Source: Caulobacteraceae bacterium (GTDB lineage: Bacteria; Pseudomonadota; Alphaproteobacteria; Caulobacterales; Caulobacteraceae). From it: a DNA stretch of 64,000 nucleotides. Shown here one piece after another: positions 1 through 64,000 of the stretch. The stretch lies in assembly GCA_027489335.1 (NCBI GenBank), contig JAIXZX010000010.1:186001-250000 (forward strand), read 5' to 3'. Each line of letters starts with the position of its first letter. The first letter of the stretch is position 1. The notes under the pieces were generated by a model. It was not told where the DNA came from, ran no database searches, and worked only from the letters and a program-made list of their open reading frames with translations. A program made the translations under genes and the position numbers.

Positions 1-936
1 GCCAAGGCGACGCGCCGGCCGGGCGCCGAGGCGTCTCTGGGCGGCTTCGGGGCGCTGTTTGACCTGAAGGCGGCGGGTTACGACGATCCCCTGCTGGTCA
101 CCACCACCGACGGCGTCGGCACCAAGCTGAAGATCGCCATCGAAACCGGCCTGCACGACACCGTCGGGATCGACCTGGTCGCCATGTGCGTCAACGATCT
201 GCTGGCGCAGGGCGCCGAGCCGCTGATGTTCCTGGATTATCTGGCCACCAGCAAGCTGGACGTGGCCGTCGCCACCCGGGTGATCGCCGGGATCGCCGAG
301 GGCTGCAAGCTGGCTGGCGCAGCCCTGGTGGGCGGCGAGACGGCCGAGATGCCTGGCATGTACGCCGGCGCCGACTATGATCTCGCCGGCTTCTCGGTGG
401 GCGCCGTGGATCGCAACCGGGTTCTGCCGCGGATGGATGACCAGGGCGCCGGCGATCTGCTGATCGGTCTGGCCTCATCGGGTCCGCACTCCAACGGCTA
501 TTCGCTGATCCGCAAGATCGTCGAGCGCTCGGGTCTGGCCTGGGACGCAGCCGCCCCCTTCGCCGAGGGCCTGACCCTGGCGGAGGCCCTGATGGTCCCG
601 ACCCGCATCTATGCCCGCAGCCTGACCCCGCTGATCAAGGCTGGCCACATCAAGGGCCTGGCCCATATCACCGGCGGCGGCCTGACCGAGAACCCGCCGC
701 GAGCGATCGCCGAGGGGCTGACGGCCCGTTTCGACTGGGACGCATGGCCCCTTCCGCCGGTGTTCGCCTGGCTGGCGGAGGTCGGTGGGGTCGCGCAGGA
801 GGAGATGCGCCGGACCTTCAATTGCGGTCTCGGCATGGTGCTGATCGTCGGCGCCGAGCAGGCGCCCAGCGTGCTCGACGCCCTGCTGGCCGCCGGCGAG
901 GACGCCTTCATCTGCGGCGAGCTGGCTGCCGCCTGA
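1..936 (+). CDS. purM: Phosphoribosylformylglycinamidine cyclo-ligase (PurM), 5' truncated by window edge
   Basis: PurM is the AIR synthetase of purine biosynthesis: it closes FGAM to 5-aminoimidazole ribonucleotide using ATP in the cytoplasm. The frame is open from the first base. The visible 311 residues contain the family motifs DGVGTKLK (near residue 38), the [12 protein letters not shown] helix and [11 protein letters not shown], followed by a complete C-terminal AIRS domain with THGGGL-like HITGGGL and FNCGLGM. Only about 35 to 40 N-terminal residues should be missing, so the start lies left of the window. It ends 81 bases before the convergent ndk gene. No purN is visible downstream. 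Identification is firm; the only limitation is the missing 5' end. Confidence 0.95.
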
Positions 937-960
937 CCCGCCCCTGACCCATCCGCCTAC

Positions 961-994
961 GAAAAAGGGCCGCAGCGGCGACGCTGCGGCCCTT
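961..994 (-). terminator. Intrinsic terminator of ndk
   Basis: A perfect 12-bp stem (965-976 pairing with 983-994) with a 6-nt loop GGCGAC lies between the convergent purM and ndk genes. Read on the minus strand the stem is followed by a T run (complement of the A run at 962-966), so it is a classical Rho-independent terminator for ndk. On the plus strand it has no T tract, but the stem could still protect the purM mRNA 3' end. Confidence 0.85.
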
Positions 995-1017
995 GCTCAT
1001 TCCGGTGGTGAAGCCGA

Positions 1018-1437
1018 TCAGCCGACGATCTGGTCTTCGGTGAAGAACTGGGCGATCTCGAGCTTGGCGTTGTCCTGGCTGTCGGAGCCGTGGACGGAGT
1101 TTTCGCCGACATTCTTGGCGAACAGCTTGCGGATCGTGCCTTCGGCGGCCTGTTCCGGGTTGGTCGCGCCCATGATCTCACGATACTTGGCGACAGCGTT
1201 TTCGCCTTCCAGGACCTGCACGACCACCGGGGCCGAGGTCATCTGGCCGACCAGTTCACCGTAGAACGGGCGCTCCTTGTGGACCTCGTAGAAGGTCTTG
1301 GCCTGGGCTTCGGTCATGCGGATGCGGCGCTGGGCGACGATGCGCAGGCCCGCGTCTTCGATCACCGCATTGATCTTGCCGGTCAGGTTCCGCTCGGTCG
1401 CGTCCGGCTTGATGATCGAGAAGGTGCGTTCGGTCAT
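1018..1437 (-). CDS. ndk: Nucleoside diphosphate kinase
   Basis: Ndk transfers the gamma-phosphate of ATP to NDPs through a phosphohistidine and balances NTP and dNTP pools. The 139-residue product has the usual family length. It starts [13 protein letters not shown], carries [22 protein letters not shown] and the active-site motif NxxHGSDS (here NSVHGSDS, with the catalytic His near residue 117). A longer reading frame exists upstream to 1578, but residues before MTERT match no Ndk and a good promoter sits inside that extension, so the ATG at 1437 was chosen. It is monocistronic: convergent with purM and divergent from the ABC-F gene. Confidence 0.96.
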
Positions 1438-1491
1438 GGGATTTTTCTTCAGAATTGGGTCTTGAGGCGGGGTTTCGCCCAGAGGCGCGCG

Positions 1492-1520
1492 TGTATAGCC
1501 CTGAGACCCGCCCGCGCCAA
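1492..1520 (-). promoter_or_regulatory. Candidate promoter of ndk
   Basis: On the minus strand TTGGCG (1520-1515) and TATACA (1497-1492) are separated by exactly 17 nt, a good housekeeping-sigma promoter for this GC content. It would give a leader of about 45 to 50 nt before the ndk ATG. This is pattern evidence only. Confidence 0.5.
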
Positions 1521-1702
1521 GCCGCAGCGGCCGATACCTCCTGACGGGCGAGGCCAGGTCTGCTATGAGCGCCGCCACGGTCGGGACGGCGGCGGCGCAG
1601 ATCTCGAACTCTCGGCCCCTCCCCCCTGTGACGGCAAGCCCGCCCTCGTGCGTGTGGCCGCGCGCAATCTCGCCTGCCTCTTACTGTTGTGCCCTGACGC
1701 CC

Positions 1703-3580
1703 ATGCTGCAAATTCACGAACTGGTCTTCGACGCCTGGGGCCGCCGCTTCTTTGACGGCGCCACGGTCACCCTGCCCCGCAACGCCAAGGTCGCCCTGGT
1801 GGGGCGCAATGGCGTCGGCAAGTCGACCCTCTTCAAGCTGATCAAGGGCGAACTGGTCCTGGGCTCGGGGGAAATCAGCCTGCCCAAGGGCGCCCGTTTG
1901 GGCTCGGTCGACCAGGAGCATCCGGCCACGCCGGTCTCGCTGATCGACACCGTCCTGGCCGCCGATGAGATCCGCCATGGCCTGCTGGCCGACCTGGAGA
2001 CCGCCGAGCCGGAGCAGATGGGCGAAATCTACGCCCGTCTCATCGAGATCGACGCCGACCGCGCGCCCTCCCGCGCCGCCGAGATTCTCTCGGGCCTCGG
2101 CTTCTCGACCGAGGATCTTGAGCGGCCGATGTCGGAATTCTCCGGCGGGTGGCGGATGCGGGTGGCTCTGGCCGCAGCCCTGTTTTCCGAACCCGACATG
2201 CTGCTGCTGGACGAACCGACCAACTATCTCGACCTGGAAGGGGCGCTCTGGCTGGAGGCGCGCCTGCAGACCTATCCGTATAACGCCCTGATCATCAGCC
2301 ACGACCGTGATCTGTTGAACAATTCCGTTGATCACACCCTGCATCTCGCCGACGGCAAGCTGACCCTCTATGCGGGCGGCTACGACGCCTTCGAGACCCA
2401 GCGGGCCGAAAAGGCGCGGCTGCAGGAGGCCATGCGCTCGAAGATCGAGGCCAAGCGGGCGCACATGCAGTCCTTCGTCGACCGCTTCCGGGCCAAGGCC
2501 AGCAAGGCGACGCAGGCCCAGTCGCGCCTTAAGGCGCTGGCCAAGCTGCCAGTGATCGACTCCGTAGACAGCGAGAGCGTGGCGCCCTTCACCCTGCCCT
2601 CGCCCGAACGCCCCCTGGCCCCGCCCCTGGTGCGGATGGAGGGCGTCAGCGTCGGCTATGGCGGGCCGCCCATTCTACGGGACCTGAATCTGCGCCTGGA
2701 CGTGGACGACCGCATCGGCCTGCTGGGCGTCAATGGCGCGGGCAAGTCCACCTTCGCCAAGATGGTCGCTGAGGCCCTGGCGATCGAACATGGCCACATG
2801 CACCGGGATCGCCGCATGCGCGTGGGCTGGTTTCACCAGCACCAGATCGAGGCGATGGACCCCACGGAAACGCCGCTGGACATCATTCGGCGCGCCATGC
2901 CGGAAGCCTCTGAGGCGTCACGGCGCTCGCGTCTGGCTCAATACGGCTTCAATCGCGACAAGGTGGAGACCACGGTCGCCGATCTTTCGGGCGGCGAGCG
3001 CGCCCGCCTGCTGCTCAATATGGTGGCCGCCGAGGCGCCTCACCTGCTGATCCTCGATGAGCCCACCAACCACCTGGACATCGACTCCCGCCGCGCCCTG
3101 CTTGAGGCCCTGAACGAGTTCGCTGGCGCCGTGATCCTGATCACCCACGACCGGTCGCTCATGGAGATGGTCGCTGACCGGTTGTGGCTGGCCGCAGACG
3201 GGACTATTGCGCCGTTCGAAGGGGACCTTGAGGACTATTCCCGCTACGTCATCGAGCGCGCCAAGGCCCGCGTCCGCGCCCCCACCCAGGTGCGGGAGAC
3301 GGCCCCGCCGCCGCCGCCACCGCCGGCGGCGCGTAAGGCGCCCACGGGCAATGCGCGTCGCCGGGCCGAAGCGGCCGAGGCGGCCCTGGCCCGGGCCACT
3401 GAGGCCGTGGCGAAGATCGATGCTCAACTGAGCGATCCGAAGGTCTTCGCCGATGGCCCCGAAAAGGCCGCGGCGCTCGGTCGGCAACGGACCAAGGCGC
3501 AGGCCACGCTGGATCTGGCCGAAGCTGAGTGGCTGACCGCCGTGGAGGCCTATGAGGCTTTGAAATCACCGACCTTGTGA
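1703..3580 (+). CDS. ABC-F family ATPase (YheS-like)
   Basis: Soluble twin-ABC protein without membrane segments, of the ABC-F class that acts on ribosomes rather than as a transporter. 625 residues from ATG 1703 (MLQIHELVF). Domain 1 has Walker A GRNGVGKS (34-41), signature SGGWR (147-151) and Walker B LLLDEPTNYLD (about 167-177). Domain 2 has GVNGAGKST, LSGGERAR and LLILDEPTNHLD. The P-site tRNA interaction motif region between the domains is rich in K/R/A. The C-terminal 85 residues are charged and helical (a likely coiled coil), as in E. coli YheS. An in-frame extension up to 1565 is proline-rich, unlike ABC-F N termini, and was not used. Probably a housekeeping translation factor; nothing points to antibiotic resistance. 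Confidence 0.9.
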   Translation: MLQIHELVFDAWGRRFFDGATVTLPRNAKVALVGRNGVGKSTLFKLIKGELVLGSGEISLPKGARLGSVDQEHPATPVSLIDTVLAADEIRHGLLADLETAEPEQMGEIYARLIEIDADRAPSRAAEILSGLGFSTEDLERPMSEFSGGWRMRVALAAALFSEPDMLLLDEPTNYLDLEGALWLEARLQTYPYNALIISHDRDLLNNSVDHTLHLADGKLTLYAGGYDAFETQRAEKARLQEAMRSKIEAKRAHMQSFVDRFRAKASKATQAQSRLKALAKLPVIDSVDSESVAPFTLPSPERPLAPPLVRMEGVSVGYGGPPILRDLNLRLDVDDRIGLLGVNGAGKSTFAKMVAEALAIEHGHMHRDRRMRVGWFHQHQIEAMDPTETPLDIIRRAMPEASEASRRSRLAQYGFNRDKVETTVADLSGGERARLLLNMVAAEAPHLLILDEPTNHLDIDSRRALLEALNEFAGAVILITHDRSLMEMVADRLWLAADGTIAPFEGDLEDYSRYVIERAKARVRAPTQVRETAPPPPPPPAARKAPTGNARRRAEAAEAALARATEAVAKIDAQLSDPKVFADGPEKAAALGRQRTKAQATLDLAEAEWLTAVEAYEALKSPTL

Positions 3581-3663
3581 GGGCGTGCGGCCCCATACCG
3601 GGTAGCGGAATCAGGTAACCATTTCGCGTTTGTTCACACCCCGGCCCTAAGCTCGGCCACAAG

Positions 3664-6033
3664 ATGCGCATGGATTCCCGGATCGCTCCCGATTCTCCAG
3701 CCGGCGAGACCGCGCTTGACGGACGGCTTGCCCGCGTTCTCGCCGCCGTGTCACACGGCATGGCGCTGATTGATCTTCAGGGGACGATCACCTGGATAAA
3801 TGACGGCTTCAGCAGCATCACCGGCTACGGGATCGAGGACGCCGTCGGTCGAAGCGCCGGCGACATTCTGCTGGGTGAACGGGACAGGAGCGAGGAAGCC
3901 CTCACGGAGCGTCGCCTGCTCGCGCAGGCCGGGCATCGCACAGAGATGTCGGCTCGTCGCAAGACGGGGGAGACCTACTGGGTCGACGCTGACATTCGAC
4001 CGGTCCTCGACCCCGATAGGGCTCTGGAGGGCTATGTCCTCACGCTGACGGATATCACCACCATCCGAGACGCCCAGCGACGGTCAGAGGCCGCCTCTGC
4101 CGCGCTGCGGGACGCCGCTCGCATGGCAGGGCTGGGGGGATGGGAAATCGATTTCCGCGCCGCCGAGGTTCGTTACAGCGCCGAGCTCCGCGAAATGATG
4201 GGCCGCACCGAGACCGCTGAGAGCCTCCAGACGGCGTTGGATGTCTACCTTCCGGAGCACCGGGAAGCCGCCATCGCCGCAATCGTCGCCACCGCACAAA
4301 CCGGCCAGCGCATGGATTTTGAAGCCGAGGCCCTCACCGGTGACGGGCGCAGGGTCTGGCTGCGGGTCATGGGGGCCGCCGAACTGGTGGACGGTGTGTG
4401 CGTGGCGGTCCGGGGCGCGAGCCAGGACATCACCACCATGCGTCGGGCGCTGGGTGAACTGCAGGAATCGGAGGGTTTCGCCCGGGGTGTCATCGACGGC
4501 ATCGCCGCCATGGTCGCCGTGATCGACGCTCAGGGGCAGTTGATGGAGGCCAATCGGAGCTTCCGCGATGCTGGCGGCGCGCGATCGACTCCTGAGCAAA
4601 CCCCGCGCCTCAACATGTTCGAGATCTTTCGCCGGCTGCCCGGGGGGCACGGCCGCGCCCTGGAGCGCGGGATCCGCGCGGTGATCGACGGGCAGAAGGC
4701 GACCTTCACCCGCGCCTACGAGTCCCTCAGCGGCGAATGGTATCGCCTGAGCGCCTCGCGCTTCGAAGGACCAGGGCCAGTCCGGGTGGTGATCTTCACC
4801 CAGTCCATCGCCGACCTGAAGCGCTCGGAACGCCGGCTTCGAAACCTCAACACCAATCTCAAGCGGGCCCGGGATCAGGCCGACGCCGCCAACACCGCCA
4901 AAAGCGCCTTCCTGGCCACCATGAGCCACGAAATCCGCACCCCCCTGAACGGCGTGTTGGGCATGGCTCAGGCCATGGCGCGCGAGGAACTGCCACAGAC
5001 CCAGAAGGAACGTCTCGCCGTCATTCGCCAGGCCGGGGAAACCCTGCTGGTGCTGCTAAATGACCTGCTTGATCTCTCGCGGATCGAGGCCGGTCGCCTG
5101 GAGCTCGAAGATGGTGTTGTGGACATCGCCCAGATCGCGCAGGGCGCACAGGGCGCGTTCACAACGCTGGCCGCTGAGAAGGACCTCTCCTTTGGTCTGT
5201 TGATAGACGCCGAGGCGCCGCCCTATTGGCGCGGGGACCCCACGCGGGTCCGGCAGATCCTGTACAATCTGGTTTCCAACGCCGTGAAGTTCACCGCGCG
5301 CGGCTCGGTCGAGGTCAAGGTCGGCGCCCGGGAGGGCGCCCTGATCATGACCGTGACCGATACGGGGCCGGGGATCGCGCCGGAGCGGATCGGCGCCCTC
5401 TTCGAAAAGTTCGTCCAGGCCGATACGTCCACAACCCGGAAATTCGGGGGATCAGGTCTTGGCTTGGCCATCTGCCGCGAGCTGTGCACCCTCATGGGCG
5501 GCTCCATATCGGTGCAAAGCGTCCTGAATCAGGGTTCGACCTTCACCGTCAGGCTGCCGCTGAGCGTGGCGCCGGCGCCTGTTGTCCACCAAGGCGCACC
5601 GTCGTCGGCGCCGGGATGGCCGCCGCGGACGGGCGCAGCTCTGCGGATCCTCGCCGCAGAGGACAATCCAATGAACCAGCTGGTTCTGAAGACTCTGCTG
5701 GGCCCCCTTGATGTTGATCTTCACCTGGTCGATGACGGCGAGGCCGCGGTCGCCGCCTGGGCTGACGCGACCTGGGACGTAATCCTCATGGACGTCCAGA
5801 TGCCCCGGATGGATGGGCCGACCGCCACTCGGCTGATTCGGGCGCGGGAAGAGGCGGAGGGCCGGCCGCGCACGCCGATCATCGCCCTGACCGCCAACGC
5901 CATGTCGCATCATGAGCGAGAGTATCTGAGCGCAGGCATGGACACGCTGACGCCGAAGCCCATCGAGCTCGAGCGTCTGCTGGGCGCCCTGGACATGGTG
6001 CTGGCCGGCGCGGCATCCTCCCCACAGGGGTGA
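3664..6033 (+). CDS. Soluble PAS-PAS-PAS hybrid histidine kinase with C-terminal receiver
   Basis: 789-residue sensor kinase. It has three PAS-like regions (roughly 20-135, 150-260 and 275-385; the first two are clearer), a short coiled linker, HisKA with the H-box SHEIRTPLNG and phospho-acceptor His422, HATPase_c with N box NLVSNAVKF (about 535-543), G1 DTGPGI and G2 GGSGLGL, then a receiver domain whose phospho-acceptor is Asp710 in LMDVQMPRMDG, with Thr/Lys partners LTAN and KPIE. No transmembrane segment or signal peptide is seen, so it should sense a cytoplasmic signal (redox, light, small ligand). There is no dedicated response regulator or HPt protein next to it, so phosphorelay to a distant partner is inferred. 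The start has two ATGs (3664 and 3670) and no strong SD. Confidence 0.92.
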   Translation: MRMDSRIAPDSPAGETALDGRLARVLAAVSHGMALIDLQGTITWINDGFSSITGYGIEDAVGRSAGDILLGERDRSEEALTERRLLAQAGHRTEMSARRKTGETYWVDADIRPVLDPDRALEGYVLTLTDITTIRDAQRRSEAASAALRDAARMAGLGGWEIDFRAAEVRYSAELREMMGRTETAESLQTALDVYLPEHREAAIAAIVATAQTGQRMDFEAEALTGDGRRVWLRVMGAAELVDGVCVAVRGASQDITTMRRALGELQESEGFARGVIDGIAAMVAVIDAQGQLMEANRSFRDAGGARSTPEQTPRLNMFEIFRRLPGGHGRALERGIRAVIDGQKATFTRAYESLSGEWYRLSASRFEGPGPVRVVIFTQSIADLKRSERRLRNLNTNLKRARDQADAANTAKSAFLATMSHEIRTPLNGVLGMAQAMAREELPQTQKERLAVIRQAGETLLVLLNDLLDLSRIEAGRLELEDGVVDIAQIAQGAQGAFTTLAAEKDLSFGLLIDAEAPPYWRGDPTRVRQILYNLVSNAVKFTARGSVEVKVGAREGALIMTVTDTGPGIAPERIGALFEKFVQADTSTTRKFGGSGLGLAICRELCTLMGGSISVQSVLNQGSTFTVRLPLSVAPAPVVHQGAPSSAPGWPPRTGAALRILAAEDNPMNQLVLKTLLGPLDVDLHLVDDGEAAVAAWADATWDVILMDVQMPRMDGPTATRLIRAREEAEGRPRTPIIALTANAMSHHEREYLSAGMDTLTPKPIELERLLGALDMVLAGAASSPQG

Positions 6034-6046
6034 CGGAGGACCAGCG

Positions 6047-6154
6047 ATGCCGGATTGGGCGCGCCTTATCTATCTGCTGCTCGCCGCCGTGCTGGTCGCG
6101 CCTGCGGCCTTCGCCATTATCGCCCGCTGGATGCGCCGCCCGCCCCGGAAATGA
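6047..6154 (+). CDS. 35-residue single-pass membrane microprotein
   Basis: A short reading frame that begins 13 bases after the hybrid-kinase stop, with an excellent SD GGAGGA (6035-6040) six bases before its ATG. It encodes MPDWAR, then a hydrophobic stretch of about 20 residues (LIYLLLAAVLVAPAAFAIIA), then a positively charged tail RWMRRPPRK, so one membrane helix with an N-out/C-in preference by the positive-inside rule. It is probably cotranscribed with the kinase. I do not recognise a family. Similar tiny proteins are found in alphaproteobacteria, but their function is mostly unknown. The evidence is the RBS, the hydrophobic profile and the position. Confidence 0.55.
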   Translation: MPDWARLIYLLLAAVLVAPAAFAIIARWMRRPPRK

Positions 6155-6178
6155 GCTGACAGCCTGGCCGGCGCCCCG

Positions 6179-6502
6179 TCAGCCGCAGCGAACCTCTTTG
6201 ATAATTCCGGTATCGGCGTCGTAGAAGAAGTTCAGCCGGCGGGGATGGAAGTCCATGGTCACCGGGCAGGTGGTGCAGGCCACTCGCTGAAGCCCCGGAT
6301 TGACTGGCACCGGGATTTCGCTGCGGTTGCGACCCACCAGGCGCTGAGCCTGCGCTGCGCCGCATTGGTCCGCGGCCGGCGCCGGATCCGGACGTGGCGA
6401 GGTCGGTCGTTCAGCCACAGGCGGCGGGCCGGCCGGCTCGCTGGCGCAGGCGCCCAACAGCAGCAGGCTGGCCCCAAGGATAAGTACGAGCTTGCGTGTC
6501 AT
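6179..6502 (-). CDS. I78-like peptidase-inhibitor lipoprotein
   Basis: 107 residues. The N terminus MTRKLVLILGASLLLLGAC is a lipoprotein signal with lipobox LGAC (Cys19), followed by a proline-rich linker and a C-terminal domain with CGAAQAQRLVGRNRSE, VTMDFHPRRLNFFYD and a final VRCG. This pattern (LVG..., R-L-N-...-D, CG end) matches the small I78/elastase-inhibitor-like proteins common in proteobacteria, here with two framing cysteines. It is expected in the periplasm, tethered to a membrane. Its start overlaps the holC stop by 4 nt (ATGA), so it is translated from the holC message. A longer frame reading upstream to 6634 lies inside holC and was not used. Protease-inhibitor function is by family resemblance only. 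Confidence 0.75.
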   Translation of the reverse strand: MTRKLVLILGASLLLLGACASEPAGPPPVAERPTSPRPDPAPAADQCGAAQAQRLVGRNRSEIPVPVNPGLQRVACTTCPVTMDFHPRRLNFFYDADTGIIKEVRCG

Positions 6503-6957
6503 GCCTGTTTCTCCCAACCGCGGGCCATCTGCTTCCAGTAACTCACCGGCAGCCCAGTGGCCTTGATCGCACGCCATTGCGCCCGTGCTGTGGCGAGGGC
6601 GGCCTCGTCTCGACCATCGAACAGGACGATGCATCGGGTAAAGCCGTCAAGGGGCCCTGCTTCGGCGCCATCCAGCAGAAAGACGACATCAGCGCCGTTT
6701 GGATTGTCCATGCCGTGGGTGAGGAGAACAGGCTGATGGGCCGCATGGGGCTCATCCACCAAGCCGTGGGCCAGGAAACTGTCATCCCGGTAGGTCCAGA
6801 GATGGGTGTCCAGATGCTCAAGCCGCTCCGGGAGCCTGGAACGGACCAGGGCCTTCCAGTTGCGGGCCAGGGTGCGCTCAAGCAGGTCGGGCAGCACCTG
6901 ATCGAGACTGGACCGCTCCATGTGATAGAACCACACTTCGCACGGCGCCTCAGCCAC
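6499..6957 (-). CDS. holC: DNA polymerase III chi subunit
   Basis: HolC is the clamp-loader accessory subunit that contacts SSB. The product contains EVWFYHMERSSLDQVLP near the N terminus, then LWTYRDDSFLAHG and GADVVFLLDG, all recognisable chi-family features, and has the usual length of about 150 residues. I chose the GTG at 6957, which overlaps the upstream stop by 8 nt (GTGGCTGA) and puts WFYH near the N terminus as in other HolC proteins. An ATG at 6990 would add 11 residues and a 41-nt overlap. The position behind pepA (with one gene inserted) agrees with the known pepA-holC linkage in proteobacteria. Its 3' end overlaps the I78-like gene by 4 nt. Confidence 0.88.
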   Translation of the reverse strand: MAEAPCEVWFYHMERSSLDQVLPDLLERTLARNWKALVRSRLPERLEHLDTHLWTYRDDSFLAHGLVDEPHAAHQPVLLTHGMDNPNGADVVFLLDGAEAGPLDGFTRCIVLFDGRDEAALATARAQWRAIKATGLPVSYWKQMARGWEKQA

Positions 6958-7651
6958 GGGCTGGCTCCGCAAGATCCTGGCCAAGGGCATAGATCGACGC
7001 AGCCACCTCGCGGGGCGCGGTCAGGGGGGAGAGATGGTTCAATTGCAGCCTGCGCGCCCGCCATCCTCTCGCCCGCGCCGCCTGAGCCTGGTCCTCATAG
7101 GCGCCGCTTAGCTGCAGATAGGCGCCGGCCCTTTGTAGCTCGCCCAGGGGGGCGGTTTCCTCAAAGAAGGCGAGCGGTAAAGGGTCAAGCTCGTCAATCA
7201 GGGCCGCGCGCAGCCTTGGGTCGGGCACGAGCCGCTCCAGCGCACCAGGCGGCCACCAGCCATCCCAAGAGGGCAGCTCGCCGCCCTGCGAAGCGAGCGT
7301 CAACTCCTGCCGCATCGCTGGCGGCGCGGTGTCAAACCAACTCATCCCTGGGTGCGGCAGGATAGCGTCCACCAGGATGGTCGCTGCAACCGGAGACGAA
7401 AGGGCAGCGGCCAGGGCCGGAACCAGCGCGCCGGCGCCGCTGTGGGCCACCAGGGTGACAGGCGTGCTGCCCGCGCCATCGACGCTCTGGGCGAGCGCGG
7501 TGGCCAGGCTGCGGTAAAAGCTCCCCTCAACCTGCGTCAGCGGCCGCCAGGCCGGCGCCTCGGCCTGCGCGCCCCGGGCGCGGAGATCCTCAGCGACGGC
7601 CTGCCAGGTCAGCGGACCGAGCAAGGGACTGTGCAGCAGGACGAACCGCAC
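6950..7651 (-). CDS. Alpha/beta-hydrolase fold protein
   Basis: About 233 residues. It begins RFVLLHSPLLGPLTW, an alpha/beta-hydrolase first strand with an HS-PLLGP oxyanion-loop-like element, and has a nucleophile elbow AHSGAG (Ser near residue 75 from the GTG), a strand VDAILPHPG, and a late His in LNHLSPL that could complete the triad. Start: GTG 7651 has a strong SD (GGAGG with 7-nt spacing) and begins right at the first strand. An ATG at 7681 overlaps the pepA stop as TGATG and adds ten non-conserved residues, so it remains possible. The substrate is unknown. It sits between pepA and holC in one minus-strand transcription unit. Confidence 0.7.
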   Translation of the reverse strand: MRFVLLHSPLLGPLTWQAVAEDLRARGAQAEAPAWRPLTQVEGSFYRSLATALAQSVDGAGSTPVTLVAHSGAGALVPALAAALSSPVAATILVDAILPHPGMSWFDTAPPAMRQELTLASQGGELPSWDGWWPPGALERLVPDPRLRAALIDELDPLPLAFFEETAPLGELQRAGAYLQLSGAYEDQAQAARARGWRARRLQLNHLSPLTAPREVAASIYALGQDLAEPARG

Positions 7652-7680
7652 CGAGCGCCCTCCTTCTCCACCGACGGGCA

Positions 7681-9165
7681 TCAGCCCTCGTACTTGTCAG
7701 CCACCATGCGGTTCAGCAGTCGCACACCGTAACCGGTGGCGCCCTCAGGGATGGTGGGCACGCTGGAGGGCTTCTTCCAGGCGGTGGAGGCGATGTCCAT
7801 ATGAGCCCAGGGCAGCCCATTGACGAAACGCTGGAGGAAGAGGGCCGCGGTGATCGACCCGCCGGGCCGACCGCCGGTGTTCTTCATGTCGGCGATCATG
7901 CTGTCGATCTGCTTGTCGTAGGCGGCCGGCAACGGCATGCGCCACAGGGGCTCGGCCTCCGCCTTGGAGGCGGCCAGCAGATTGTCGGCCAGCTCGTCAT
8001 TATTCGAGAAGACGCCGGCATAGTCGTTGCCGAGGCTGATGATGATCGCACCCGTCAGGGTGGCCAGATCGACCATGAACTTGGGCTTGAAGCGGTCCTG
8101 ACAGTACCAGAGGGCGTCGGCCAGCACGAGGCGGCCTTCGGCGTCGGTGTTGATGATCTCGATAGTCTGGCCCGACATGCTAGTGACCACGTCGCCGGGA
8201 CGCTGGGCGTCGCCGTCTGGCATGTTCTCCACCAGGCCAAGGATACCGACCGCGTTGACCTTGGCCTTACGGCCAGCCAGCACGTGCATGAGGCCGGCCA
8301 CGGCGGCGGCGCCGCCCATGTCCCACTTCATGTCCTCCATGCCGTCGGCGGGCTTGATCGAGATGCCGCCGGTGTCGAAACAGACGCCCTTACCCACAAA
8401 GGCCACCGGCTGGGCGGCCGGGTCCGAGGCGCCATTCCAGCGCATGATGGCCAGCTGGCTATCCTTGGCGCTGCCGCGGCCGACACCGAGCAGCGAGCCC
8501 ATGCCGAGCTTCTCCATCTCGGCTTCGCCCAGGATTTCGACCTCCAGGCCAAGGCTCTCGAGCCCCTTCACACGACGTGCGAACTCCGCCGGATAAAGGA
8601 CGTTCGGCGGCTCCGAGACCAGATCACGGGCGAACGCGATGGCGTCGGCCAGGGCCGCCTGAGCGGCGAACGCGGCCTTGGCGGCCTCCACATCGGCGCA
8701 GACGACCTCAGCCTTCACGATGGAGGGCTTCTTTTCAGCCGGCTCCTTGGTGCGGTAGCGGTCAAACCGGTATGAGGCCAGGCGAACCCCAAGGGCGGCG
8801 CGTTCCGGCTGGGCGGCCCCGTCGTCAGCGAAGGCGATGCGCAGGGTCGTAAGGCCCGACAGCTTGACGGCGCCATAGGCGCTGGCCGCAGCGTGTTCAG
8901 CGCCCACAGCGTCGAAGGCCTCGCGCTTACCGGCGCCGACCAGCAGCAGGCGCGCGGCAGAATGGCCGGCCGGCGCGGCAAGATCGAGGATCTGGCCCTT
9001 GGCTCCGGTGAAACGGCCTTGCGCCAGGGCGCGGCCGACCACACCTGCGGTCTGGCTGTCGGCGTCGGCGGCGGCGCCCGTCAGTATGGCGCCCTCAAAA
9101 ACGATAATGGCCAGGGCCGACTTCTCGGTGATGTCCGTAGCAGCCGAGACGAATTGAATGTCCAT
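7681..9165 (-). CDS. pepA: Leucyl aminopeptidase (M17)
   Basis: Cytosolic hexameric di-metal aminopeptidase that releases N-terminal residues from peptides. 494 residues from ATG 9165 (MDIQFVSA). The catalytic C-terminal domain shows the metal-binding/active-site motifs [25 protein letters not shown] and the family signature [12 protein letters not shown], with later [13 protein letters not shown]. An upstream in-frame extension of seven residues to 9186 lacks homology. It is divergent from lptF across a 153-bp control region, the conserved arrangement in many proteobacteria (PepA can also act as a DNA-binding regulator in E. coli; nothing here tests that). Confidence 0.95.
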
Positions 9166-9238
9166 GCGATATCTCAACCAAAGCAAAGCTGAAGGCGCTC
9201 CACCGACAGGACGCCCAGTCTGGCGTCACCTGCGGCGG

Positions 9239-9267
9239 TTGTGTGGCGCGGCGACGCATGGTTTAGA
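9239..9267 (+). promoter_or_regulatory. Candidate promoter of the lptF operon
   Basis: TTGTGT (9239-9244) and TTTAGA (9262-9267) are separated by 17 nt, about 50 nt before the lptF ATG, in the divergent pepA/lptF gap. The -10 element is only a partial match, so this is a tentative assignment. Confidence 0.35.
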
Positions 9268-9318
9268 ACAGCTTCGCGCCCAGGGCGCGCCAAATCAGCC
9301 CGGCGACGCCTTTTTTCC

Positions 9319-10461
9319 ATGCGCCTGATCGATCGATATCTGCTTCGCCAGTTGCTGGGCCCGACCCTGCTGGCGACGCTCGCCCTCACCGCTGTGGCCC
9401 TGCTGAGCCAGAGCCTGTCGGCGCTCGACGTCATCATCAATCAGCGCCAGAGCGCCGGTGTCTTTCTGAAGATCACCATGCTGGCCATGCCGCAGCTGAT
9501 CAACATGGTCCTACCGCTCGCCCTGTTTGTCGCCGCGCTGGTGGCGCTGAACCGCCTGCAGAGTGAGCAGGAGCTCGTCGTCTGCTTCGCCGGCGGCATG
9601 AGCCGCTGGCGGGTCATCGCCCCCCCCATGCGTCTGGCGGTGATCATCGCCCTGCTCGCCCTGGTCATGAACCTGTTCATCCAGCCTGCCGCCTATCGAG
9701 AGCTGCGCGAGACGCTTTTCGACGTCCGCACTGACCTCGCGGCGACCCTGGTCAGGGAGGGTGAATTCACCGAGCCGGCGCCGGGCCTGACAGTCTACGC
9801 CCAGAGCGTCGACAGCCGGGGCCGGATGGGGAACCTGTTCATCCACGTGGCCGAGAGCGACGGCTCAGCGACCACCTACACCGCCGATGAAGGGCGGATG
9901 GCGACCCGCGGCGGGACCCCCGTCCTGGTCATGTCGCGGGGGTCGACGCAGGAGTTCAGCGCCACCGGGGTGCTCAATTATCTGACCTTCGACGAGTACA
10001 TTTTCGACCTCGGCCCGCTGGTCGCCTCGGAAGAGCTGGTTCACTACAAGCCGTCCGACCGCTACCTCCACGAGCTCTTTTTCCCGGACCTCGAGCAGGA
10101 CTGGGAGCGGCGGAACCGCCTGGAAATGCTGGCCGAGGGCCACGCCCGACTGGCCACCCCCCTCTACAACATCGCCTTCATGGCCCTGGCCCTGGCGGCC
10201 ATCCTGGGTGGCGGCTATGACCGCATGGGCTATGGGCGGCGGATCGCCTGGGCCGGCGCAGCCGCAGCGCTGACCCGCATTCTTGGCTTTGTGGTTCAGG
10301 CCGCTTCGGAATCCGGGGTCTGGCTCAATGCGCTGCAGTACGCCGTGCCGCTGATCGCCATGGGGTTGGCCCTGCGCAGCGTGTTCCGCCAGCGGGTGTC
10401 GAGGTTCATCGACATGCGAAAACGGCCGTCCCGCATCGCCCCGGCGGGGGCGCCCGCATGA
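9319..10461 (+). CDS. lptF: LPS export permease LptF
   Basis: Inner-membrane permease of the LptB2FG transporter that extracts lipopolysaccharide and hands it to LptC/A/D. 380 residues of the YjgP/YjgQ family: N-terminal MRLIDRYLLRQLLGP, three early membrane helices (about 15-35, 60-80, 100-125), a periplasmic beta-jellyroll-type domain (about 140-265) and three C-terminal helices (about 275-360). ATG 9319 was chosen over an upstream start at 9241, because MRLIDRYLLRQL is the canonical N terminus. It overlaps lptG by 4 nt (ATGA), so the two halves of the permease are translationally coupled. Confidence 0.93.
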   Translation: MRLIDRYLLRQLLGPTLLATLALTAVALLSQSLSALDVIINQRQSAGVFLKITMLAMPQLINMVLPLALFVAALVALNRLQSEQELVVCFAGGMSRWRVIAPPMRLAVIIALLALVMNLFIQPAAYRELRETLFDVRTDLAATLVREGEFTEPAPGLTVYAQSVDSRGRMGNLFIHVAESDGSATTYTADEGRMATRGGTPVLVMSRGSTQEFSATGVLNYLTFDEYIFDLGPLVASEELVHYKPSDRYLHELFFPDLEQDWERRNRLEMLAEGHARLATPLYNIAFMALALAAILGGGYDRMGYGRRIAWAGAAAALTRILGFVVQAASESGVWLNALQYAVPLIAMGLALRSVFRQRVSRFIDMRKRPSRIAPAGAPA

Positions 10462-11558
10462 GGTTTGGCCGGATCGAAACCTATGTGCTGTCGCGCAGCC
10501 TACTGAGCGTGGGCGTCGCCCTCGCCGTGATCACGGCGGTGATCATCCTCGTGCAGTTCGTCGAGCTGTCACGCTCGGTCGGAGTCCGGGCCGAGGTCAG
10601 CGTCGCCGAGCTGTTCGCCCTGACCGCGCTCGGCACCCCGAGCCTGGTGCTGGTGCTGCTGCCCTTCGTCTTCCTGTTCGGCTGCATGGCCGCCTATGTC
10701 AGCCTCAATCGCCGCAGCGAGCTCGTGGCCATGCGGGCCGCTGGCGTATCGGCCTGGCGCTTCATCCTGCCGACGGCCGCAGCCGCGGCTGTCGTCGGCG
10801 CCCTGTCAGTGACCCTGCTCAACCCCCTGGCGGCGGCGTCCAACGCCCGGTTCGGTATTGAGCGGGCGCGGATCATGGACAACTATCTGGTGGACGCCCC
10901 GGAAGACATCTGGCTGCGGCAGGGCGATGAACGCAGCCAGATCGTCATCCACGCCAAGGACCGCGAGATCTTGGAAGGCACGGTGGTGCTCCGGGGCGTC
11001 TCCCTGTTCATCTACCAGAAGAACGAGGCCGGCGTTCCGGAGTTCAGGCGACGCCTGGAGGCCGCGGAGGCGCGTCTGCTGCCGGGCTTCTGGCGTCTGA
11101 CGGACGTGCGCGAAGCCGCCGCTGGCGAGAGCTCCGTCCGGTCCGAGAGCCTTTCCCTGCGCTCCAGCCTCGACAGCGAGTCGGCTCTGGAGCGTTTCGC
11201 CTCACCCCAGGCGATCGCCTTCTGGCGCCTGCCCGCGGCGATCCGCACCACTGAACAGGCGGGCTTCAGCGCCAGCCGCTATCAGTTGCGGTTCCAGCAG
11301 CTTCTGGCCACGCCGCTGCTGTTTGCGGCCATGACCATCCTGGCCGCCGCCTTCTCCCTTCGGCTCGCGCGGCTCGGCGGTCTGGCGGGCCTGGCGGGCG
11401 CCGGGGTGGCGCTCGGATTCGTCTTCTTCTTCCTCAATGAGTTCGCCGGCGCCCTGGCCAACGCCGACATTATCCCCCTGGCCGCGGCCGCCTGGGCGCC
11501 GCCGGTGATCGCCCTGCTGTCGGGCCTCACCCTGCTCTGCTACACCGAAGACGGTTGA
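10458..11558 (+). CDS. lptG: LPS export permease LptG
   Basis: Partner permease of LptF in the LptB2FG complex. 366 residues with the same layout: IETYVLSRSLLSVGVALAVI opens the first helix, helices 2 and 3 lie near 50-125, the periplasmic domain near 130-265, and three C-terminal helices follow. The order lptF-lptG-lptD-surA-like places an LPS transporter, its outer-membrane translocon and a barrel-folding chaperone in one operon. The stop lies 59 bases before the lptD start chosen here. Confidence 0.92.
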   Translation: MRFGRIETYVLSRSLLSVGVALAVITAVIILVQFVELSRSVGVRAEVSVAELFALTALGTPSLVLVLLPFVFLFGCMAAYVSLNRRSELVAMRAAGVSAWRFILPTAAAAAVVGALSVTLLNPLAAASNARFGIERARIMDNYLVDAPEDIWLRQGDERSQIVIHAKDREILEGTVVLRGVSLFIYQKNEAGVPEFRRRLEAAEARLLPGFWRLTDVREAAAGESSVRSESLSLRSSLDSESALERFASPQAIAFWRLPAAIRTTEQAGFSASRYQLRFQQLLATPLLFAAMTILAAAFSLRLARLGGLAGLAGAGVALGFVFFFLNEFAGALANADIIPLAAAAWAPPVIALLSGLTLLCYTEDG

Positions 11559-11617
11559 AAGACGCCGCCACGCCGCTATTCCCTGGGCTCGGGACCGCGG
11601 CAAGAAGGGATTCACGC

Positions 11618-13906
11618 TTGAAGACGTCACCTCGGCGCACCTCGCTCGCCTCGGTCAAGCGCAGCCTCCTGGCGGGGGCTGCGGTGGCGAGCCTTTGCGC
11701 AGGGACCGCCTTCGCCCAGGATGCGCCGGCCCAACGCGCCGCGCCGGCCTCCGACGGCCTGGCGCCTGGCGCCATCTATCTTGAGGCCGACAAGGTCGAG
11801 CGCGATGACGCCCGCCCGCGCACGACGGCCTCCGGCGATGTGGAAGCGCGCTATGACAGCCGCAATCTGCGGGCCGACGCCCTCGTGTATGACGAGGCCC
11901 AGGGGGTGCTTGAGGCCTCCAACGTCCAGATCATAAATCCTGATGGCAGCGTCGAATTCGCCCGCGAGATCGTCATGGACGATCAGATGCGCGCCGGCGT
12001 CGCCCGCGGTTTCGCCGCCCGCTTGCCGCAGAATGTAAAGCTGGCCGCCGCCAGCGCCGTGCGGCGGGACGAAAACGTCAACGAACTCAATCGCGCCATC
12101 TACACACCCTGCGACATCTGCGCCGACAGCGAGGACAAGACTCCGACCTGGTCGATCCAGGCCGATAAGGTGGTTCAGGATCGCGAACGGCAGCTCGTCT
12201 ACTACCGCCACGCCGTGTTCCGCCTGTTCGGCGCGCCGGTCCTCTATCTGCCGCTCTTCTGGCATCCCGATCCGCAGGCGGAACGCAAGTCCGGCCTCCT
12301 GACGCCAGACATCTCGGCGTCTGACCGTCGGGGTTTCTCCTACGAACAGCCCTATCTCTTTGTCCTGTCAGACTATTCAGACCTGACCTTGAGCCCGCAG
12401 ATCAACGCCAAGGTCGAGCCCTTCCTCAATGCCCGCTATCGCAAGCGGTTCTATTCCGGCGAGATCGATGTCCGGGGCGGGTACACCTACGCCCAGGATT
12501 TCGATTCAGCTGGCCAGTTCGGCGAACAGACCTCCCGCAGCTACATCCTCGCCCGAGGCGCCTTCGCCATCGACGAGAACTGGGACTGGGGCTTCACGGC
12601 CGAGCGCGCGTCCGACGACCTGCTGTTCGACAAGTATGAGATCGGCGACGTCTACCAGTCGCGCGGCCCTTATATCGCTGACGACCGGCGGCTGATTTCC
12701 CAGGTCTATGCGATCCGACAGGACGAGGATTCCTATCTGTCTCTTGCGGCCTTCGATATCCAGGGCCTGCGTCCTGGCGATGACGACCGCACATTCCCCA
12801 CAGTCGCGCCCCTGATCGAGGGACGGTGGAGCCCCGATGTGCGGCTCGCCGGCGGGCGTCTGCGCCTCCGCGCCAATGCAGTCGCCCTGGAGCGAGATCT
12901 GTCCCCCAGCAGCACTGCGGCGGCCTACGTTCCAGGGCTCGACAGCCGGCGCGTCGTGGCTCAGGCCGACTGGCGGCGAACCTTCACCACCCAGGGCGGG
13001 GTTCGAGTGGAGCCGTTCGCCAATCTGCGGGCCGACGCCTACAGCCTGAGCGATGTGCCGCTGAACGGCTACGACAGCCGGACTGAAACCCGCGCCATGG
13101 CGACGGTGGGCGCCGATATCAGCTGGCCTTTCTATCGTCGTTTCAATGATAAGACGGCGATCCTTGAGCCTGTGGTTCAGCTGATCGCCGCGCCACGTCC
13201 CGATCAGATCCAGACTGGTGTCTCCGCCGCTGGCGAGCCGCTGTACCTGGATGAAGACAGCCTGGCCTTCGAGTTCGATGAGACGAACCTGCTCATGGCC
13301 GACCGTTTCCCGGGGTTCGACCTGATGGAAGGCGGGCTCCGCGCCAATGTCGCCGCCCGCGCCAGCCTGCTGTGGGATGACGGACGCCGGGCGACTGTGC
13401 TGGTGGGTCGAAGTTTCCGCGACCGCGAGGAGCAGGCGTTCCCAGAGCGCACGGGGCTCAGGGACACCGCCTCGGACTGGATCGTCGCCGCCCAGGCGCA
13501 GCCGATCCGCGGGGTGTCGGCCTTCGGCCGGGCGCGACTGAACGGCGACACTCTGGACGTCCGCCGGGCCGAAGCCGGCGCCAACATCGCCCTGGGCCGC
13601 GGCTCCGGCTTCTTCCGGTATCTCTGGGACGATCTGGACATCAACGGGGTCAAGCGCGAGAACCTGGATATCGGCGGCGAGATCTTCATCACCCAGAACT
13701 GGGGGATCACCGCCTACGGCAACCGCGACATGGTTCAGAATGGCTGGGTGGTGCGCGACGTCGGTGTAGTCTATCGGGACGAGTGCACCCGGATCGAAGT
13801 CATCTACCGCCGCGAGGACACGATTATCGGTCGTCTGGGTCCGAGCGAGTCCGTCGCCGTGCGCCTAACCCTCGCCACATTGGGCGAACCTATCTATGCC
13901 AATTAG
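11618..13906 (+). CDS. lptD: LPS assembly outer-membrane protein LptD
   Basis: Outer-membrane beta-barrel that, with LptE, inserts LPS into the outer leaflet. 762 residues from TTG 11618: a signal peptide ending CAGTAFA|QDAPA, an N-terminal OstA/LptA-like jellyroll (about residues 45-190, with EADKVERDD and YDSRNLRADALVYD), then the LptD barrel domain. Cys164 and Cys167 lie in TPCDIC and a further Cys in RDECTR near the C terminus, candidates for the known inter-domain disulfides. Start: TTG 11618 follows an AAGAAGGGA SD and gives a proper signal peptide. A TTG at 11555 overlapping the lptG stop would add 21 residues. No lptE is visible nearby. Confidence 0.93.
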   Translation: MKTSPRRTSLASVKRSLLAGAAVASLCAGTAFAQDAPAQRAAPASDGLAPGAIYLEADKVERDDARPRTTASGDVEARYDSRNLRADALVYDEAQGVLEASNVQIINPDGSVEFAREIVMDDQMRAGVARGFAARLPQNVKLAAASAVRRDENVNELNRAIYTPCDICADSEDKTPTWSIQADKVVQDRERQLVYYRHAVFRLFGAPVLYLPLFWHPDPQAERKSGLLTPDISASDRRGFSYEQPYLFVLSDYSDLTLSPQINAKVEPFLNARYRKRFYSGEIDVRGGYTYAQDFDSAGQFGEQTSRSYILARGAFAIDENWDWGFTAERASDDLLFDKYEIGDVYQSRGPYIADDRRLISQVYAIRQDEDSYLSLAAFDIQGLRPGDDDRTFPTVAPLIEGRWSPDVRLAGGRLRLRANAVALERDLSPSSTAAAYVPGLDSRRVVAQADWRRTFTTQGGVRVEPFANLRADAYSLSDVPLNGYDSRTETRAMATVGADISWPFYRRFNDKTAILEPVVQLIAAPRPDQIQTGVSAAGEPLYLDEDSLAFEFDETNLLMADRFPGFDLMEGGLRANVAARASLLWDDGRRATVLVGRSFRDREEQAFPERTGLRDTASDWIVAAQAQPIRGVSAFGRARLNGDTLDVRRAEAGANIALGRGSGFFRYLWDDLDINGVKRENLDIGGEIFITQNWGITAYGNRDMVQNGWVVRDVGVVYRDECTRIEVIYRREDTIIGRLGPSESVAVRLTLATLGEPIYAN

Positions 13907-13949
13907 GATCAGCGGCGCTTCAAGCCGCCACGAAGGAATGACCCAAGCG

Positions 13950-15278
13950 ATGTTGTCTGCGCGTTCAGTCCGCGGCCGAGCGGCCTGCGGCGTCGCCCTT
14001 GTGGCGTTTCTGGCGACCGGCGCCGTGTCCGGCCCTGCCCTGGCGCAGGATGCGCCCCCGGCTGCGCCGGCCGCGCCCGCTGCGGGCCTGTCGGAATATG
14101 CCGCAGCCGTGGTCAATGACGAGATCATCTCGACCTATGACCTTGCTCAGCGCATGCGTCTGCTCATCGCCACCACGGGCGTCCAGCCCACCGAGCAGAA
14201 CCTGCCTCAGATCCAGCAGGAGGCCCTGATCGCCCTGGTGGATGAGACCCTGCAGCTGCAGGAACTACGGCGGGTGGAGCGGGAGCAGAAGTTCAGCATC
14301 ATCGCCAGTGATGAGGACGTGGATCAGGAGCTCGCGGAACTGGCGTCGGGCAATGAGATGAGCGCCGAGCAGTTCAGCTCGATGCTGCGGAGCCAGGGTG
14401 TGTTGGACTCCCTGCGTGAGCAGCTTCGCGCCCAGGCCAGCTGGCAGCGCTGGATCCAGGGGCGCTACGGCTCCCGGCTGCGGATCGGCGAAGACCAGGT
14501 GCGCGCTGTTCTGGAGCAGCAGCAGGCCCAGGCCTCCCGGCCACAGTTCCAGGTCAGCGAAGTGTTCATCGACGGCGCCCGGGTGGGGGGCCTGGACGTG
14601 GCCGTCCGCGGCGCCGAGCAGCTGGTCGCCCAGATGCAGCAGGGCGCGCCGTTCCAGGCTGTCGCCCGGCAGTTCTCCGCGGCCCCCACGGCGGCCTCTG
14701 GCGGTGACGCTGGATGGGTTGGCCCCGGCGAGATGCCGCGGGAGGTAGAGCTGGCGCTTGAGCAGATGCGGCCTGGTCAGCTTTCCCGCCCAATTCCGGT
14801 GACCGACGGCGTTTACATCGTCTATCTGCGCGACAAGCGATCCGGCGCCGGCGCCACCGTCGTCAACCTGAAGCAGGCCGCTATCGGCGTTCCCGCAGGC
14901 GCCCCGGAGAGCCAGGTCGAGGCGGCCCGGGCCCGGCTGGTCGCCCTTCGCACCCGGATCACGGGATGCGATGACCTTGAGGCTGTCGCAGGTCAGGAAA
15001 CCGGAATCATTGCCGGCGACCTCGGCGAGGCCGAGATCAACGACCTGGCCCCCGCCTTTCGCGCTGCGGCCGAGACCCTTGACGTCGGGCAGCTGTCCGA
15101 GCCCATTCGCACCGAAGCCGGCATGCACATCGTCGCGGTCTGCGGCAAACGGGCCTCCGGAGGAACAGAGTTGTCGCCGCAGATGGTCGAGCGCCGGCTG
15201 TTCTTCGAGCAACTCGGCTTGATCGCCCGGCGTTACATGCGCGACCTTCGGAACGCAGCCACTATCGAGACCCGGTGA
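13950..15278 (+). CDS. SurA-like periplasmic peptidyl-prolyl isomerase/chaperone
   Basis: Periplasmic chaperone for outer-membrane proteins such as LptD. About 442 residues with a signal peptide ending GPALAQ|DAPP, a SurA N-terminal domain (VVNDEIISTYDLAQRMRL, VDETLQLQE) and one clear parvulin (PPIC) domain with VSEVFI, GDAGWVGPGEMP and YIVYLRDKR. A second parvulin-like copy (VNLKQAAIGVP to GMHIVAVCGKR) is degenerate. The overall order is that of SurA. The N terminus is uncertain: ATG 13896 overlaps the end of lptD, ATG 13938 touches the AAGGA SD, and ATG 13950 is spaced 12 nt from it and begins a normal signal peptide. It overlaps pdxA by 4 nt. Confidence 0.85.
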   Translation: MLSARSVRGRAACGVALVAFLATGAVSGPALAQDAPPAAPAAPAAGLSEYAAAVVNDEIISTYDLAQRMRLLIATTGVQPTEQNLPQIQQEALIALVDETLQLQELRRVEREQKFSIIASDEDVDQELAELASGNEMSAEQFSSMLRSQGVLDSLREQLRAQASWQRWIQGRYGSRLRIGEDQVRAVLEQQQAQASRPQFQVSEVFIDGARVGGLDVAVRGAEQLVAQMQQGAPFQAVARQFSAAPTAASGGDAGWVGPGEMPREVELALEQMRPGQLSRPIPVTDGVYIVYLRDKRSGAGATVVNLKQAAIGVPAGAPESQVEAARARLVALRTRITGCDDLEAVAGQETGIIAGDLGEAEINDLAPAFRAAAETLDVGQLSEPIRTEAGMHIVAVCGKRASGGTELSPQMVERRLFFEQLGLIARRYMRDLRNAATIETR

Positions 15279-16279
15279 AGAACCGCCCCCTGGCCATCAG
15301 TCTCGGAGATCCCGCCGGGATCGGTCCTGAGATTGTCTTCAAGGCCTGGAGCGCCCTTCGGCACACGGGGCCGCACTTCCTTGTCGTCGGCGACCTCAAC
15401 CAGGTCGCCGCGGCGCCGGGCGGCACGACGGGCCTGATCCGCCGGATCAGCACGGCGGAGGACGCGGCCCGGACCTTTTCACAGGCCCTGCCGGTCATCG
15501 ATATCCCCTTGCTGGAGCCTGTCGTGGCCGGGGCCCCCTCGCCCCGGGCGGCCAAGGCTGTGATCGCATGGATCGAGACCGCCGTGGGTCTGGCCCTGTC
15601 GGGCGCCGTGGGCGGCGTGGTCACCGCGCCGATCGCCAAGGAGAGCCTCTACGGCGCCGGCTTCCCCTTTCCGGGTCATACCGAGTTCCTGGGCGAGCTG
15701 ACCCTGTCGCATCGCTATGACGGGGCCAGGGGTCCTGTGATGATGCTGGCGGCGCCGGGGCTACGGGTGTCGCTGGTCACCGTGCACACCCCTCTGGCCG
15801 AAGTTCCCGCAAGCCTGACGGTGGAGAAGATCGTCAATGCCGGACTGGTCACGGCCCAGGCGCTGCGACGGGATTTCGGCGTCGAACAACCCAGGCTGGC
15901 GGTGGCGGGGCTCAATCCTCACGCCGGAGAGGGCGGCACGATCGGACGCGAAGAGGTTCAGGTGGTCGGCCCTGCTGTCCGGGCGCTGCGGGACCTTGGG
16001 GTCAACGCCCTGGGCCCCAGTCCGGCCGACAGCCTGTTCCATGAGGCCGCCCGGGCGAAGTATGACGCTGTGCTCTGCCTCTATCACGACCAGGCTCTGA
16101 TCCCGGTGAAGATGCTCGACTTCTGGGGCGGGGTGAACATCACCCTTGGCCTGCCCATTGTGCGCACCTCGCCGGACCACGGCACGGCCTTCGATATCGC
16201 CGGACGCGGCCAGGCGCGGCCCGACAGCATGATCGCCGCCATTCGGATGGCCCAAGACATCGCTGAACGGCGCTCATGA
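15275..16279 (+). CDS. pdxA: 4-hydroxythreonine-4-phosphate dehydrogenase
   Basis: NAD-dependent dehydrogenase of the DXP-dependent pyridoxal phosphate pathway. 334 residues starting at a GTG that overlaps the upstream stop (GTGA). The motif AISLGDPAGIGPEI is at the N terminus, the metal-binding histidines are in FPGHTEFL (about residue 135), in GLNPHAGEGG and in CLYHDQALIP, and the C terminus has GLPIVRTSPDHGTAFDIAG. The surA-pdxA-rsmA order is the classical proteobacterial linkage. Firm assignment. Confidence 0.96.
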   Translation: MKNRPLAISLGDPAGIGPEIVFKAWSALRHTGPHFLVVGDLNQVAAAPGGTTGLIRRISTAEDAARTFSQALPVIDIPLLEPVVAGAPSPRAAKAVIAWIETAVGLALSGAVGGVVTAPIAKESLYGAGFPFPGHTEFLGELTLSHRYDGARGPVMMLAAPGLRVSLVTVHTPLAEVPASLTVEKIVNAGLVTAQALRRDFGVEQPRLAVAGLNPHAGEGGTIGREEVQVVGPAVRALRDLGVNALGPSPADSLFHEAARAKYDAVLCLYHDQALIPVKMLDFWGGVNITLGLPIVRTSPDHGTAFDIAGRGQARPDSMIAAIRMAQDIAERRS

Positions 16280-17115
16280 GCGCGCTCACCGATCTGCCGC
16301 CCCTTCGCCAGAGCCTCGAGGCGCATGGTCTCATGGCCGACAAGGGGCTTGGCCAGCACTTCCTGCTCGACCTCAATATCACCCGCAAGATCGCCCGTCT
16401 GGCCGGCCCCCTGGAGGGCGCGAAGGTGCTTGAGATCGGCCCCGGCCCCGGGGGACTGACCCGGGCGCTGTTGGAGGCTGGCGCACATGTGACAGCCATT
16501 GAGAAGGACGTGCGTTTCCTGCCGCTTCTCAACGAATTACAGGAAGTTTCTGACGGTCGACTGACGATCCAGATGGCCGACGCCCTCAAGGTCGACGAGG
16601 CGGCTTTGACTGCCGGTCATCCGGTCGCGATCGTGTCCAACCTGCCCTACAACATCGGCACCGCCCTGCTCATCAAATGGCTGACCGGCCCCTACCGGCC
16701 CGCTGCGATGACCCTGATGTTCCAGAAGGAGGTCGCCCAGCGGATCGTGGCGCGTCCGGGCGACGACGCCTATGGCCGCCTCGCCGTGATCGCCCAGGCG
16801 ACCGCTCAGGCCAAGATCGTCATGGAGGCGCCGGCGCGGGCCTTCACCCCGCCGCCAAAGGTGGATTCCGCCGTGGTGCGGCTGGATCCGCTGAACGAGC
16901 GACCGCCCGAGGCCCTCCTGGGCGCCCTTGAGCGGGTGAGCCAGGCCGCCTTTGGCCAGCGACGCAAGATGCTGCGCGCCAGCCTCAAGGTGCTGGGCGG
17001 CGCGGCGCTCTGCGACGGGGCCGGCATCGATTCCGCACGGCGGGCGGAGACCCTGTCGCTGGAAGAATTCATGGGCCTGGCCGAGGCCCTGCGGCGGGTC
17101 GAGGGCGCGCGCTGA
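16276..17115 (+). CDS. rsmA: 16S rRNA dimethyladenosine transferase (A1518/A1519)
   Basis: RsmA (KsgA) dimethylates two adjacent adenosines in helix 45 of 16S rRNA late in 30S maturation. 279 residues: N-terminal DKGLGQHFLLDLNITRKIA, the SAM-binding motif I VLEIGPGPGGLTRAL, the acidic end of strand 2 AIEKD, and the catalytic NLPYNIG (about 121-127), followed by the small C-terminal domain with FGQRRKMLRASLK. It overlaps pdxA by 4 nt (ATGA) and closes the operon; 49 bases separate it from the channel gene. Confidence 0.96.
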   Translation: MSALTDLPPLRQSLEAHGLMADKGLGQHFLLDLNITRKIARLAGPLEGAKVLEIGPGPGGLTRALLEAGAHVTAIEKDVRFLPLLNELQEVSDGRLTIQMADALKVDEAALTAGHPVAIVSNLPYNIGTALLIKWLTGPYRPAAMTLMFQKEVAQRIVARPGDDAYGRLAVIAQATAQAKIVMEAPARAFTPPPKVDSAVVRLDPLNERPPEALLGALERVSQAAFGQRRKMLRASLKVLGGAALCDGAGIDSARRAETLSLEEFMGLAEALRRVEGAR

Positions 17116-17164
17116 CGCCCGACAGGGGTTGCCCGCACCAAGCCCGCTCCTCTAGGACCGCCCC

Positions 17165-18430
17165 ATGCAGGAACTGGATCAGGCCTTCGCAGGCCTCAAT
17201 GACTATCCCCATCTTCAGACCCTGATCGGGCTCGCCCTGCTGGGCCTGCTGGCGGCCATCGTCAACTGGCTGACGCAGCACGTCTTGCTGCGCATCGTGC
17301 GGCGCGCCCTCAGCCTGTCGCTCAGGGACGAGGCCGAGATTTTCTTCCGCGAGGTGATCGCGCGACTGGCCAATGTGGCGCCAGCCGTCGTGGTCTATCA
17401 GGCCGTGCTGGTCGTGCCGCACCTGCCGGAGGCCGCTCAGACTGTCGTGCGCAATGTCGCGGCGGCCTTCATGATCCTGACCGTGATCCTCGCGATCACC
17501 GGGGCGCTCAACCTCGTCAACGCCCTCTATTCCCGCAGGCCAGAAGCCCGCCAGCGGCCGATCAAAGGCTACATCCAGGTCGGAAAGATCGTCCTCTATG
17601 CCGCCGCCGCCATCCTGGTGGTGGCGACCCTGCTGGACCGCTCACCGCTGCTGCTGATCTCGGGTCTTGGCGCGATGGCCGCGGTCCTGCTGCTGGTCTT
17701 CAAGGACACCATCCTGTCCCTCGTGGCCTCGGTTCAGCTGACCAGCAATGACATGATCCGGGTCGGCGACTGGATCGAGATGCCGCAGCTCAACGCCAAT
17801 GGGGATGTCATCGACCTGGCGCTGCATACGGTCAAAATCCAGAACTTCGACAAGACCATCACCACCATCCCCACCTGGCGGCTGATCAACGAGTCTTTCG
17901 TCAACTGGCGCGGCATGCAGGAATCCGGCGGGCGACGGATCATGCGCGCCATCCTGCTGGACCAGACGGCGATCCGCTTCCTCACCCCGGAGGAGCGCGC
18001 GAACCTGAAGCGTTTCGCCCTGCTGGATGTCTATCTGGACCAGAAGGATCGCGAGCTTGAGGCCTGGAACGAGTCTCTGGTGAAGTCAGGCCGCGACCCG
18101 GTCAACACGCGTCGGCTGACCAATGTCGGGACCTTCCGCGCCTACGTGCTGGCCTATCTGAAGGTTCACCCCGGCATCGCCAAGGAGAAGACCCTTCTGG
18201 TGCGACAGCGCGATCCCACGCCCGAGGGCTTGCCGCTGGAGATCTACGCCTTCACCAATACGGTGCAGTGGGAGGCCTATGAGGCCATCCAGAGCGACAT
18301 CTTCGACCATGTGCTCTCGATCCTGCCCGAGTTCGATCTACGCCTGTTCCAGGCGCCGACCGGGCGGGACATGCGCGGCCTCACCGAGACCATCCGCGGC
18401 GACCTCGCAGCTGCGCCGCCGCCAGGCTAG
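17165..18430 (+). CDS. MscS-family mechanosensitive channel (YbdG/MscM-like)
   Basis: 421-residue inner-membrane protein. Helices are seen near residues 18-40, 75-95, 105-122 and 140-155, followed by the pore-lining MscS signature region (LISGLGAMAAVLLLVFKDTILSL) and a cytoplasmic MscS beta domain with DWIEMPQLNANGDVIDLALH and TTIPTWRLINESFVNW. The PIKGYIQVGK element before the conserved helices and the length resemble E. coli YbdG (MscM), whose role is protection against osmotic downshock. Its stop codon TAG shares the palindrome CTAG (18427-18430) with the stop of the convergent gmk gene. Confidence 0.88.
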   Translation: MQELDQAFAGLNDYPHLQTLIGLALLGLLAAIVNWLTQHVLLRIVRRALSLSLRDEAEIFFREVIARLANVAPAVVVYQAVLVVPHLPEAAQTVVRNVAAAFMILTVILAITGALNLVNALYSRRPEARQRPIKGYIQVGKIVLYAAAAILVVATLLDRSPLLLISGLGAMAAVLLLVFKDTILSLVASVQLTSNDMIRVGDWIEMPQLNANGDVIDLALHTVKIQNFDKTITTIPTWRLINESFVNWRGMQESGGRRIMRAILLDQTAIRFLTPEERANLKRFALLDVYLDQKDRELEAWNESLVKSGRDPVNTRRLTNVGTFRAYVLAYLKVHPGIAKEKTLLVRQRDPTPEGLPLEIYAFTNTVQWEAYEAIQSDIFDHVLSILPEFDLRLFQAPTGRDMRGLTETIRGDLAAAPPPG

Positions 18431-19068
18431 AGACGCTCGTCCAGCAGCCTTTGCACGAAATCGCGTAGGCCTGGGTTGCGAACCCGCTTGTGCCGCTCAG
18501 CGTGGTAGATGTGGGCCAGATCGGCATAGGCCCGGTCGTAGTCATCGTTGATGATCACGTAGTCGTAGTCGACGGCCCGCTCGATCTCGCCATAGGCGCG
18601 TCCCAGGCGGCGCTGGATCACGTCCTCCCGGTCCTGGGCGCGAGCGTGCAGCCGGCGGGAGAGCTCAGCCATGCTGGGCGGCAGGATGAAGACCCGCACG
18701 ACATCGTCTGGCGCCTTCTGGGCGATCTGGGCCGCCCCCTGCCAGTCAATGTCGAAGAGCACGTCGCGGCCGAGGCCCAGGGCGTCCATCACCGGCTGGG
18801 CGGGACTGCCATAACGGTGCTCGTGGACATTGGCCCACTCCAGGAAGGCGTCATCGAGAACCATACGGTCAAAGGTCGCGCGATCGACGAAGTGATACTC
18901 GCGCCCATCCTCTTCACCCGGCCGGGGATCGCGGGTTGTCGCGGAGACCGAGAGCTCTAGTTCCGCATGATCGGCCACCAGGCGGCGCGACAGGGAGGTC
19001 TTGCCGGCCCCTGACGGGCTGGAGATCAGCAGCATCAGGCCGCGGCGGGGAACGGAACTCTGGATCAT
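18427..19068 (-). CDS. gmk: Guanylate kinase
   Basis: ATP:GMP phosphotransferase for GDP and dGDP synthesis. 213 residues with P-loop SSPSGAGKTS (about 16-25), GMP-binding RDPRPGEEDGREYHFVD, the E-W-A-N-V-H motif (EWANVHEHRYG) and DIDWQGAAQI. ATG 19068 gives a short N-terminal extension typical of alphaproteobacteria. It is the last gene of the fabD-to-gmk minus-strand run, directly after a YicC-family gene, a well-known linkage. Its stop overlaps that of the convergent channel gene. Confidence 0.95.
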   Translation of the reverse strand: MIQSSVPRRGLMLLISSPSGAGKTSLSRRLVADHAELELSVSATTRDPRPGEEDGREYHFVDRATFDRMVLDDAFLEWANVHEHRYGSPAQPVMDALGLGRDVLFDIDWQGAAQIAQKAPDDVVRVFILPPSMAELSRRLHARAQDREDVIQRRLGRAYGEIERAVDYDYVIINDDYDRAYADLAHIYHAERHKRVRNPGLRDFVQRLLDERL

Positions 19069-19107
19069 CGGTCTCGGATCTGGTCTGCGCGGGCCAGGGC
19101 GGCGGAT

Positions 19108-19992
19108 CTATTCCACATTCTGGACCTGTTCGCGAAGCTGCTCGATGACCGCCTTGAGCTCCAGTCCTACCGCCGTGAGGGGCGACAGGGCGGATTTGGA
19201 GCACAGGGTGTTGGCTTCCCGCATGAACTCCTGAGTGAGGAAGTCCAATCGGCGACCCACCGGCCCATCACCGCTCAGCAAGGCCCGGGCGGAGTCCACG
19301 TGTCCGGACAGGCGGTCCAGCTCTTCGCGGACGTCAGCCTTGACGGCCATGGCCGCCGCCTCCTGAACGATCCGATCTTCCAGTCCGGCTGGATCGCCGA
19401 TCAACTCGGCCATGCGACGGGCGAAGCGCGCCTTGATCACGTCCGGCTGTTCAGCGGCCAGCACGCCCGCCTGCCCTGTGAGCTCGGCGATCTTGTCGGT
19501 CAGGCCCAGCAGAACGCCGCTCAGAGCCGCGCCTTCGGCGTCACGCGCCATCTTCAGGGCGTCGAGGGCGCCTGCGATGGACGCCGCCATGGCCGCCTCG
19601 ACCCGGGCCAGGGCTTCAACGTCGGGTTCAACCTCCGCGACCTCGATCACGCCGCGGAGCGCCAGCAGACCGTCGATGGATGGGGGCGTGGCGCGGCCCT
19701 GCGCCACCAGCGCCTCGGTGGCCGCCAGATAGCGATGGGCCTGGTCGAGATTAATGCGGACCTGAGCCTGGCTCTCGGCCCGCTTCGCCTGCAGGCCAAC
19801 GGTGATCTGGCCCCGCTGAAAGCGCGCCTGAGCGCCGTCACGCGCGGCCCGCTCCAGGCTCTCAAAGCCCGGGGGCCCGCGAAAGCGGACATCCAGATTG
19901 CGGCCGTTGACCGAGCGCGCCTCGGCCGCCCAGGTCCAGTCGTCCTGGGCGCCCTCGACCCGGCCAAAGCCGGTCATCCCTGATAGCGCCAT
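19108..19992 (-). CDS. YicC/YloC-family endoribonuclease
   Basis: 294 residues beginning with the diagnostic MTGFGR motif (ALSGMTGFGRVEG) and containing EARSVNGRNLDVRFR, KADVREELDRLSGH and FLTQEFMREANTLCSKS with the C-terminal DUF1732-type sequence LTAVGLELKAVIEQLREQVQNVE. YicC proteins are cytoplasmic and have been shown in E. coli and B. subtilis to act as RNases. It lies immediately upstream of gmk (39-bp gap) and downstream of mltG. The symbol yicC would be by homology only. Confidence 0.9.
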   Translation of the reverse strand: MALSGMTGFGRVEGAQDDWTWAAEARSVNGRNLDVRFRGPPGFESLERAARDGAQARFQRGQITVGLQAKRAESQAQVRINLDQAHRYLAATEALVAQGRATPPSIDGLLALRGVIEVAEVEPDVEALARVEAAMAASIAGALDALKMARDAEGAALSGVLLGLTDKIAELTGQAGVLAAEQPDVIKARFARRMAELIGDPAGLEDRIVQEAAAMAVKADVREELDRLSGHVDSARALLSGDGPVGRRLDFLTQEFMREANTLCSKSALSPLTAVGLELKAVIEQLREQVQNVE

Positions 19993-20038
19993 GATCAGCC
20001 TCCCGAAGCCTTCCGCGACACTGCGGCATGCCGCGCGG

Positions 20039-21130
20039 TCATGGTTGCGCCGACAGAGGCGCGTCTACGGGCGGCTCAGCCGCAGCCCCATCCGCCGGCG
20101 TCCTGGCCCGTTCGATCCTGCGCCAGCGCTCCACATTGCGCCGGTGCTCGTCATAGGTGGCGGCGAAGGCGTGGCCGCCGCTGCCGTCGGCGACGAAAAA
20201 CAGATAATCGGTCTCCGGGGGATCCAGGACAGCCGCCAGCGCCGCACGTCCCGGGTTGCAGATGGGCGTCGGCGGCAGGCCATCCACCCGATAGGTGTTG
20301 TAGGGCGTCGGGCGGTCGAGCTCGGACTGGCGGATGCCGCGGCCCAGGGGGCGGCCCTTTGTGATGCCGTAGATGATCGTGGGGTCGCTCTCCAGCCGCA
20401 TGCCGCGGCGCAAGCGGTTGACGAAGACCGAGGCCACCTGCGGCCGCTCGGCGCCCAAGGCGGTCTCCTTCTCCACCACGGAGGCGAGGATCACCGCCTC
20501 CTGCGGGCTGTTGACCGGAAGGCCGGGCTGACGCTTGGACCACAGCAGGGCCAGCACCTCGTCATGGGCGTCCATCATCCGCTGCAGGACTGCGGCGCGG
20601 TCTTCGCCGCGCTCGATCTGGTAGGTCTCGGGCAGCAAAGCCCCCTCGGGCGGCGAGGGCGCGACCCCAGTGAGCAAGGGGTTCTCCGCCAGGATTTCCA
20701 CCACCATTTCCGAGGTGACGCCCTCGGGAATGGTCACGAAATGGCGCACGACGCGGCCGGCGCGGATGTCGTCCAGCACCCGGGCCATGGACTGGCGCGC
20801 GGCGAACTCATACTCGCCGGCCTTGAGGCTGCGGGCCGCGCCGGTGGCCTGGGCGGCGGCGAGGAAGATGGGCGCCGAGGAAATGACCCCGGCCCCTTCC
20901 AGGCTCGAGGCGATCTCGGGGAGCCCCGCGCCCCGGCGCAGGATTACGGTGGTGCTCTCGCCCTCAGCGGCAGGGCCTGGTCCCTGGTACATCCACAGGG
21001 CCCAGAGCCCGGCCAGGGCCAGAACCAGGGAGAAAGTCACCGCCGCGCTGACCAGCGTGACGATCAGACGGCGCAGGGGAGAGACGCCGGCGCCCCTTTT
21101 GGCCGGTCGGGGGCGAGGCGCGCGAGCCAT
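20039..21130 (-). CDS. mltG: Endolytic murein transglycosylase MltG
   Basis: Inner-membrane lytic transglycosylase that cuts nascent glycan strands. 363 residues: a basic cytoplasmic N terminus (MARAPRPRPAKRG), one membrane helix about 26-50, a LysM-like subdomain (TTVILRRGAGLPEIASSLEGAGVI) and the YceG catalytic domain with ASVVEKETALGAERPQVASVFVNR (catalytic Glu within VEKE), SDPTIIYG and YNTYRVDGLPPTPICNPG. The start is 3 bases after the fabF stop, so translational coupling is likely. A fabF-mltG linkage is common in alphaproteobacteria. Confidence 0.94.
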   Translation of the reverse strand: MARAPRPRPAKRGAGVSPLRRLIVTLVSAAVTFSLVLALAGLWALWMYQGPGPAAEGESTTVILRRGAGLPEIASSLEGAGVISSAPIFLAAAQATGAARSLKAGEYEFAARQSMARVLDDIRAGRVVRHFVTIPEGVTSEMVVEILAENPLLTGVAPSPPEGALLPETYQIERGEDRAAVLQRMMDAHDEVLALLWSKRQPGLPVNSPQEAVILASVVEKETALGAERPQVASVFVNRLRRGMRLESDPTIIYGITKGRPLGRGIRQSELDRPTPYNTYRVDGLPPTPICNPGRAALAAVLDPPETDYLFFVADGSGGHAFAATYDEHRRNVERWRRIERARTPADGAAAEPPVDAPLSAQP

Positions 21131-21133
21131 GGA

Positions 21134-22429
21134 TCAGACCTGTTTGAACACCACGGAGGCGTTGGTGCCGCCGAAACCGAAGCTGTTGGAGAGCGCCACC
21201 TTGATTTCCCGCGGCTGAGCCTTGTTGGCCGCCAGATCGATCGGTGTCTCCACCGAGGGATTGTCCAGATTGATGGTCGGCGGAGCGATCTGATCGCGGA
21301 TGGCCAGGCAGGTGAACGCCGCCTCGATGGCGCCAGCCGCCCCCAGCAGGTGGCCGGTGGCCGACTTGGTGGACGACATGGTCACCTTGGACGCCGCATT
21401 GCCGAGCATCCGCTCGACGGCGCCCAGCTCGATCTCATCGCCGAGCGGCGTCGATGTGCCGTGGGCGTTGATGTAGTCGATATCGGCGGGCGAAATGCCG
21501 GCGTCCTTGATCGCCGCCTGCATGGCCCGGAAGCCGCCGTCGCCATCCTCGGCAGGCGCGGTGATATGATAGGCGTCGCCGGCCAGGCCGTAGCCGGCCA
21601 CCTCGGCATAGATCTTCGCGCCACGGGCCTTGGCGTGTTCGTACTCTTCCAGAACCAGGACGCCGGCGCCCTCGCCCATCACGAAGCCGTCGCGGTCCTT
21701 GTCATAGGGGCGGCTGGCCTTGGTCGGGTCGTCATTGAAGCCCGTCGACATGGCGCGACAGGCGATGAAGCCGGCGATGCCCACCGGGCAGATGGCCGCC
21801 TCGGCCCCGCCGGCGACCATCACATCGGCGTCGCCGTACTTGATCATCCGCGCGGCGTCGCCGACCGCGTGAGCCCCGGTGGCGCACGCCGTCACCACCG
21901 AATGGTTGGGTCCCTTGAAGCCGTGGCGGATGGAGACCTGACCCGAGGCGAGGTTGATCAGGGCTGAGGGAATGAAGAAGGGGCTGACCCGACGGGGGCC
22001 CTTTTCGTGCAGCTCGATGCTGGTCTTTTCGATCGTCGCCAGACCGCCAATGCCCGAGCCGATGATCACGCCCGTGCGCTCGCGGCCCTCGTCATCCTGC
22101 GGCGCCCAGCCGGAGTCCTTCACCGCCTCGTCGGCCGCAGCGATGGCGTAGAGGATGAAGTCGTCGATCCGCCGCTGGTCCTTCTGGGACATCACGCTGT
22201 CAGGATCGAAGGATCCTTCCACATCGGCCCCGCCGCCGCCGCGTCCATCGACGCGCGGCACTTCACAGGCCACGTTGCAGGCATAGGTCGAGGCGTCGAA
22301 GGTGGTGATGTTCCCGGCCCCGGACTTGCCGGCCAGGATCGCCTTCCAGGTGACCTCGACGCCCGAACCGAGCGGGGTGACCAGACCGAGGCCGGTGACG
22401 ACGACGCGGCGGGTGTTGGCGGTGGACAT
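21134..22429 (-). CDS. fabF: 3-oxoacyl-[ACP] synthase II
   Basis: KAS II condensing enzyme that elongates acyl-ACP with malonyl-ACP. 431 residues with the catalytic triad motifs: Cys in VVTACATGAHAVGDA, His in NAHGTSTPLGD and His in KSATGHLLGAAG, and a C-terminal NSFGFGGTNASVVF. A stretch near residues 60-75 (RVDGRGGGGAD) is a low-complexity loop insert typical of alphaproteobacterial FabF. It lies 112 bp downstream of acpP, with a strong hairpin in between. SD GGGAG is 9 to 10 nt before the ATG. Confidence 0.96.
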   Translation of the reverse strand: MSTANTRRVVVTGLGLVTPLGSGVEVTWKAILAGKSGAGNITTFDASTYACNVACEVPRVDGRGGGGADVEGSFDPDSVMSQKDQRRIDDFILYAIAAADEAVKDSGWAPQDDEGRERTGVIIGSGIGGLATIEKTSIELHEKGPRRVSPFFIPSALINLASGQVSIRHGFKGPNHSVVTACATGAHAVGDAARMIKYGDADVMVAGGAEAAICPVGIAGFIACRAMSTGFNDDPTKASRPYDKDRDGFVMGEGAGVLVLEEYEHAKARGAKIYAEVAGYGLAGDAYHITAPAEDGDGGFRAMQAAIKDAGISPADIDYINAHGTSTPLGDEIELGAVERMLGNAASKVTMSSTKSATGHLLGAAGAIEAAFTCLAIRDQIAPPTINLDNPSVETPIDLAANKAQPREIKVALSNSFGFGGTNASVVFKQV

Positions 22430-22456
22430 GGCGTTTCTACTCCCGGGGCCGGCCCC

Positions 22457-22508
22457 AAAACAAAACCGCCGCGCCTCTCCGGCGCTGGGGCCTAAGGGAC
22501 GCGGCGGT
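22457..22508 (-). terminator. Hairpin with T-rich tail between acpP and fabF
   Basis: On the minus strand a 9-bp perfect stem (22508-22500 pairing with 22473-22465) closes a 26-nt loop and is followed at once by TTTTGTTTT (complement of 22465-22457). It sits 34 bases after the acpP stop and about 28 bases before the fabF ATG. It looks like a partial terminator that would let acpP be transcribed in excess over fabF, matching the high demand for ACP. The partial read-through is an inference. Confidence 0.65.
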
Positions 22509-22541
22509 CATGTGTCAGACGTCAGGCGAGACGCCCGGGCG

Positions 22542-22781
22542 TCAGGCGCCCAGACGCTCCTGAATGAACTTCACGGCGTCGCCGACCGTCTGGATATGCT
22601 CAGCGGCGTCATCCGGAATTTCGATATCGAATTCTTCTTCGAAGGCCATGACCAGCTCGACGTTGTCGAGGCTGTCAGCGCCCAGGTCGTCAATGAAGCT
22701 GGCCTTTTCAGTGACCTTCTCGGGATCGGCGTCGAGGTGCTCGATGACGATCTTGCGCACGCGTTCCAGAATGTCGGACAT
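22542..22781 (-). CDS. acpP: Acyl carrier protein
   Basis: 79-residue acidic carrier protein, the usual length. The phosphopantetheine attachment site is Ser37 in [13 protein letters not shown], and helix III shows [11 protein letters not shown]. It carries acyl intermediates for FabD/G/F encoded on both sides. A dedicated promoter candidate lies upstream and a terminator-like hairpin downstream, as expected for a gene expressed above its neighbours. Confidence 0.98.
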
Positions 22782-22810
22782 TCGCTTTTAGTCCCTCTAA
22801 ATTCAACTGA

Positions 22811-22839
22811 TGCATCCGCGACGGAAGACGCCTTGTCAA
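22811..22839 (-). promoter_or_regulatory. Candidate acpP promoter
   Basis: A consensus -35 box TTGACA (22839-22834, minus strand) is followed 17 nt later by GATGCA (22816-22811), a weak -10. It is about 30 nt before the acpP ATG. A short hairpin GGGGCC/GGCCCC (22860-22865 with 22874-22879) just upstream may terminate fabG transcripts. The -35 is convincing; the -10 is not. Confidence 0.4.
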
Positions 22840-22955
22840 CCTTCGGCGGTGTTGGGTTTGGGGCCTCTGAAGTGGCCCCAGGCAGTCCAGGCCAGTTTAA
22901 TCGGCGAGCGCCGTAGCATGTTCCTATCGGCGAGGCCAGCGGGCAGCGGGCCAGC

Positions 22956-23696
22956 TCAGATCATCGCCATGCCGCCATTTACGTGCAGGGTCTGGCCGGT
23001 GACATAGGCGGCCTCGGCGCTGGCGAGATAGACGCAGGCGGCGGCGATCTCGTCCCCCGTTCCGAGGCGGCCGGTCGGGATTGTCGAGAGAATCTGCGCC
23101 TTCTGAGCCTCGTTCAGGGCGTCGGTCATCGGGCTTTCGATGAACCCAGGGGCGATGCAGTTGACCGTGATTCCCCGGCTGCCGACCTCCTGGGCGAGCG
23201 CCTTGGAGAAGCCGATCATACCGGCCTTGGAGGCCGCGTAGTTAGTCTGGCCAGGATTGCCCATGACCCCCACCACGGAGGTGATGCCGATGATTCGCCC
23301 GTAGCGGCGCTTCATCATCCCCTTCATCGCCGCGCGGCTGAGGCGGAAATAGGACTCCAGGTTCACGCGGATCACCGCGTCCCAGTCCTCGTCCTTCATC
23401 CGCATCAGGAGCCCGTCGCGGGTGATGCCGGCATTGGCCACCAGGATGTCCAGCGGCGCGCCGGCGGCGGCCTCAGCGGCGCTCACCAGCCCATCCACCG
23501 ACTCTGCGTCAGAAAGGTTGGCCGAGGCGACGCTGACGCGTGTCTTGAGATCGGCCGCCATCTCATCAAGCACCGCCTGCCGGGTGCCCGACAGGACCAC
23601 ATGAGCGCCCTGGGCGTGCAAGGCTCTGGCGAGGGACGCCCCGATGCCGCCGGTGGCGCCGGTGACCAGGGCGGTCTTTCCCGAAAGATCAAACAT
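22956..23696 (-). CDS. fabG: 3-oxoacyl-[ACP] reductase
   Basis: NADPH-dependent SDR that reduces 3-ketoacyl-ACP. 246 residues: N-terminal TGATGGIGASLA nucleotide-binding loop, NAG motif (VANAGITRDGLLMRM), catalytic Ser in GITSVVGVMGNPGQ, Tyr/Lys in NYAASKAGM, and C-terminal YVTGQTLHVNGGMAMI. NAGITRDGLLMRM is a typical FabG hallmark and separates it from general SDRs. It lies between fabD and acpP; SD GGAGG precedes the ATG by 7 nt or so. Confidence 0.96.
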   Translation of the reverse strand: MFDLSGKTALVTGATGGIGASLARALHAQGAHVVLSGTRQAVLDEMAADLKTRVSVASANLSDAESVDGLVSAAEAAAGAPLDILVANAGITRDGLLMRMKDEDWDAVIRVNLESYFRLSRAAMKGMMKRRYGRIIGITSVVGVMGNPGQTNYAASKAGMIGFSKALAQEVGSRGITVNCIAPGFIESPMTDALNEAQKAQILSTIPTGRLGTGDEIAAACVYLASAEAAYVTGQTLHVNGGMAMI

Positions 23697-23723
23697 TTCA
23701 GCGCCTCCAGCGGCGGTTGGAAC

Positions 23724-24668
23724 TCAGAGGGACTTGGCGAAGGCTTCCAGATCGGCCGGGGTGTTCAGCGGCGTGGCCTCTGCGTCCGGGGCGATGCGCT
23801 TGGCCATGCCCGACAGCACCTTGCCCGAGCCAGCTTCGGCGAAGCGGGTCACCCCGCCGGTCTCAACCAGCCAGGCGACGCTCTCGCGCCAGCGCACCCG
23901 ACCGGTGACCTGCTCGACCAGCAGACGACGGATCTCTTCGGGGTCATGCACGGGACGGGCCGTCACGTTGGCGACCAGGGGCGCGCGAGGCGAAATGATG
24001 GTCGCAGCGGCCAGGGCCTGCGCCATCTCGTCGGCGGCCGGCTGCATCAGCGGGCAATGGAAGGGGGCAGAGACGTTCAGCGGGATGGCGCGGGCGCCCA
24101 GCTCCTTGGCCTTCTCGATGGCGCGGTCGACCGCGGCCTTGGCGCCGGAAATCACCACATTGCCCTGGTTATTGTCGTTGGCCACGACGCAGACGCCGAT
24201 CTCGGCGCCGGCCGCGGCGGCGGCCTCGGCCAGAGCCACGTCGGTCTTGGGCCCGATCAGCGAGGCCATGGCCCCCTCGCCCACCGGCACGGCCCGCTGC
24301 ATGGCCTGACCCCGCAGCTTCAGCAGACGGGCGGTGTCCGCCAGGCTGATGGCGCCGGCCGCAGCCAGGGCGGAGTACTCTCCAAGACTATGCCCAGCCA
24401 CGAAGGCTGCGCGATCCACGCCGACGCCGAACTCCTTCTCCAGAACGCGGCTGACCGCGAGACTGACAGCCATCAGCGCCGGTTGGGCGTTCTCGGTCAG
24501 GGTGAGATCGGTCTCCGGCCCGTCCCGCATGAGGGCGAAAAGCTTCTGGCCTAGCGCGTCGTCCACCTCTTGAAACACCTCACGGGCGGCCGAGAAGGTC
24601 TCGGCCAGGTCCACGCCCATGCCGACGGTCTGGCTGCCCTGGCCGGGAAAAATGAAGGCGAGGCTCAT
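23724..24668 (-). CDS. fabD: Malonyl-CoA:ACP transacylase
   Basis: Loads malonyl units onto ACP. 314 residues with IFPGQGSQTVGMG at the N terminus, the catalytic Ser in AGHSLGEYSAL (about residue 92), the arginine-containing RGQAMQRA and the His of LNVSAPFHCPLM (about residue 201). First gene of the minus-strand fab cluster, divergent from a DsbA-like gene across 193 bp. Confidence 0.96.
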   Translation of the reverse strand: MSLAFIFPGQGSQTVGMGVDLAETFSAAREVFQEVDDALGQKLFALMRDGPETDLTLTENAQPALMAVSLAVSRVLEKEFGVGVDRAAFVAGHSLGEYSALAAAGAISLADTARLLKLRGQAMQRAVPVGEGAMASLIGPKTDVALAEAAAAAGAEIGVCVVANDNNQGNVVISGAKAAVDRAIEKAKELGARAIPLNVSAPFHCPLMQPAADEMAQALAAATIISPRAPLVANVTARPVHDPEEIRRLLVEQVTGRVRWRESVAWLVETGGVTRFAEAGSGKVLSGMAKRIAPDAEATPLNTPADLEAFAKSL

Positions 24669-24861
24669 GGCTTGCGCTCCCTGGCTGGCGGCGTCCGGGC
24701 CCCGGCGCGCGCTCTGTCGATTCCGAGCCGCGAGGGTTAGGGGATTAGGCCCGGGGCGGCAAGCGCGGGCGCCGCCCCAGCAGGCCCGCCGGGGTGACGC
24801 GGGCCACGCGATGAGTCAGACTTTGCGAGGCGGGGACCGCCCCGCCAAGCCGGAGCCAGCC

Positions 24862-25506
24862 GTGACCGACCGCCACCTGATCTACTTCGCCGACCCCATG
24901 TGCTCCTGGTGCTACGGCTTCTGGCCCGTGATCAGCGCGGTGCGCGCCGCCTTTGGCGACACTCTGCCTGTCCGACTGGTGATGGGCGGCCTGAGGCCGG
25001 GAACGACCGAAGCCATGACGGAGGAGGCCAAGGCCAAACTGCGCGGGCACTGGGCCGAGGTGGCCGCCGCGTCCGGCCAGGACTTCAGTGACACCGCCAT
25101 GGCCGGCGAAGGGTTCATCTACGACACCGACCCGGCCGCCCGGGCTGTCGTCGTGATCCGCCGCGAACGTCCAGACCTGGCCATCGACTATCTGGGCGCC
25201 CTGCAGCGGGCCTTCTATGGCGAGGGCCGCGACATCACCCAGGAAGATGTGCTGTGCGACATTCTTGGTGAGGTGGTCCCGGGCGCTGACCTCGAGGCCT
25301 TCCGCGTCAACTGGCGCAGCGAAGACGCCGAGAACGAGACCTGGGCCGACTACGCCATCTCACAAAAGTCAGGGGTCACCGGCTTCCCAACGCTGGTGGG
25401 CGGTCCGGATGACGCGGGTCGCTACGGGATCGTGACCCGCGGCTTCTCTCCGGCCGAGCAGGTCCTGCCTGTGCTGGTCGACTGGATCGGCCGCCCCGTG
25501 CACTAA
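24862..25506 (+). CDS. DsbA-like thioredoxin-fold protein with CSWC motif
   Basis: 214 residues (from GTG 24862) with FADPMCSWCYGFWP at residues about 9-22: a thioredoxin-fold active site of the C-x-x-C type, CSWC, as in the COG3531/FrnE-like group of predicted disulfide isomerases. A cis-Pro region GVTGFPTLV lies near residue 177. No signal peptide is seen, so it is probably cytoplasmic. GTG 24862 has SD GGAG at about 7-nt spacing and starts next to the fold; ATG 24811 would add 17 residues (MSQTLRGGDRPAKPEPA) and is the alternative. Substrate unknown. Confidence 0.75.
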   Translation: MTDRHLIYFADPMCSWCYGFWPVISAVRAAFGDTLPVRLVMGGLRPGTTEAMTEEAKAKLRGHWAEVAAASGQDFSDTAMAGEGFIYDTDPAARAVVVIRRERPDLAIDYLGALQRAFYGEGRDITQEDVLCDILGEVVPGADLEAFRVNWRSEDAENETWADYAISQKSGVTGFPTLVGGPDDAGRYGIVTRGFSPAEQVLPVLVDWIGRPVH

Positions 25507-25525
25507 ATGCGCGGGCAGGCCTGGG

Positions 25526-25924
25526 CTACCCGTCGACGGCCGGCCCGCAGTGAAGATAGCCACGCTCGACCATGCGCCGCATGGCTTCGTACACCTCGGT
25601 CAGCTCTTCGAAGGTCGCCCGCAGCTGGCCCAGCCGGCTGGTCTGCTCAGGCGTCAGCAGGTGCGAGCGGCCGGCAAGGGCGAGCCCCTCCCCGACCCAG
25701 GCCGCGCGAGCGTGGGCGGCCGCAAGGGCCAGCCGCTGAAACTTCGCCACATCGACGGGCCCGAGCATCTGGGCAACCACCTCACGATTGGAGGCGAAGG
25801 CGGTATAGTCGATCTGTTCCAGCAGGCCGCGCAGACGGCGATGAGCGGCTGGATCGCTCTCATCCTGGGGTTCGAAATGGTCCGAGACCGTACGGCGATA
25901 GGACGAACTTCTGACGGAAGACAT
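25526..25924 (-). CDS. Conserved-looking small protein of unknown function
   Basis: 132 residues from an ATG preceded by a near-perfect SD (AAGGAGG, 5-nt spacing). Upstream in-frame ATG 25963 was rejected because the SD would then lie inside the gene. The protein is mostly helical, with a charged N terminus (VSDHFEPQDESDPAAHRRLRGLLEQID), LGPVDVAKFQRLALAAAHARA, and a likely coiled C-terminal part (LGQLRATFEELTEVYEAMRRMVERGYL). No signal peptide, membrane segment or cysteine pattern. I do not recognise the family. It converges on the DsbA-like gene with 19 bases between stops and diverges from rpsF. Confidence 0.6.
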   Translation of the reverse strand: MSSVRSSSYRRTVSDHFEPQDESDPAAHRRLRGLLEQIDYTAFASNREVVAQMLGPVDVAKFQRLALAAAHARAAWVGEGLALAGRSHLLTPEQTSRLGQLRATFEELTEVYEAMRRMVERGYLHCGPAVDG

Positions 25925-26249
25925 CTCTTCCTCCTTGGCGGAGCAATGGGACTCCGAACTCAAACCCTACAAGCATTGGATTAATAGAGGTTTTCCGCCC
26001 GATCGACGCCGGCTTTGGCCTCAGACCAGAGTCCGACGCCTCCCCGGCGCCCGCTGGGCCGCTGCAGACGCCGCCCGCTGAGCTTGCCCTGACGCAGGTT
26101 TTCGCGTACTAGCCCGCCTCTTCACGGAAGGCGGTCTCTAGCCGGAACGCGAACAGGTCGGGGTACGCTCGACCGCCGCGCCAGAGATCCATCGTGGCCG
26201 ACGGACTTCCGCCGCCGCCCACGCCGCCTCCCACAACGGAAGAGGAAAA
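25925..26249. other. 325-bp divergent control region upstream of rpsF
   Basis: Contains the SD of the small minus-strand gene next to 25925, a plausible rpsF promoter at 26084-26112, and about 137 nt of GC-rich leader before the rpsF ATG. The leader could hold an S6:S18-responsive element of the type known upstream of rpsF in many bacteria, but I cannot fold it with confidence. No reading frame here has coding character. Confidence 0.5.
26084..26112 (+). promoter_or_regulatory. Candidate promoter of rpsF-rpsR-rplI
   Basis: TTGCCC (26084-26089) and TACTAG (26107-26112) with a 17-nt spacer, about 140 nt before rpsF. The spacing and both boxes are reasonable for a GC-rich alphaproteobacterium. 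Confidence 0.45.
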
Positions 26250-26657
26250 ATGGCGCTCTACGAACACGTGGTCATTTCGCGGCAGGATATCTCGCCGCAA
26301 CAGGCCGAAGCCCTCAATGACCAGCTCAAGTCGATGATCGAGGAAAGCGGCGGAGCCGTCGCCAAGATCGAGTACTGGGGCCTCCGCAACCTCACCTATC
26401 GCATCAAGAAGAACCGCAAGGGTCACTATTCCCTGCTGTCGATCGATGCGAAGCCCGAGGCCGTCAAGGAGATGGAGCGCCAGCTCTCCCTCAATGAAGA
26501 CGTCCTGCGCTACATGACCGTCCGCGTCGAAGAGCTCGACCTCGAGCTGTCGCCGGTCCTGGCCCGCCGCGACCGCGAACGCGAACCGCGCCGTGAAGAC
26601 GGCCCGCGTCGTGACGGCGAAGGCCGCCGCGACGAACCGCGCCGCGACGACGCTTAA
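26250..26657 (+). CDS. rpsF: 30S ribosomal protein bS6
   Basis: 135 residues. [15 protein letters not shown] is a canonical S6 start, followed by [26 protein letters not shown] and [15 protein letters not shown]. After about residue 100 comes a highly charged Arg/Asp/Glu repeat tail ([16 protein letters not shown]...), longer than in enterobacteria and typical of alphaproteobacterial S6. S6 pairs with S18, encoded next. SD GGAAGAGGA precedes the ATG. Confidence 0.97.
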
Positions 26658-26674
26658 GGGGAGGATCTGGAATC

Positions 26675-26947
26675 ATGACTGACACCAACGACACCGCCGG
26701 CGCCCCGGCCGCCGCCGCTTCGCCCCGCCGCCCCTTCTTCCGTCGCCGCAAGGTTTGCCCGTTCTCGGGCGCCGGCGCGCCGAAGATCGACTACAAGGAC
26801 GTGAAGCTGCTGCAGCGTTACGTCTCCGAGCGCGGCAAGATCGTGCCGTCGCGCATCACGGCCGTCTCGGCCAAGAAGCAGCGTGAACTGGCCCGCGCCA
26901 TCAAGCGCGCCCGCTTCCTCGCCCTTCTTCCCTACGTCGTGAAGTAA
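26675..26947 (+). CDS. rpsR: 30S ribosomal protein bS18
   Basis: 90 residues: an Ala/Pro/Arg-rich N terminus, then [31 protein letters not shown] and [25 protein letters not shown], the S18 core. The S6-binding partner encoded 17 bases upstream fits the rpsF-rpsR-rplI operon. SD AAGGGGAGG precedes the ATG. Confidence 0.98.
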
Positions 26948-26959
26948 GGGACCAGGATC

Positions 26960-27544
26960 ATGAAGGTCATTCTGCTCGAACGCGTCGAAGGCCGTGGCGG
27001 CCTCGGCGAGATCGTCACCGTCAAGGACGGCTACGCTCGCAACTTCCTGCTGCCGCGCCGCAAGGCCCTTCGCGCCACCACGGCGAATATGAAGGTCTTT
27101 GAGGCCCAGCGCGCCACCATCGAAGCCCGCAACGCCGAGGCTCGCGCCGACGCCGCCAAGACCGGCGAAGGTCTCGATGGAACCACCTACGTCCTGATCC
27201 GTCAGGCTGGCGAAAGCGGCCAGCTCTATGGTTCGGTGTCCGGCCGCGACGTGGCTGACGTGGTCAACGCCGAAGGCGGCAAGGTCGAGCGCGCGATGGT
27301 CGTGCTGGACAAGCCGATCAAGACCCTGGGCATGCATGCGGTGAAGGTCCGCCTGCACGCCGAGGTCATCGTGACGGTCAACCTGAACATCGCCCGCAGC
27401 CAGGACGAAGCCGATCGTCAGGCCCGCGGCGAGAACATCATCACCTCGCAGTTCGAGGAAGACCGAGCGGCCGCCGAAGAGGCCGCCGCCGATCTCCTGG
27501 AAGGCGGCGCCGGCTCGATCGAAGGCGACTACGTCGAGTCCTGA
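26960..27544 (+). CDS. rplI: 50S ribosomal protein bL9
   Basis: 194 residues with the L9 N-terminal domain ([36 protein letters not shown]), the long connecting helix and the C-terminal domain ending near residue 150. A further 40 or so acidic residues ([26 protein letters not shown]) form the C-terminal tail usual in alphaproteobacteria. It is followed by a strong terminator. Confidence 0.97.
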
Positions 27545-27570
27545 TCCGAGCCTTACCGGCGATGAAAATC

Positions 27571-27609
27571 AGCGGCCCGGAGCTCAGGCTCCGGGCCGCT
27601 TTTTCTTTG
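27571..27609 (+). terminator. Intrinsic terminator of the rpsF operon
   Basis: Perfect 13-bp GC-rich stem (27571-27583 with 27588-27600), tetraloop TCAG and a following T tract (TTTTCTTT; the stem itself ends in T). It lies 27 nt after the rplI stop. Textbook Rho-independent terminator. Confidence 0.92.
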
Positions 27610-27738
27610 CCTGAAAGATGGCCGACCGCTGTTGCAAATATGTCATTCTTTCGGCGGGCGAGACACACTAGCTATGCCCCAAGGGCCACCAAGGGACCTG
27701 GGGCCGGCCACGCCGGACCCCTGAAAACGGGGATTTAC

Positions 27739-30162
27739 ATGCAGTATCGTACCATTCTTCTCGCGGCCGCCTCGGCGACCAGCCTGATGTCGACCGGCGC
27801 CCTCGCGCAGACTGCGCCGAACGCAGCGCCATCGGCCGCCGAGGTTCAGGAAATTGTCGTCACCGGCACCCGCACCACCGGCCGCAGCCGTCTGGACACC
27901 CTGGCGCCGGTGGACGTGGTCACCAGCCAGAGCCTGCAGCAGCGCGGGGTCACCGAGCTCGCCGCCGCCCTGTCGACCACGGTGCCTTCCATCAGCTTCC
28001 CCCGCCCGTCCAACACCGATGGCACCGACGCCGTCCGTCCGGCCACCCTGCGTGGCCAGGGCCCCGACCAGACCCTGGTGCTGGTCAACGGCACGCGGCG
28101 TCATGTGAGCGCCCTGCTCAACACCAACGGCTCGGTGGGCCGCGGCTCGGCCGCCGTCGACCTGAACGCCATTCCCTCCACCGCCCTGGAGCGGATCGAG
28201 GTCCTGCGTGACGGCGCAGCCGCCCAGTATGGCTCCGACGCCATCGCCGGGGTCGTCAATCTGCGTCTGCGCGAAGCGGCCACCGGCGGCGGCCTGTCCT
28301 TGACCTATGGTCAGTACGAGACCGAGTTCGACGGCTATTACGGCCGCAGCGGCAACATCTCCGACGGCGCCACCACCACGGTGTCCGGCTGGCAGGGCCT
28401 GCCGCTCGGCGCCGACGGCTTCCTCACCCTGTCGGCGGAGTACCGCGATCGGGAGAACACCAACCGCAGCGACATCGACCGCCGCGTGACCCCCAACCGC
28501 ATCACCTCGCGGTTCGGCGACGCCGATGTGGAAGACGTCTCCTTCTACGCCAACGCCGGCAAGCCCCTGGGCGATGTCTGGGAAGCCTATGGCTGGTTCG
28601 GCGTTCAGGAACGTGACGCGTCCAGCGCCGCCACCTATCGCACTCCCACCGACGCCAGCCAGAACGTCCCGGCGGTCTATCCCAACGGCTATCTGCCCAA
28701 GCTCGCCACCGACACCAGCGACTTGAGCGCAGCGCTTGGCGTTCGCGGCGAGATCGCTGGCTTCAACGCCGATTTCAATGTCGCCTATGGCAAGAACGAC
28801 ATCAATTTCGGCGTTCGCGACACCATCAACCCGTCCTATGGCGCGGCGTCCCAGACCTCGTTCGAGGCCGGCGGCCTGGAATATAGCCAGACGGTCTTCT
28901 CCGCCGACTTCAGCCGCGGCGTCGATGTGGGCCTGGCCGGCCCGCTGAACGTGGCCTTCGGCCTGCAGGCGCGCACCGAGACCTTCGAGATCAACCAGGG
29001 CGAGCCGACCTCCTACAATCGGGGCCCGATCACGACGGTTTCGTTCGGCTCGCGGGGCTTCACCGGCTTCACCCCGAACAATGAGGTGGATGTCGATCGG
29101 GACGCCGTCGGCGTTTATGTCGACCTGGAAGGTCAGCTGACCGACAAGCTCTCGGCGTCCGCCGCTGTCCGCTATGAGGACTATTCGGACTTCGGCTCGA
29201 ACACCTCCGGCAAGGTCTCGGCCCGTTACGACTTCACCCCGGCCTTCGCCCTGCGCGGCGCGGTGTCGTCGGGCTTCCGGGCGCCCAGCCTGCAGCAGCA
29301 GTATTACACCGCCACCTCGATCCTCTACATCAACGGCGTGCCCTTCGAGACCGGGACCTATCCCTCGGTCAGCCCCATCGGCACGGCCCTTGGCGGTCAG
29401 GCCCTGGATCCCGAAACCTCGCGCAACTACGCCCTGGGTCTCGTCTATCGTCGTGGCGCCTTCGAGCTCACCGTCGACGCCTACCGGATCGAGGTTGAGG
29501 ACCGCATTGTCCTGAGCGAAACCTTCCAGGGTTCGGCCACCGCCGCCCCTGGAACCAACGCCCGGGTGATCGCCGACCTGCTGGCTCCCTTCGGCGCCAC
29601 GGCGGCGCGCTTCTTCATCAATGGCGTGGACACCGAGACCACCGGCGTTGACGTGGTCGCCCGCTATAGGATCGTTGATCCGCAGGCCGGCACGTTCGAC
29701 CTGACCGCGGCGGGCAACATCAACGAGTTCGAGGTCACCAAGACCCCGACCTCCAGCACCTCGATCCTGCCGACCCCGACCGCCCTGTTCGGCCGTCAGG
29801 CCGTCCTCCGCTTCGAGGAAGGTGCGCCGAAGCAGAAGCTGACCCTGCAGGGCGACTGGAACCGCGAAGCCTGGGGCGCGACCCTGCGCAGCACCTTCTA
29901 CGGCTCGGCCCTGTCGCCTGGCACCCTGGCCAACGGCAGCGCCGACAGCGAGACCGGCGTGCGCGGCGTTGTGGACCTGGAAGCCCGCCGGACCTTCCCC
30001 ATGGGGGTCACCGTGGCCCTTGGTGCAGACAACCTGTTCGACGTCTATCCCCGGCAGATCCCGCCGAACCTGAACACCACTGGTGCTGCGCCGTTCAGCT
30101 CGTTCTCGCCGTTCGGCTTCAACGGTCGGTTCCTCTATGGCCGGGTCAGCGTCCGCTGGTAG
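27739..30162 (+). CDS. TonB-dependent outer-membrane receptor
   Basis: 807 residues from ATG 27739 with a signal peptide ending TGALAQ|TAPNA. The TonB box/plug start is EIVVTGTR (about residue 36), followed by the plug domain (SQSLQQRGVTELAAALSTTVPS, LRGQGPDQTLVLVNGTRRHVSALL, ALERIEVLRDGAAAQYGSDAIAGVVN) and a 22-strand-type barrel that ends in the aromatic residue Trp (RVSVRW), the signal for Bam-mediated insertion. An upstream reading frame to 27562 starts inside the rplI terminator and was discarded. No periplasmic or inner-membrane transporter is adjacent, so the ligand is unknown. Flanked by terminators on both sides: an independent transcription unit. Confidence 0.93.
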   Translation: MQYRTILLAAASATSLMSTGALAQTAPNAAPSAAEVQEIVVTGTRTTGRSRLDTLAPVDVVTSQSLQQRGVTELAAALSTTVPSISFPRPSNTDGTDAVRPATLRGQGPDQTLVLVNGTRRHVSALLNTNGSVGRGSAAVDLNAIPSTALERIEVLRDGAAAQYGSDAIAGVVNLRLREAATGGGLSLTYGQYETEFDGYYGRSGNISDGATTTVSGWQGLPLGADGFLTLSAEYRDRENTNRSDIDRRVTPNRITSRFGDADVEDVSFYANAGKPLGDVWEAYGWFGVQERDASSAATYRTPTDASQNVPAVYPNGYLPKLATDTSDLSAALGVRGEIAGFNADFNVAYGKNDINFGVRDTINPSYGAASQTSFEAGGLEYSQTVFSADFSRGVDVGLAGPLNVAFGLQARTETFEINQGEPTSYNRGPITTVSFGSRGFTGFTPNNEVDVDRDAVGVYVDLEGQLTDKLSASAAVRYEDYSDFGSNTSGKVSARYDFTPAFALRGAVSSGFRAPSLQQQYYTATSILYINGVPFETGTYPSVSPIGTALGGQALDPETSRNYALGLVYRRGAFELTVDAYRIEVEDRIVLSETFQGSATAAPGTNARVIADLLAPFGATAARFFINGVDTETTGVDVVARYRIVDPQAGTFDLTAAGNINEFEVTKTPTSSTSILPTPTALFGRQAVLRFEEGAPKQKLTLQGDWNREAWGATLRSTFYGSALSPGTLANGSADSETGVRGVVDLEARRTFPMGVTVALGADNLFDVYPRQIPPNLNTTGAAPFSSFSPFGFNGRFLYGRVSVRW

Positions 30163-30186
30163 ACCCCGCCATCTGAGGCAAGTCTG

Positions 30187-30220
30187 AGGGGGCGGGCGCA
30201 GGTCCGCCCCCTTTTCTTTG
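30187..30220 (+). terminator. Intrinsic terminator of the TonB receptor gene
   Basis: 9-bp stem (30187-30195 with 30204-30212), 8-nt loop, followed by TTTCTTT, 25 nt after the receptor stop codon. Confidence 0.85.
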
Positions 30221-30309
30221 GGACCAACCTTTCCACAGGGCTGAGATTTCCTGTTGAGCGCGACACTTCGTCGGCAGTCGCAGGCCCGGCGTTAAGCTAT
30301 CAGCAATCC

Positions 30310-31800
30310 ATGGCCATCGTTCCCGCCCTCGACCTGCGCATGCCGCAGGATGACGACCCCCACCACAGCCACGCCCCAGCCAATATCGAGGCTGAGCAGG
30401 CGCTGCTGGGGGCGTTGCTGTACGACAACGCCGTCTTTGAGCGCCTGGGGGACAATCTGCAGGCGCGGCACTTCTTCGAGCCCTTCCATGGCCGCCTCTA
30501 CGGCGCCATTGAAACCTCGATCCGCAAAGGCCAGCTGGCCGAGCCGATCCTGATCGCCGAGCAGTTCGCCCGCGATCCGGCCTTCGAGGAGCTGGGCGGT
30601 CTGCGCTACCTGGCCAATCTGGTCGACCGGGCGCCGCCGTCCACTCACGCCCCGGACTATGCCCGGGCCGTCTACGACCTCGCCCTGCGCCGCGACCTGA
30701 TCCGCATCGGTCAGGAAATCGCCACCGGCGCCCAGACTGCTGACGGTGAGACTTCGGCCCGCGACCAGATCGAAGCCGCCGAGCAGCAACTCTACGCCCT
30801 GGCCGAGACCGGCTCGGTCAGCCAGGGTTTCGTGCCCTTCGCCGACGCCCTGCACGGCGCAGTAGCCATGGCCGCCGAAGCCCACGCCCGGGACGGAGGC
30901 CTGGCCGGCCTGTCCACCGGCCTGATCGATCTCGACCAGAAGATCGGCGGCCTGCACCCCTCCGACCTCGTGATCCTCGCCGCCCGCCCCTCCATGGGCA
31001 AGACCTCGCTGGCCTGTAACATCGCCTTCGACGTCGCCCGCAACTATGCCTGGGAGCCCCGGCCCGACGGCACCCGCAAGACGGTCAGCGGCGGCGTCGT
31101 GGCCTTCTTCTCCCTGGAAATGTCGGCCGAGCAGCTGGCCATGCGCCTGCTGGCCGAGGCGTCGGGCGTGTCGGGCGACCGGCTGCGAAAAGGCGAGATC
31201 GACGCCATGGAGTTCGGCCGCGTCCGCGACGCCGCCCTCGAAATCCAGGAGGCCCCGCTCTTTATCGACGCCACCGGCGGTCTCAGTCTCGCCAAACTGA
31301 CCGCCCGCGCCCGGCGGCTCAAGCGCACCTCTGGGCTGGACCTGATCATGGTCGACTACCTCCAGCTGGTGACGGTGGGCTCGGGCTCCAGCGACAACCG
31401 GGTGCAGGAGGTCAGCGCCATCACCCAGGGGCTCAAGGCCCTGGCCAAGGAGCTGTCGGTTCCGGTGATTGCGCTCTCGCAGCTCTCCCGTCAGGTGGAG
31501 AACCGCGAGGACAAGCGGCCGCAGCTCTCTGACCTCCGCGAGTCCGGCTCCATCGAGCAGGACGCCGACATGGTCATGTTCATCTACCGCGAGAGCTATT
31601 ACCTCAGCCGAACAGAGCCGCGAGAAGGCACCGAAGAGCACTTCAAGTGGCAGGAGCAGATGGATCAGGTCCGCGGCCTGGCCGAAATCGTCATCGGCAA
31701 GCAGCGGCACGGCCCCATCGGCACCGTGAAGCTGTCCTTCCATGAGGACCTGACCAAGTTCGGCAATCTGGCCCGGGACGGCCGCTACGATCCCCACTGA
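30310..31800 (+). CDS. dnaB: Replicative DNA helicase DnaB
   Basis: Hexameric 5'-3' helicase of the replication fork. 496 residues: N-terminal primase-interaction domain (about 25-125, NIEAEQALLGALLYDN), a linker, and a RecA-fold ATPase with Walker A ARPSMGKT (225-232), the H2/H3 region FFSLEMSAEQLAMRLL, Walker B LIMVDYLQL and the arginine-finger region. The C terminus has LRESGSIEQDADMV and EIVIGKQRHGPIGTV. No intein or insertion. The 46 bp before alr suggest cotranscription. Confidence 0.97.
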   Translation: MAIVPALDLRMPQDDDPHHSHAPANIEAEQALLGALLYDNAVFERLGDNLQARHFFEPFHGRLYGAIETSIRKGQLAEPILIAEQFARDPAFEELGGLRYLANLVDRAPPSTHAPDYARAVYDLALRRDLIRIGQEIATGAQTADGETSARDQIEAAEQQLYALAETGSVSQGFVPFADALHGAVAMAAEAHARDGGLAGLSTGLIDLDQKIGGLHPSDLVILAARPSMGKTSLACNIAFDVARNYAWEPRPDGTRKTVSGGVVAFFSLEMSAEQLAMRLLAEASGVSGDRLRKGEIDAMEFGRVRDAALEIQEAPLFIDATGGLSLAKLTARARRLKRTSGLDLIMVDYLQLVTVGSGSSDNRVQEVSAITQGLKALAKELSVPVIALSQLSRQVENREDKRPQLSDLRESGSIEQDADMVMFIYRESYYLSRTEPREGTEEHFKWQEQMDQVRGLAEIVIGKQRHGPIGTVKLSFHEDLTKFGNLARDGRYDPH

Positions 31801-31846
31801 CGCGCCCGGACTTGCGCGTCGCCCGTCGGCGGTTCAAGGGGAGCAG

Positions 31847-32950
31847 ATGGCCCCCTCCTCCCGCGCCAGGCTGAGCATCGACCTCGACGCCCTGGCTCAC
31901 AACTACCATGTGATCGCCGCCGAGGCGGCCGGCGCGGAGACCGCGCCGGTGGTCAAGGCCGATGGCTATGGCCTGGGCGCTGCGCCGATCGCTCGCCGCC
32001 TCTGGGCCGAGGGCGCCCGAACCTTCTTCGTCGCCCGGCTCGAGGAGGGCGAAGCCCTGCGCGCGGCGATGGCGCACCGGTCGGCCCGCATTCTGGTGCT
32101 CGACGGCTTCATGCCGGGCGCCGGACCGCGCCTGGCGGCCGCCGGCCTCACCCCCGTGCTGAACAGCCTCGACCAGGTCGCCGCCGCCAGCCGTTTCGCC
32201 CAGCATGTCGGAGGGTCTCTCCCCTGCGCGTTGCAGGTCGACACAGGCATGAACCGCCAGGGCCTCGGACGGGCTGAGGCCGCAGCCCTCGTCCAGTCCG
32301 ACCGGCTGGCGGGCCTGTCGATCGAACTTGTGATGAGCCATCTGGGCTGCGGCGCGATCCCCGATCACGGGCGTAATGCTGATCAACTGGCCGCCTTCCG
32401 CGCCGTCCGACAGCTGTTTCCGCAGGCCAAGGCCAGCCTTGCAGCTTCGGCCGGCGCCTTCCTGGGACCCGACTATCGCTTCGACCTCGTCCGCCCGGGC
32501 ATCAGCCTGTTCGGCGGCGGCCCCATGGAACGGCCCGATCCCCGGCTGCGGGCCGTGGCGCGGCTGGAGGCGCCCATTCTCGACATCCGCCATGTGGGCG
32601 CCGCGGAGCTGATCGGCTATGGCGCGACGATCCGGGCCGACGCCGCAACCCGGGTCGCCCTGATCGGCGCGGGCTATGCCGACGGCGTCATCCGCGCCAC
32701 ACGCCGGGGCGGGCAGGCCTGGGCGGCGGGCGCGCTGCGCCGGCTCTATATCGTCGATATGGATCTGACCGTCGTGGACCTGGGGGACGCGTCCGCCCAG
32801 GCCGGCGACATGGTCGAGCTGTTGGGGCCCCACGCGCTGCTCGACGATCAGGCGCAGGCGGCGGGCAGCATCGCGCACGAATGTCTGGTGCGGCTATCCA
32901 CCCGCGCCCAGCGCATCTATCTCGGCGCCGAGGCCTCAGCGGGCGCCTAA
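31847..32950 (+). CDS. alr: Alanine racemase
   Basis: PLP enzyme that makes D-alanine for peptidoglycan. 367 residues with the PLP lysine Lys37 in APVVKADGYGLG, the motif SHLGCG in the barrel, FDLVRPGISLFGG, and the C-terminal-domain catalytic Tyr in LIGAGYADGVIR. SD AAGGGGAG lies just before the ATG. It is one of the dnaB-alr-radA genes, an order retained in Caulobacter relatives. Confidence 0.95.
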   Translation: MAPSSRARLSIDLDALAHNYHVIAAEAAGAETAPVVKADGYGLGAAPIARRLWAEGARTFFVARLEEGEALRAAMAHRSARILVLDGFMPGAGPRLAAAGLTPVLNSLDQVAAASRFAQHVGGSLPCALQVDTGMNRQGLGRAEAAALVQSDRLAGLSIELVMSHLGCGAIPDHGRNADQLAAFRAVRQLFPQAKASLAASAGAFLGPDYRFDLVRPGISLFGGGPMERPDPRLRAVARLEAPILDIRHVGAAELIGYGATIRADAATRVALIGAGYADGVIRATRRGGQAWAAGALRRLYIVDMDLTVVDLGDASAQAGDMVELLGPHALLDDQAQAAGSIAHECLVRLSTRAQRIYLGAEASAGA

Positions 32951-32993
32951 GGCGGCCAAACCGCGGCGCCGGGCGTTAGACTACGCCATCAGC

Positions 32994-33005
32994 GAATCAG
33001 GAGTC
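32994..33005. promoter_or_regulatory. Two GANTC sites in front of radA
   Basis: GAATC (32994-32998) and GAGTC (33001-33005) are 2 bp apart, immediately before the radA start. GANTC is the target of the CcrM methylase in alphaproteobacteria and paired sites in promoters can be read by GcrA. The second site overlaps the radA SD AGGAG (32999-33003), so at least one may be incidental. Confidence 0.3.
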
Positions 33006-33009
33006 CGGC

Positions 33010-34389
33010 TTGGCCAGAGACGGCGCGGTCTATGTCTGCCAGTCCTGCGGCGGCGTGCAGGGAAAATGGGCCGGCCAGTGCCCCGCCTGCGGGGCCTGGA
33101 ACACCATGGTCGAGGAAGCGCAGTCGCGGCCGCCCGGTGCCCTTGCGCCGGCCAAGTCTGGTCGCGGCCAACGCGGTCTGGTGTTCGAGACCCTTGAAGC
33201 TGAGACGCCAGCGCCGCCGCGCATTCTCACCGGCGTGGCGGAGTTCGACCGGGTCTGCGGCGGCGGCGTGGTGCCGGGTTCGGCCCTGCTGGTGGGCGGC
33301 GATCCAGGCGTCGGCAAGTCCACCCTGCTGATGCAGGTGGTCGGTCAGGCCGCCCTGCGCGGCGCGCGCTGCGCCTATATTTCCGGCGAGGAGGCCGTTG
33401 AGCAGGTCCGCGCTCGCGCCCATAGGATGGGCCTGGCCAAGGCGCCTGTGCAACTGGCCGCCGAAACGTCCCTGCGCATCATCCTGGACGGCCTGAAGCG
33501 CGACGCCTTCGACCTGGTGATCATCGATTCCATCCAGACCATGTGGAGTGACGCCCACGAAGCCGCTCCAGGCTCAGTCACCCAGGTCCGCGCCGCAGCC
33601 GGCGAACTGGTCCGCATCGCCAAGAAGCGCGGCGTGGCCGTCATCCTCGTCGGGCACGTCACGAAGGAAGGCGCCATCGCCGGCCCCCGGGTGATCGAGC
33701 ACATGGTCGACGCCGTCCTCACCTTCGAAGGCGAACGCGGCTATCCCTTCCGCATTCTTCGGGGGGTCAAAAACCGCTTCGGCGCCACCGACGAGATCGG
33801 CGTGTTTGAGATGGCTGACGCGGGCCTGATGGAGGTGGTGAACCCCTCGGCCCTGTTCCTCAACACCTCTGGCGAACGGGCGGCAGGGGCTGCGGTGTTC
33901 GCCGGCATCGAAGGCTCGCGGCCGGTGCTGGTGGAGATCCAGGCCCTGGTTGCGCCGAGCGCCTATGGCACGCCCAGACGCGCCGTGGTCGGCTGGGATT
34001 CCGGCCGCTTGGCCATGGTACTCGCGGTGCTGGAGGCCCGGTGCGGCCTTGGTTTCGGCGACCGCGATGTCTATCTGAACGTCGCGGGCGGACTGCGGGT
34101 CACCGAACCCGCCGCCGACCTCGCCGCCGCCGCCGCCCTGGCCTCCTCCGCCCTCGACGTGGCTCTGCCCCAGGACTGTGTCGTGTTTGGCGAGATCAGC
34201 CTCTCGGGGGATATCCGGCAGGTCAGCCGCATGGATGGCCGCCTGAAGGAGGCGGCCAAGCTCGGATTCGGTCAGGCCCTTGCGCCCATGGAAGCCGAGG
34301 GCGGAGCGGGCATGAAGGTCAACCCGGTCGCCCGGCTCGCCGACGCCATCGCCAGGATTGGCGAGCAAGATTGGAAAGGTCGCTCTTGA
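33010..34389 (+). CDS. radA: DNA repair protein RadA
   Basis: RecA-like ATPase that promotes branch migration during recombination. 459 residues: N-terminal zinc finger with Cys10, Cys13, Cys24 and Cys27 (CQSCGG ... CPACGAW), Walker A GGDPGVGKST (about 96-105), Walker B LVIIDSIQTM, the RadA signature KNRFG (VKNRFGATDEIG) and a C-terminal Lon-protease-like domain (VYLNVAGGLRVTEPAADLA). Start is a TTG with SD AGGAG at 6-nt spacing. It overlaps cvpA by 4 nt (TTGA). Confidence 0.95.
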   Translation: MARDGAVYVCQSCGGVQGKWAGQCPACGAWNTMVEEAQSRPPGALAPAKSGRGQRGLVFETLEAETPAPPRILTGVAEFDRVCGGGVVPGSALLVGGDPGVGKSTLLMQVVGQAALRGARCAYISGEEAVEQVRARAHRMGLAKAPVQLAAETSLRIILDGLKRDAFDLVIIDSIQTMWSDAHEAAPGSVTQVRAAAGELVRIAKKRGVAVILVGHVTKEGAIAGPRVIEHMVDAVLTFEGERGYPFRILRGVKNRFGATDEIGVFEMADAGLMEVVNPSALFLNTSGERAAGAAVFAGIEGSRPVLVEIQALVAPSAYGTPRRAVVGWDSGRLAMVLAVLEARCGLGFGDRDVYLNVAGGLRVTEPAADLAAAAALASSALDVALPQDCVVFGEISLSGDIRQVSRMDGRLKEAAKLGFGQALAPMEAEGGAGMKVNPVARLADAIARIGEQDWKGRS

Positions 34390-34994
34390 CCCTGTTCGAC
34401 GTCATCGCCCTGGGGCTTTTGTCCGTCTCGGCGGGGGTTGGGTTCTTCCGGGGCGCAGTCCGGGAGATGATGACCGTGCTCGCCCTGCTGGTGGCCGCCG
34501 CCGCGGCCCTGTGGGGTCTGCGCTTTTCCGGACCGATCCTTCGCGGGATCGTCGAGCCGGCGTGGGCGGCCAATGTGGCGGCCGTCCTGGTTGTGTTTGT
34601 CGCCGTCTATGTGGTTCTACGCCTGATCGGCGGAGGCATGGCCGCTCGGGTGCAGGCCACGGACGTCCTGGGCTTTCTCGACCGGCTGATTGGCGCCGGC
34701 TTTGGTCTGGTGCGCTCCCTCGTAGTGCTCGGCGCCTTCAGCCTGGCCTTTAACGCGGCGACCCCGCCCGAGCGGATGCCGCAATGGATCGCCGGTGCGG
34801 CGCTTTATCCCTTGACCAAGGCGGCCGGCGAGGTGCTGAAAGCCTTCGCGCCCAAGGGAATGGATGTGGCCGATCGGCTACGGCCGGCCATTGCGGGCGC
34901 GGTTCGCGACGGCGCGGGTGATCCGCCTTCGGAAGAAGGCTATGACGAGCGCGCGCGCGACGACATCGACGATCTGGTGGAGAAATCCCGATGA
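34386..34994 (+). CDS. cvpA: CvpA family membrane protein
   Basis: 202 residues starting at TTG 34386, which overlaps the radA stop by 4 nt. Helices near residues 5-22, 28-47, 62-84 and 100-122 match the CvpA four-helix layout, with the conserved GFFRGAVREMM early motif and DRLIGAGFGLVRSLVVL. The C-terminal 60 residues are polar and acidic. In E. coli cvpA is linked to purF and needed for colicin V; here it is also next to purF. Upstream frame to 34041 lies inside radA and was rejected. Confidence 0.88.
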   Translation: MTLFDVIALGLLSVSAGVGFFRGAVREMMTVLALLVAAAAALWGLRFSGPILRGIVEPAWAANVAAVLVVFVAVYVVLRLIGGGMAARVQATDVLGFLDRLIGAGFGLVRSLVVLGAFSLAFNAATPPERMPQWIAGAALYPLTKAAGEVLKAFAPKGMDVADRLRPAIAGAVRDGAGDPPSEEGYDERARDDIDDLVEKSR

Positions 34995-36481
34995 GCCCGG
35001 CTTCTGAGATCTGGTCCCCCCCGGTCCGAGACCCTGACGATGACAGCCTGAGGCTCGAGTGCGGCGTCTTCGGGGTCTATGGCGCGGCCCAGGCGGCGGG
35101 TCTCACCGCCCTGGGGCTCCACGCCTTGCAGCACCGGGGCCAGGAGGCCTGCGGGATCGCCAGCTTCGACGGTCACCGCTTCCATACCGAGCGTCATATG
35201 GGACGCGTCGGCGAGGCCTTCGGCGACGCCGACCTCGCCCAGCGCCTGCCCGGCGGGGCCGCCATCGGCCACACCCGCTACTCCACCGCCGGCGGCAGCT
35301 TCATCCGCAATGTCCAGCCGATGTTCGCCGACCTGGAAAGCGGCGGCATCGCGTTGGCCCATAACGGCAACCTCACCAACTTCCTCACCCTGCGCCAGCA
35401 TCTGGTCGCCGAGGGCGCCATCTTCCAGTCGACGTCGGATTCCGAGGTCATCCTCCATCTGGTGGCCCGCTCCCGGAAGGGGCGGATGACCGACCGCTTC
35501 ATCGACGCCCTGTCGATGATCGAGGGCGGCTACGCCCTGGTGGCGCTCACCAACAAGAAGCTGATCGGGGTGCGCGATCCCCTGGGCATCCGTCCGCTTG
35601 TTCTGGGCAAGCTCGACAACACCTGGGTTCTGGCCTCTGAAACCTGCGCGCTGGACATGATCGGCGCCCGGTTCGTCCGGGACATCGAGCACGGCGAGAT
35701 GGTTGTGATCGATGAGAACGGCGTCGAGAGCCTGCGCCCCTTCCCCGCCGCCCGGGCCCGCCCCTGCATCTTCGAGTACGTCTATTTCGCCCGCCCCGAC
35801 TCTGTGGTGAACGGCCGATCGGTCTATGAGGTGCGTAAGCGCATGGGCCGGCGCCTGGCCCAGGAGAGCGCGCCGCCCTGCGACGTGGTCGTGCCGGTGC
35901 CCGACTCCGGCGTGCCCGCGGCCCTCGGCTACGCCCAGGAGACTGGCGTGCCCTACGAGATGGGCATCATGCGCAACCACTATGTGGGCCGCACCTTCAT
36001 CCAGCCGACCCAGGGCGCCCGCGAACTTGGCGTTCGCATGAAGCTGTCGCCCAACCGCGCGGTTCTGGCTGGAAAGCGGGTAATGCTGATCGATGACTCC
36101 ATCGTCCGCGGCACCAATTCCCTGCGGGTGGTACGCATGGTGCGTGAGGCCGGCGCCAAGGAGGTTCACCTCCGCTCCGGCTCGCCGCCGATCATGTGGC
36201 CGGACTTCTACGGCATCGACATGCCCGAGCGGCAGCAGTTGCTGGCGGCGAATAACACTATCGAGGAGATGGCCCGGATGCTGGAGGTCGACAGCCTCGG
36301 CTTCCTCTCGGTGGATGGCCTCTACTGGGCCATGGAGTCCGAGCCCCGCGATCCCGCGGCGCCCCAGTTCACAGACCACTACTTCACCGGCGACTATCCG
36401 ACCCGACTGCTCGACCGGGAAATCGCCGAGGGCCGGAACGCGGCCGATGAGCGTCAGCTGACCTTCCTGGTCGACGCGTGA
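34991..36481 (+). CDS. purF: Amidophosphoribosyltransferase
   Basis: First committed enzyme of purine synthesis: PRPP plus glutamine to phosphoribosylamine. 496 residues with an N-terminal propeptide of 23 residues before the catalytic Cys24 (LECGVFGVYG), the Ntn glutaminase domain (HRGQEACGIA, GHTRYSTAG) and the phosphoribosyltransferase domain with PRPP loop VMLIDDSIVRGTNSLR. The propeptide implies self-processing, as in the Bacillus-type enzyme, but no cysteine pair is seen near the C terminus, so the Fe-S cluster of that type is probably absent. It overlaps cvpA by 4 nt. Confidence 0.95.
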   Translation: MSPASEIWSPPVRDPDDDSLRLECGVFGVYGAAQAAGLTALGLHALQHRGQEACGIASFDGHRFHTERHMGRVGEAFGDADLAQRLPGGAAIGHTRYSTAGGSFIRNVQPMFADLESGGIALAHNGNLTNFLTLRQHLVAEGAIFQSTSDSEVILHLVARSRKGRMTDRFIDALSMIEGGYALVALTNKKLIGVRDPLGIRPLVLGKLDNTWVLASETCALDMIGARFVRDIEHGEMVVIDENGVESLRPFPAARARPCIFEYVYFARPDSVVNGRSVYEVRKRMGRRLAQESAPPCDVVVPVPDSGVPAALGYAQETGVPYEMGIMRNHYVGRTFIQPTQGARELGVRMKLSPNRAVLAGKRVMLIDDSIVRGTNSLRVVRMVREAGAKEVHLRSGSPPIMWPDFYGIDMPERQQLLAANNTIEEMARMLEVDSLGFLSVDGLYWAMESEPRDPAAPQFTDHYFTGDYPTRLLDREIAEGRNAADERQLTFLVDA

Positions 36482-37476
36482 TCGGCGCCGTTCGCGGCGC
36501 GCTCGCCCGGTTCAAGATCGATCCCTACATCCTGGCCATCCTGGCCACGGTGGTATTCGCCTCCCTCGTGCCCGCGCGGGGACAGGCCGCAGAAGCTGTG
36601 GGCATTGCGACCAAGATCGGCGTCGCCCTGGTCTTCTTCCTGCATGGCGCCAAGCTCTCGCCCCAGGCGGTGGTGGCGGGCATCGCCCACTGGCGTCTGC
36701 ATCTGGTTGTTTTAGGCACCACCTTCGCCCTGTTTCCGCTCGCGGGCCTGGCGTTCTCGACCCTGCCGCCCTGGATCGTGCCAGCCGCGCTCGCGCCCGG
36801 CCTGATCTATCTGGGCTGCCTGCCCTCCACCATCCAGTCGGCCGTGGGATTCACCGCAGTGGCGAGGGGCAATGTGGCCGCCGCCGTCTGCGGGGCCTCG
36901 GCGTCCAATATCCTGGGGATCGCAATCACGCCCCTGCTGGTCGGCGTCCTTCTCAGCGCACAGGGGGGTGGCCTGTCCTGGGGGGCCTTCGAGGCCATCC
37001 TGCTGCAACTGCTGGTCCCATTCATCGCTGGCCAGCTCCTGCGCCGCTGGATCGGCGGCTTCATCCAGCGCCATTCCAAGCAGGCTAGCCTCGTCGACCG
37101 GGGCTCGATCCTGCTGGTGGTCTACAACGCCTTTTCCGGCGCCGTGGCGGTGGGCATCTGGAGCCAGGTGTCGGTGGGCGACCTGGTGCGCCTGTCGCTC
37201 ATCTGCCTGGTCCTGCTGGTCGCCTCCATGGGCTGGACCGTCTGGATCAGCCGCCGCATGAAGTTCCCGGTGGAGGATGAGGCGACAATCCTGTTCGGCG
37301 GCTCAAACAAGAGCCTGGCGGCCGGCGCGCCGATGGCCGCTGTCCTGTTCCCCGCCGCCACCGTGGGCTTCGTGCTGCTGCCCATCATGCTCTATCACCA
37401 GTTCCAGTTGATGGCCTGCGCGGCCATCGCCGGACACTATGCCAAACGGGCCGATGGCCCCTCAGAAGCCAGCTAG
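36478..37476 (+). CDS. SBF/BASS-family transporter (YfeH-like)
   Basis: 332 residues, about nine to ten hydrophobic helices, of the bile acid:sodium symporter fold in its SBF-like form: KIDPYILAILATVVFASLVPARG, VALVFFLHGAKLSPQAV, LGCLPSTIQSAVGFTAVARGNVAAAVCGASASNILGI and FGGSNKSLAAGAPMAAVLF carry the family's crossing-helix motifs. Starts with a GTG overlapping the purF stop (GTGA). The substrate is unknown; the linkage to purF gives no clear hint. Confidence 0.85.
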   Translation: MIGAVRGALARFKIDPYILAILATVVFASLVPARGQAAEAVGIATKIGVALVFFLHGAKLSPQAVVAGIAHWRLHLVVLGTTFALFPLAGLAFSTLPPWIVPAALAPGLIYLGCLPSTIQSAVGFTAVARGNVAAAVCGASASNILGIAITPLLVGVLLSAQGGGLSWGAFEAILLQLLVPFIAGQLLRRWIGGFIQRHSKQASLVDRGSILLVVYNAFSGAVAVGIWSQVSVGDLVRLSLICLVLLVASMGWTVWISRRMKFPVEDEATILFGGSNKSLAAGAPMAAVLFPAATVGFVLLPIMLYHQFQLMACAAIAGHYAKRADGPSEAS

Positions 37477-37485
37477 ACAGTTCCC

Positions 37486-38241
37486 ATGACGGATACCCCC
37501 AACCTGCCCCTCGCCGGCCGCGTCGCCCTGGTCACCGGCGCCAGCCGTGGCATCGGCCGGGAGTGCGCCATCGCCCTGGCCCAGGCCGGGGCCCATGTCA
37601 TTGGCGTGGCCCGCACCCAAGGGGGCCTTGAAGTTCTGGACGACAAGATCCGCGCGGTGTCCGGCCAGGCCGCCACCCTGGTTCCCATGGACCTGGCGCA
37701 GGGCGACGGGATCGACCAGCTGGGGCTGGCCATCCATGAGCGTCATGGCAAGCTGGACATCCTGGTCCACGCCGCAGCCGTCCTGGCGGGCTTAAGCCCG
37801 ATCTCCCACATTGATCCGCCGGCCTGGGACAAGACCGTCGCCATCAATCTCACCGCCACCTACCGCCTGCTGCGCAGCACCGAACGGCTGCTCAAGGCCG
37901 CGCCAGCCGGCCGCGCGCTGATCTTCACCAGCGGCAGGGTGGCCCGGCCCAAGGCCTTCTGGGGCGCCTACGGGGCCACCAAGGCGGCCACCGACCACCT
38001 GGTGCGCACCTGGGCTGACGAACTGGAGAATACGAGCGTGCGCGCGGCCCTGATCGATCCTGGCGCCATGCGCACCAAGATGCGGGCCGAGGCCATGCCG
38101 GGCGAGGATCCCGACGCCCTGCCCGACCCGGCCGAGATCGGACCGATGATTGTGGAGCTGGCGGGCGCAGACCTTGGTCAGCCCGACGCCCCGATCAGCT
38201 TTTCCGCGTGGAAGGCTTCGAAGGCGTCTTCCGGCCACTGA
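37486..38241 (+). CDS. Short-chain dehydrogenase/reductase
   Basis: 251-residue classical SDR: TGASRGIGRECA nucleotide loop, AAAVLAG in place of NAG, catalytic Ser in FTSGRVARPK and YGATK (Tyr-x-x-x-Lys). It resembles the YciK/YciK-like oxidoreductases (MDLAQGDGIDQLG, LLRSTERLLKAAPAGRALIF). Nine bases follow the transporter stop, so it ends the radA-to-SDR operon. Its last 47 bases overlap the 3' end of the convergent der gene. Confidence 0.85.
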   Translation: MTDTPNLPLAGRVALVTGASRGIGRECAIALAQAGAHVIGVARTQGGLEVLDDKIRAVSGQAATLVPMDLAQGDGIDQLGLAIHERHGKLDILVHAAAVLAGLSPISHIDPPAWDKTVAINLTATYRLLRSTERLLKAAPAGRALIFTSGRVARPKAFWGAYGATKAATDHLVRTWADELENTSVRAALIDPGAMRTKMRAEAMPGEDPDALPDPAEIGPMIVELAGADLGQPDAPISFSAWKASKASSGH

Positions 38242-39766
38242 CGGGACGAGCGCGAGTCGGACGCGCCTTGGCGCCGCCGAACCCCGAGGACTTCGTTGGC
38301 CGCGAGGGTTTGCCCGCCTTGACCGGCTTGCCCGCCTTGGCGCCCAGAGGCTTCTTGGCGGCCGGCTTGGACGAGGCCGCCTTGGGCTTGGCCTTGCGAG
38401 GCGCCGTGCGGGACGGGCCCGGCGAGCGGGACTCGCCCTCGGCATAGGGGTTGGCCCCGGATTTCACGGTCAGCCGTACCGGAACGCCAGGCAGGTCGAA
38501 GCTCTCGCGGATCGAGTGGATCAGGTAGCGGCGATAGCTGTCGGGCAAGGTGCTGGCCCGGCTGGCGAACAGCACGAAGGTCGGCGGCCGGGCCTTGGTC
38601 TGGGTGATGTATTTGGGGCGGACCCGGCGACCGTTCACCGCCGGCGGCGGGTGGCGCTGAACGGCCATGGCCAGCCAGTCGTTCAGGTCGCGGGTCTTGA
38701 CCTTGGTCGACCAGTCGTCGTGAGCCTTGAAGACCGCAGGCATCAGCCGATCCAGATTGCGACCGGTCTCTGCAGACAGCGCGATCATCGGCGCGCCGCG
38801 CACCTGAGGCAGCTTGCGGGAAACCTCTTCCTCCAGCTCCTTCAGGCGGATCTGGGGGTCCTCCACCAGATCCCACTTGGCCAGGACGAAGACCAGGGCC
38901 CGGCCCTCCCGCTCGACCAGGTCGGCGATCTGCAGGTCCTGAATCTCCAGGGGATGGGTCGCATCCATGACCAGCAGGACCACCTCGGCGAAGGTGATGG
39001 CGCGAATGGTGTCCTGGGTCGAGAGACGTTCGAGCTTCTCCTGGACCTTGGCCTTGCGACGCAGGCCGGCGGTGTCCACCAGGCGGATGGCCCGGTCATC
39101 CCAGGTCCAGTCGACGGGAATCGAGTCGCGGGTGATGCCCGCCTCAGGGCCGGTCAGCAGCCGGTCCTCGCCGATCAGTTGGTTGACCAGGGTCGACTTG
39201 CCTGCATTGGGCCGCCCGACAATGGCCAGCTGCACCGGCTTGATGCTCCCATCGTCCTCGTCCTCGCCGGCTTCGGGGAACAGGCGAACGACCTCGGCAT
39301 AGAGATCAGCCATGCCCTCGCCATGCTCGGCCGAGACAGGGATCGGCTCGCCGAATCCCAGGCGGAAGGCGTCGAGGGTGCCGTCATCGCCCTGGCGCCC
39401 CTCGGCCTTGTTGGCCAGGAGGATCACCGGCTTGCTCGACTTACGCAGCAGTTCGCCGAACACCTCGTCCATCGGAGCCACCCCCTCGCGGGAGTCCATG
39501 ACGAAGAGGATCAGATCGGCTTCCTCGACGGCGAGCTCGGTCTGCTGGCGCATCCGCGCCTCCAGGCTCTCGTCGGTGACGTCTTCGAAGCCGGCCGTGT
39601 CGATCAGCTCGAGGTCGACATCGCCCAGGCGACCCGAGGCGAACTTGCGGTCCCGGGTGACGCCGGGCAGGTCATCGACGATGGCGAGCTTCCGTCCGGC
39701 CAGCCGGTTGAAGAGCGTGGACTTGCCCACATTCGGACGGCCGACGATGGCGATTTTGAGCGGCAT
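38195..39766 (-). CDS. der: Ribosome biogenesis GTPase Der (EngA)
   Basis: Tandem-GTPase protein for 50S assembly. 523 residues: G domain 1 with GRPNVGKST (about 8-16), DLPGVT and NKAE; G domain 2 with GRPNAGKST, DTAGLR, and WDL replacing the canonical NKxD surroundings (LAKWDLV); KH-like domain with RLTVKSG-NPYA. The C-terminal 75 residues are a Lys/Ala/Pro/Arg-rich basic tail (KPKAASSKPAAKKP...), longer than in E. coli, plausibly rRNA-binding. Linked downstream of bamB and a YfgM-like gene as in E. coli. Confidence 0.95.
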   Translation of the reverse strand: MPLKIAIVGRPNVGKSTLFNRLAGRKLAIVDDLPGVTRDRKFASGRLGDVDLELIDTAGFEDVTDESLEARMRQQTELAVEEADLILFVMDSREGVAPMDEVFGELLRKSSKPVILLANKAEGRQGDDGTLDAFRLGFGEPIPVSAEHGEGMADLYAEVVRLFPEAGEDEDDGSIKPVQLAIVGRPNAGKSTLVNQLIGEDRLLTGPEAGITRDSIPVDWTWDDRAIRLVDTAGLRRKAKVQEKLERLSTQDTIRAITFAEVVLLVMDATHPLEIQDLQIADLVEREGRALVFVLAKWDLVEDPQIRLKELEEEVSRKLPQVRGAPMIALSAETGRNLDRLMPAVFKAHDDWSTKVKTRDLNDWLAMAVQRHPPPAVNGRRVRPKYITQTKARPPTFVLFASRASTLPDSYRRYLIHSIRESFDLPGVPVRLTVKSGANPYAEGESRSPGPSRTAPRKAKPKAASSKPAAKKPLGAKAGKPVKAGKPSRPTKSSGFGGAKARPTRARPVSGRKTPSKPSTRKS

Positions 39767-39795
39767 AGGCGCCCCCTGGCGCGCTGGAACAGAAG

Positions 39796-39897
39796 CTGGT
39801 CTCCATAGACCAGATTCCGCTCAAATAGTGCTAATCCGCGCCGCAGGCGCGGTTGAATGACAGAGAAACGTCAGAGCCGAGCCGGCGCGCCGGCTCG
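39796..39897. repeat. Three perfect inverted repeats in the bamB-der gap
   Basis: Within the 137-bp gap: a 7-bp stem with 4-nt loop (39796-39802 with 39807-39813), a 7-bp stem with 3-nt loop (39836-39842 with 39846-39852) and a 20-bp perfect palindrome (39878-39897) of C/G composition. On the minus strand the two outer-GC hairpins follow the bamB stop and may end or stabilise its mRNA, while the third falls about 30 to 50 nt before the der ATG, probably in its leader. None has a real T tract. Confidence 0.6.
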
Positions 39898-39903
39898 CGC
39901 CCA

Positions 39904-41289
39904 CTAACGCAGGGCGATCACCTGAGCGTCGTCGGTGACCACATAGACCATCCCATCGACGGCGATCGGCTCCATGAGGACGCTCGAGCCGAGGTTCATC
40001 TTGCGGTCCACCGCGCCGGTCTTGGGATCAAGCACCGCCAGCTCGCCGGTTGAAGAGGCGACGATCAGCTTGTTGGAGGCCAGCAGCGGCCCCGTCCACA
40101 GGGGCTTGGCGCCCGGACGGCCGCCAACGCCCAGCACGCCGCCAACCTTCTTGGGCGTCACGCCTTCATTCAGGTCCCGGATCCAATAGACCTGGCCGCT
40201 TTCCCGGGAGACGCAGATCACCTCTCCGGACTTGGAGACCACATAGACAACATCCCCGGCTGGCCAGGGCGTGGTGGTGGAGGTCACAGGCAGGGTCCAG
40301 CGCGGGGCGCCGGTGCGCAGATCGATGGCGGCGAAAGCGCCCGCATGGCTGACGGCGTAGACGTCGCCGCGATAGATCACCGGACGGCCCGCAATGTCGC
40401 GAATCTCGGACAGGGCGTTGGTGCGGCTCCCCCGCGACAGGCCCTCGTTCCAGAGGTCATTGCCGTTGCCGCTGCGCAGCGCCACCAGCTCGCCGGAGCT
40501 GAAGGCGGCGACCACGGTGTCGCCCGACACCGCCGGGGTCGAGGCGCCCAGGATCCGGGCGGGCTCGCTCAGGGCCTGATAGGTCCAGCTGGGCGCGCCC
40601 GTGGCGGTTTCAAAGGTCAGAAGGGTGTTGTCGATGGCCACCGCCATCACGCGGCCGGCTGTCACGGTGGGCGCGGCATGGATCGGCTGTTCGGTCTCCC
40701 GACGCCATTCCGAGGCGCCGGTGGCGGCGTCCAGACGCGCGACGAAGCGATAGCCGGAGGTGACGTAGAGCTTGCCGCCGGCATAGGCCACGCCGCCCCC
40801 GAAGCCTTCGCGTTCGTCACGGCGTGAGGGCTTCAGATCGGCGCTCCACACCGTCCGGCCGGTCTTGAGATCGATGGCCGAGACCTGGGCGGAGCCGTCC
40901 ATCACATAGAGCCGCCCATCAGCGGCCACGGGCGGGGCGGTGACATGATGACCACGGCCCGAACCTTCGCCGAAGTTCCGGCGCCAAGCGATGTCGAAGG
41001 CGACCGGCGCCTCGATATGCTCGGAGGCCTGCTCCGGAACGCCGCCAGGCAGCGGCCAGTCCGAACGGGCATAGGGCGTCGGCAGGAAGAAGTCGGCGCC
41101 CGTCAGGGTGTCTGACGGCTCGATCGTATCGTTGAAGGCGATGACCGAAATCCGCTCGCCCTCGCTGGCGATCTCCTGAGGACCATCATCCCGATCAAAG
41201 GGGTTGAGGCGATTGACGGTCGAACAGCCGGAGATCGCGACGGCGCTGGCCAGCAGGACGGCGACCATCGAAGGGCGGGACAGGATCAT
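39904..41289 (-). CDS. bamB: Outer-membrane assembly lipoprotein BamB
   Basis: Lipoprotein subunit of the BAM complex. 461 residues: signal with lipobox AISGC (Cys22), then an eight-bladed PQQ-like beta-propeller shown by repeated G-x-L-Y/V-x-x-x-G-x-A-L/I-D-x-x-T-G motifs (for example DGRLYVMDGSAQVSAIDLKTGRTVW, VYVVSKSGEVICVSRESGQVYW). It overlaps the upstream TPR gene by 4 nt (ATGA), matching the yfgM-bamB-der cluster of E. coli. Confidence 0.93.
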   Translation of the reverse strand: MILSRPSMVAVLLASAVAISGCSTVNRLNPFDRDDGPQEIASEGERISVIAFNDTIEPSDTLTGADFFLPTPYARSDWPLPGGVPEQASEHIEAPVAFDIAWRRNFGEGSGRGHHVTAPPVAADGRLYVMDGSAQVSAIDLKTGRTVWSADLKPSRRDEREGFGGGVAYAGGKLYVTSGYRFVARLDAATGASEWRRETEQPIHAAPTVTAGRVMAVAIDNTLLTFETATGAPSWTYQALSEPARILGASTPAVSGDTVVAAFSSGELVALRSGNGNDLWNEGLSRGSRTNALSEIRDIAGRPVIYRGDVYAVSHAGAFAAIDLRTGAPRWTLPVTSTTTPWPAGDVVYVVSKSGEVICVSRESGQVYWIRDLNEGVTPKKVGGVLGVGGRPGAKPLWTGPLLASNKLIVASSTGELAVLDPKTGAVDRKMNLGSSVLMEPIAVDGMVYVVTDDAQVIALR

Positions 41290-42041
41290 TGCGAAGCAGA
41301 ACCTTGCTGCTGCGGCGCCTCGGGGGCGGCCGCATCGTCGGAAGCGGGCTCAGGGAGCGCGAGCGAAGCCTTGACAGCTTCAGGCAGCGCCCCGGCGGTC
41401 CCGGAGTCGATCATCGCCCGGGCGGCCTGGGCCCGCTGGCGGGCCAATTCCGAAACCCCCGGCATCAGGGCGAGAACGCCGAAATCGGCACGGGCCTCAT
41501 CCATCTCGCCCCCCATGAGCTTGGCGAAGGCCAGGGCCTCGAGAGCCAGGGCGCGATAGGGACGCCCGTCCTCGGTCAGCGGCTCCAGCCGGGTCTTCAA
41601 CTCGGACAGGGGAGCGGTATCGAGCAGGGCGAAGGCGGATTTGAGGCGGGCGGCGTCGGCCAGGATCGGGTCAGGGGCCTTATCGGCCGCCTCATCGAAC
41701 AGCTTCACAGCCGCATCGATGTCCCCGTCGTTCACCCGCAGCCCCGCCTGCTGCATCAGGGCCAGGGCGGCATAGCCGTCCGGTCCCTCGGCGGCCACTT
41801 CGGCGAAGCGCTGCTCGGCCTTGTTCATGTCGCCGGCGCCAAAGGCTTCAACGCCTTCGGCATAGGCCTCGGAGGCCTCGGCCATGGACCGGGTCTGAAG
41901 GGCGTTCCAGCCCCACACCCCCAGGACGATGATCAGCACCAGGGCGAGCCCACCCAGCACCCACGGAAGGGCGCGCAGGGCGAGCGTCTTGTAGCGGTCG
42001 GCGCGGAGTTGCTCCTCGACCTCTTCAAAAACGTCAGTCAC
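41286..42041 (-). CDS. YfgM-like inner-membrane TPR protein
   Basis: 251 residues: a short cytoplasmic N terminus (MTDVFEEVEEQLRADRYKT), one membrane helix about 25-45 (WVLGGLALVLIIVLGVWGW), and a periplasmic TPR region with ALQTRSMAEASEAYAEGVEAF, ALALMQQAGLRVNDGDIDAAVKLFDEAA and similar helices, ending in an acidic Ala/Pro tail. This fits the YfgM (AncM) family found upstream of bamB, which helps periplasmic chaperone networks. Sequence similarity in the TPRs is loose, so position is the stronger argument. Confidence 0.8.
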   Translation of the reverse strand: MTDVFEEVEEQLRADRYKTLALRALPWVLGGLALVLIIVLGVWGWNALQTRSMAEASEAYAEGVEAFGAGDMNKAEQRFAEVAAEGPDGYAALALMQQAGLRVNDGDIDAAVKLFDEAADKAPDPILADAARLKSAFALLDTAPLSELKTRLEPLTEDGRPYRALALEALAFAKLMGGEMDEARADFGVLALMPGVSELARQRAQAARAMIDSGTAGALPEAVKASLALPEPASDDAAAPEAPQQQGSASQ

Positions 42042-42154
42042 GAATTGGAAACCCCGCGCTCAGGCGACGAAATCAGAGGCGGCGAACCTATAGTGCAAGC
42101 GGTCGCGCCGCAACGCCGCCCGGCCGCTGCGACGCATTAGGCCCGATGCAGCCG

Positions 42155-42958
42155 CTAACCCGCCTTGGGAAAATAGATTTCCGCCGGTCCAGGGAAGCGC
42201 CGCGCCTGCACATCATCGGCGTAGGTCTGCACCGCGCCCAGGATCTCCCCCCGCAGGTCGGCATAGCGACGGACAAACTTTGGTGTCCAGTCGAAGAGGC
42301 CGAGCATGTCGTCGGTGACGAGGATCTGCCCGTCGCACCCGGCCGAGGCCCCGATGCCGATGGTGGGCACGTCCACCGCCTGGGTGATTTCCCGAGCCAG
42401 CCCCTCGGCCACGCCCTCGACCACCAGGGCGAAGGCGCCGGCCGCAGCGGTGGCGCGCGCCTCATCGAGGATCTTCGCCCGCTCGGCCTCGCCACGGCCC
42501 TTGGCTCGGAACCCCCCATCCACCAGCACCGCCTGGGGCCGGAGGCCCACATGACCCATGACCGGAACGCCGCGCTTGACGAGATAGTCGATGGTTTCAG
42601 CGACCGTGGGGCCGGACTCTACTTTCACCGCCTGGGCCCCGGTCTCCTTCATCAGGCGCGCAGCATTGGCATAGGCCTGCTCGGCCGAGCCCTCGTACGA
42701 GCCGAAGGGCATGTCGACGACCACCATGGCCTTGCGGGAGCCGCGCATCACCGCCTGGCCGTGCAGGATCATCATGTCCAGGGTGACCCCCACTGTATTG
42801 GGCAGGCCGTGGATCACCATGCCGACCGAGTCGCCCACCAGCAGCAGATCGCAGGCCTCATCCAGCAATTCGGCCATGGGGGCGGTGTAGGCGGTCAGGC
42901 AGACGATCGGCGTCTTGCCCTTTCGTCCGGTGATGTCGGGCGCCGCGAGGCGTCGCAC
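42155..42958 (-). CDS. panB: Ketopantoate hydroxymethyltransferase
   Basis: Transfers a one-carbon unit from methylene-THF to 2-ketoisovalerate in pantothenate (CoA) synthesis. 267 residues with [57 protein letters not shown] and [14 protein letters not shown]. The start is a GTG 27 bp from the upstream stop, with AGGAG close to it. No panC is next to it. Firm assignment. Confidence 0.94.
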
Positions 42959-42984
42959 CGTCTCCTGGCGTTGGGCGGACAGGG

Positions 42985-43371
42985 TCAGATCTCCTCAATG
43001 ATACGGGTCAGGACGAGCCCCATGGCGACGACGGCGAGGCCAGCCACCAGCCAGATGGCCTCGATCCCGGCCGGGCCGTTCAACAGCCATTCGGCCTGGG
43101 GCGCCAGCTGGCGCACGCCGCTGGTCAGCACCCGCGCCGATTCGCTGGACGCAGCCTCGGCCCTGGAGAACAGATTAGACATGATCAGCTGGCTGGCGCC
43201 AATGACGCCGCCGACCAGGCCGGCCGCGCCGATCAGCACCCGCCGGGCGGCCCATCCACGGTCCAGCCGGCGCTGCACCCGCTCGGCGAAGAGGTCGGCG
43301 TCGGCAGACTCCGGCGCGCGGGCGAACAGGCGCTCGATGGTGCGTTCAACCTCCATCTCAGCCATTGCCAC
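42985..43371 (-). CDS. Two-helix membrane protein coupled to the ECF sigma gene (candidate anti-sigma)
   Basis: About 126-128 residues. The N-terminal half is soluble, charged and helical ([33 protein letters not shown]); two hydrophobic helices follow, near 50-72 ([20 protein letters not shown]) and 103-123 ([17 protein letters not shown]). The start overlaps the sigma-factor stop: GTG 43371 has a GGAGG SD at 6 nt; ATG 43365 is an alternative. There is no HxxxCxxC zinc motif. Its position and topology suggest a membrane anti-sigma factor or signal relay, an inference without homology support. Confidence 0.65.
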
Positions 43372-43936
43372 GCCGTCCCTCCATCGCCTCGCCCTCAGGC
43401 GCCAGTCGGGCCTTGAGCTTATCCAGACCACGTTTGACATGGGATTTGACCGTTCCAAGCGGCAGGTTCAAGGCCTCCGCCGCCTCGACGTGCGACAGCC
43501 CGGCCCCGTAGCACAGGCTGACGCACAGCCTTTCAGCTTCGCCCAGCCCCTTCAGCGCCTCGTCGAGGTCCATACGCCGGCCAGGGTCAGCGGGCTCAGC
43601 CGCCTCCTGCAGGTCGACCGCCTCAAGGCGCGCCCGCAACTGCTTGTCCTTCTGAACCCGGCGCATGCAGGCGCGTGCGGCGATTTTCTTGACCCAGCCT
43701 CCGAAGGCCCCCTCCCCGCGGAACTCGGCGATGGACTCAAAGGCCGCGATAAAGGCGTCCTGGGCCAGATCGTCGGCTTCCGCCGCGCTCATCCCCATCC
43801 GCCGCAGCAGCGCCCGAACGGCCGAGCCATGCCGGCGGACAAGTTCGCCAAAAGCCTGGCGGTCGCCGGATGCGGCCAGGCTGGCCAGCTCGACGTCATG
43901 CAGACTGGAAAGTCGGTGTCGTTCGGCCCGCGACAT
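43358..43936 (-). CDS. ECF-type RNA polymerase sigma factor
   Basis: 192 residues: sigma-2 region with RRHGSAVRALLRRMGMSAAEADDLAQDAFIAAFESIAEF and FGGWVKKIAARACMRR, a linker, and sigma-4 with LSHVEAAEALNLPLGTVKSHVKRGLDKLKARL (helix-turn-helix). Regions 1 and 3 are absent, as in group 4 sigmas. Cotranscribed with the DUF6249 gene (22 bp upstream) and overlapping the candidate anti-sigma gene by 8 to 14 nt. The regulon is unknown; autoregulation is usual for the class. Confidence 0.92.
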   Translation of the reverse strand: MSRAERHRLSSLHDVELASLAASGDRQAFGELVRRHGSAVRALLRRMGMSAAEADDLAQDAFIAAFESIAEFRGEGAFGGWVKKIAARACMRRVQKDKQLRARLEAVDLQEAAEPADPGRRMDLDEALKGLGEAERLCVSLCYGAGLSHVEAAEALNLPLGTVKSHVKRGLDKLKARLAPEGEAMEGRRGNG

Positions 43937-43958
43937 GGCTGTTCCCCGCCGCGCGCGA

Positions 43959-44363
43959 TCAGGCCTTATCCCGACCGATGAAGGACATCAGGATGAAGGC
44001 GAGGCCGATGAAGCCCGGGAAGGCGGCGATGCCGAGGAAGATGTAGGTGGCGTCAGGCTCTTCAAAGCCGAGGGCGTAGCCAAAGGCCGCCAGGCCCACC
44101 GCGACCCCGACCCAGATAATGCCGGTCCGCAGGTCTCGCGCAGGCGAGGCCTTGGGCTTGATCTTCACGTCATGGGTCAGCGCCTGAATCAGCTCTGGCG
44201 GCAGTTGCTGGCCCTGTTCGTAGGCGGCCTGGATCGTCTTGTGGAGCGCAGCGCGTTCCTTGGCCTTGAGATAGCGGGGCACGACGACGATGGCGACGAT
44301 CGCGCTGAACACGATCGCGGTTGTGAAGACGCTTGAGATAATGCCGGCGATGGCGACGTCCAT
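43959..44363 (-). CDS. DUF6249-type membrane protein
   Basis: 134 residues starting at ATG 44363 (SD AGGA at 8 nt). One N-terminal helix (about 6-30, GIISSVFTTAIVFSAIVAIVVVP), a cytoplasmic middle (RYLKAKERAALHKTIQAAYEQGQQLPPELIQAL), and two C-terminal helices (about 78-95 and 105-128), the arrangement of DUF6249 proteins. The long helical segment with PPELIQAL is the recognisable part. It heads the sigma-factor operon, which suggests a role in sensing or in the response, but the function is unknown. An upstream frame to 44555 lacks an SD. Confidence 0.75.
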   Translation of the reverse strand: MDVAIAGIISSVFTTAIVFSAIVAIVVVPRYLKAKERAALHKTIQAAYEQGQQLPPELIQALTHDVKIKPKASPARDLRTGIIWVGVAVGLAAFGYALGFEEPDATYIFLGIAAFPGFIGLAFILMSFIGRDKA

Positions 44364-44829
44364 GAGAGTTTTCCTATCTAGGCGCGGTCGGGCGCTTCTG
44401 ACCCGTTCACACCATAAGAGGCGCGCGACGTCCCTGACAGATGCAAGCTGCGCCATGAAATCTTGGTCATGATTGGGGTCCGACAGGGGGCGGCGAGATG
44501 TCGGGCGGCGCCCCGCGATTGCCATGATCTGTGCGGTGAGGCTTGGCCCCCGCATAAAAAATCATCATCACCGGGGGCCTCAGGCGAATTGATCCGGGCC
44601 GATCAACCCCCGCGTTTACAGCGCCGGTTTTGTATGGTGCGCTCACCATTACTGATGGTTTTCAAAGATATTTGGTCGTTTTGATTGAATTTCCTGCGCA
44701 GAGGCCGGGTTGGCCGCAGGGGTTCGCAGGGTCGAGACGCCGTGGGGACCAGGCAGTTGATCTTGAGAGGCGGCGCTGGCGAAGTGCTTGGCGTCCAGGC
44801 CGCCGTGAACACAGTTGGGGGACGACCAT
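44364..44829. other. 466-bp divergent intergenic region with an AT-rich core
   Basis: Separates the DUF6249/sigma operon (leftward) from the M20 amidohydrolase (rightward). It contains three perfect inverted repeats between 44545 and 44649 and a stretch near 44620-44700 that is clearly richer in A and T than its surroundings. No convincing ORF, tRNA or repeat of neighbouring genes. Promoters for both directions must lie here, but I could not choose one. Confidence 0.55.
44545..44649. promoter_or_regulatory. Cluster of three perfect inverted repeats
   Basis: Arms 44545-44552 and 44572-44579 (8 bp, 19-nt A-rich spacer); arms 44589-44594 and 44601-44606 (TTGATC ... GATCAA, 6-nt spacer); arms 44634-44639 and 44644-44649 (ATGGTG ... 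CACCAT, 4-nt spacer). They are likely protein-binding sites or RNA hairpins. The middle one resembles, but does not match, the FixK/FNR box because the half-sites are too far apart. Confidence 0.45.
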
Positions 44830-46425
44830 ATGGCTGCCAGCCGCACCAGATCCTTTACCGCGATCCTGCTCGCCACCGCGCTCTATCTGCCGGGCGCAGC
44901 CGCGCAGGCGGCCGCGCCGCCAGAGATGAAGGCCGCGGCCTCGGAGGGGGTGAAGAGCCGGGCCAAGCTCGCCCAGGAGATGGTCGACTCCATCTACAGC
45001 TTCGCCGAACCCGGCTTCCAGGAGTTCCGCACGTCGGAATATGTCACCAAGATCCTTGAAGAGAACGGATTCAAGATCGAACGCGGCGTGGCGGGCATCC
45101 CCACGGCCTGGACCGCCACCTGGGGCTCTGGCGGCCCGAAGATCGGCCTGGGCAGTGATATCGACGCCCTGCTCGCCCTCTCGCAAACCCCTGGATCTCC
45201 TGAGTTGAAGCCGCAGGTCCAGGGCGCGCCCGGGCATGGGGAGGGCCACAATTCGGGCATGCCGATGATGGTCGTCGCCGCCCTGGCCGCCAAGGACATC
45301 ATGCAGGCCAACAACCTGCCCGGCACCCTGATGATCTGGCCCGGTGTGGCCGAGGAGCTGCTGGCGACGAAGGCCTTCTATGTGCGCGAGGGTCTGTTCG
45401 ATGACGTTGACGTCAACATCTTCAGCCACGTCAGCCGCGACTTCTCCACCGGCTGGGGACCTGCTGGCAACAACGGCATGGTCTCGGTGGAGTACACCTT
45501 CCGCGGCAAGACCTCCCACGCCGCCGGGGCCCCCTGGGCCGGCCGCAGCGCCCTGGACGGCGTCGAGCTGATGAACACCGCCTGGAACATGCGGCGTGAA
45601 CACCTGCCGGTCACCCAGCGGTCGCACTATGTGATCACCAATGGCGGCGGTCAGCCCAACATCGTGCCTGGGGAAGCCAGCGTCTGGTACTATTTCCGGG
45701 AGCAGAACTTCGAGACGATCCGCGGTCTGTATGAGATCGGCAACCGGATCTCCGAGGCCGCGGCCATGGCCACCGACACCCAGGTCGAACGTCGGGTTCT
45801 GGGCTATGCGGCGCCAAACTACGGCAACAAGCCCCTGGCCGAGGCCGCTTACGCCAACATCAAGGCGGTCGGCATGCCCCAGTGGAGCGAGGCCGACCAG
45901 GCCTTCGCCCGCGCGACCCAGGAAGCCAACCATCTGAAGGTCGAACCGCTGGCCACGGAAGTCGCCGAGCTGTCGACGCCGGACTCCCGCGGGATCTCCA
46001 TGGGCGGCGGCTCTGACGACATTGGCGACATCATGTGGACGGTGCCGACCATCACCATCCGCTATCCCTCAAACATCCCCAACACCATTGGCCACCATGT
46101 GACGGCCGCCATCGCCATGGCCACGCCGATCGCCCACAAGGGCGTGGTGGTGGGCGCCGAGGCGTTGGCCATGACCATTCTGGATCTGGTGACCACGCCG
46201 AGCCTGGTCGCCGAGGCCAAGGATTACTTCCAGAACGTGCAGCTAAAGGACCAGAAGTACGATCCTGTGCTCGCCGACACTGACATGCCGGGTATTCATC
46301 TGAACGAGGACATCATGGCTCGCATGCGGCCCAAGATGGAGCCGCTCTATTACGACCCCAGCAAGTACGACACCTATCTGGAACAACTTGGGATCGCCTA
46401 CCCCAATCTCCCGGCGAAGAAATAG
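44830..46425 (+). CDS. Secreted M20-family amidohydrolase/peptidase (AbgB-like)
   Basis: 531 residues from ATG 44830, with a cleavable signal peptide (FTAILLATALYLPGAAAQA|A). The M20 di-metal core is seen in GLGSDIDALLALSQTPG and the His-rich GAPGHGEGHNSGMP, plus the catalytic-Glu region GVAEELLATKAFYV and a dimerisation domain (EYTFRGKTSHAAGAPWAGRSALDGVELMN). Substrates of this branch are amides such as N-acyl or aminobenzoyl amino acids. It probably cleaves a substrate in the periplasm that is taken up by the TonB receptor at 47537. The hairpin after the gene and the convergent Lrp gene close the unit. Confidence 0.85.
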   Translation: MAASRTRSFTAILLATALYLPGAAAQAAAPPEMKAAASEGVKSRAKLAQEMVDSIYSFAEPGFQEFRTSEYVTKILEENGFKIERGVAGIPTAWTATWGSGGPKIGLGSDIDALLALSQTPGSPELKPQVQGAPGHGEGHNSGMPMMVVAALAAKDIMQANNLPGTLMIWPGVAEELLATKAFYVREGLFDDVDVNIFSHVSRDFSTGWGPAGNNGMVSVEYTFRGKTSHAAGAPWAGRSALDGVELMNTAWNMRREHLPVTQRSHYVITNGGGQPNIVPGEASVWYYFREQNFETIRGLYEIGNRISEAAAMATDTQVERRVLGYAAPNYGNKPLAEAAYANIKAVGMPQWSEADQAFARATQEANHLKVEPLATEVAELSTPDSRGISMGGGSDDIGDIMWTVPTITIRYPSNIPNTIGHHVTAAIAMATPIAHKGVVVGAEALAMTILDLVTTPSLVAEAKDYFQNVQLKDQKYDPVLADTDMPGIHLNEDIMARMRPKMEPLYYDPSKYDTYLEQLGIAYPNLPAKK

Positions 46426-46433
46426 TCCCAAGG

Positions 46434-46469
46434 CGGCGTCCCGCGTTATCCCCTTGGCGCGGGACGCCG
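46434..46469. terminator. Long GC hairpin between convergent genes
   Basis: Perfect 12-bp stem (46434-46445 with 46458-46469) with a 12-nt loop, 9 bases after the M20 stop and about 44 bases after the Lrp stop on the other strand. There is no T tract on either side, so it may act as a weak bidirectional terminator or as a 3'-end stabiliser. Confidence 0.5.
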
Positions 46470-46512
46470 AAACTACCGAAGACCAACCAGGCCTCGACAG
46501 ACCAGCGGAATT

Positions 46513-47016
46513 TCAGCGGCCCTCGGTGCGATCCTGGAACACGATAGGCGGCGTCGAGCGCCGCGCCACTTCCCGGATCACAAAGCTGCTACGGATCCGG
46601 GACACATGGGGAAGCATCGACAGCTCCCGCCGATAGACCCGGTCATAGTCCTCGAAGGACTCCACATTCAGCATGATCAAGAAGTCTGTGTCTCCGGAGA
46701 CAAATCCGCAGTACGACACAGATGGACACTTGACTACCTCGCGCTCGAACTCATTCAAGGCTCGCTCTGCCTGAGAACTCAGCTCGATCGCCACGAACAC
46801 CACGACGCTGAATCCCAACATTGGCATGTTCAGATCAGCGGAATAGCTGAGTACCGCCTGGCGTTCTTCGAGAATTTTCCGACGACGAGCGACCGCGGTG
46901 CTGGACAGGTTTATTTTCTCGCCCAGCCAGACGTCAGACGCCCGCCCATCAATCGACAGCTCTCGGAGAATTTGGAAGTCGATAGCGTCCAAGCCAACGT
47001 GTTCGAATTTCGACAT
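46513..47016 (-). CDS. Lrp/AsnC-family transcriptional regulator
   Basis: 167 residues: an N-terminal winged HTH (LDAIDFQILRELSIDGRASDVWLGEKINLSSTAVARRRKILEE) and a C-terminal RAM ligand-binding domain (GFSVVVFVAIELSSQAERALNEFEREVVKCPSVSYCGFVSGDTDFLIML). It should bind an amino acid or related small molecule and control the flanking M20 and TonB-receptor genes. Base composition of this gene and its upstream region is visibly less GC-rich than that of neighbours. A perfect inverted repeat lies 17 bases before the start, suggesting autoregulation. Confidence 0.92.
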   Translation of the reverse strand: MSKFEHVGLDAIDFQILRELSIDGRASDVWLGEKINLSSTAVARRRKILEERQAVLSYSADLNMPMLGFSVVVFVAIELSSQAERALNEFEREVVKCPSVSYCGFVSGDTDFLIMLNVESFEDYDRVYRRELSMLPHVSRIRSSFVIREVARRSTPPIVFQDRTEGR

Positions 47017-47536
47017 GCAATTCCTGCTTCACTGCGTAAATCGACAGCAGATGAACGATTTACGCATAAAATCCCTAGATATCCAGACGGATGATCAACA
47101 GTTCAAACTATTCTGTCTCTGCTGAGTTAGCGACCGGCGGTTGCAGAGGGTGTCGGCAACTTGGGTTGTTAGCAACTGACGCATTGGAACAAATATAACC
47201 GGGGGTAGTCTCCATGTGTGTCCGACTGATCAAAATAGCCCGTTCTTGCCGGCACGGCAGGGCGCGCCAAGCTGAAAGCGTTCCGAGCTGGCGCGGCAGC
47301 CCCTGAGCAGCCAGATCCACTCTGGCGCGACCTGACCGCCAGGGTCCAGAGCCCACAACCCCAGCCTGACCAGGGATCACCTCCCCGATCCGACGTCACG
47401 CCGGGCCCCGATCCGCACAACGAGATGAGGGGGCCGCCCGCGGTCCTCCCCTGCTGACGCACGCCTTTGGGGGGCGCGCGCGACGGCCGTTCACGCCCTG
47501 GGCGCGAGCGGCCCCACAGAAAAGTCGAGAATCGTC
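47017..47536. other. 520-bp regulatory gap between the Lrp gene and the TonB receptor
   Basis: The left part (about 47017-47220) is AT-rich for this genome and contains the operator at 47033-47066. The right part is GC-rich leader of the receptor gene, with no terminator and no coding-looking frame. The receptor promoter probably lies in the AT-rich half, leaving a leader of more than 250 nt, which is unusually long. Confidence 0.5.
47033..47066. promoter_or_regulatory. Probable operator of the Lrp/AsnC regulator
   Basis: Two perfect 11-bp arms, TGCGTAAATCG (47033-47043) and CGATTTACGCA (47056-47066), with a 12-bp spacer. The centres of the arms are about 23 bp apart, close to two helical turns, so a dimer could bind one face. 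It sits 17 bp upstream of the Lrp/AsnC start and 470 bp before the divergent TonB receptor. I found no second copy nearby. Confidence 0.65.
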
Positions 47537-50359
47537 ATGACCTATCCGTCTCTATCGATCACCACCTCCTCTCGCCGGCTTCGCCGCTACGCCTTGGCGA
47601 CCGCCAGCGCCGCGGCCCTGATGGCCCAGGCCGTCCCGGCCCTGGCTCAGACGGCGTCCAGCGCTGAACTCGAAGAGGTCGTCGTGACCGGCTCGCGCAT
47701 CGTGCGCGACGGCTATGATGCGCCAACGCCCGTCAACGTCCTCGGCTCGGCCGAAATTCTCGCCGAGGCGCCGGCCAATATCGCCGACTTCGTCAACACG
47801 CTGCCATCGGTGGCGGGATCTGTGACCGCCTCGAGCTCTTCAGGCTCCCTCAGCAACGGCCAGGCGGGGATCAGCGCGCTCAATCTGAGGGCGTTGGGGA
47901 CCGGAAGGACCCTGGTGCTGTTCGACGGCCAGCGCTCGGTTGTGTCGGCCGCGACGGGACAGGTGGACACCAACACCTTCCCGCAGTCGCTGATTTCCCG
48001 GGTTGAGGTGGTGACCGGCGGCGCCTCGTCGGCCTATGGCTCCGACGCCGTGGGCGGTGTGGTGAACTTCATCCTCGATAAGGCCTATACCGGCCTGAAG
48101 ATGACCGCCGAGTACGGCGAGACCACCTATGGCGACGGCGAAAACTGGAAGTACAACTTCACCGCCGGATCGCCCTTCGCCGATGGCAAGGGCCACATTC
48201 TCCTCAGCGCCGAGACGGTCAGCCAGGAGGGGATTCACGGCGTCAGTCGGGACTGGAACAAGACCGGCCACTTCGCGATCCGGAACCCGAACACAGCCGC
48301 GGGTCAGCCCTTCTATGTGGTGGCCGACAATGTGGGCATCTCGTCCTACACTCCGGGCGGCCTGATCACCGCAGGTCCCCTGCGGGGCACCTATTTCGGG
48401 GTCAATGGGACGGTCAATCAGCTGGCCTATGGCCAGGTCTCCGGCCAGTGGATGATCGGCGGCGACTGGGAGTACACCTCCAGCCTGAACGGCACCAACT
48501 CCCTGCTGCCCGACGAGGATCGCGACAGCTTCTTCGGTCGCGTCAGCTACGAGGTCGCCCCCAATATCAACGTCTTCGCCCAGGCGTCTTATGCCCGGTA
48601 CGAGGGGCTCAGCTACTACATCCAGCCCACCAGCACCGGCATCACGATCCGGTCGGACAACGCCTATCTGCCGGCGTCGGTCCGCAACCAGATGACGACC
48701 CTGGGCCTGACCTCCTTCGTCATGGGGTCCGGCACCGCTGACTTCCCGTGGTCGGGCAGCAACAACATCCGCGAGACCTCTCGATACGTGGTCGGGGCCG
48801 ACGGCGATTTCAGCCTCTTTGGTCGTGACTTCGGGTGGGACGCTTACTACCAGCACGGCGTGACGAAGACCCGGGAAGAGCTGACCCCGACGTGGAACAA
48901 TACGCGCCTCACGCTCGCCACGGACGCTGTCGTACATCCCACCACGGGTCAGATCGTCTGCCGCTCCACCATCACCGCTCCGACCAACGGATGCGTGCCG
49001 TTGAACCGCTTCGGGGTCGGCGTCGCCAGCCAGGCGGCGATCGACTATGTCCTGGGTCAGCCCCTGCGCACGCAGGAGTTCGTGCAGGACGTGGCGGCGG
49101 TGAACTTCACGACCGACTTCACCGGCTGGGCCGGCCCAATCGACATCGCGTTCGGCGCCGAATGGCGCAATGAAACCCTCGACGGCGAGGTCGACGCCGA
49201 ATCCCAATCCGGCTGGAAGTACGGCAACTACAAGGTCACCACCGGCGAATACGACGTGGTGGAGGGCTATATCGAGACCCTGATCCCGATCATCGAAGGT
49301 CTCGATTTCAACGGCGCGGCCCGTTACACGCGCTATAGCACCTCAGGCGGCGTCACCACCTGGAAGGCTGGTCTGACCTATTCGCCTATCCCGGACATCA
49401 CATTGCGCGCGACGGCGTCGCGGGACATCCGGGCCGCCAATATGAGCGAGCTGTTCGACGCCGGCACGGCCCGAAGCAACGCCGTTTCGATCAACGGGGT
49501 CTCAACCGCCTTCGTCCAGAACCTGCAGGGCAATATCGACGTCCAGCCGGAGGTGGCCGATGGCCTTGGCCTGGGCGTGGTCTTCCAGCCGAGCTTCCTG
49601 CCGGGCTTCGCCGCCTCACTGGACTACTACGAGATCAAGGTCGAAGGGGTGATCGACTTCGTGACCGCCCAGCAAACCGCCGACTTCTGTCTGCTCAACA
49701 ACGTCCAGCGCTACTGTAGCAATCTCCGCTACCAGAATGGGCAGCTCGCCTTCATTGACCTGTTCTACGAAAATCTGAACAGCCTGAGCGCCAAGGGCCT
49801 GGACATCGAAGCGTCCTACCGCACCTCGCTCGACGCCTTCATCCCCAATGCGGCTGGCGATCTGTCCCTGCGGGCCATGGCCACCCACTACATCGAGAAC
49901 GTCACGGACAATGGCGTCACCGCCATCGATCTGGCGGGATCGAATGTGGGCGCCACGCCGGACTGGTCCTACCGGGTCACCGCCGCCTACGACCTTGAGC
50001 CGATCAGCCTGAACTTCACCGTCCGCGGGGTGAGCGACGGGGTCATCAGTAACGCCTACACCGAGTGCACCAGCGCCTGCCCGACCCTGGCGCCGCCCTA
50101 CTACACGATCAACGACAACAACATTGAAGGCGCCATCTACTTCGACGCCTCGGCGACCTACGCCTTCGAGCTCGGCCAGAGCGGGGCCAGCGGCGAGGCC
50201 TATGTCTCCATCAAGAACCTGTTCAACACAGATCCGCCCCTGACCGCCAACCCGGCGGCCCTGGGCGCTGAAAACACCGTCGGCTACCTGCAGACCAACC
50301 GCAGCCTGTATGACGTGCTCGGCCGCACGTTCCGGGTCGGTCTGCGGCTGGCCTTCTAG
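47537..50359 (+). CDS. Large TonB-dependent outer-membrane receptor
   Basis: 940 residues. Signal peptide with a Ser/Arg-rich start (SSRRLRRYALATASAAALMAQAVPALAQ|TA), TonB box EEVVVTGSRI (about 46-55), plug domain with ANIADFVNTLPSVAGSV, LNLRALGTGRTLVLFDGQRSVV and VVTGGASSAYGSDAVGGVVNFILD, and a long barrel that ends RVGLRLAF. The plug/barrel type resembles the receptors often linked to peptide or carbohydrate-derivative uptake. It is downstream of the Lrp regulator and the M20 amidohydrolase, so import of a modified amino acid or peptide is inferred. Confidence 0.92.
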   Translation: MTYPSLSITTSSRRLRRYALATASAAALMAQAVPALAQTASSAELEEVVVTGSRIVRDGYDAPTPVNVLGSAEILAEAPANIADFVNTLPSVAGSVTASSSSGSLSNGQAGISALNLRALGTGRTLVLFDGQRSVVSAATGQVDTNTFPQSLISRVEVVTGGASSAYGSDAVGGVVNFILDKAYTGLKMTAEYGETTYGDGENWKYNFTAGSPFADGKGHILLSAETVSQEGIHGVSRDWNKTGHFAIRNPNTAAGQPFYVVADNVGISSYTPGGLITAGPLRGTYFGVNGTVNQLAYGQVSGQWMIGGDWEYTSSLNGTNSLLPDEDRDSFFGRVSYEVAPNINVFAQASYARYEGLSYYIQPTSTGITIRSDNAYLPASVRNQMTTLGLTSFVMGSGTADFPWSGSNNIRETSRYVVGADGDFSLFGRDFGWDAYYQHGVTKTREELTPTWNNTRLTLATDAVVHPTTGQIVCRSTITAPTNGCVPLNRFGVGVASQAAIDYVLGQPLRTQEFVQDVAAVNFTTDFTGWAGPIDIAFGAEWRNETLDGEVDAESQSGWKYGNYKVTTGEYDVVEGYIETLIPIIEGLDFNGAARYTRYSTSGGVTTWKAGLTYSPIPDITLRATASRDIRAANMSELFDAGTARSNAVSINGVSTAFVQNLQGNIDVQPEVADGLGLGVVFQPSFLPGFAASLDYYEIKVEGVIDFVTAQQTADFCLLNNVQRYCSNLRYQNGQLAFIDLFYENLNSLSAKGLDIEASYRTSLDAFIPNAAGDLSLRAMATHYIENVTDNGVTAIDLAGSNVGATPDWSYRVTAAYDLEPISLNFTVRGVSDGVISNAYTECTSACPTLAPPYYTINDNNIEGAIYFDASATYAFELGQSGASGEAYVSIKNLFNTDPPLTANPAALGAENTVGYLQTNRSLYDVLGRTFRVGLRLAF

Positions 50360-50390
50360 AACGCCTGCCGCCGGAAGGCTTCGGGACACG

Positions 50391-50431
50391 CACGGCGCGT
50401 CGGTCGAAAGACCGGCGCGCCGTGTCTTTTT
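50391..50431 (+). terminator. Intrinsic terminator of the TonB receptor gene
   Basis: Long hairpin: outer 9-bp arms (50391-50399 with 50416-50424), a T-G step, inner 5-bp arms (50401-50405 with 50410-50414) capped by a GAAA tetraloop, followed by TCTTTTTT. Very stable Rho-independent terminator 32 nt after the stop codon. Confidence 0.92.
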
Positions 50432-50541
50432 TCGCGACGCACGCCCAGGCGTGGCTGTAACCAGGGTTAGTCCGGCGACGAAGATCCGTCGGGCGGTCGT
50501 CCGCAGGGACGGCCGGGCCGACGGCCGTTCGTGGAGGACCC

Positions 50542-51258
50542 ATGACTCACCTGAAACGCTACCTGCCCCTGCTGATCCTGGCGCTCGGGCTGATCCTGGT
50601 CTTCACGAGCGATCTGGGACGGTTCCTGAATCTCCAGGCCCTTCAGACGCACGAGGCCGCCCTGCGCGCCCTGGTGGCGGACAACCTGCCGTTGGCGCTG
50701 CTCGCCTTCATCGGGCTCTATGCTCTTTCAACAGCGCTGAGCGTGCCGGGCGCCGTCATCCTCACCCTGGCCGGCGGCTACCTGTTTGGCATCTGGGTTG
50801 GGGGCGCGGCCACAGTGGTGGGCGCCACAATCGGCGCCATCGCGGTCTTCTACGCCGTGCGCACATCGCTCGGCGCCACCCTCCGCGAGCGGGCGGAAGC
50901 CTCTGACGGTCGGCTGAAGGCGATCATCGACGGGGTCGCCGCCGGCGCCTTCGGCTACATCCTGACTCTCAGGCTCATCCCTCTGGCGCCCTTCTGGCTG
51001 GTCAATGTGGCCGCAGCCCTGGCCCATGCGCCCCTGGCGCCCTACGCGCTGGCCACCTTCATCGGCATCATGCCAGCCACCTTCATCTACAGCGGCATCG
51101 GCGCCGGCATCGGCGACCTGCTGGCCCGTGGCGAGGCGCCGGACCTCGGCGTGATCTTTCAGCCCAACATTCTCGGCCCGCTCGTGGCGCTCGGCCTGCT
51201 GTCGCTCGGGGTGACCCTCTATCAGCGCCGCCGCGCCAAGTCGGGAGCCTCCCTATGA
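50542..51258 (+). CDS. TVP38/TMEM64 (DedA-superfamily) membrane protein
   Basis: 238 residues, about five to six helices (8-25, 48-70, 75-100, 133-155, 160-185, 205-225), with the SNARE-associated/VTT-domain sequence VPGAVILTLAGGYLFGIWVGGAATVVGATIGAIAVFY and LRLIPLAPFWLVNVAAALAHA. Such proteins are membrane lipid scramblases or transporters. It overlaps the MerA-like flavoprotein gene by 4 nt (ATGA), and fusions of these two proteins are known in other bacteria, which supports a joint function. Good SD (GGAGG). Confidence 0.85.
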   Translation: MTHLKRYLPLLILALGLILVFTSDLGRFLNLQALQTHEAALRALVADNLPLALLAFIGLYALSTALSVPGAVILTLAGGYLFGIWVGGAATVVGATIGAIAVFYAVRTSLGATLRERAEASDGRLKAIIDGVAAGAFGYILTLRLIPLAPFWLVNVAAALAHAPLAPYALATFIGIMPATFIYSGIGAGIGDLLARGEAPDLGVIFQPNILGPLVALGLLSLGVTLYQRRRAKSGASL

Positions 51259-52676
51259 GCGGCAAAGTGATCAAGGCGGATCTGGCCGTCATCGGCGCCG
51301 GCTCCGGTGGGCTTTCGGTGGCCGCTGGCGCCGCCCAGCTGGGGCTCAAGGTCGTGCTGTTCGAGAAGGGCGAGATGGGCGGCGACTGCCTCAACTATGG
51401 CTGCGTCCCGTCCAAGGCCCTGATCGCCGCCGCGTCGGCCGCCCACGAGGCTCGACACGCCAAGGGCCTGGGCATCCACGCCGCCGAGGTTGTGGTGGAT
51501 TTCACCCAGGTCATGGCCCATGTGCACGCCGCCATCGCCGCCATCGCGCCTCACGACAGCCAGGACCGGTTCGAAGGCCTAGGCGTCACCGTGGTCCGCG
51601 AGCCCGCCCGCTTCCTGGACGCGCGCACGGTCGGCAGTGAGAGCCTCAGGGTTCGCGCGCGCAAGATCATCATCGCCACCGGCTCCAGCGCGGCGGTCCC
51701 ACCGATCCCTGGCATCGACGCGGTCCCTTACCTCACCAACGAGTCCATCTTCGAGCTGACCGAGGCGCCGGCCCGCCTGATCGTCTTGGGCGGCGGTCCC
51801 ATCGGGGTGGAGCTTGGACAGGCCTTCCGCCGCCTGGGCAGCGAGGTGGTCATCGTCGAGGCCGACAAAATCCTCGGACGAGAAGACCCCGCCGCCGCAG
51901 CCATCGTGATCGAACAGCTCCGCGCCGATGGTGTGGAGCTGATGGCGGGCCGCAAGGCCGTCCGCGTGGAGGCCGGCCCTACCCTGGTGGTTGCGGACGA
52001 GGCCGGTGAGACCCGCATCTCGGGCTCCCATCTGCTGGTGGCGGTGGGGCGCAAGCCGGCCCTGGACGACCTCGACCTGGCGGCGGCCGGGATCGAACGC
52101 AATCGCGATGGCGTCCTCACAGACAAGTCCCTGCGCAGCAGCAACCGCCGCGTCTATGCCGTGGGCGACGCCGCAGGCCGCGGCCAGTTCACCCACTTGG
52201 CCGGCGCCCATGCGGGCCTGGTGGTGCGCCGGGCCATCTTTGGCCTGCCCGTCAACGCCGATACCCTGGCGACGCCCAGGGTGACCTATGCCGATCCCGA
52301 GCTCGCCGCCGTCGGCCTCAGCGAGGCTGACGCCCGCAAGGCGCACGGGGACGACATTCGCGTCGAGGTGTTCGAGTTCGCCGGCAATGACCGGGCCATC
52401 GCCGAGGGCGACACCCGGGGCATGGGAAAGCTGATCACAACGGCCAAGGGCAAGGTTCTGGGCGTCACCCTGGTGGGTCGGCACGCCGGCGACCACATCG
52501 CGCTCTGGGCCCTGGTGCTGTCAGCCGGGCTGAAACTCAGCCAGATCACCGGCATGATCGCCCCCTATCCGACCCGGGGCGAGATCAGCAAACGGCTGGC
52601 GGGACAATGGTACACCCCGGCGCTGTTCTCCCCGCGCACCCGCAAGGTGGTCTCGATCCTCAAGCGTCTGGCCTGA
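51255..52676 (+). CDS. MerA-like pyridine nucleotide-disulfide oxidoreductase
   Basis: 473-residue FAD flavoprotein: dinucleotide-binding GAGSGGLSVAAGAAQLG (about 14-30), redox-active Cys45 and Cys50 in GGDCLNYGCVPSK, second Rossmann motif LGGGPIGVELGQ and FAD-binding YAVGDAAG. The C-terminal dimer-interface base His-x4-Glu of lipoamide dehydrogenase is replaced (IAPYPTRGEISKRL), and no mercuric-reductase CC pair is present at the C terminus. So it is neither a standard Lpd nor a standard MerA; the electron acceptor is unknown. Its end overlaps the convergent FAD oxidoreductase gene by 17 bases. Confidence 0.85.
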   Translation: MSGKVIKADLAVIGAGSGGLSVAAGAAQLGLKVVLFEKGEMGGDCLNYGCVPSKALIAAASAAHEARHAKGLGIHAAEVVVDFTQVMAHVHAAIAAIAPHDSQDRFEGLGVTVVREPARFLDARTVGSESLRVRARKIIIATGSSAAVPPIPGIDAVPYLTNESIFELTEAPARLIVLGGGPIGVELGQAFRRLGSEVVIVEADKILGREDPAAAAIVIEQLRADGVELMAGRKAVRVEAGPTLVVADEAGETRISGSHLLVAVGRKPALDDLDLAAAGIERNRDGVLTDKSLRSSNRRVYAVGDAAGRGQFTHLAGAHAGLVVRRAIFGLPVNADTLATPRVTYADPELAAVGLSEADARKAHGDDIRVEVFEFAGNDRAIAEGDTRGMGKLITTAKGKVLGVTLVGRHAGDHIALWALVLSAGLKLSQITGMIAPYPTRGEISKRLAGQWYTPALFSPRTRKVVSILKRLA

Positions 52677-53769
52677 TCCTTCGGGCCTGGGCGACGAAGC
52701 CGAGGTCCAGGCGACGCTTGAGCCAAAGCGCCGTTCGGCCCCGCCACCACAGCCGGCCGCGAAGCGCGAGCCCGGTCCCGTCGCCGAGATCCATGACCGA
52801 CAGCCAGCGACGCTGAGGTTGGTAGGCGCGCAGCCGCGCGCCCGTTGCCCGAGCGATGAGATTCGCCAGCAGGATCGGGGCGGCGCGAACACCGAAGACC
52901 CCCGCCGGCGGTCTGGCCCCGCCCTCGATCACCGCGCAGTCTCCTGTCGCGAAGACGGCGCTATCGTCCCTGGCATGGAGTTGCGGCGTCACCCGAAGCC
53001 TGCCCGCGGCGTCGGTCGCAAGGCCCAGGCCCGCGATCAAGGGCGGCGCGACCAGCCCGCCGGCCAGGACCAGAATCTCGCAGGCCAGGCTGCGCCCGTC
53101 GGCGAGGCGGCACAGCCCCGGCTCACTGGCCGTCACCTCGCCCTCGATCACACAGACGCCTCGCGCGCCCAGATGACGTGTCAGACCGCTCAGCGCTGGG
53201 GAGGGCGCCCAGCCCGGCGGCCCGCGGCTGACCACCGTGATATCGGCATGTTGTCCATGGCGGGCGCAGAGGCCGGCCAGGGCGGCGGCGATCTCGAACC
53301 CGGTCTGACCGCCGCCGGCCACCACAATGGCCGGCGCCCGGCCCTTGGCGATCAGCACAGCCTCAAGGCGGGCTTTCAGGTCGAACAGCCGCGAAAGGGG
53401 TTTAACCGGCCAGACGTCCGGCATCCCGGCAAGGCCGCCAGGGTCACTCACCCTGGAGCCAACATTGAACGAGATGACATCGAACCCGCGGTCACCACCC
53501 CCTCCCAGCGCCAGGGTTCGCCTGTGCAGATCGACGCTCTCGACCAGGGTCGGCAGGTGGAGAACCCCATGGCTGGCGGCGAGGGCGGCGACATCGATCC
53601 GGGCGGCGGCCTCTGGGAAGGCGCCCGACAGGACCCCGGTCGCCAGCCCCGAATAGTGAAACTCTGGAGGCGCAATGAGCGTCACCTCCAGGCCGGCCGC
53701 CTGCAGGCGCTCCGCCCGGGCCAGAAGGTGCAGGTGGGCGTGGCCGGCGCCCACCAGGACCAGTCTCAC
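52660..53769 (-). CDS. FAD-dependent oxidoreductase (NDH-2/SelD-N-terminal-like family)
   Basis: 369 residues from a GTG. N-terminal FAD motif LVGAGHAHLHLLARAERL resembles the NDH-2-like flavoproteins that occur alone or fused to SelD. Second nucleotide motif IVVAGGGQTGFEIAAAL (about 152-168) and a late FAD-contact GDCAVIEGG (about 286-294). The C terminus ends in a short basic segment. No selD domain. It is transcribed with the DUF1499 gene (20 bp gap). A quinone or another redox partner is inferred; nothing identifies the acceptor. Confidence 0.75.
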   Translation of the reverse strand: MRLVLVGAGHAHLHLLARAERLQAAGLEVTLIAPPEFHYSGLATGVLSGAFPEAAARIDVAALAASHGVLHLPTLVESVDLHRRTLALGGGGDRGFDVISFNVGSRVSDPGGLAGMPDVWPVKPLSRLFDLKARLEAVLIAKGRAPAIVVAGGGQTGFEIAAALAGLCARHGQHADITVVSRGPPGWAPSPALSGLTRHLGARGVCVIEGEVTASEPGLCRLADGRSLACEILVLAGGLVAPPLIAGLGLATDAAGRLRVTPQLHARDDSAVFATGDCAVIEGGARPPAGVFGVRAAPILLANLIARATGARLRAYQPQRRWLSVMDLGDGTGLALRGRLWWRGRTALWLKRRLDLGFVAQARRIRPDA

Positions 53770-53789
53770 AGGCTTGAAGCCCGCCGCGC

Positions 53790-54593
53790 TCAGTCGCTGA
53801 GGCGGGCCGACAGGGCCGTCATATAGGCTTCGATCCGCGCCGCGTTGGCCCCCAGGTCGGAGAGGCCGACCCGAGACGTCGAGCGCATGTCGATGGCCGC
53901 GCCGGCGTCGGCGGGCCGAACCCGGATGGCCACGTCATCCTTGAATCCGAACCAGAAGGTCTCGGCCGTGGCCTCGATCAGCCCGGTGGCGGCGTCAGCG
54001 GAGACGATCGTCCAGCCCTGCGCCCGGGCCTCGGCCTCGGCGGCGGCGAAGGCGTCGGCCGGAGCCGTCGCTGTCACCAGGGTCTCAAGTTCGGGATAGG
54101 CCTCCTGCCCGACCTGCCCCAGGCTCTTGCCGGCCAGCGGCGCGAACCGTGGTCCCTGATAGGCCGGAAGGCTGGTGAGCTGTGCGGAGAATTCCGCCAC
54201 AGGGTTGGCGTCTTCCGCGGTCCGCACGGCCATCAAGGCCTCGGAATAGAGGGGCGGATCGGCCACATTGGTGGTCACATCGTGGATCGGGGGGATGTCG
54301 GCCGACTGCCCGCGCACATAGGCGAGGTAGCCAAACCCAAGGGCCGGGATCAACAGGGCGACCAGGGCCGCGCGCCACCCCGTACGGGGGGACCGGACCA
54401 GGGTGGCCACCAGGGCGACCAGCGCGATGACCAGGGCGCCGATCAGGAGGCGCGGCCCCCATTGGATGATGAGCACGCCGAGACCCAGCCGCCACGACCA
54501 GAGATCAAACTTGACCCCGAGCGCGGCGACCATGAACCAGACTGGCAACAGCAGGGACAGAACAAGCGCAATACGGGCGATCAGCAGCCGCAT
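53790..54593 (-). CDS. DUF1499 membrane protein
   Basis: 267 residues: N-terminal hydrophobic part with three helices (about 5-27, 38-60, 74-92), followed by a soluble DUF1499 domain (about 100-265) with the recognisable ALMAVRTAEDANPVA and GWTIVSADAATGLIEATAETFWFGFKDDVAIRV, and RSTSRVGLSDLGANAARI. Function unknown for the family. SD GAGGAAGG is 8 nt before the ATG. It is divergent from the radical SAM gene across 162 bp, so it may share a control region with it. Confidence 0.82.
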   Translation of the reverse strand: MRLLIARIALVLSLLLPVWFMVAALGVKFDLWSWRLGLGVLIIQWGPRLLIGALVIALVALVATLVRSPRTGWRAALVALLIPALGFGYLAYVRGQSADIPPIHDVTTNVADPPLYSEALMAVRTAEDANPVAEFSAQLTSLPAYQGPRFAPLAGKSLGQVGQEAYPELETLVTATAPADAFAAAEAEARAQGWTIVSADAATGLIEATAETFWFGFKDDVAIRVRPADAGAAIDMRSTSRVGLSDLGANAARIEAYMTALSARLSD

Positions 54594-54755
54594 GGGGTGA
54601 GCCTTCCTCAGAAATCAGCAAGCGTGACCGTTTCACGATCCTGGGCGTCAGGATAGAGGGCCAGGCTTGAAACCAATCGGCGCCGGTGGCCGAATAGGCC
54701 TAGGGACGCCCTGTCGCCGCCACAGCAGCCCGCCTGCTCATCACGCAAGGACCAG

Positions 54756-55724
54756 ATGACCCAGACGGCCCTGTCTCCCTTCGCCACCCATCGCGCCACG
54801 GCCAGCGCCCGACGGTTTGTGGACCCCCGCGTCACCGCCGACGGATCACCCCGCGCCCATGTGGGTCTCAGGGCCCTCGAGACGCTGTGGTTCAACACGG
54901 GCAGCCTCTGCAACATCGCCTGCCTGAACTGCTATATCGAAAGCTCGCCCACCAACGACGCCCTGGTCTATCTGACCGCCGGCGACGTGGCGGCCTATCT
55001 GGCCGAGATCGAGCGGCTCGCCCTGCCCACCCGCGAGATCGGATTCACCGGTGGCGAGCCCTTCATGAACCCCGACATTCTGGTCATGCTCGATCAGGCC
55101 CTGGCCAGCGGCCGTCAGGTGCTGGTCCTGACCAACGCCATGCGTCCGATGATGCGATGGGGCGAGCGCCTGGCCGCGCTCATCGCCAGGGCCGGGCCGC
55201 AGCTCACCTTCCGGGTCAGCCTCGACCATCATAGCCAGACGGCGCATGACGCCGAGCGCGGCGCCGGCGCCTGGGGCAAGGCCTGGGCGGGTCTGGCCTG
55301 GTTGAACGAGCAGCGGGCGAGGATCGCGATCGCCGGGCGACGCATCGCCGACGAGACCGAGGACGACGCCAGGGCGGCGTTCGCCACGCTCTTCGGCGCG
55401 AGAGGCCTGAAGGTGAACGCCGCCCACCCCGGAGAGCTCGTGCTCTTCCCTGAGATGGAGCCCGAGGCCGAGGTTCCAGAAATTACCGAGGCCTGCTGGG
55501 GAATCCTCAACCGGTCGCCCGACGAAATGATGTGCGCCACCAGCCGCATGGTTGTCCGCCGGCGTGGCGCGCCTGGCCCAGTGGTCGTCGCCTGCACCCT
55601 GACGCCCTACGATCCGCAGTTCGAGCTTTCGACGACCCTCGCCGGCGCGGCTGCTCCGGTCAGCCTGAACCACCCCTTCTGCGCGCAGTTCTGTGTCCTG
55701 GGCGGCGCCAGCTGCAGCGCATGA
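54756..55724 (+). CDS. Radical SAM enzyme with extra C-terminal cysteines
   Basis: 322 residues. The SAM cluster is Cys52, Cys56 and Cys59 in LCNIACLNCYIESSP; GFTGGEP (96-102) binds SAM. Six more cysteines lie downstream: Cys247, Cys260, Cys280, Cys309, Cys313 and Cys320, with CAQFC near the end, so one or two auxiliary Fe-S clusters (SPASM/twitch-like) are likely. It is not the typical ArsS radical SAM enzyme: motif and C-terminal half differ. The 4-nt overlap with the next glycosyltransferase gene implies a common pathway. Substrate unknown. Confidence 0.82.
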   Translation: MTQTALSPFATHRATASARRFVDPRVTADGSPRAHVGLRALETLWFNTGSLCNIACLNCYIESSPTNDALVYLTAGDVAAYLAEIERLALPTREIGFTGGEPFMNPDILVMLDQALASGRQVLVLTNAMRPMMRWGERLAALIARAGPQLTFRVSLDHHSQTAHDAERGAGAWGKAWAGLAWLNEQRARIAIAGRRIADETEDDARAAFATLFGARGLKVNAAHPGELVLFPEMEPEAEVPEITEACWGILNRSPDEMMCATSRMVVRRRGAPGPVVVACTLTPYDPQFELSTTLAGAAAPVSLNHPFCAQFCVLGGASCSA

Positions 55725-56404
55725 GCCAAGCCAGGTCCGCCCTGGCGGTGATCATTCCGACCTTGAACGCCGAGGTGGGGCTCGCGACAACCCTGACCGC
55801 CCTGCCGCCCGTCGCCCAGCGGATCGTTGTCGATGGCGGTTCAACCGACCGCACGGTCGAGGTCGCGCTAGCCGGAGGAGCCGAGGTTGTGCAAAGCCCG
55901 CCCGGACGCGGCGTTCAACTGGCCGCCGGGGCGGTGGCGGCGAAGGCGCCGTGGCTTCTGTTCCTCCATGCCGACACCCGGCTAGACCCCAGGGCCTGGG
56001 CCGCCCTGGAGGCGCACCTGTCAAATCCCGGCGGCGCGCAGATCGCCGCCGTCTTCGGCTTTCGGCTGGACGATCGAGCCTGGCAGGCCCGGCTGCTTGA
56101 ATGGGGCGTCCGGCTTCGGGTCGCGCTTCTGGCCCTGCCATATGGCGACCAGGGGCTGTTGATCCACCGCGACCTCTATCAGGCGATCGGCGGCTACAGC
56201 GCCTTGCCACTGATGGAAGACATCGATCTGGTCCGCAGGCTGGGACGCCGGCGACTGCGCCTGCTGCAGGGCCAGGCCCTCACCTCGGCCGCCCGCTGGC
56301 GCAAGCGCGGCTGGGCGCGGCAGAGCCTGCTCAATCTGCGATGCCTCGCCCTCTATCTGACCGGGACGCCGCCAGCCAGGATCGCCCAGATCTATGGCCG
56401 CTGA
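55721..56404 (+). CDS. TIGR04283-type family-2 glycosyltransferase
   Basis: 227 residues of the GT-A fold: N-terminal AVIIPTLNAEVGLATTLTAL, nucleotide-sugar DGGSTD (about 39-44), DXD-type HADTRLD (about 89-95), and GGYSALPLMEDIDLVRRL with acceptor/base Glu-Asp. RRLRLLQGQALTSAARWRKRGWARQSLLN is the diagnostic C-terminal part. Its family is called an arsenosugar-biosynthesis glycosyltransferase because it often neighbours arsenosugar genes. It overlaps the radical SAM gene by 4 nt and the next gene by 11 nt. A longer upstream frame to 55532 lies in the radical SAM gene. Confidence 0.87.
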   Translation: MSQARSALAVIIPTLNAEVGLATTLTALPPVAQRIVVDGGSTDRTVEVALAGGAEVVQSPPGRGVQLAAGAVAAKAPWLLFLHADTRLDPRAWAALEAHLSNPGGAQIAAVFGFRLDDRAWQARLLEWGVRLRVALLALPYGDQGLLIHRDLYQAIGGYSALPLMEDIDLVRRLGRRRLRLLQGQALTSAARWRKRGWARQSLLNLRCLALYLTGTPPARIAQIYGR

Positions 56405-56996
56405 CCGGACCCGTCGACATCTGGTCATCTTCGCTCGCCAGCCCCGGTTTGGGGTCGGCAAGCGTCGGCTGGCCGCCGATGTGGGCGACCTCGCCGCCCT
56501 GAGGTTTGGCCGCTACGCCCTGGAGCGGCTATGGCGGGAGCTGGGCTCAGATCCCCGTTGGACCCTGTGGGTCGCCACCTCGCCCGATCGTCCGACCCGC
56601 TGGGTCCGCCGAGGTCGTCCCTTGCCTCAGGGTCCAGGAGATCTTGGGGCGAAGCTTCGGCGGGTGACACAAGCCCTGCCCCCTGGCCCTGTCGTGATCA
56701 TCGGCGCCGACACGCCCGGTGTGACGCGCACGGACGTCGCCCGCGCCTTCGCCGCCCTTGGCCCGAGGGCGGCGGTCCTTGGGCCAGCCGCCGACGGCGG
56801 CTACTGGCTGATCGGGCTGCGTCGACGCCCGCGGGAGCCCCGGCCCTTCGATGGTGTTCGGTGGTCCAGCGACCAGACCCTCCAGGACACGATCCATGCC
56901 CTGGGCGAAACGCCCTACGCCCTGCTTCAGGTGCGCGAGGACGTGGATGATGGCGCAACCCTGCGGCGGGCGCTCACCCCACGGCGGCTGCGCTGA
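56394..56996 (+). CDS. TIGR04282-type glycosyltransferase-like protein (DUF2064)
   Basis: 200 residues with a nucleotidyl-sugar transferase-like N terminus (LVIFARQPRFGVGKRRLAADVGDLAAL), GPGDLGAKLRR, VIIGADTPGVTRTDVARAFAAL (acidic metal motif GADTPG) and AAVLGPAADGGYWLIGL, the DUF2064 core. Partner of the preceding TIGR04283-type enzyme in almost all species. The 3' end overlaps the convergent MTA phosphorylase gene by 23 bases. Confidence 0.85.
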   Translation: MAADRTRRHLVIFARQPRFGVGKRRLAADVGDLAALRFGRYALERLWRELGSDPRWTLWVATSPDRPTRWVRRGRPLPQGPGDLGAKLRRVTQALPPGPVVIIGADTPGVTRTDVARAFAALGPRAAVLGPAADGGYWLIGLRRRPREPRPFDGVRWSSDQTLQDTIHALGETPYALLQVREDVDDGATLRRALTPRRLR

Positions 56997-57855
56997 ACTT
57001 GCGTGGGCAAATCCCCGCCAGCTTGGCGGCCAGCGCAGGATCCCACAGGCCAGGATCAGTGATTACCGCATAGTCCAGCCCCGTATCGATGGGGGATGGT
57101 TCACGGATCTCCGGCAGGCTTCGGGCCAGGGCGGCGATCATCTGTCGGGCGGTATCGGCGTTGCTTTGCAGCACCTCCAGGACGTTCGACACCTCCACAT
57201 GGGCGGTGGCCTCGCGCCAGCAGTCATAGTCGGTGACCATGCAGACATTGGCGTAGGGCAGCTCCGCCTCGCGGGCCAGGCGCGCCTCGGGCATGGCGGT
57301 CATGCCGATCACCGAACAGCCCCAGGAGCGGTAGAGATGGCTCTCAGCCTTGGTGGAGAACTGCGGTCCCTCCATGGCGAGATAGGTTCCCCCTTCGACG
57401 GTGGGAGCGCCCGCCGCGCGGGCGGCGGCGGCGGCGGCGGCGGACAGGCGCGGACAGACCGGCTCAGCCATGGAGACGTGGGCGACGAGACCCTCCCCGA
57501 AGAAGGACGCCGGGCGTGACACCGTGCGATCAATGTACTGGTCCACCAGGACGAACGTCCCAGGCGGCAACTCCTCTCGCAGCGATCCTACCGCCGAAAC
57601 CGACAGGATGTCGGTGCAGCCGGCCCGCTTGAGCACATCGATATTGGCGCGGGCGTTCAGGGCGCCAGGGGGAATGCGGTGGCCGCGACCGTGCCGGGGA
57701 AGAAAGACCAGACGCACATCATCCAGCTCGCCGGTGACCAGCTCATCGGAAGGCGCGCCCCAGGGCGATGCGATTGAAAGGGTCTGGCGATTGCGCAGGC
57801 CGTCAAGGTCGTACAGTCCAGAACCGCCGATGACGCCAATGGTCCACTGCTTCAT
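56974..57855 (-). CDS. mtnP: S-methyl-5'-thioadenosine phosphorylase
   Basis: Cleaves MTA (and related 5'-modified adenosines) to adenine and the sugar 1-phosphate. 293 residues: GVIGGSGLYD near the N terminus, PRHGRGHRIPP (54-64), MEGPQFSTKAESHLYRSWG (about 161-179), and TDYDCW (208-213), whose acidic residues mark 6-aminopurine specificity as opposed to 6-oxopurine PNP. ATG 57855 is preceded by a GTG at 57858. No mtnA/mtnK or methionine-salvage genes surround it; the overlap with the TIGR04282 gene is notable. Confidence 0.92.
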   Translation of the reverse strand: MKQWTIGVIGGSGLYDLDGLRNRQTLSIASPWGAPSDELVTGELDDVRLVFLPRHGRGHRIPPGALNARANIDVLKRAGCTDILSVSAVGSLREELPPGTFVLVDQYIDRTVSRPASFFGEGLVAHVSMAEPVCPRLSAAAAAAARAAGAPTVEGGTYLAMEGPQFSTKAESHLYRSWGCSVIGMTAMPEARLAREAELPYANVCMVTDYDCWREATAHVEVSNVLEVLQSNADTARQMIAALARSLPEIREPSPIDTGLDYAVITDPGLWDPALAAKLAGICPRKFSAAAVG

Positions 57856-58040
57856 CACGCTCGCGCCTTCCTGGTTGCCGCTCCCTTCGGCCTAGCCAAG
57901 ACGCCGCGGGTTGTCGACGACCGAGCCGGACTGCGCGGGGCAATCGAAGACGATCCTCCGGAATTTTCGGAACGCTCTGCGCCCAAGCTTGTTCTCAATA
58001 CTCAAGCCTGAGTTCTGACAGCAGGAGGGGTGTGTCCCGC

Positions 58041-58799
58041 ATGGCCGGCCCGGAAGCCCTCGACCTAGCCTATTGCGGCCCCCCACCGGTACCTGCACAG
58101 CTCGCGACCACGTGGAACTTCGATCCCGTGCTGCTTGGCGTCCTTGGCGCCACGACGGCGGTCTATCTGTGGCGCAGCCAAGCGACAGCGCGCCAGCGGA
58201 CGGCTTTCCTTAGCGCCCAGGCGGTGCTGCTCGTCGCCTTTGTCAGCCCGCTCTGCGCCCTCAGCGTGGCCCTGTTCTCGGCTCGGATCGCCCATCACAT
58301 GCTCATGGTGGCGGTCGCCGCGCCCCTCCTTGCCTACGCCCTGCCCCGCGCCCTGCCGGGCCGCTGGCTGACGGCGGCGGCCCTCGGCCACATGGTGCTG
58401 CTGTGGCTCTGGCATGCGCCGCTCGCCTATGGCTGGGCGGTTGAGGGGGTCACCAGCTACTGGCTGATGGAGGTCACCCTGCTGGCCAGCGCCGTGGCCT
58501 TCTGGAGCGCCGCGCTCGCCCGCCGGGCTGCGGCCCCATCGGTGATCCTCGCCCTGATCCTCACCATGGCCCAGATGGGCCTGCTGGCGGCGCTGATCAC
58601 CTTCGCCCAGCAGCCGTTGTTCGGCCCCCACCTCGCCACCACCCAGGCCTTCGGCCTCACCCCGCTGGAAGACCAGCAGTTGGCTGGCCTGATCATGTGG
58701 GCGCCTGGCGCCCTGCCCTATTTCGCCGCGGTGGTCTGGCTGGCCGCGCGCTGGCTGAAAGGCCTGGAAAACGATGAGGCGATGGCGTGGCGTGGCTGA
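58041..58799 (+). CDS. CtaG-type cytochrome c oxidase assembly membrane protein
   Basis: 252 residues, seven or so helices of the Caa3_CtaG (PF09678) type: WNFDPVLLGVLGATTAVYLWR, ARIAHHMLMVAVAAPLLAYALP, HMVLLWLWHAPLAYGWA, LTMAQMGLLAALITFAQQPLF and DQQLAGLIMWAPGALPYFAAV. His pairs (AHHML, WLWHAP) match the family. It is distinct from the copper-chaperone CtaG/Cox11. The start is uncertain: ATG 58041 follows AGGAGGGG by about 10 nt; a GTG at 58032 is too close to that SD. It overlaps the next gene by 13 nt. Confidence 0.85.
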   Translation: MAGPEALDLAYCGPPPVPAQLATTWNFDPVLLGVLGATTAVYLWRSQATARQRTAFLSAQAVLLVAFVSPLCALSVALFSARIAHHMLMVAVAAPLLAYALPRALPGRWLTAAALGHMVLLWLWHAPLAYGWAVEGVTSYWLMEVTLLASAVAFWSAALARRAAAPSVILALILTMAQMGLLAALITFAQQPLFGPHLATTQAFGLTPLEDQQLAGLIMWAPGALPYFAAVVWLAARWLKGLENDEAMAWRG

Positions 58800-59278
58800 A
58801 ATTCCTGCACATCTCCGGCCTGCTGATCTGGTGCGCGGGACTGATCTACCTGCCTGGCCTGCTGCTGGCCCACCGGACGATGACCAATCGCGAGGACTTC
58901 ATCCGGATCAGGAACGCCAGCCGGTTCAGCTACAACGCCATCACCTCCCCCGCCGCCTTCGTGGCGATCGGCGCGGGCACGGCCCTGCTGTTGCTGGCGC
59001 CTGGGGTTCTGCAAGGCTGGATGTTCGTGAAGCTGGCGCTCGTGGGCCTGCTGGTGATGGCCCACGTCCAGTACGGCTTTGTCCTGTCGGCCCTGTCGGA
59101 GCCAGGATCCCAGCCGCCCCGCCTGCGGCTGCTGGCGGTATGGAGTCTGGTTTTCGCCGTGATGACCGCCATCCTCTGGCTTGTCCTGGAGAAGCCCTTC
59201 CTCGGATCGAGCCGCCTGCCGTCATGGCTGCTGGAGCCCGGCGGGCTTCAGTCCTTGCTGACCTCGACGCCGATCTGA
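58787..59278 (+). CDS. CopD/HemJ-like membrane protein
   Basis: 163 residues from GTG 58787. Helices near 5-28, 50-70, 75-95 and 115-138, with WLKFLHISGLLIWCAGLIYLPGLLLAHR and RIRNASRFSYNAITSPAAFVAIGAGTALL. The His-ISGL...LIYLPGLL pattern is that of UPF0093/HemJ (protoporphyrinogen oxidase) and CopD-like proteins. HemJ function would fit heme supply for the neighbouring oxidase, but the assignment between HemJ and CopD is open. Its 3' end overlaps the convergent DUF2231 gene by 31 bases. Confidence 0.7.
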   Translation: MAWLKFLHISGLLIWCAGLIYLPGLLLAHRTMTNREDFIRIRNASRFSYNAITSPAAFVAIGAGTALLLLAPGVLQGWMFVKLALVGLLVMAHVQYGFVLSALSEPGSQPPRLRLLAVWSLVFAVMTAILWLVLEKPFLGSSRLPSWLLEPGGLQSLLTSTPI

Positions 59279-59730
59279 TGCTCGAACACCAGCTTGCCCC
59301 CATGCCAACCGGCCAGGCCGACAAAGATCAGGCCCAGGACCGACAGGAACAGGCCCCAGGGCAGGATCGCGGCCTCCTGGTCGAAGAGCCTCAGGCCCCA
59401 GTTGGCGCCGATCACGCTGAGCAGCATCATCGCGGCCACGGCATGGCTCCAGGGCTCGGCGCTGCGCCGGATGCCCCGCACCAGCAGCAGCTCCGCCGTG
59501 CCGCTAAGGGCGGCGGCTCCGCCCATCACAAAGCCCCAGCCGCTGGTCCAAAGGCCCACGCGGGCGAAGAAGGGATCGGCGCTCCACCAGTAGAACAGAT
59601 CAGCGCCGAGGGTTGCGCACACCAGGGCGATGGGGAAGGTCACCAGCATCACATGGATAGGGTGGCCGGCCACCTGGATGCTCGAAGCCACATTGCCGAC
59701 GAACGGGTCTTCGGATCGATCCTGCGACAC
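59248..59730 (-). CDS. DUF2231 membrane protein
   Basis: About 160 residues with IQVAGHPIHVMLVTFPIALVCATLGADLFYWWS, the DUF2231 hallmark (GHPIHxMLVxFPIAL), and three further helices (about 58-80, 93-110, 122-140). The start is GTG 59730, which has AGGAGG at 5-nt spacing; ATG 59754 would add eight residues and has no SD. Function unknown; this family often occurs beside cytochrome or copper-related genes. It reads opposite to the oxidase genes and lies between them and the CopD-like gene. Confidence 0.78.
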   Translation of the reverse strand: MSQDRSEDPFVGNVASSIQVAGHPIHVMLVTFPIALVCATLGADLFYWWSADPFFARVGLWTSGWGFVMGGAAALSGTAELLLVRGIRRSAEPWSHAVAAMMLLSVIGANWGLRLFDQEAAILPWGLFLSVLGLIFVGLAGWHGGKLVFEHQIGVEVSKD

Positions 59731-59739
59731 GGGAGCCTC

Positions 59740-60447
59740 CTGAAGCTGCGACATGGGAGCCCAACGCGGCTGAGCCGTATTGGGTCCGCGCTTATAGCGG
59801 CGCTTGTTGTCGGCGGCTGCGGCGGTCCGCTCTCAACCCTGGCCCCGGCGGGCGAAGCCGCCCAGACCATCGCCACCCTCTGGTGGGTGATGCTCGCCGG
59901 GTCGGTGATCATCTTCCTGGGCGTCGTCGGCGCCGCGCTGCTGCCGTTGATCCTGCGCCGATGGGGCGCTCCTGCGCCTCGGGCCATGCTGATTGGCGGC
60001 GGGCTGCTCTTTCCAGGAGTGGTTCTGCTGGCCCTGCTGGTCGCGGCGCTCATGGTCGGCGACCGTCTGAGCCCGCGGGGTGAACCTGGCGTTCTGCGGG
60101 TCGAAGCCCAGGCGCAGCAATGGGCCTGGACCTTCCGCTATCCCGATCTGCCCGGTCAGCCGACCACCGAGGGGGTTCTGCATGTCCCGGTGGGACGCCC
60201 CTTCGAGGTGCAGGTGAGCAGTCAGGACGTCATCCATAGCTTCTGGGCGCCCCGGCTGGGGGGCAAGATCGACGCCATTCCAGGCCAGGTGAATGTCATC
60301 CGCCTCCAGGCTGACGCCCCGGGAATCTATCGCGGCCAGTGCGCGGAGTTCTGTGGAAACGCGCACGCCATGATGGACTTCACCGTCGAAGCCCATAGTC
60401 CCGCCGACTATGCCGCCTGGCGAACCGCACAGGGGGCCGCCCGATGA
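59740..60447 (+). CDS. coxB: Cytochrome c oxidase subunit II, probable lipoprotein, start uncertain
   Basis: Subunit II holds the CuA site that takes electrons from cytochrome c. About 235 residues: a lipoprotein-type signal LIAALVVGGC, two membrane helices (about 50-75 and 85-105) and a cupredoxin domain with QQWAWTFRYP, HSFWAPRLGGKIDAIPG and the CuA ligand motif GQCAEFCGNAHAMM. There is no ATG, GTG or TTG in this frame between 59665 and the lipobox. CTG 59740 (SD GGGAG at 4 nt) or CTG 59746 are the best candidates; ATG 59653 would run across the divergent DUF2231 gene. No cytochrome c domain. It overlaps the next gene by 4 nt. Confidence 0.8.
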   Translation: MKLRHGSPTRLSRIGSALIAALVVGGCGGPLSTLAPAGEAAQTIATLWWVMLAGSVIIFLGVVGAALLPLILRRWGAPAPRAMLIGGGLLFPGVVLLALLVAALMVGDRLSPRGEPGVLRVEAQAQQWAWTFRYPDLPGQPTTEGVLHVPVGRPFEVQVSSQDVIHSFWAPRLGGKIDAIPGQVNVIRLQADAPGIYRGQCAEFCGNAHAMMDFTVEAHSPADYAAWRTAQGAAR

Positions 60448-62966
60448 CCGACCAGACCCCGGGCGCGCCGGCGCCGCTCTCCGCCATCGGCCGCCACAAG
60501 GCTCTGGAGCGCCTTTGGGGAACGCCGCCTGGCTGGGGCGCCCTGTCAGCGGTGAACCACTCCACGGTCGGCCTGCGCTTCATCATCACGTCGTTCGTCT
60601 TTTTCCTGATCGGCGGCGTGCTGGCCATGCTGATCCGGGCGCAGCTGGCGGGACCGGAGACCGACTTCCTGGACGCGGCCGCCTACGCCCAGGTCTTCAC
60701 CATGCATGGCACGGTGATGATGTTCTTGTTCGCCATTCCCGCCATCGAGGGTCTGGCCCTCTACATGTTGCCCAAGCTGCTGGGCGCCCGGGACCTCGCC
60801 TTTCCCCGGCTCAGCGCCTTTGGCTACTGGTGCTACCTGTTCGGCGGCTCGATCCTGATCCTGGCCATGCTGGGCGGGGTGGCGCCTGACAGCGGCTGGT
60901 TCATGTACACGCCCCTGTCGTCCAAGCCCTATTCGCCGGGGATCAATTCCGACGTCTGGCTGATCGGCGTCACCTTCGTGGAGGTTTCGGCCGTCTGCGC
61001 GGCGGTGGAGTTCATGACCACCGTGCTGAAGATCCGCACCGGCGGCATGGCCCTGCATCGCATGCCGATCATGGTCTGGTACCTGTGGGTCACCGCCGCC
61101 ATGATGCTGTTCGGCTTCCCGCCCTTGATCCTGGGCAGCGTGCTTCTGGAGCTGGAGCGCGCCTTCGACTGGCCCTTCTTCGATCCCACCCGGGGGGGCA
61201 GCCCGCTCCTGTGGCAGCACCTCTTCTGGCTGTTCGGCCACCCTGAGGTCTACATCATCTTCCTGCCAGGCGCCGGGATCATCTCCACCATCCTGCCGGT
61301 CTTCACCGGCCAGAAGCTGGTGGGCTACGCCTGGATCATCGTCGCCCTGATTGCGCTCGGCTTCATCAGCTTCGGCATCTGGGCCCACCACATGTTCGCC
61401 ACAGGCATCCCGCACCTGTCGCTGGCCTTCTTCTCGGCGGCTAGCACCCTGGTGGTGATCCCCACGGCGGTGCAGATCTTCGCCTGGCTGGCCACCCTGC
61501 TCAGCGGGCGGCCGCGCATCACGCTCTCGATGCTGTATTTCTACGGCTTCCTGTCGACCTTCGTCATCGGCGGCCTGACCGGCGTCATGGTCGCCGTCGT
61601 GCCCTTCGACTGGCAGGCCCACGACACCCACTTCATCGTCGCCCACCTGCACTATGTCCTGATGGGGGGCTTCGTCTTTCCGGTGCTGGCCGGGATCTAC
61701 TACTGGCTGCCCCACTTCACCGGTCGCAAGCACCTGGAGGGCCTGGGCCGCACAGCCTTCGCCCTGATCATGATCGGCTTCAACGCCGCCTTCCTGCCCA
61801 TGCATCTGACGGGCCTCTGGGGCATGCCCCGGCGGGTCTTCACCTATGGCGGAGAGATGGGCTGGGACCTGTTGAACCTGATCAGCTCTGTGTCGGGCTT
61901 CATCCTGGCCATCGGGTTTGCGCTGGTGGTCGTCGATGTCGTGCAGGTGGCGCGGTTCGGCCGCCGTTCCAGGCGAAACCCCTGGGGCGCCAGCACCCTG
62001 GAATGGGGCATGCCCACGCCGCCGCCCGCCTACAATATCGGCTCCCAGCCCCATGTGACGAGCCGCGACCCGCTGGAGGATGATCCAGGCCTGCCTGCCG
62101 CCCTGGCCCGAGGCGACGGTTACCTCGGCCAACCGCGCAACGGCTGGCGCGAGACCCTGAGCGTCCACATGCTGAGCGGCGAGCCCGATCAGGTCATCCT
62201 GCTGCCGGGCCCGACCCTGATCCCGCTTTGGACGGCGCTGGCCACTGGCATGTTCTTCGTCAGCTTCCTGTTCAAGCTCTATCCCCTCTCGGCCATCGCC
62301 TTCGTCCTGATCGTGATCTGCGGCTGGCGGTGGATGTGGGCGTCCGGGCTGCGGGAGGACGCCGCCCCGGTGGACATCGGCCGAGGTCAGACCGCGCCCC
62401 TGCACGCCATGACCGCCGATCCCCCCACCCTGTGGGGCATGGTCTTCACCCTGATGGCCAACGGGGTGTTCTTCGGCGCCCTCATCTTCGGTTACCTCTT
62501 CCTTTGGGTGGTGGCCCCCGCCTGGCCGCCCCCGGCCCTGCTCGCCCGTGAGCCCGTGACGCCGCTACTTGTCCTGGCCGGACTCGCCACAGGTCTGGCG
62601 GCCGTCTGGCGAGGCGCCCGGGCGAACGGCGAGAGCCGCACCGCAGACAGCCAGACCTGGCTGCTGGTCTCAGCGGCGGCCGGCGCGGTGATCGCCGGCG
62701 GCGCCCTGGCCGTGCCAATCTTCACAGCCCCGGCTCCGAACAGCCACGCCTACGCCGCAGCGGTGACCTTCATCAGCGGCTATCTGGCCTTCCATGGGCT
62801 GATCGCCGCCATCCTCAGCGCCTATGCCTGGGCGCGCTCCCGAGACGGCTGGATCTCCCCGCAACGGGCGGTGGAGTTCTCAGCCCTGCGCCTCTGGTGG
62901 CTCTATCTGGGGGCTACCGGCCTGATCAGCCTCGCCCTCCTGCACGGCCCGGCGTGGATGTCATGA
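60444..62966 (+). CDS. Cytochrome c oxidase subunits I and III fused in one polypeptide
   Basis: 840 residues. Residues 1-570 or so are a heme-copper oxidase subunit I: heme-a ligand His88 (TMHGTVM), CuB ligands His266 (GHPEVY, with Tyr270 for the His-Tyr crosslink) and His315/His316 (WAHHMF), and heme ligands His401 and His403 (VAHLHYVL). Residues from about 590 on form a subunit III-like part (TLWGMVFTLMANGVFFGALIFGYLFLWVV, about 662-690) with further helices to 840. The I+III fusion is a known feature of caa3/ba3-like oxidases. ATG 60444 overlaps subunit II by 4 nt. Confidence 0.93.
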   Translation: MTDQTPGAPAPLSAIGRHKALERLWGTPPGWGALSAVNHSTVGLRFIITSFVFFLIGGVLAMLIRAQLAGPETDFLDAAAYAQVFTMHGTVMMFLFAIPAIEGLALYMLPKLLGARDLAFPRLSAFGYWCYLFGGSILILAMLGGVAPDSGWFMYTPLSSKPYSPGINSDVWLIGVTFVEVSAVCAAVEFMTTVLKIRTGGMALHRMPIMVWYLWVTAAMMLFGFPPLILGSVLLELERAFDWPFFDPTRGGSPLLWQHLFWLFGHPEVYIIFLPGAGIISTILPVFTGQKLVGYAWIIVALIALGFISFGIWAHHMFATGIPHLSLAFFSAASTLVVIPTAVQIFAWLATLLSGRPRITLSMLYFYGFLSTFVIGGLTGVMVAVVPFDWQAHDTHFIVAHLHYVLMGGFVFPVLAGIYYWLPHFTGRKHLEGLGRTAFALIMIGFNAAFLPMHLTGLWGMPRRVFTYGGEMGWDLLNLISSVSGFILAIGFALVVVDVVQVARFGRRSRRNPWGASTLEWGMPTPPPAYNIGSQPHVTSRDPLEDDPGLPAALARGDGYLGQPRNGWRETLSVHMLSGEPDQVILLPGPTLIPLWTALATGMFFVSFLFKLYPLSAIAFVLIVICGWRWMWASGLREDAAPVDIGRGQTAPLHAMTADPPTLWGMVFTLMANGVFFGALIFGYLFLWVVAPAWPPPALLAREPVTPLLVLAGLATGLAAVWRGARANGESRTADSQTWLLVSAAAGAVIAGGALAVPIFTAPAPNSHAYAAAVTFISGYLAFHGLIAAILSAYAWARSRDGWISPQRAVEFSALRLWWLYLGATGLISLALLHGPAWMS

Positions 62967-63295
62967 AAGCCCCTTGGCGTGATTTCTGGCGGCTGGTGCT
63001 TCTCATCGCCGCCTTCCTGATCTGGAGCCTCGCCTTCATCGCCCTTTACGGGGTGCATGGCGCCGCCTGCGCAGCGGGCTGGGCCAACGCCGATGATCCC
63101 TGGCCCCTGCGGCTGACCCTGATCGGGGTCTGGGCGGCGTTGACGCTGGCCGCAGCGGCCTTCGCCCTCTGGACATGGCGACGGCCGGCGAAGGATGGGT
63201 TCCTGCGGCGATCCACAATGGCCATCGCGGTCATCGGCGCCTTGTCCACCGCCTGGCTGGGGGCGCCGCTCTTTCTCGTTCGCGTCTGCGCCTGA
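62963..63295 (+). CDS. Small membrane protein of the oxidase operon
   Basis: 110 residues from ATG 62963, overlapping the oxidase stop by 4 nt (ATGA). Three helices: about 10-33 (LVLLIAAFLIWSLAFIALYGVHG), 50-68 (LTLIGVWAALTLAAAAFALW) and 82-105 (MAIAVIGALSTAWLGAPLFLV). I do not recognise the family, but the tight coupling suggests an accessory or assembly subunit, perhaps analogous to a small subunit IV. Upstream start at 62897 reads through the oxidase and was rejected. Confidence 0.65.
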   Translation: MKAPWRDFWRLVLLIAAFLIWSLAFIALYGVHGAACAAGWANADDPWPLRLTLIGVWAALTLAAAAFALWTWRRPAKDGFLRRSTMAIAVIGALSTAWLGAPLFLVRVCA

Positions 63296-63381
63296 GGCCG
63301 GGGCGCCTGACGCCTGTCTTTGCGACGACTTGTCTTGCCCTCCCATATCTGTCTTCGTGAAGGCGGGTGGGGGCCTGACAG

Positions 63382-64000
63382 ATGCGCGAAAGCTTTCTGA
63401 AGAAGTATTACCTGAAAGACGAAAAGCTCGCGCAGCGCGCTAAGCTTGAGTTTTATCGGGCGCTGTCCACCAACCGAATGGTGGCCTTCGTCGGCTCAAT
63501 GGCCACCGAGGCGTTCGGATATGGCGACTGGGACCGCCTGGCGGCGAGCTTCGCCAAGGAGGCTCTCGGGGCAGTCCAACAGGCCCAGGCTGATCTGAAG
63601 AAGAAGCAGGCAGACCCCCGGACCCATGCCCTCGGCGATCAGATCGCTGATATCAAAAAGCAAGTCGAGTCGTTCCACGCCCGCTCCACCAACAATCAAT
63701 GGCCGGTGCAGGTGGGCCTTAGTCTGGTACAGGAATTAGTCGCCCGGCTTCCGGATACCCGGCCGAAAGGGACCTATGATTGGTCGCTGGACAATCCTCA
63801 GAACCTCACCCAGGCGATGCGCGCCAATTTCGCCGCGCGGTTTCGCGAACCTCGGTCGGATTGGGGCGTCGGGGAAAGCGCCCTTGAGGACACCAATGCT
63901 CTACGCCGGTTGTGGGTGGACCTGGGGATCCGGCGCTTCATCACCACGAACTATGACTTTGAGATCGAACGTCTGACCATGGCGCCGGACTGCGCCTGGC
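63382..64000 (+). CDS. SIR2-domain protein, 3' truncated by window edge
   Basis: At least 206 residues, open to the last base. Residues 33-50 (MVAFVGSMATEAFGYGDW) resemble the SIR2_2 NAD-binding loop, normally FxGAGxS, and residues 185-196 (RFITTNYDFEIE) match the TTNYD signature of that superfamily. A charged helical region lies between (about 55-105). SIR2-like proteins of this kind are NADases in several anti-phage systems. The base composition is less GC-rich than in the upstream oxidase. Start ATG has a G-rich SD candidate 8 to 12 nt ahead. Partner genes would lie to the right of the window. Confidence 0.72.
   Translation, partial: MRESFLKKYYLKDEKLAQRAKLEFYRALSTNRMVAFVGSMATEAFGYGDWDRLAASFAKEALGAVQQAQADLKKKQADPRTHALGDQIADIKKQVESFHARSTNNQWPVQVGLSLVQELVARLPDTRPKGTYDWSLDNPQNLTQAMRANFAARFREPRSDWGVGESALEDTNALRRLWVDLGIRRFITTNYDFEIERLTMAPDCAW

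Follow-up and report, generated by a model that had tools for sequence, protein, structure and literature searches.

A radical SAM protein in the place of ArsS in a putative arsenosugar-type biosynthesis cluster of a Caulobacteraceae bacterium

Much of the biological arsenic in the sea takes the form of arsenosugars, a major class, and, to our knowledge, it is not settled which bacteria make them. The key step of their synthesis is represented by a curated family, ArsS, which puts a 5'-deoxyadenosyl group on a dimethylarsenical. A comparable order of reactions, adenosylation by a radical SAM enzyme followed by the action of a nucleoside phosphorylase, occurs in hopanoid synthesis (HpnH/HpnG). 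Surveys of other genomes suggest, with a probability of roughly 0.7, that the locus described here serves arsenosugar-type biosynthesis and that a radical SAM protein outside all NCBIfam models, designated RSAM, occupies the place of ArsS in the cluster. It is somewhat more likely than not that RSAM represents a second, separate enzyme family for formation of the adenosyl-arsenic bond.

The locus lies in the window, the whole stretch of 64,000 nucleotides that was analysed. Pfam and NCBIfam profiles confirmed the eight genes claimed by an earlier note on this DNA:

50542-51258, + strand: VTT/TVP38/TMEM64 membrane protein, 238 aa (PF09335, 76.2 bits)
51255-52676, + strand: MerA-like pyridine-nucleotide disulphide oxidoreductase, 473 aa (NCBIfam search, translation)
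52660-53769, - strand: FAD oxidoreductase of the SelD-N-terminal type (best model TIGR03169, 204.9 bits, cut-off of 310 not reached)
53790-54593, - strand: DUF1499 protein (Pfam)
54756-55724, + strand: radical SAM enzyme (RSAM), 322 aa (CxxxCxxC at 52/56/59 and six extra cysteines)
55721-56404, + strand: TIGR04283 glycosyltransferase, 227 aa from the ATG at 55721 (214.6 bits, above the cut-off of 182)
56394-56996, + strand: TIGR04282/DUF2064 CofC-like nucleotidyl- or glycosyl-transferase, 200 aa (126.2 bits, cut-off of 134 for TIGR04282 not reached; 93.2 bits for Pfam DUF2064, above the cut-off of 25.8)
56974-57858, - strand: S-methyl-5'-thioadenosine phosphorylase, MTAP (TIGR01694, 293.9 bits, cut-off 274.85)

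The overlaps claimed between forward-strand genes were borne out by the coordinates, the VTT and MerA-like genes sharing 4 bases, the two glycosyltransferase (GT) genes 11, and the stop of RSAM and the start of the TIGR04283 gene the ATGA at 55721-55724. The family of the MTAP stood as claimed, with the refinement that the gene is convergent to the GT genes and outside their operon; the in-frame ATG at 57855 is its likelier start. The second FAD oxidoreductase and the DUF1499 protein are present as described, both divergent from RSAM. The arrangement is not due to chance since the same gene order was found again in genomes G001 and G017 and in loci L036, L037, L038, and L043.

The earlier statement that the radical SAM enzyme is not ArsS agrees with its score of 55.8 bits against the ArsS model TIGR04167, for which the curated cut-off is 300; five RSAMs from other genomes scored 43.9 to 63.8 bits. 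No NCBIfam model fitted RSAM over its cut-off, the best match being the Rv1681 family NF049973 (86.5 bits for a cut-off of 380), aligned over residues 35-218 only. The genome of origin (G000, 94.88% complete) gave no ArsS match at E<=1e-25, and the sole match at E<=0.001 was RSAM itself. The six extra cysteines previously noticed (C247, C260, C280, C309, C313, and C320) were invariant, as were C52, C56, and C59, in 45 aligned sequences including that of the window, and the six were also kept in three members displaying 32-36% identity. Alignment of the RSAM and ArsS profiles by hhalign gave a 98.5% match across the core, with the C-terminus outside the match, and RSAM was 26% identical to the ArsS of L204 (66 of 257 aligned residues). 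The C-terminal cysteines are similar in order in the two families (MC..C..C..C..C), the motif reading RCYSCFKFGASC in distant RSAMs versus HCYGCTAGQGSSC in ArsS. Foldseek comparison with the PDB returned just general radical SAM enzymes, SPASM types on top, with TM values of about 0.5, and searches of solved structures with the RSAM and ArsS profiles retrieved remote radical SAM enzymes only.

The distribution of these genes was determined by scoring genomes as RSAM-positive at no less than 335 bits in relatives and 130 bits in a phylum sample, excluding weaker matches (75 bits in G275, 73 bits in G258, others lower); thresholds in relatives were at least 145 bits for TIGR04283 and at least 73 bits for DUF2064. 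Among 60 relatives, RSAM was present in 20, and the two GT families in an identical set of 23. Both GTs were found in all 20 RSAM-positive versus 3 of the 40 RSAM-negative relatives (Fisher, 4e-13, kinship not corrected), the three being G018, G056, and G057. In G018, the final 22 positions of ArsS are weakly matched (27.8 bits) just upstream of the GT, at a contig edge.

The phylum sample (299 genomes) contained RSAM in 22 and ArsS in 114 genomes, and in none were they found together. This lack of overlap is in part phylogenetic, most RSAM-positive genomes falling within the window's class and the listed ArsS-positive genomes outside it. One family (f30) contributes a large share of the latter, many genomes are incomplete, and in many of them scoring covered only some of the initial candidates. 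The GT pair occurred in 132 of these genomes, 21 with RSAM, 97 with ArsS, and 14 with neither, including genomes rated complete (G075, G109, and G303). Thus, the GT pair is not tied solely to the two radical SAM families.

According to the earlier note, the pathway idea would fail if the radical SAM gene were scattered in other genomes without the GTs or MTAP. RSAM lay within 10 kb of TIGR04283 on the same contig in only 8 of 38 RSAM-positive genomes (genes on separate contigs counting as apart). This separation seemed a refutation, but TIGR04283 was present in 37 and DUF2064 in all 38 of these genomes. The named RSAM loci, the best 80 among 570 confirmed ones, contained a nearby MTAP in 10 cases and nearby GTs in about 22, counts that speak against the arsenosugar reading; DUF1499 was nearby in 9, and a sugar-phosphate cluster gene adjoined RSAM with no GT in 35. 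Where the GT pair is unlinked, its chromosomal neighbours (uracil-DNA glycosylase, CcrM, RNase HII, a PA0069-type radical SAM protein, and a FixC-like oxidoreductase) have a housekeeping appearance, and we excluded them from the pathway. The unlinked positions of RSAM, GT pair, and MTAP in many genomes are what would be expected if the genes were chance neighbours sharing no pathway. We rejected this explanation as extremely improbable in view of the co-occurrence in relatives (20/20 versus 3/40) and of the repeated assembly of the same sets in distant lineages.

In a tree of TIGR04283 proteins, enzymes partnered with ArsS and with RSAM interleave, the starred branches requiring at least six changes of the RSAM label and at least four of the ArsS label. 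The tree omits L035-L037 as near-copies, includes only 11 of the 30 loci from one phylum-search set since the others escaped the start pattern used, contains some genomes twice via overlapping loci, and has two long rows (L096_R and L240_N) that are badly trimmed frames. The solved chain nearest to the DUF2064 protein is 3cgx, a putative nucleotide-diphospho-sugar transferase.

The absence of arsM reported by the earlier note holds for the window but not for the genome, in which contig C2 encodes an ArsM homologue (160 bits versus a subfamily cut-off of 263) adjoining malate synthase G, away from the RSAM cluster. In an alignment of 17 ArsM proteins that includes this homologue, seven cysteine columns are shared by every sequence, whereas one cysteine present in 14 of them is absent from the homologue. 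Elsewhere, an arsM-like gene was found at most 3.4 kb from RSAM in ten fetched loci, directly adjoining it in five (L097, L136, L142, L247, and L248; the others are L048, L068, L070, L111, and L282). ArsM at 100 bits or more was detected in 9 of the 60 relatives, all RSAM-positive (9/20 versus 0/40; Fisher, 1e-5), the best scores in RSAM-negative relatives being 81 bits (G018) and 77 bits (G008), and all 8 ArsM-bearing genomes of the window's class recovered by the phylum search were RSAM-positive. With model NF008823, ArsM was found in 11 of the 22 RSAM-positive versus 81 of the 114 ArsS-positive phylum genomes, and no match was obtained in G001 and G017, whose gene order is that of the window. 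The ArsM model misses some ArsM types, since the control Synechococcus elongatus, which exceeded the cut-offs of ArsS, TIGR04283, and DUF2064, gave no ArsM match at the threshold used.

These data bear on the possibility that the same logic serves another substrate, RSAM adenosylating another element, a thiol, or a lipid and MTAP and the GTs generating a sugar-linked product, with arsenic reserved for the ArsS version. Half of the RSAM-positive genomes are without detectable ArsM, RSAM is not ArsS by score, and the hopanoid enzymes act in the same order. We nevertheless consider this unlikely because RSAM directly adjoins arsM-like genes in five loci, ArsM occurs among relatives only together with RSAM, and GT lineages are common to ArsS and RSAM genomes. 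Hopanoid side-chain synthesis itself was rejected, the HpnH and HpnG models scoring only 24.8 and 28.1 bits in the locus for cut-offs of 225.05 and 187.1. The reservation of the earlier note about a possibly different substrate is narrowed towards methylated arsenic, with doubt remaining.

The company of the two radical SAM families was compared in 20 regions hand-picked mostly for ArsS or RSAM close to GTs, which is not a random sample; genes in fetched loci were open frames chosen and ranked by conservation. With GT82 and GT83 denoting TIGR04282 and TIGR04283, ArsS locus L233 reads GT82-GT83-MerA-VTT-ArsS-MTAP and L238 reads ArsM-DUF3047-GT82-GT83-MerA-ArsS with a divergent MTAP, while RSAM loci L247 and L248 read GT82-GT83-ArsM-RSAM-VTT/MerA and MTAP-like-RSAM-ArsM-GT82. 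The nine ArsS loci read contained a MerA-like gene in six cases, MTAP in two, and ArsM in two. The VTT domain and the MerA-like enzyme form one fusion protein in L246 and L247, and a relative of the window's FAD oxidoreductase is present in ArsS locus L243. Two shared proteins, c11 and c25, matched nothing in Pfam or NCBIfam at the thresholds applied. Among the matches listed, marine Rhodobacteraceae (Ruegeria and Sulfitobacter) harbour RSAM with no GTs within 10 kb. The window's MerA-like protein has the CxxxxC redox pair (GGDCLNYGC) but not the C-terminal Cys-Cys pair, which is a criterion for mercuric reductase MerA; together with its score against TIGR02053 (344.5 bits for a cut-off of 454.45), this led us to reject mercury reduction.

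It is also conceivable that RSAM acts on arsenic but forms another bond than that of arsenic to 5'-deoxyadenosyl, or a later intermediate, leading to a different organoarsenical end product. The unaligned C-terminus and the additional invariant C247 speak for this, and the co-occurrence of RSAM and ArsS in 0 of 299 genomes could also mark a separate branch. This is nonetheless very unlikely in our view because the GT pair, MerA/VTT, and sometimes MTAP are as in ArsS clusters, which argues for the same downstream chemistry.

The MTAP carries the motif TDYDCW (TDFDCW in 4glf). Its orthologue adjoins the cluster in G001 and G017. Of the 33 members of the genus without the cluster, 23 provided 26 phosphorylase loci, none of which revealed an orthologue; the remaining ten gave weak or partial phosphorylase matches or none. 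The case raised in the earlier note, an MTAP at the same place without the cluster, was not encountered in these loci. The enzyme might instead be an ordinary one for methionine salvage or clearance of 5'-deoxyadenosine, placed here for convenience, which would change one step of the arsenosugar reading and be compatible with the rest. We regard this as a substantial possibility, short of probable. The protein scores as a plain MTAP and keeps TDYDCW, full-length MTAPs occur in sister-family genomes devoid of RSAM (L277 and L279), and it is the only MTAP-like match of its genome, a second PF01048 match lying in a 485-codon frame that we take to be AMP nucleosidase. Against it, the gene was seen within the genus in cluster-bearing genomes only, MTAP is a member or neighbour of the ArsS clusters of L233 and L238, and RSAM cluster L248 includes an MTAP-like gene.

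Together, GT co-occurrence, the company of L233, the arsM-like neighbours of RSAM, and the detection of MTAP, within the genus, in cluster genomes only support the arsenosugar logic proposed by the earlier note. Weighing against it are the RSAM-positive genomes in which ArsM was not found, the 14 genomes that carry the GT pair with neither radical SAM family, and the higher score of RSAM with the Rv1681 model than with ArsS. As predicted from its family, the ArsM homologue encoded elsewhere in the genome would methylate arsenite to a dimethylarsenical, which the MerA-like flavoenzyme and the VTT protein, recurrent partners of ArsS and RSAM, may keep reduced or transport. The gene exchange and the motif suggest that RSAM would cleave SAM at its CxxxCxxC cluster and transfer the 5'-deoxyadenosyl group to the dimethylarsenical, as ArsS does, its extra cysteines possibly forming an auxiliary cluster site. 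MTAP, whose usual substrate is likewise a 5'-substituted deoxyadenosine, could then remove adenine to give 5-arsenyl-5-deoxyribose-1-phosphate. Finally, the DUF2064/CofC-like protein may activate the sugar, the TIGR04283 GT may transfer it to an acceptor such as glycerol, or both.

If this proposal is correct, the ArsS marker overlooks a large share of the Alphaproteobacteria, and arsenosugar synthesis would be common in members not flagged by it (Caulobacterales, Sphingomonadales, and Reyranella), perhaps also in marine Rhodobacteraceae (Ruegeria and Sulfitobacter, for example). The bacteria that convert arsenic to sugars may then outnumber those now annotated. Candidates would also emerge for the steps following ArsS, MTAP for adenine removal and the two GT-family proteins (DUF2064 and TIGR04283) for transfer of the sugar, with the VTT/MerA-like pair as recurrent partners of the putative pathway.

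Among known systems, hopanoid synthesis resembles the locus in pathway logic, with HpnH and HpnG scores far below the cut-offs (24.8 versus 225 and 28.1 versus 187), and the Rv1681 family provides the best core match of RSAM at a score far under 380. ArsS resembles RSAM in its CxxxCxxC core and in the order of its C-terminal cysteines, whereas the C-termini are unaligned by hhalign, ArsS has CxxC where the window's RSAM has CxxxC, and C247 is additional in RSAM. Compared with ArsS-containing arsenosugar clusters, that of the window is devoid of ArsS and of ArsM, has a TIGR04282 score (126.2) just under 134, and adds the FAD oxidoreductase and DUF1499 genes. Relative to the ArsS cluster of L233, the window has the same VTT, MerA-like, MTAP, and two GT genes, with RSAM in place of ArsS.

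The earlier note had proposed that the locus builds a 5'-deoxyribosyl- or sugar-linked product by arsenosugar logic. Judged from gene content, it most likely encodes an arsenosugar-type pathway in which a distinct radical SAM family (RSAM) would stand in for the ArsS family (TIGR04167). Based on family assignments, the gene products would act by adenosylation, followed by phosphorolysis and then by sugar activation and transfer. All eight genes of the cluster (50542..57858) were present as that note had described them. Four-base overlaps were found in the pair formed by the TVP38/TMEM64 membrane protein (VTT) and MerA-like genes, and between RSAM (322 residues, 54756..55724, forward strand) and the TIGR04283 gene (GT83), which together with a TIGR04282/DUF2064 gene (GT82) makes up the glycosyltransferase (GT) pair. 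The GT genes and the MTA phosphorylase (MTAP) gene converge, and both the FAD oxidoreductase gene and the DUF1499 gene are directed away from RSAM. Thus, the genes form a two-strand cluster and not a single operon. The gene order was identical in locus L037 (titled Phenylobacterium sp.), whose RSAM is 94% identical to that of the window, which suggests a genome near Phenylobacterium within the Caulobacteraceae. The gene at 47537-50359, 5' of the VTT gene, presumably encodes a TonB-dependent receptor, as named from its own sequence. Such a receptor was also found upstream of VTT in L037 and in genomes G001 and G017, and none was seen at the cluster in loci L036 or L038. The receptor is a possible uptake partner in this genus.

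RSAM was detected in 20 of 60 relatives, the window's own genome (G000) included. TIGR04283 (at least 145 bits) and DUF2064 (at least 73 bits) were present in an identical set of 23 relatives that included all 20 RSAM-positive genomes (Fisher 4e-13, kinship not corrected). The GT pair was present without RSAM in G018, G056, and G057. G018, which belongs to the window's genus, harbors a weak ArsS match (27.8 bits, last 22 profile positions) at a contig end, directly 5' of the GT. In the sample of 299 genomes of the phylum, RSAM (at least 130 bits) was found in 22 and ArsS (E ≤ 1e-25) in 114, and none of the 299 harbored both. TIGR04283 (E ≤ 1e-35) and DUF2064 (E ≤ 1e-12) were present in 21 and 22, respectively, of the 22 RSAM-positive genomes. 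Both GTs were found in 132 genomes, 21 with RSAM, 97 with ArsS, and 14 with neither, the latter out of 163 genomes devoid of both radical SAM families. Three genomes rated complete (G075:C1, G109:C1, and G303:C1) harbored both GT families without ArsS or RSAM, and may contain a further partner enzyme for the GT pair.

Of 38 RSAM-positive genomes, 8 have RSAM no more than 10 kb from TIGR04283, and in 7 no two of RSAM, TIGR04283, and DUF2064 were near each other. Such unlinked co-occurrence is stronger support for a shared function than the cluster alone. Among the best 80 of 570 loci, genes near RSAM were TIGR04283-like (22), DUF2064-like (21), MerA-like (12), VTT (10), MTAP (10), DUF1499 (9), and FAD enzyme (6) genes. 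The gene divergent to RSAM in L047, L049, L050, L052, and others is one that, from a reading of its sequence, putatively encodes glucose-6-phosphate dehydrogenase. Genes of this type adjoin RSAM in 35 of the same best 80 of 570 loci, mostly titled Rhodobacteraceae or their genera, and are followed by 6-phosphogluconolactonase- and phosphoglucose-isomerase-like genes. In 10 sister-family loci (L120-L126, L128, L129, and L133), the GT pair has a radical SAM gene of another group, c6, close by; the c6 member in L124 is of the PA0069 type, and the surroundings are housekeeping genes, e.g. those for CcrM and RNase HII.

The CxxxCxxC motif of RSAM comprises residues 52, 56, and 59, and the six additional cysteines reported previously were confirmed (residues 247, 260, 280, 309, 313, and 320). 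All nine were invariant in an alignment of the window protein with 44 relatives (56-88% identity) and in three distant members (32-36% identity). The AlphaFold2 model was confident (mean pLDDT 87.7) and resembled SPASM-type enzymes generally (SkfB, SuiB, and anSME; TM about 0.5). No NCBIfam model accepted RSAM, the scores being 86.5 bits for Rv1681 (cut-off 380) and 55.8 for ArsS (cut-off 300), nor was any of five RSAMs taken from further genomes accepted. When the RSAM profile was compared with one of 19 ArsS proteins, the core (residues 40-222) matched at 98.5% probability and the C-terminal part was left unaligned. Visual inspection and a joint alignment place the C-terminal cysteines of both families in similar order, MC..C..C..C..C, as in the distant RSAMs of G160 (RCYSCFKFGASC), G066 (RCYSCFAHGASC), and G129 (RCFSCYRFGASC) and the ArsS counterpart (HCYGCTAGQGSSC). 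The match limited to the core, the scores below cut-off, and the similar cysteine order indicate that RSAM is a distant relative of ArsS with a predicted ArsS-like layout, outside the ArsS family. In two congeneric genomes (G275:C1:5940952-5945492 and G258:C162:111328-115830), a radical SAM protein of another type, 36-37% identical to the RSAM core (73-75 bits), is encoded roughly 4 kb away from a DUF2064 gene; TIGR04283 was not found in either genome at the threshold used.

In a 72-row tree of TIGR04283 enzymes, rows with an RSAM partner and rows with an ArsS partner were interleaved. The RSAM-partnered row of G160 paired with the ArsS-partnered row of G354 (support 100/100), and a starred set of 21 rows contained four from three RSAM-positive genomes of family f47, 11 from ArsS genomes, and six from genomes with neither. 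The RSAM label required nine changes (at least six forced by starred branches) and the ArsS label five (at least four forced). This interleaving indicates that the same TIGR04283 lineages have partnered either radical SAM family.

The window MTAP scored as a true MTAP, with the motif TDYDCW in place of TDFDCW in 4glf. Its association with the cluster, on which the earlier note had staked the pathway idea in part, held: the orthologue was absent from all 26 phosphorylase loci of 23 genus mates lacking the cluster, positive controls having worked, and within the genus was seen only in the cluster-bearing G000, G001, and G017. Short partial phosphorylase matches in G006 and G034 fell outside the 26 loci. 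In sister families, MTAP occurs in some genomes without RSAM (G041 and G042), and the enzyme may serve salvage; we consider a role in the pathway slightly the more probable.

ArsM (NF008823, at least 100 bits) was detected in 9 of 60 relatives, each RSAM-positive, and in none of the 40 RSAM-negative ones (Fisher 1e-5); the next-best scores came from the RSAM-negative G018 (81 bits) and G008 (77 bits). In the phylum sample (E ≤ 1e-28), ArsM was found in 11/22 genomes with RSAM, 81/114 with ArsS, and 9/163 with neither. The homologue of the window's own genome, on contig C2 (locus L263), adjoins malate synthase G. It has seven cysteine columns common to 17/17 aligned ArsM (itself included), among them the SNCVINL cysteine, and lacks one cysteine present in 14/17. 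G001 and G017, which harbor the same cluster as the window, gave no ArsM match, and this gap is the main weakness of the arsenosugar reading. NF008823 does not catch every ArsM type: Synechococcus elongatus, which has ArsS and both GTs, gave no match. The ArsM-less cluster genomes may take up methylated arsenic, use another ArsM type, or act on a different substrate.

RSAM and ArsS loci share much of their company. An arsM-like gene was found within 3.4 kb of RSAM in five of the best 80 of 570 loci (L048, L068, L070, L097, and L111) and also in L136, L142, and L282. Locus L247 reads GT82-GT83-ArsM-RSAM-VTT/MerA fusion, the VTT and MerA-like proteins being fused in L246 as well, and L248 reads MTAP-RSAM-ArsM-GT82. 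Groups c11 and c25, a pair of proteins roughly 490 and 320 residues long with no Pfam or NCBIfam match, recur near both families; the pair follows ArsS in L243 and RSAM in L246.

L236:6977-8443, c11/c25 near ArsS
L243:8194-10649, c11/c25 near ArsS
L246:10017-12382, c11/c25 near RSAM
L107:3852-4805, c11/c25 near RSAM

Four ArsS clusters also encode a DUF3047 protein, assigned by a PF11249 match in L239 and by similarity to the L239 protein in the other three.

L235:6506-7156, DUF3047 protein
L238:5678-6418, DUF3047 protein
L239:6253-6996, DUF3047 protein
L243:12780-13487, DUF3047 protein

Nine ArsS loci picked by hand contained MerA-like (6/9), MTAP (2/9), and ArsM (2/9) genes. Locus L238 combines ArsS with ArsM, DUF3047, both GTs, a 713-residue MerA-like protein, and a divergent MTAP. 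In L233, GT82-GT83-MerA-VTT-ArsS-MTAP occur in a row, which is the set of the window with ArsS replacing RSAM.
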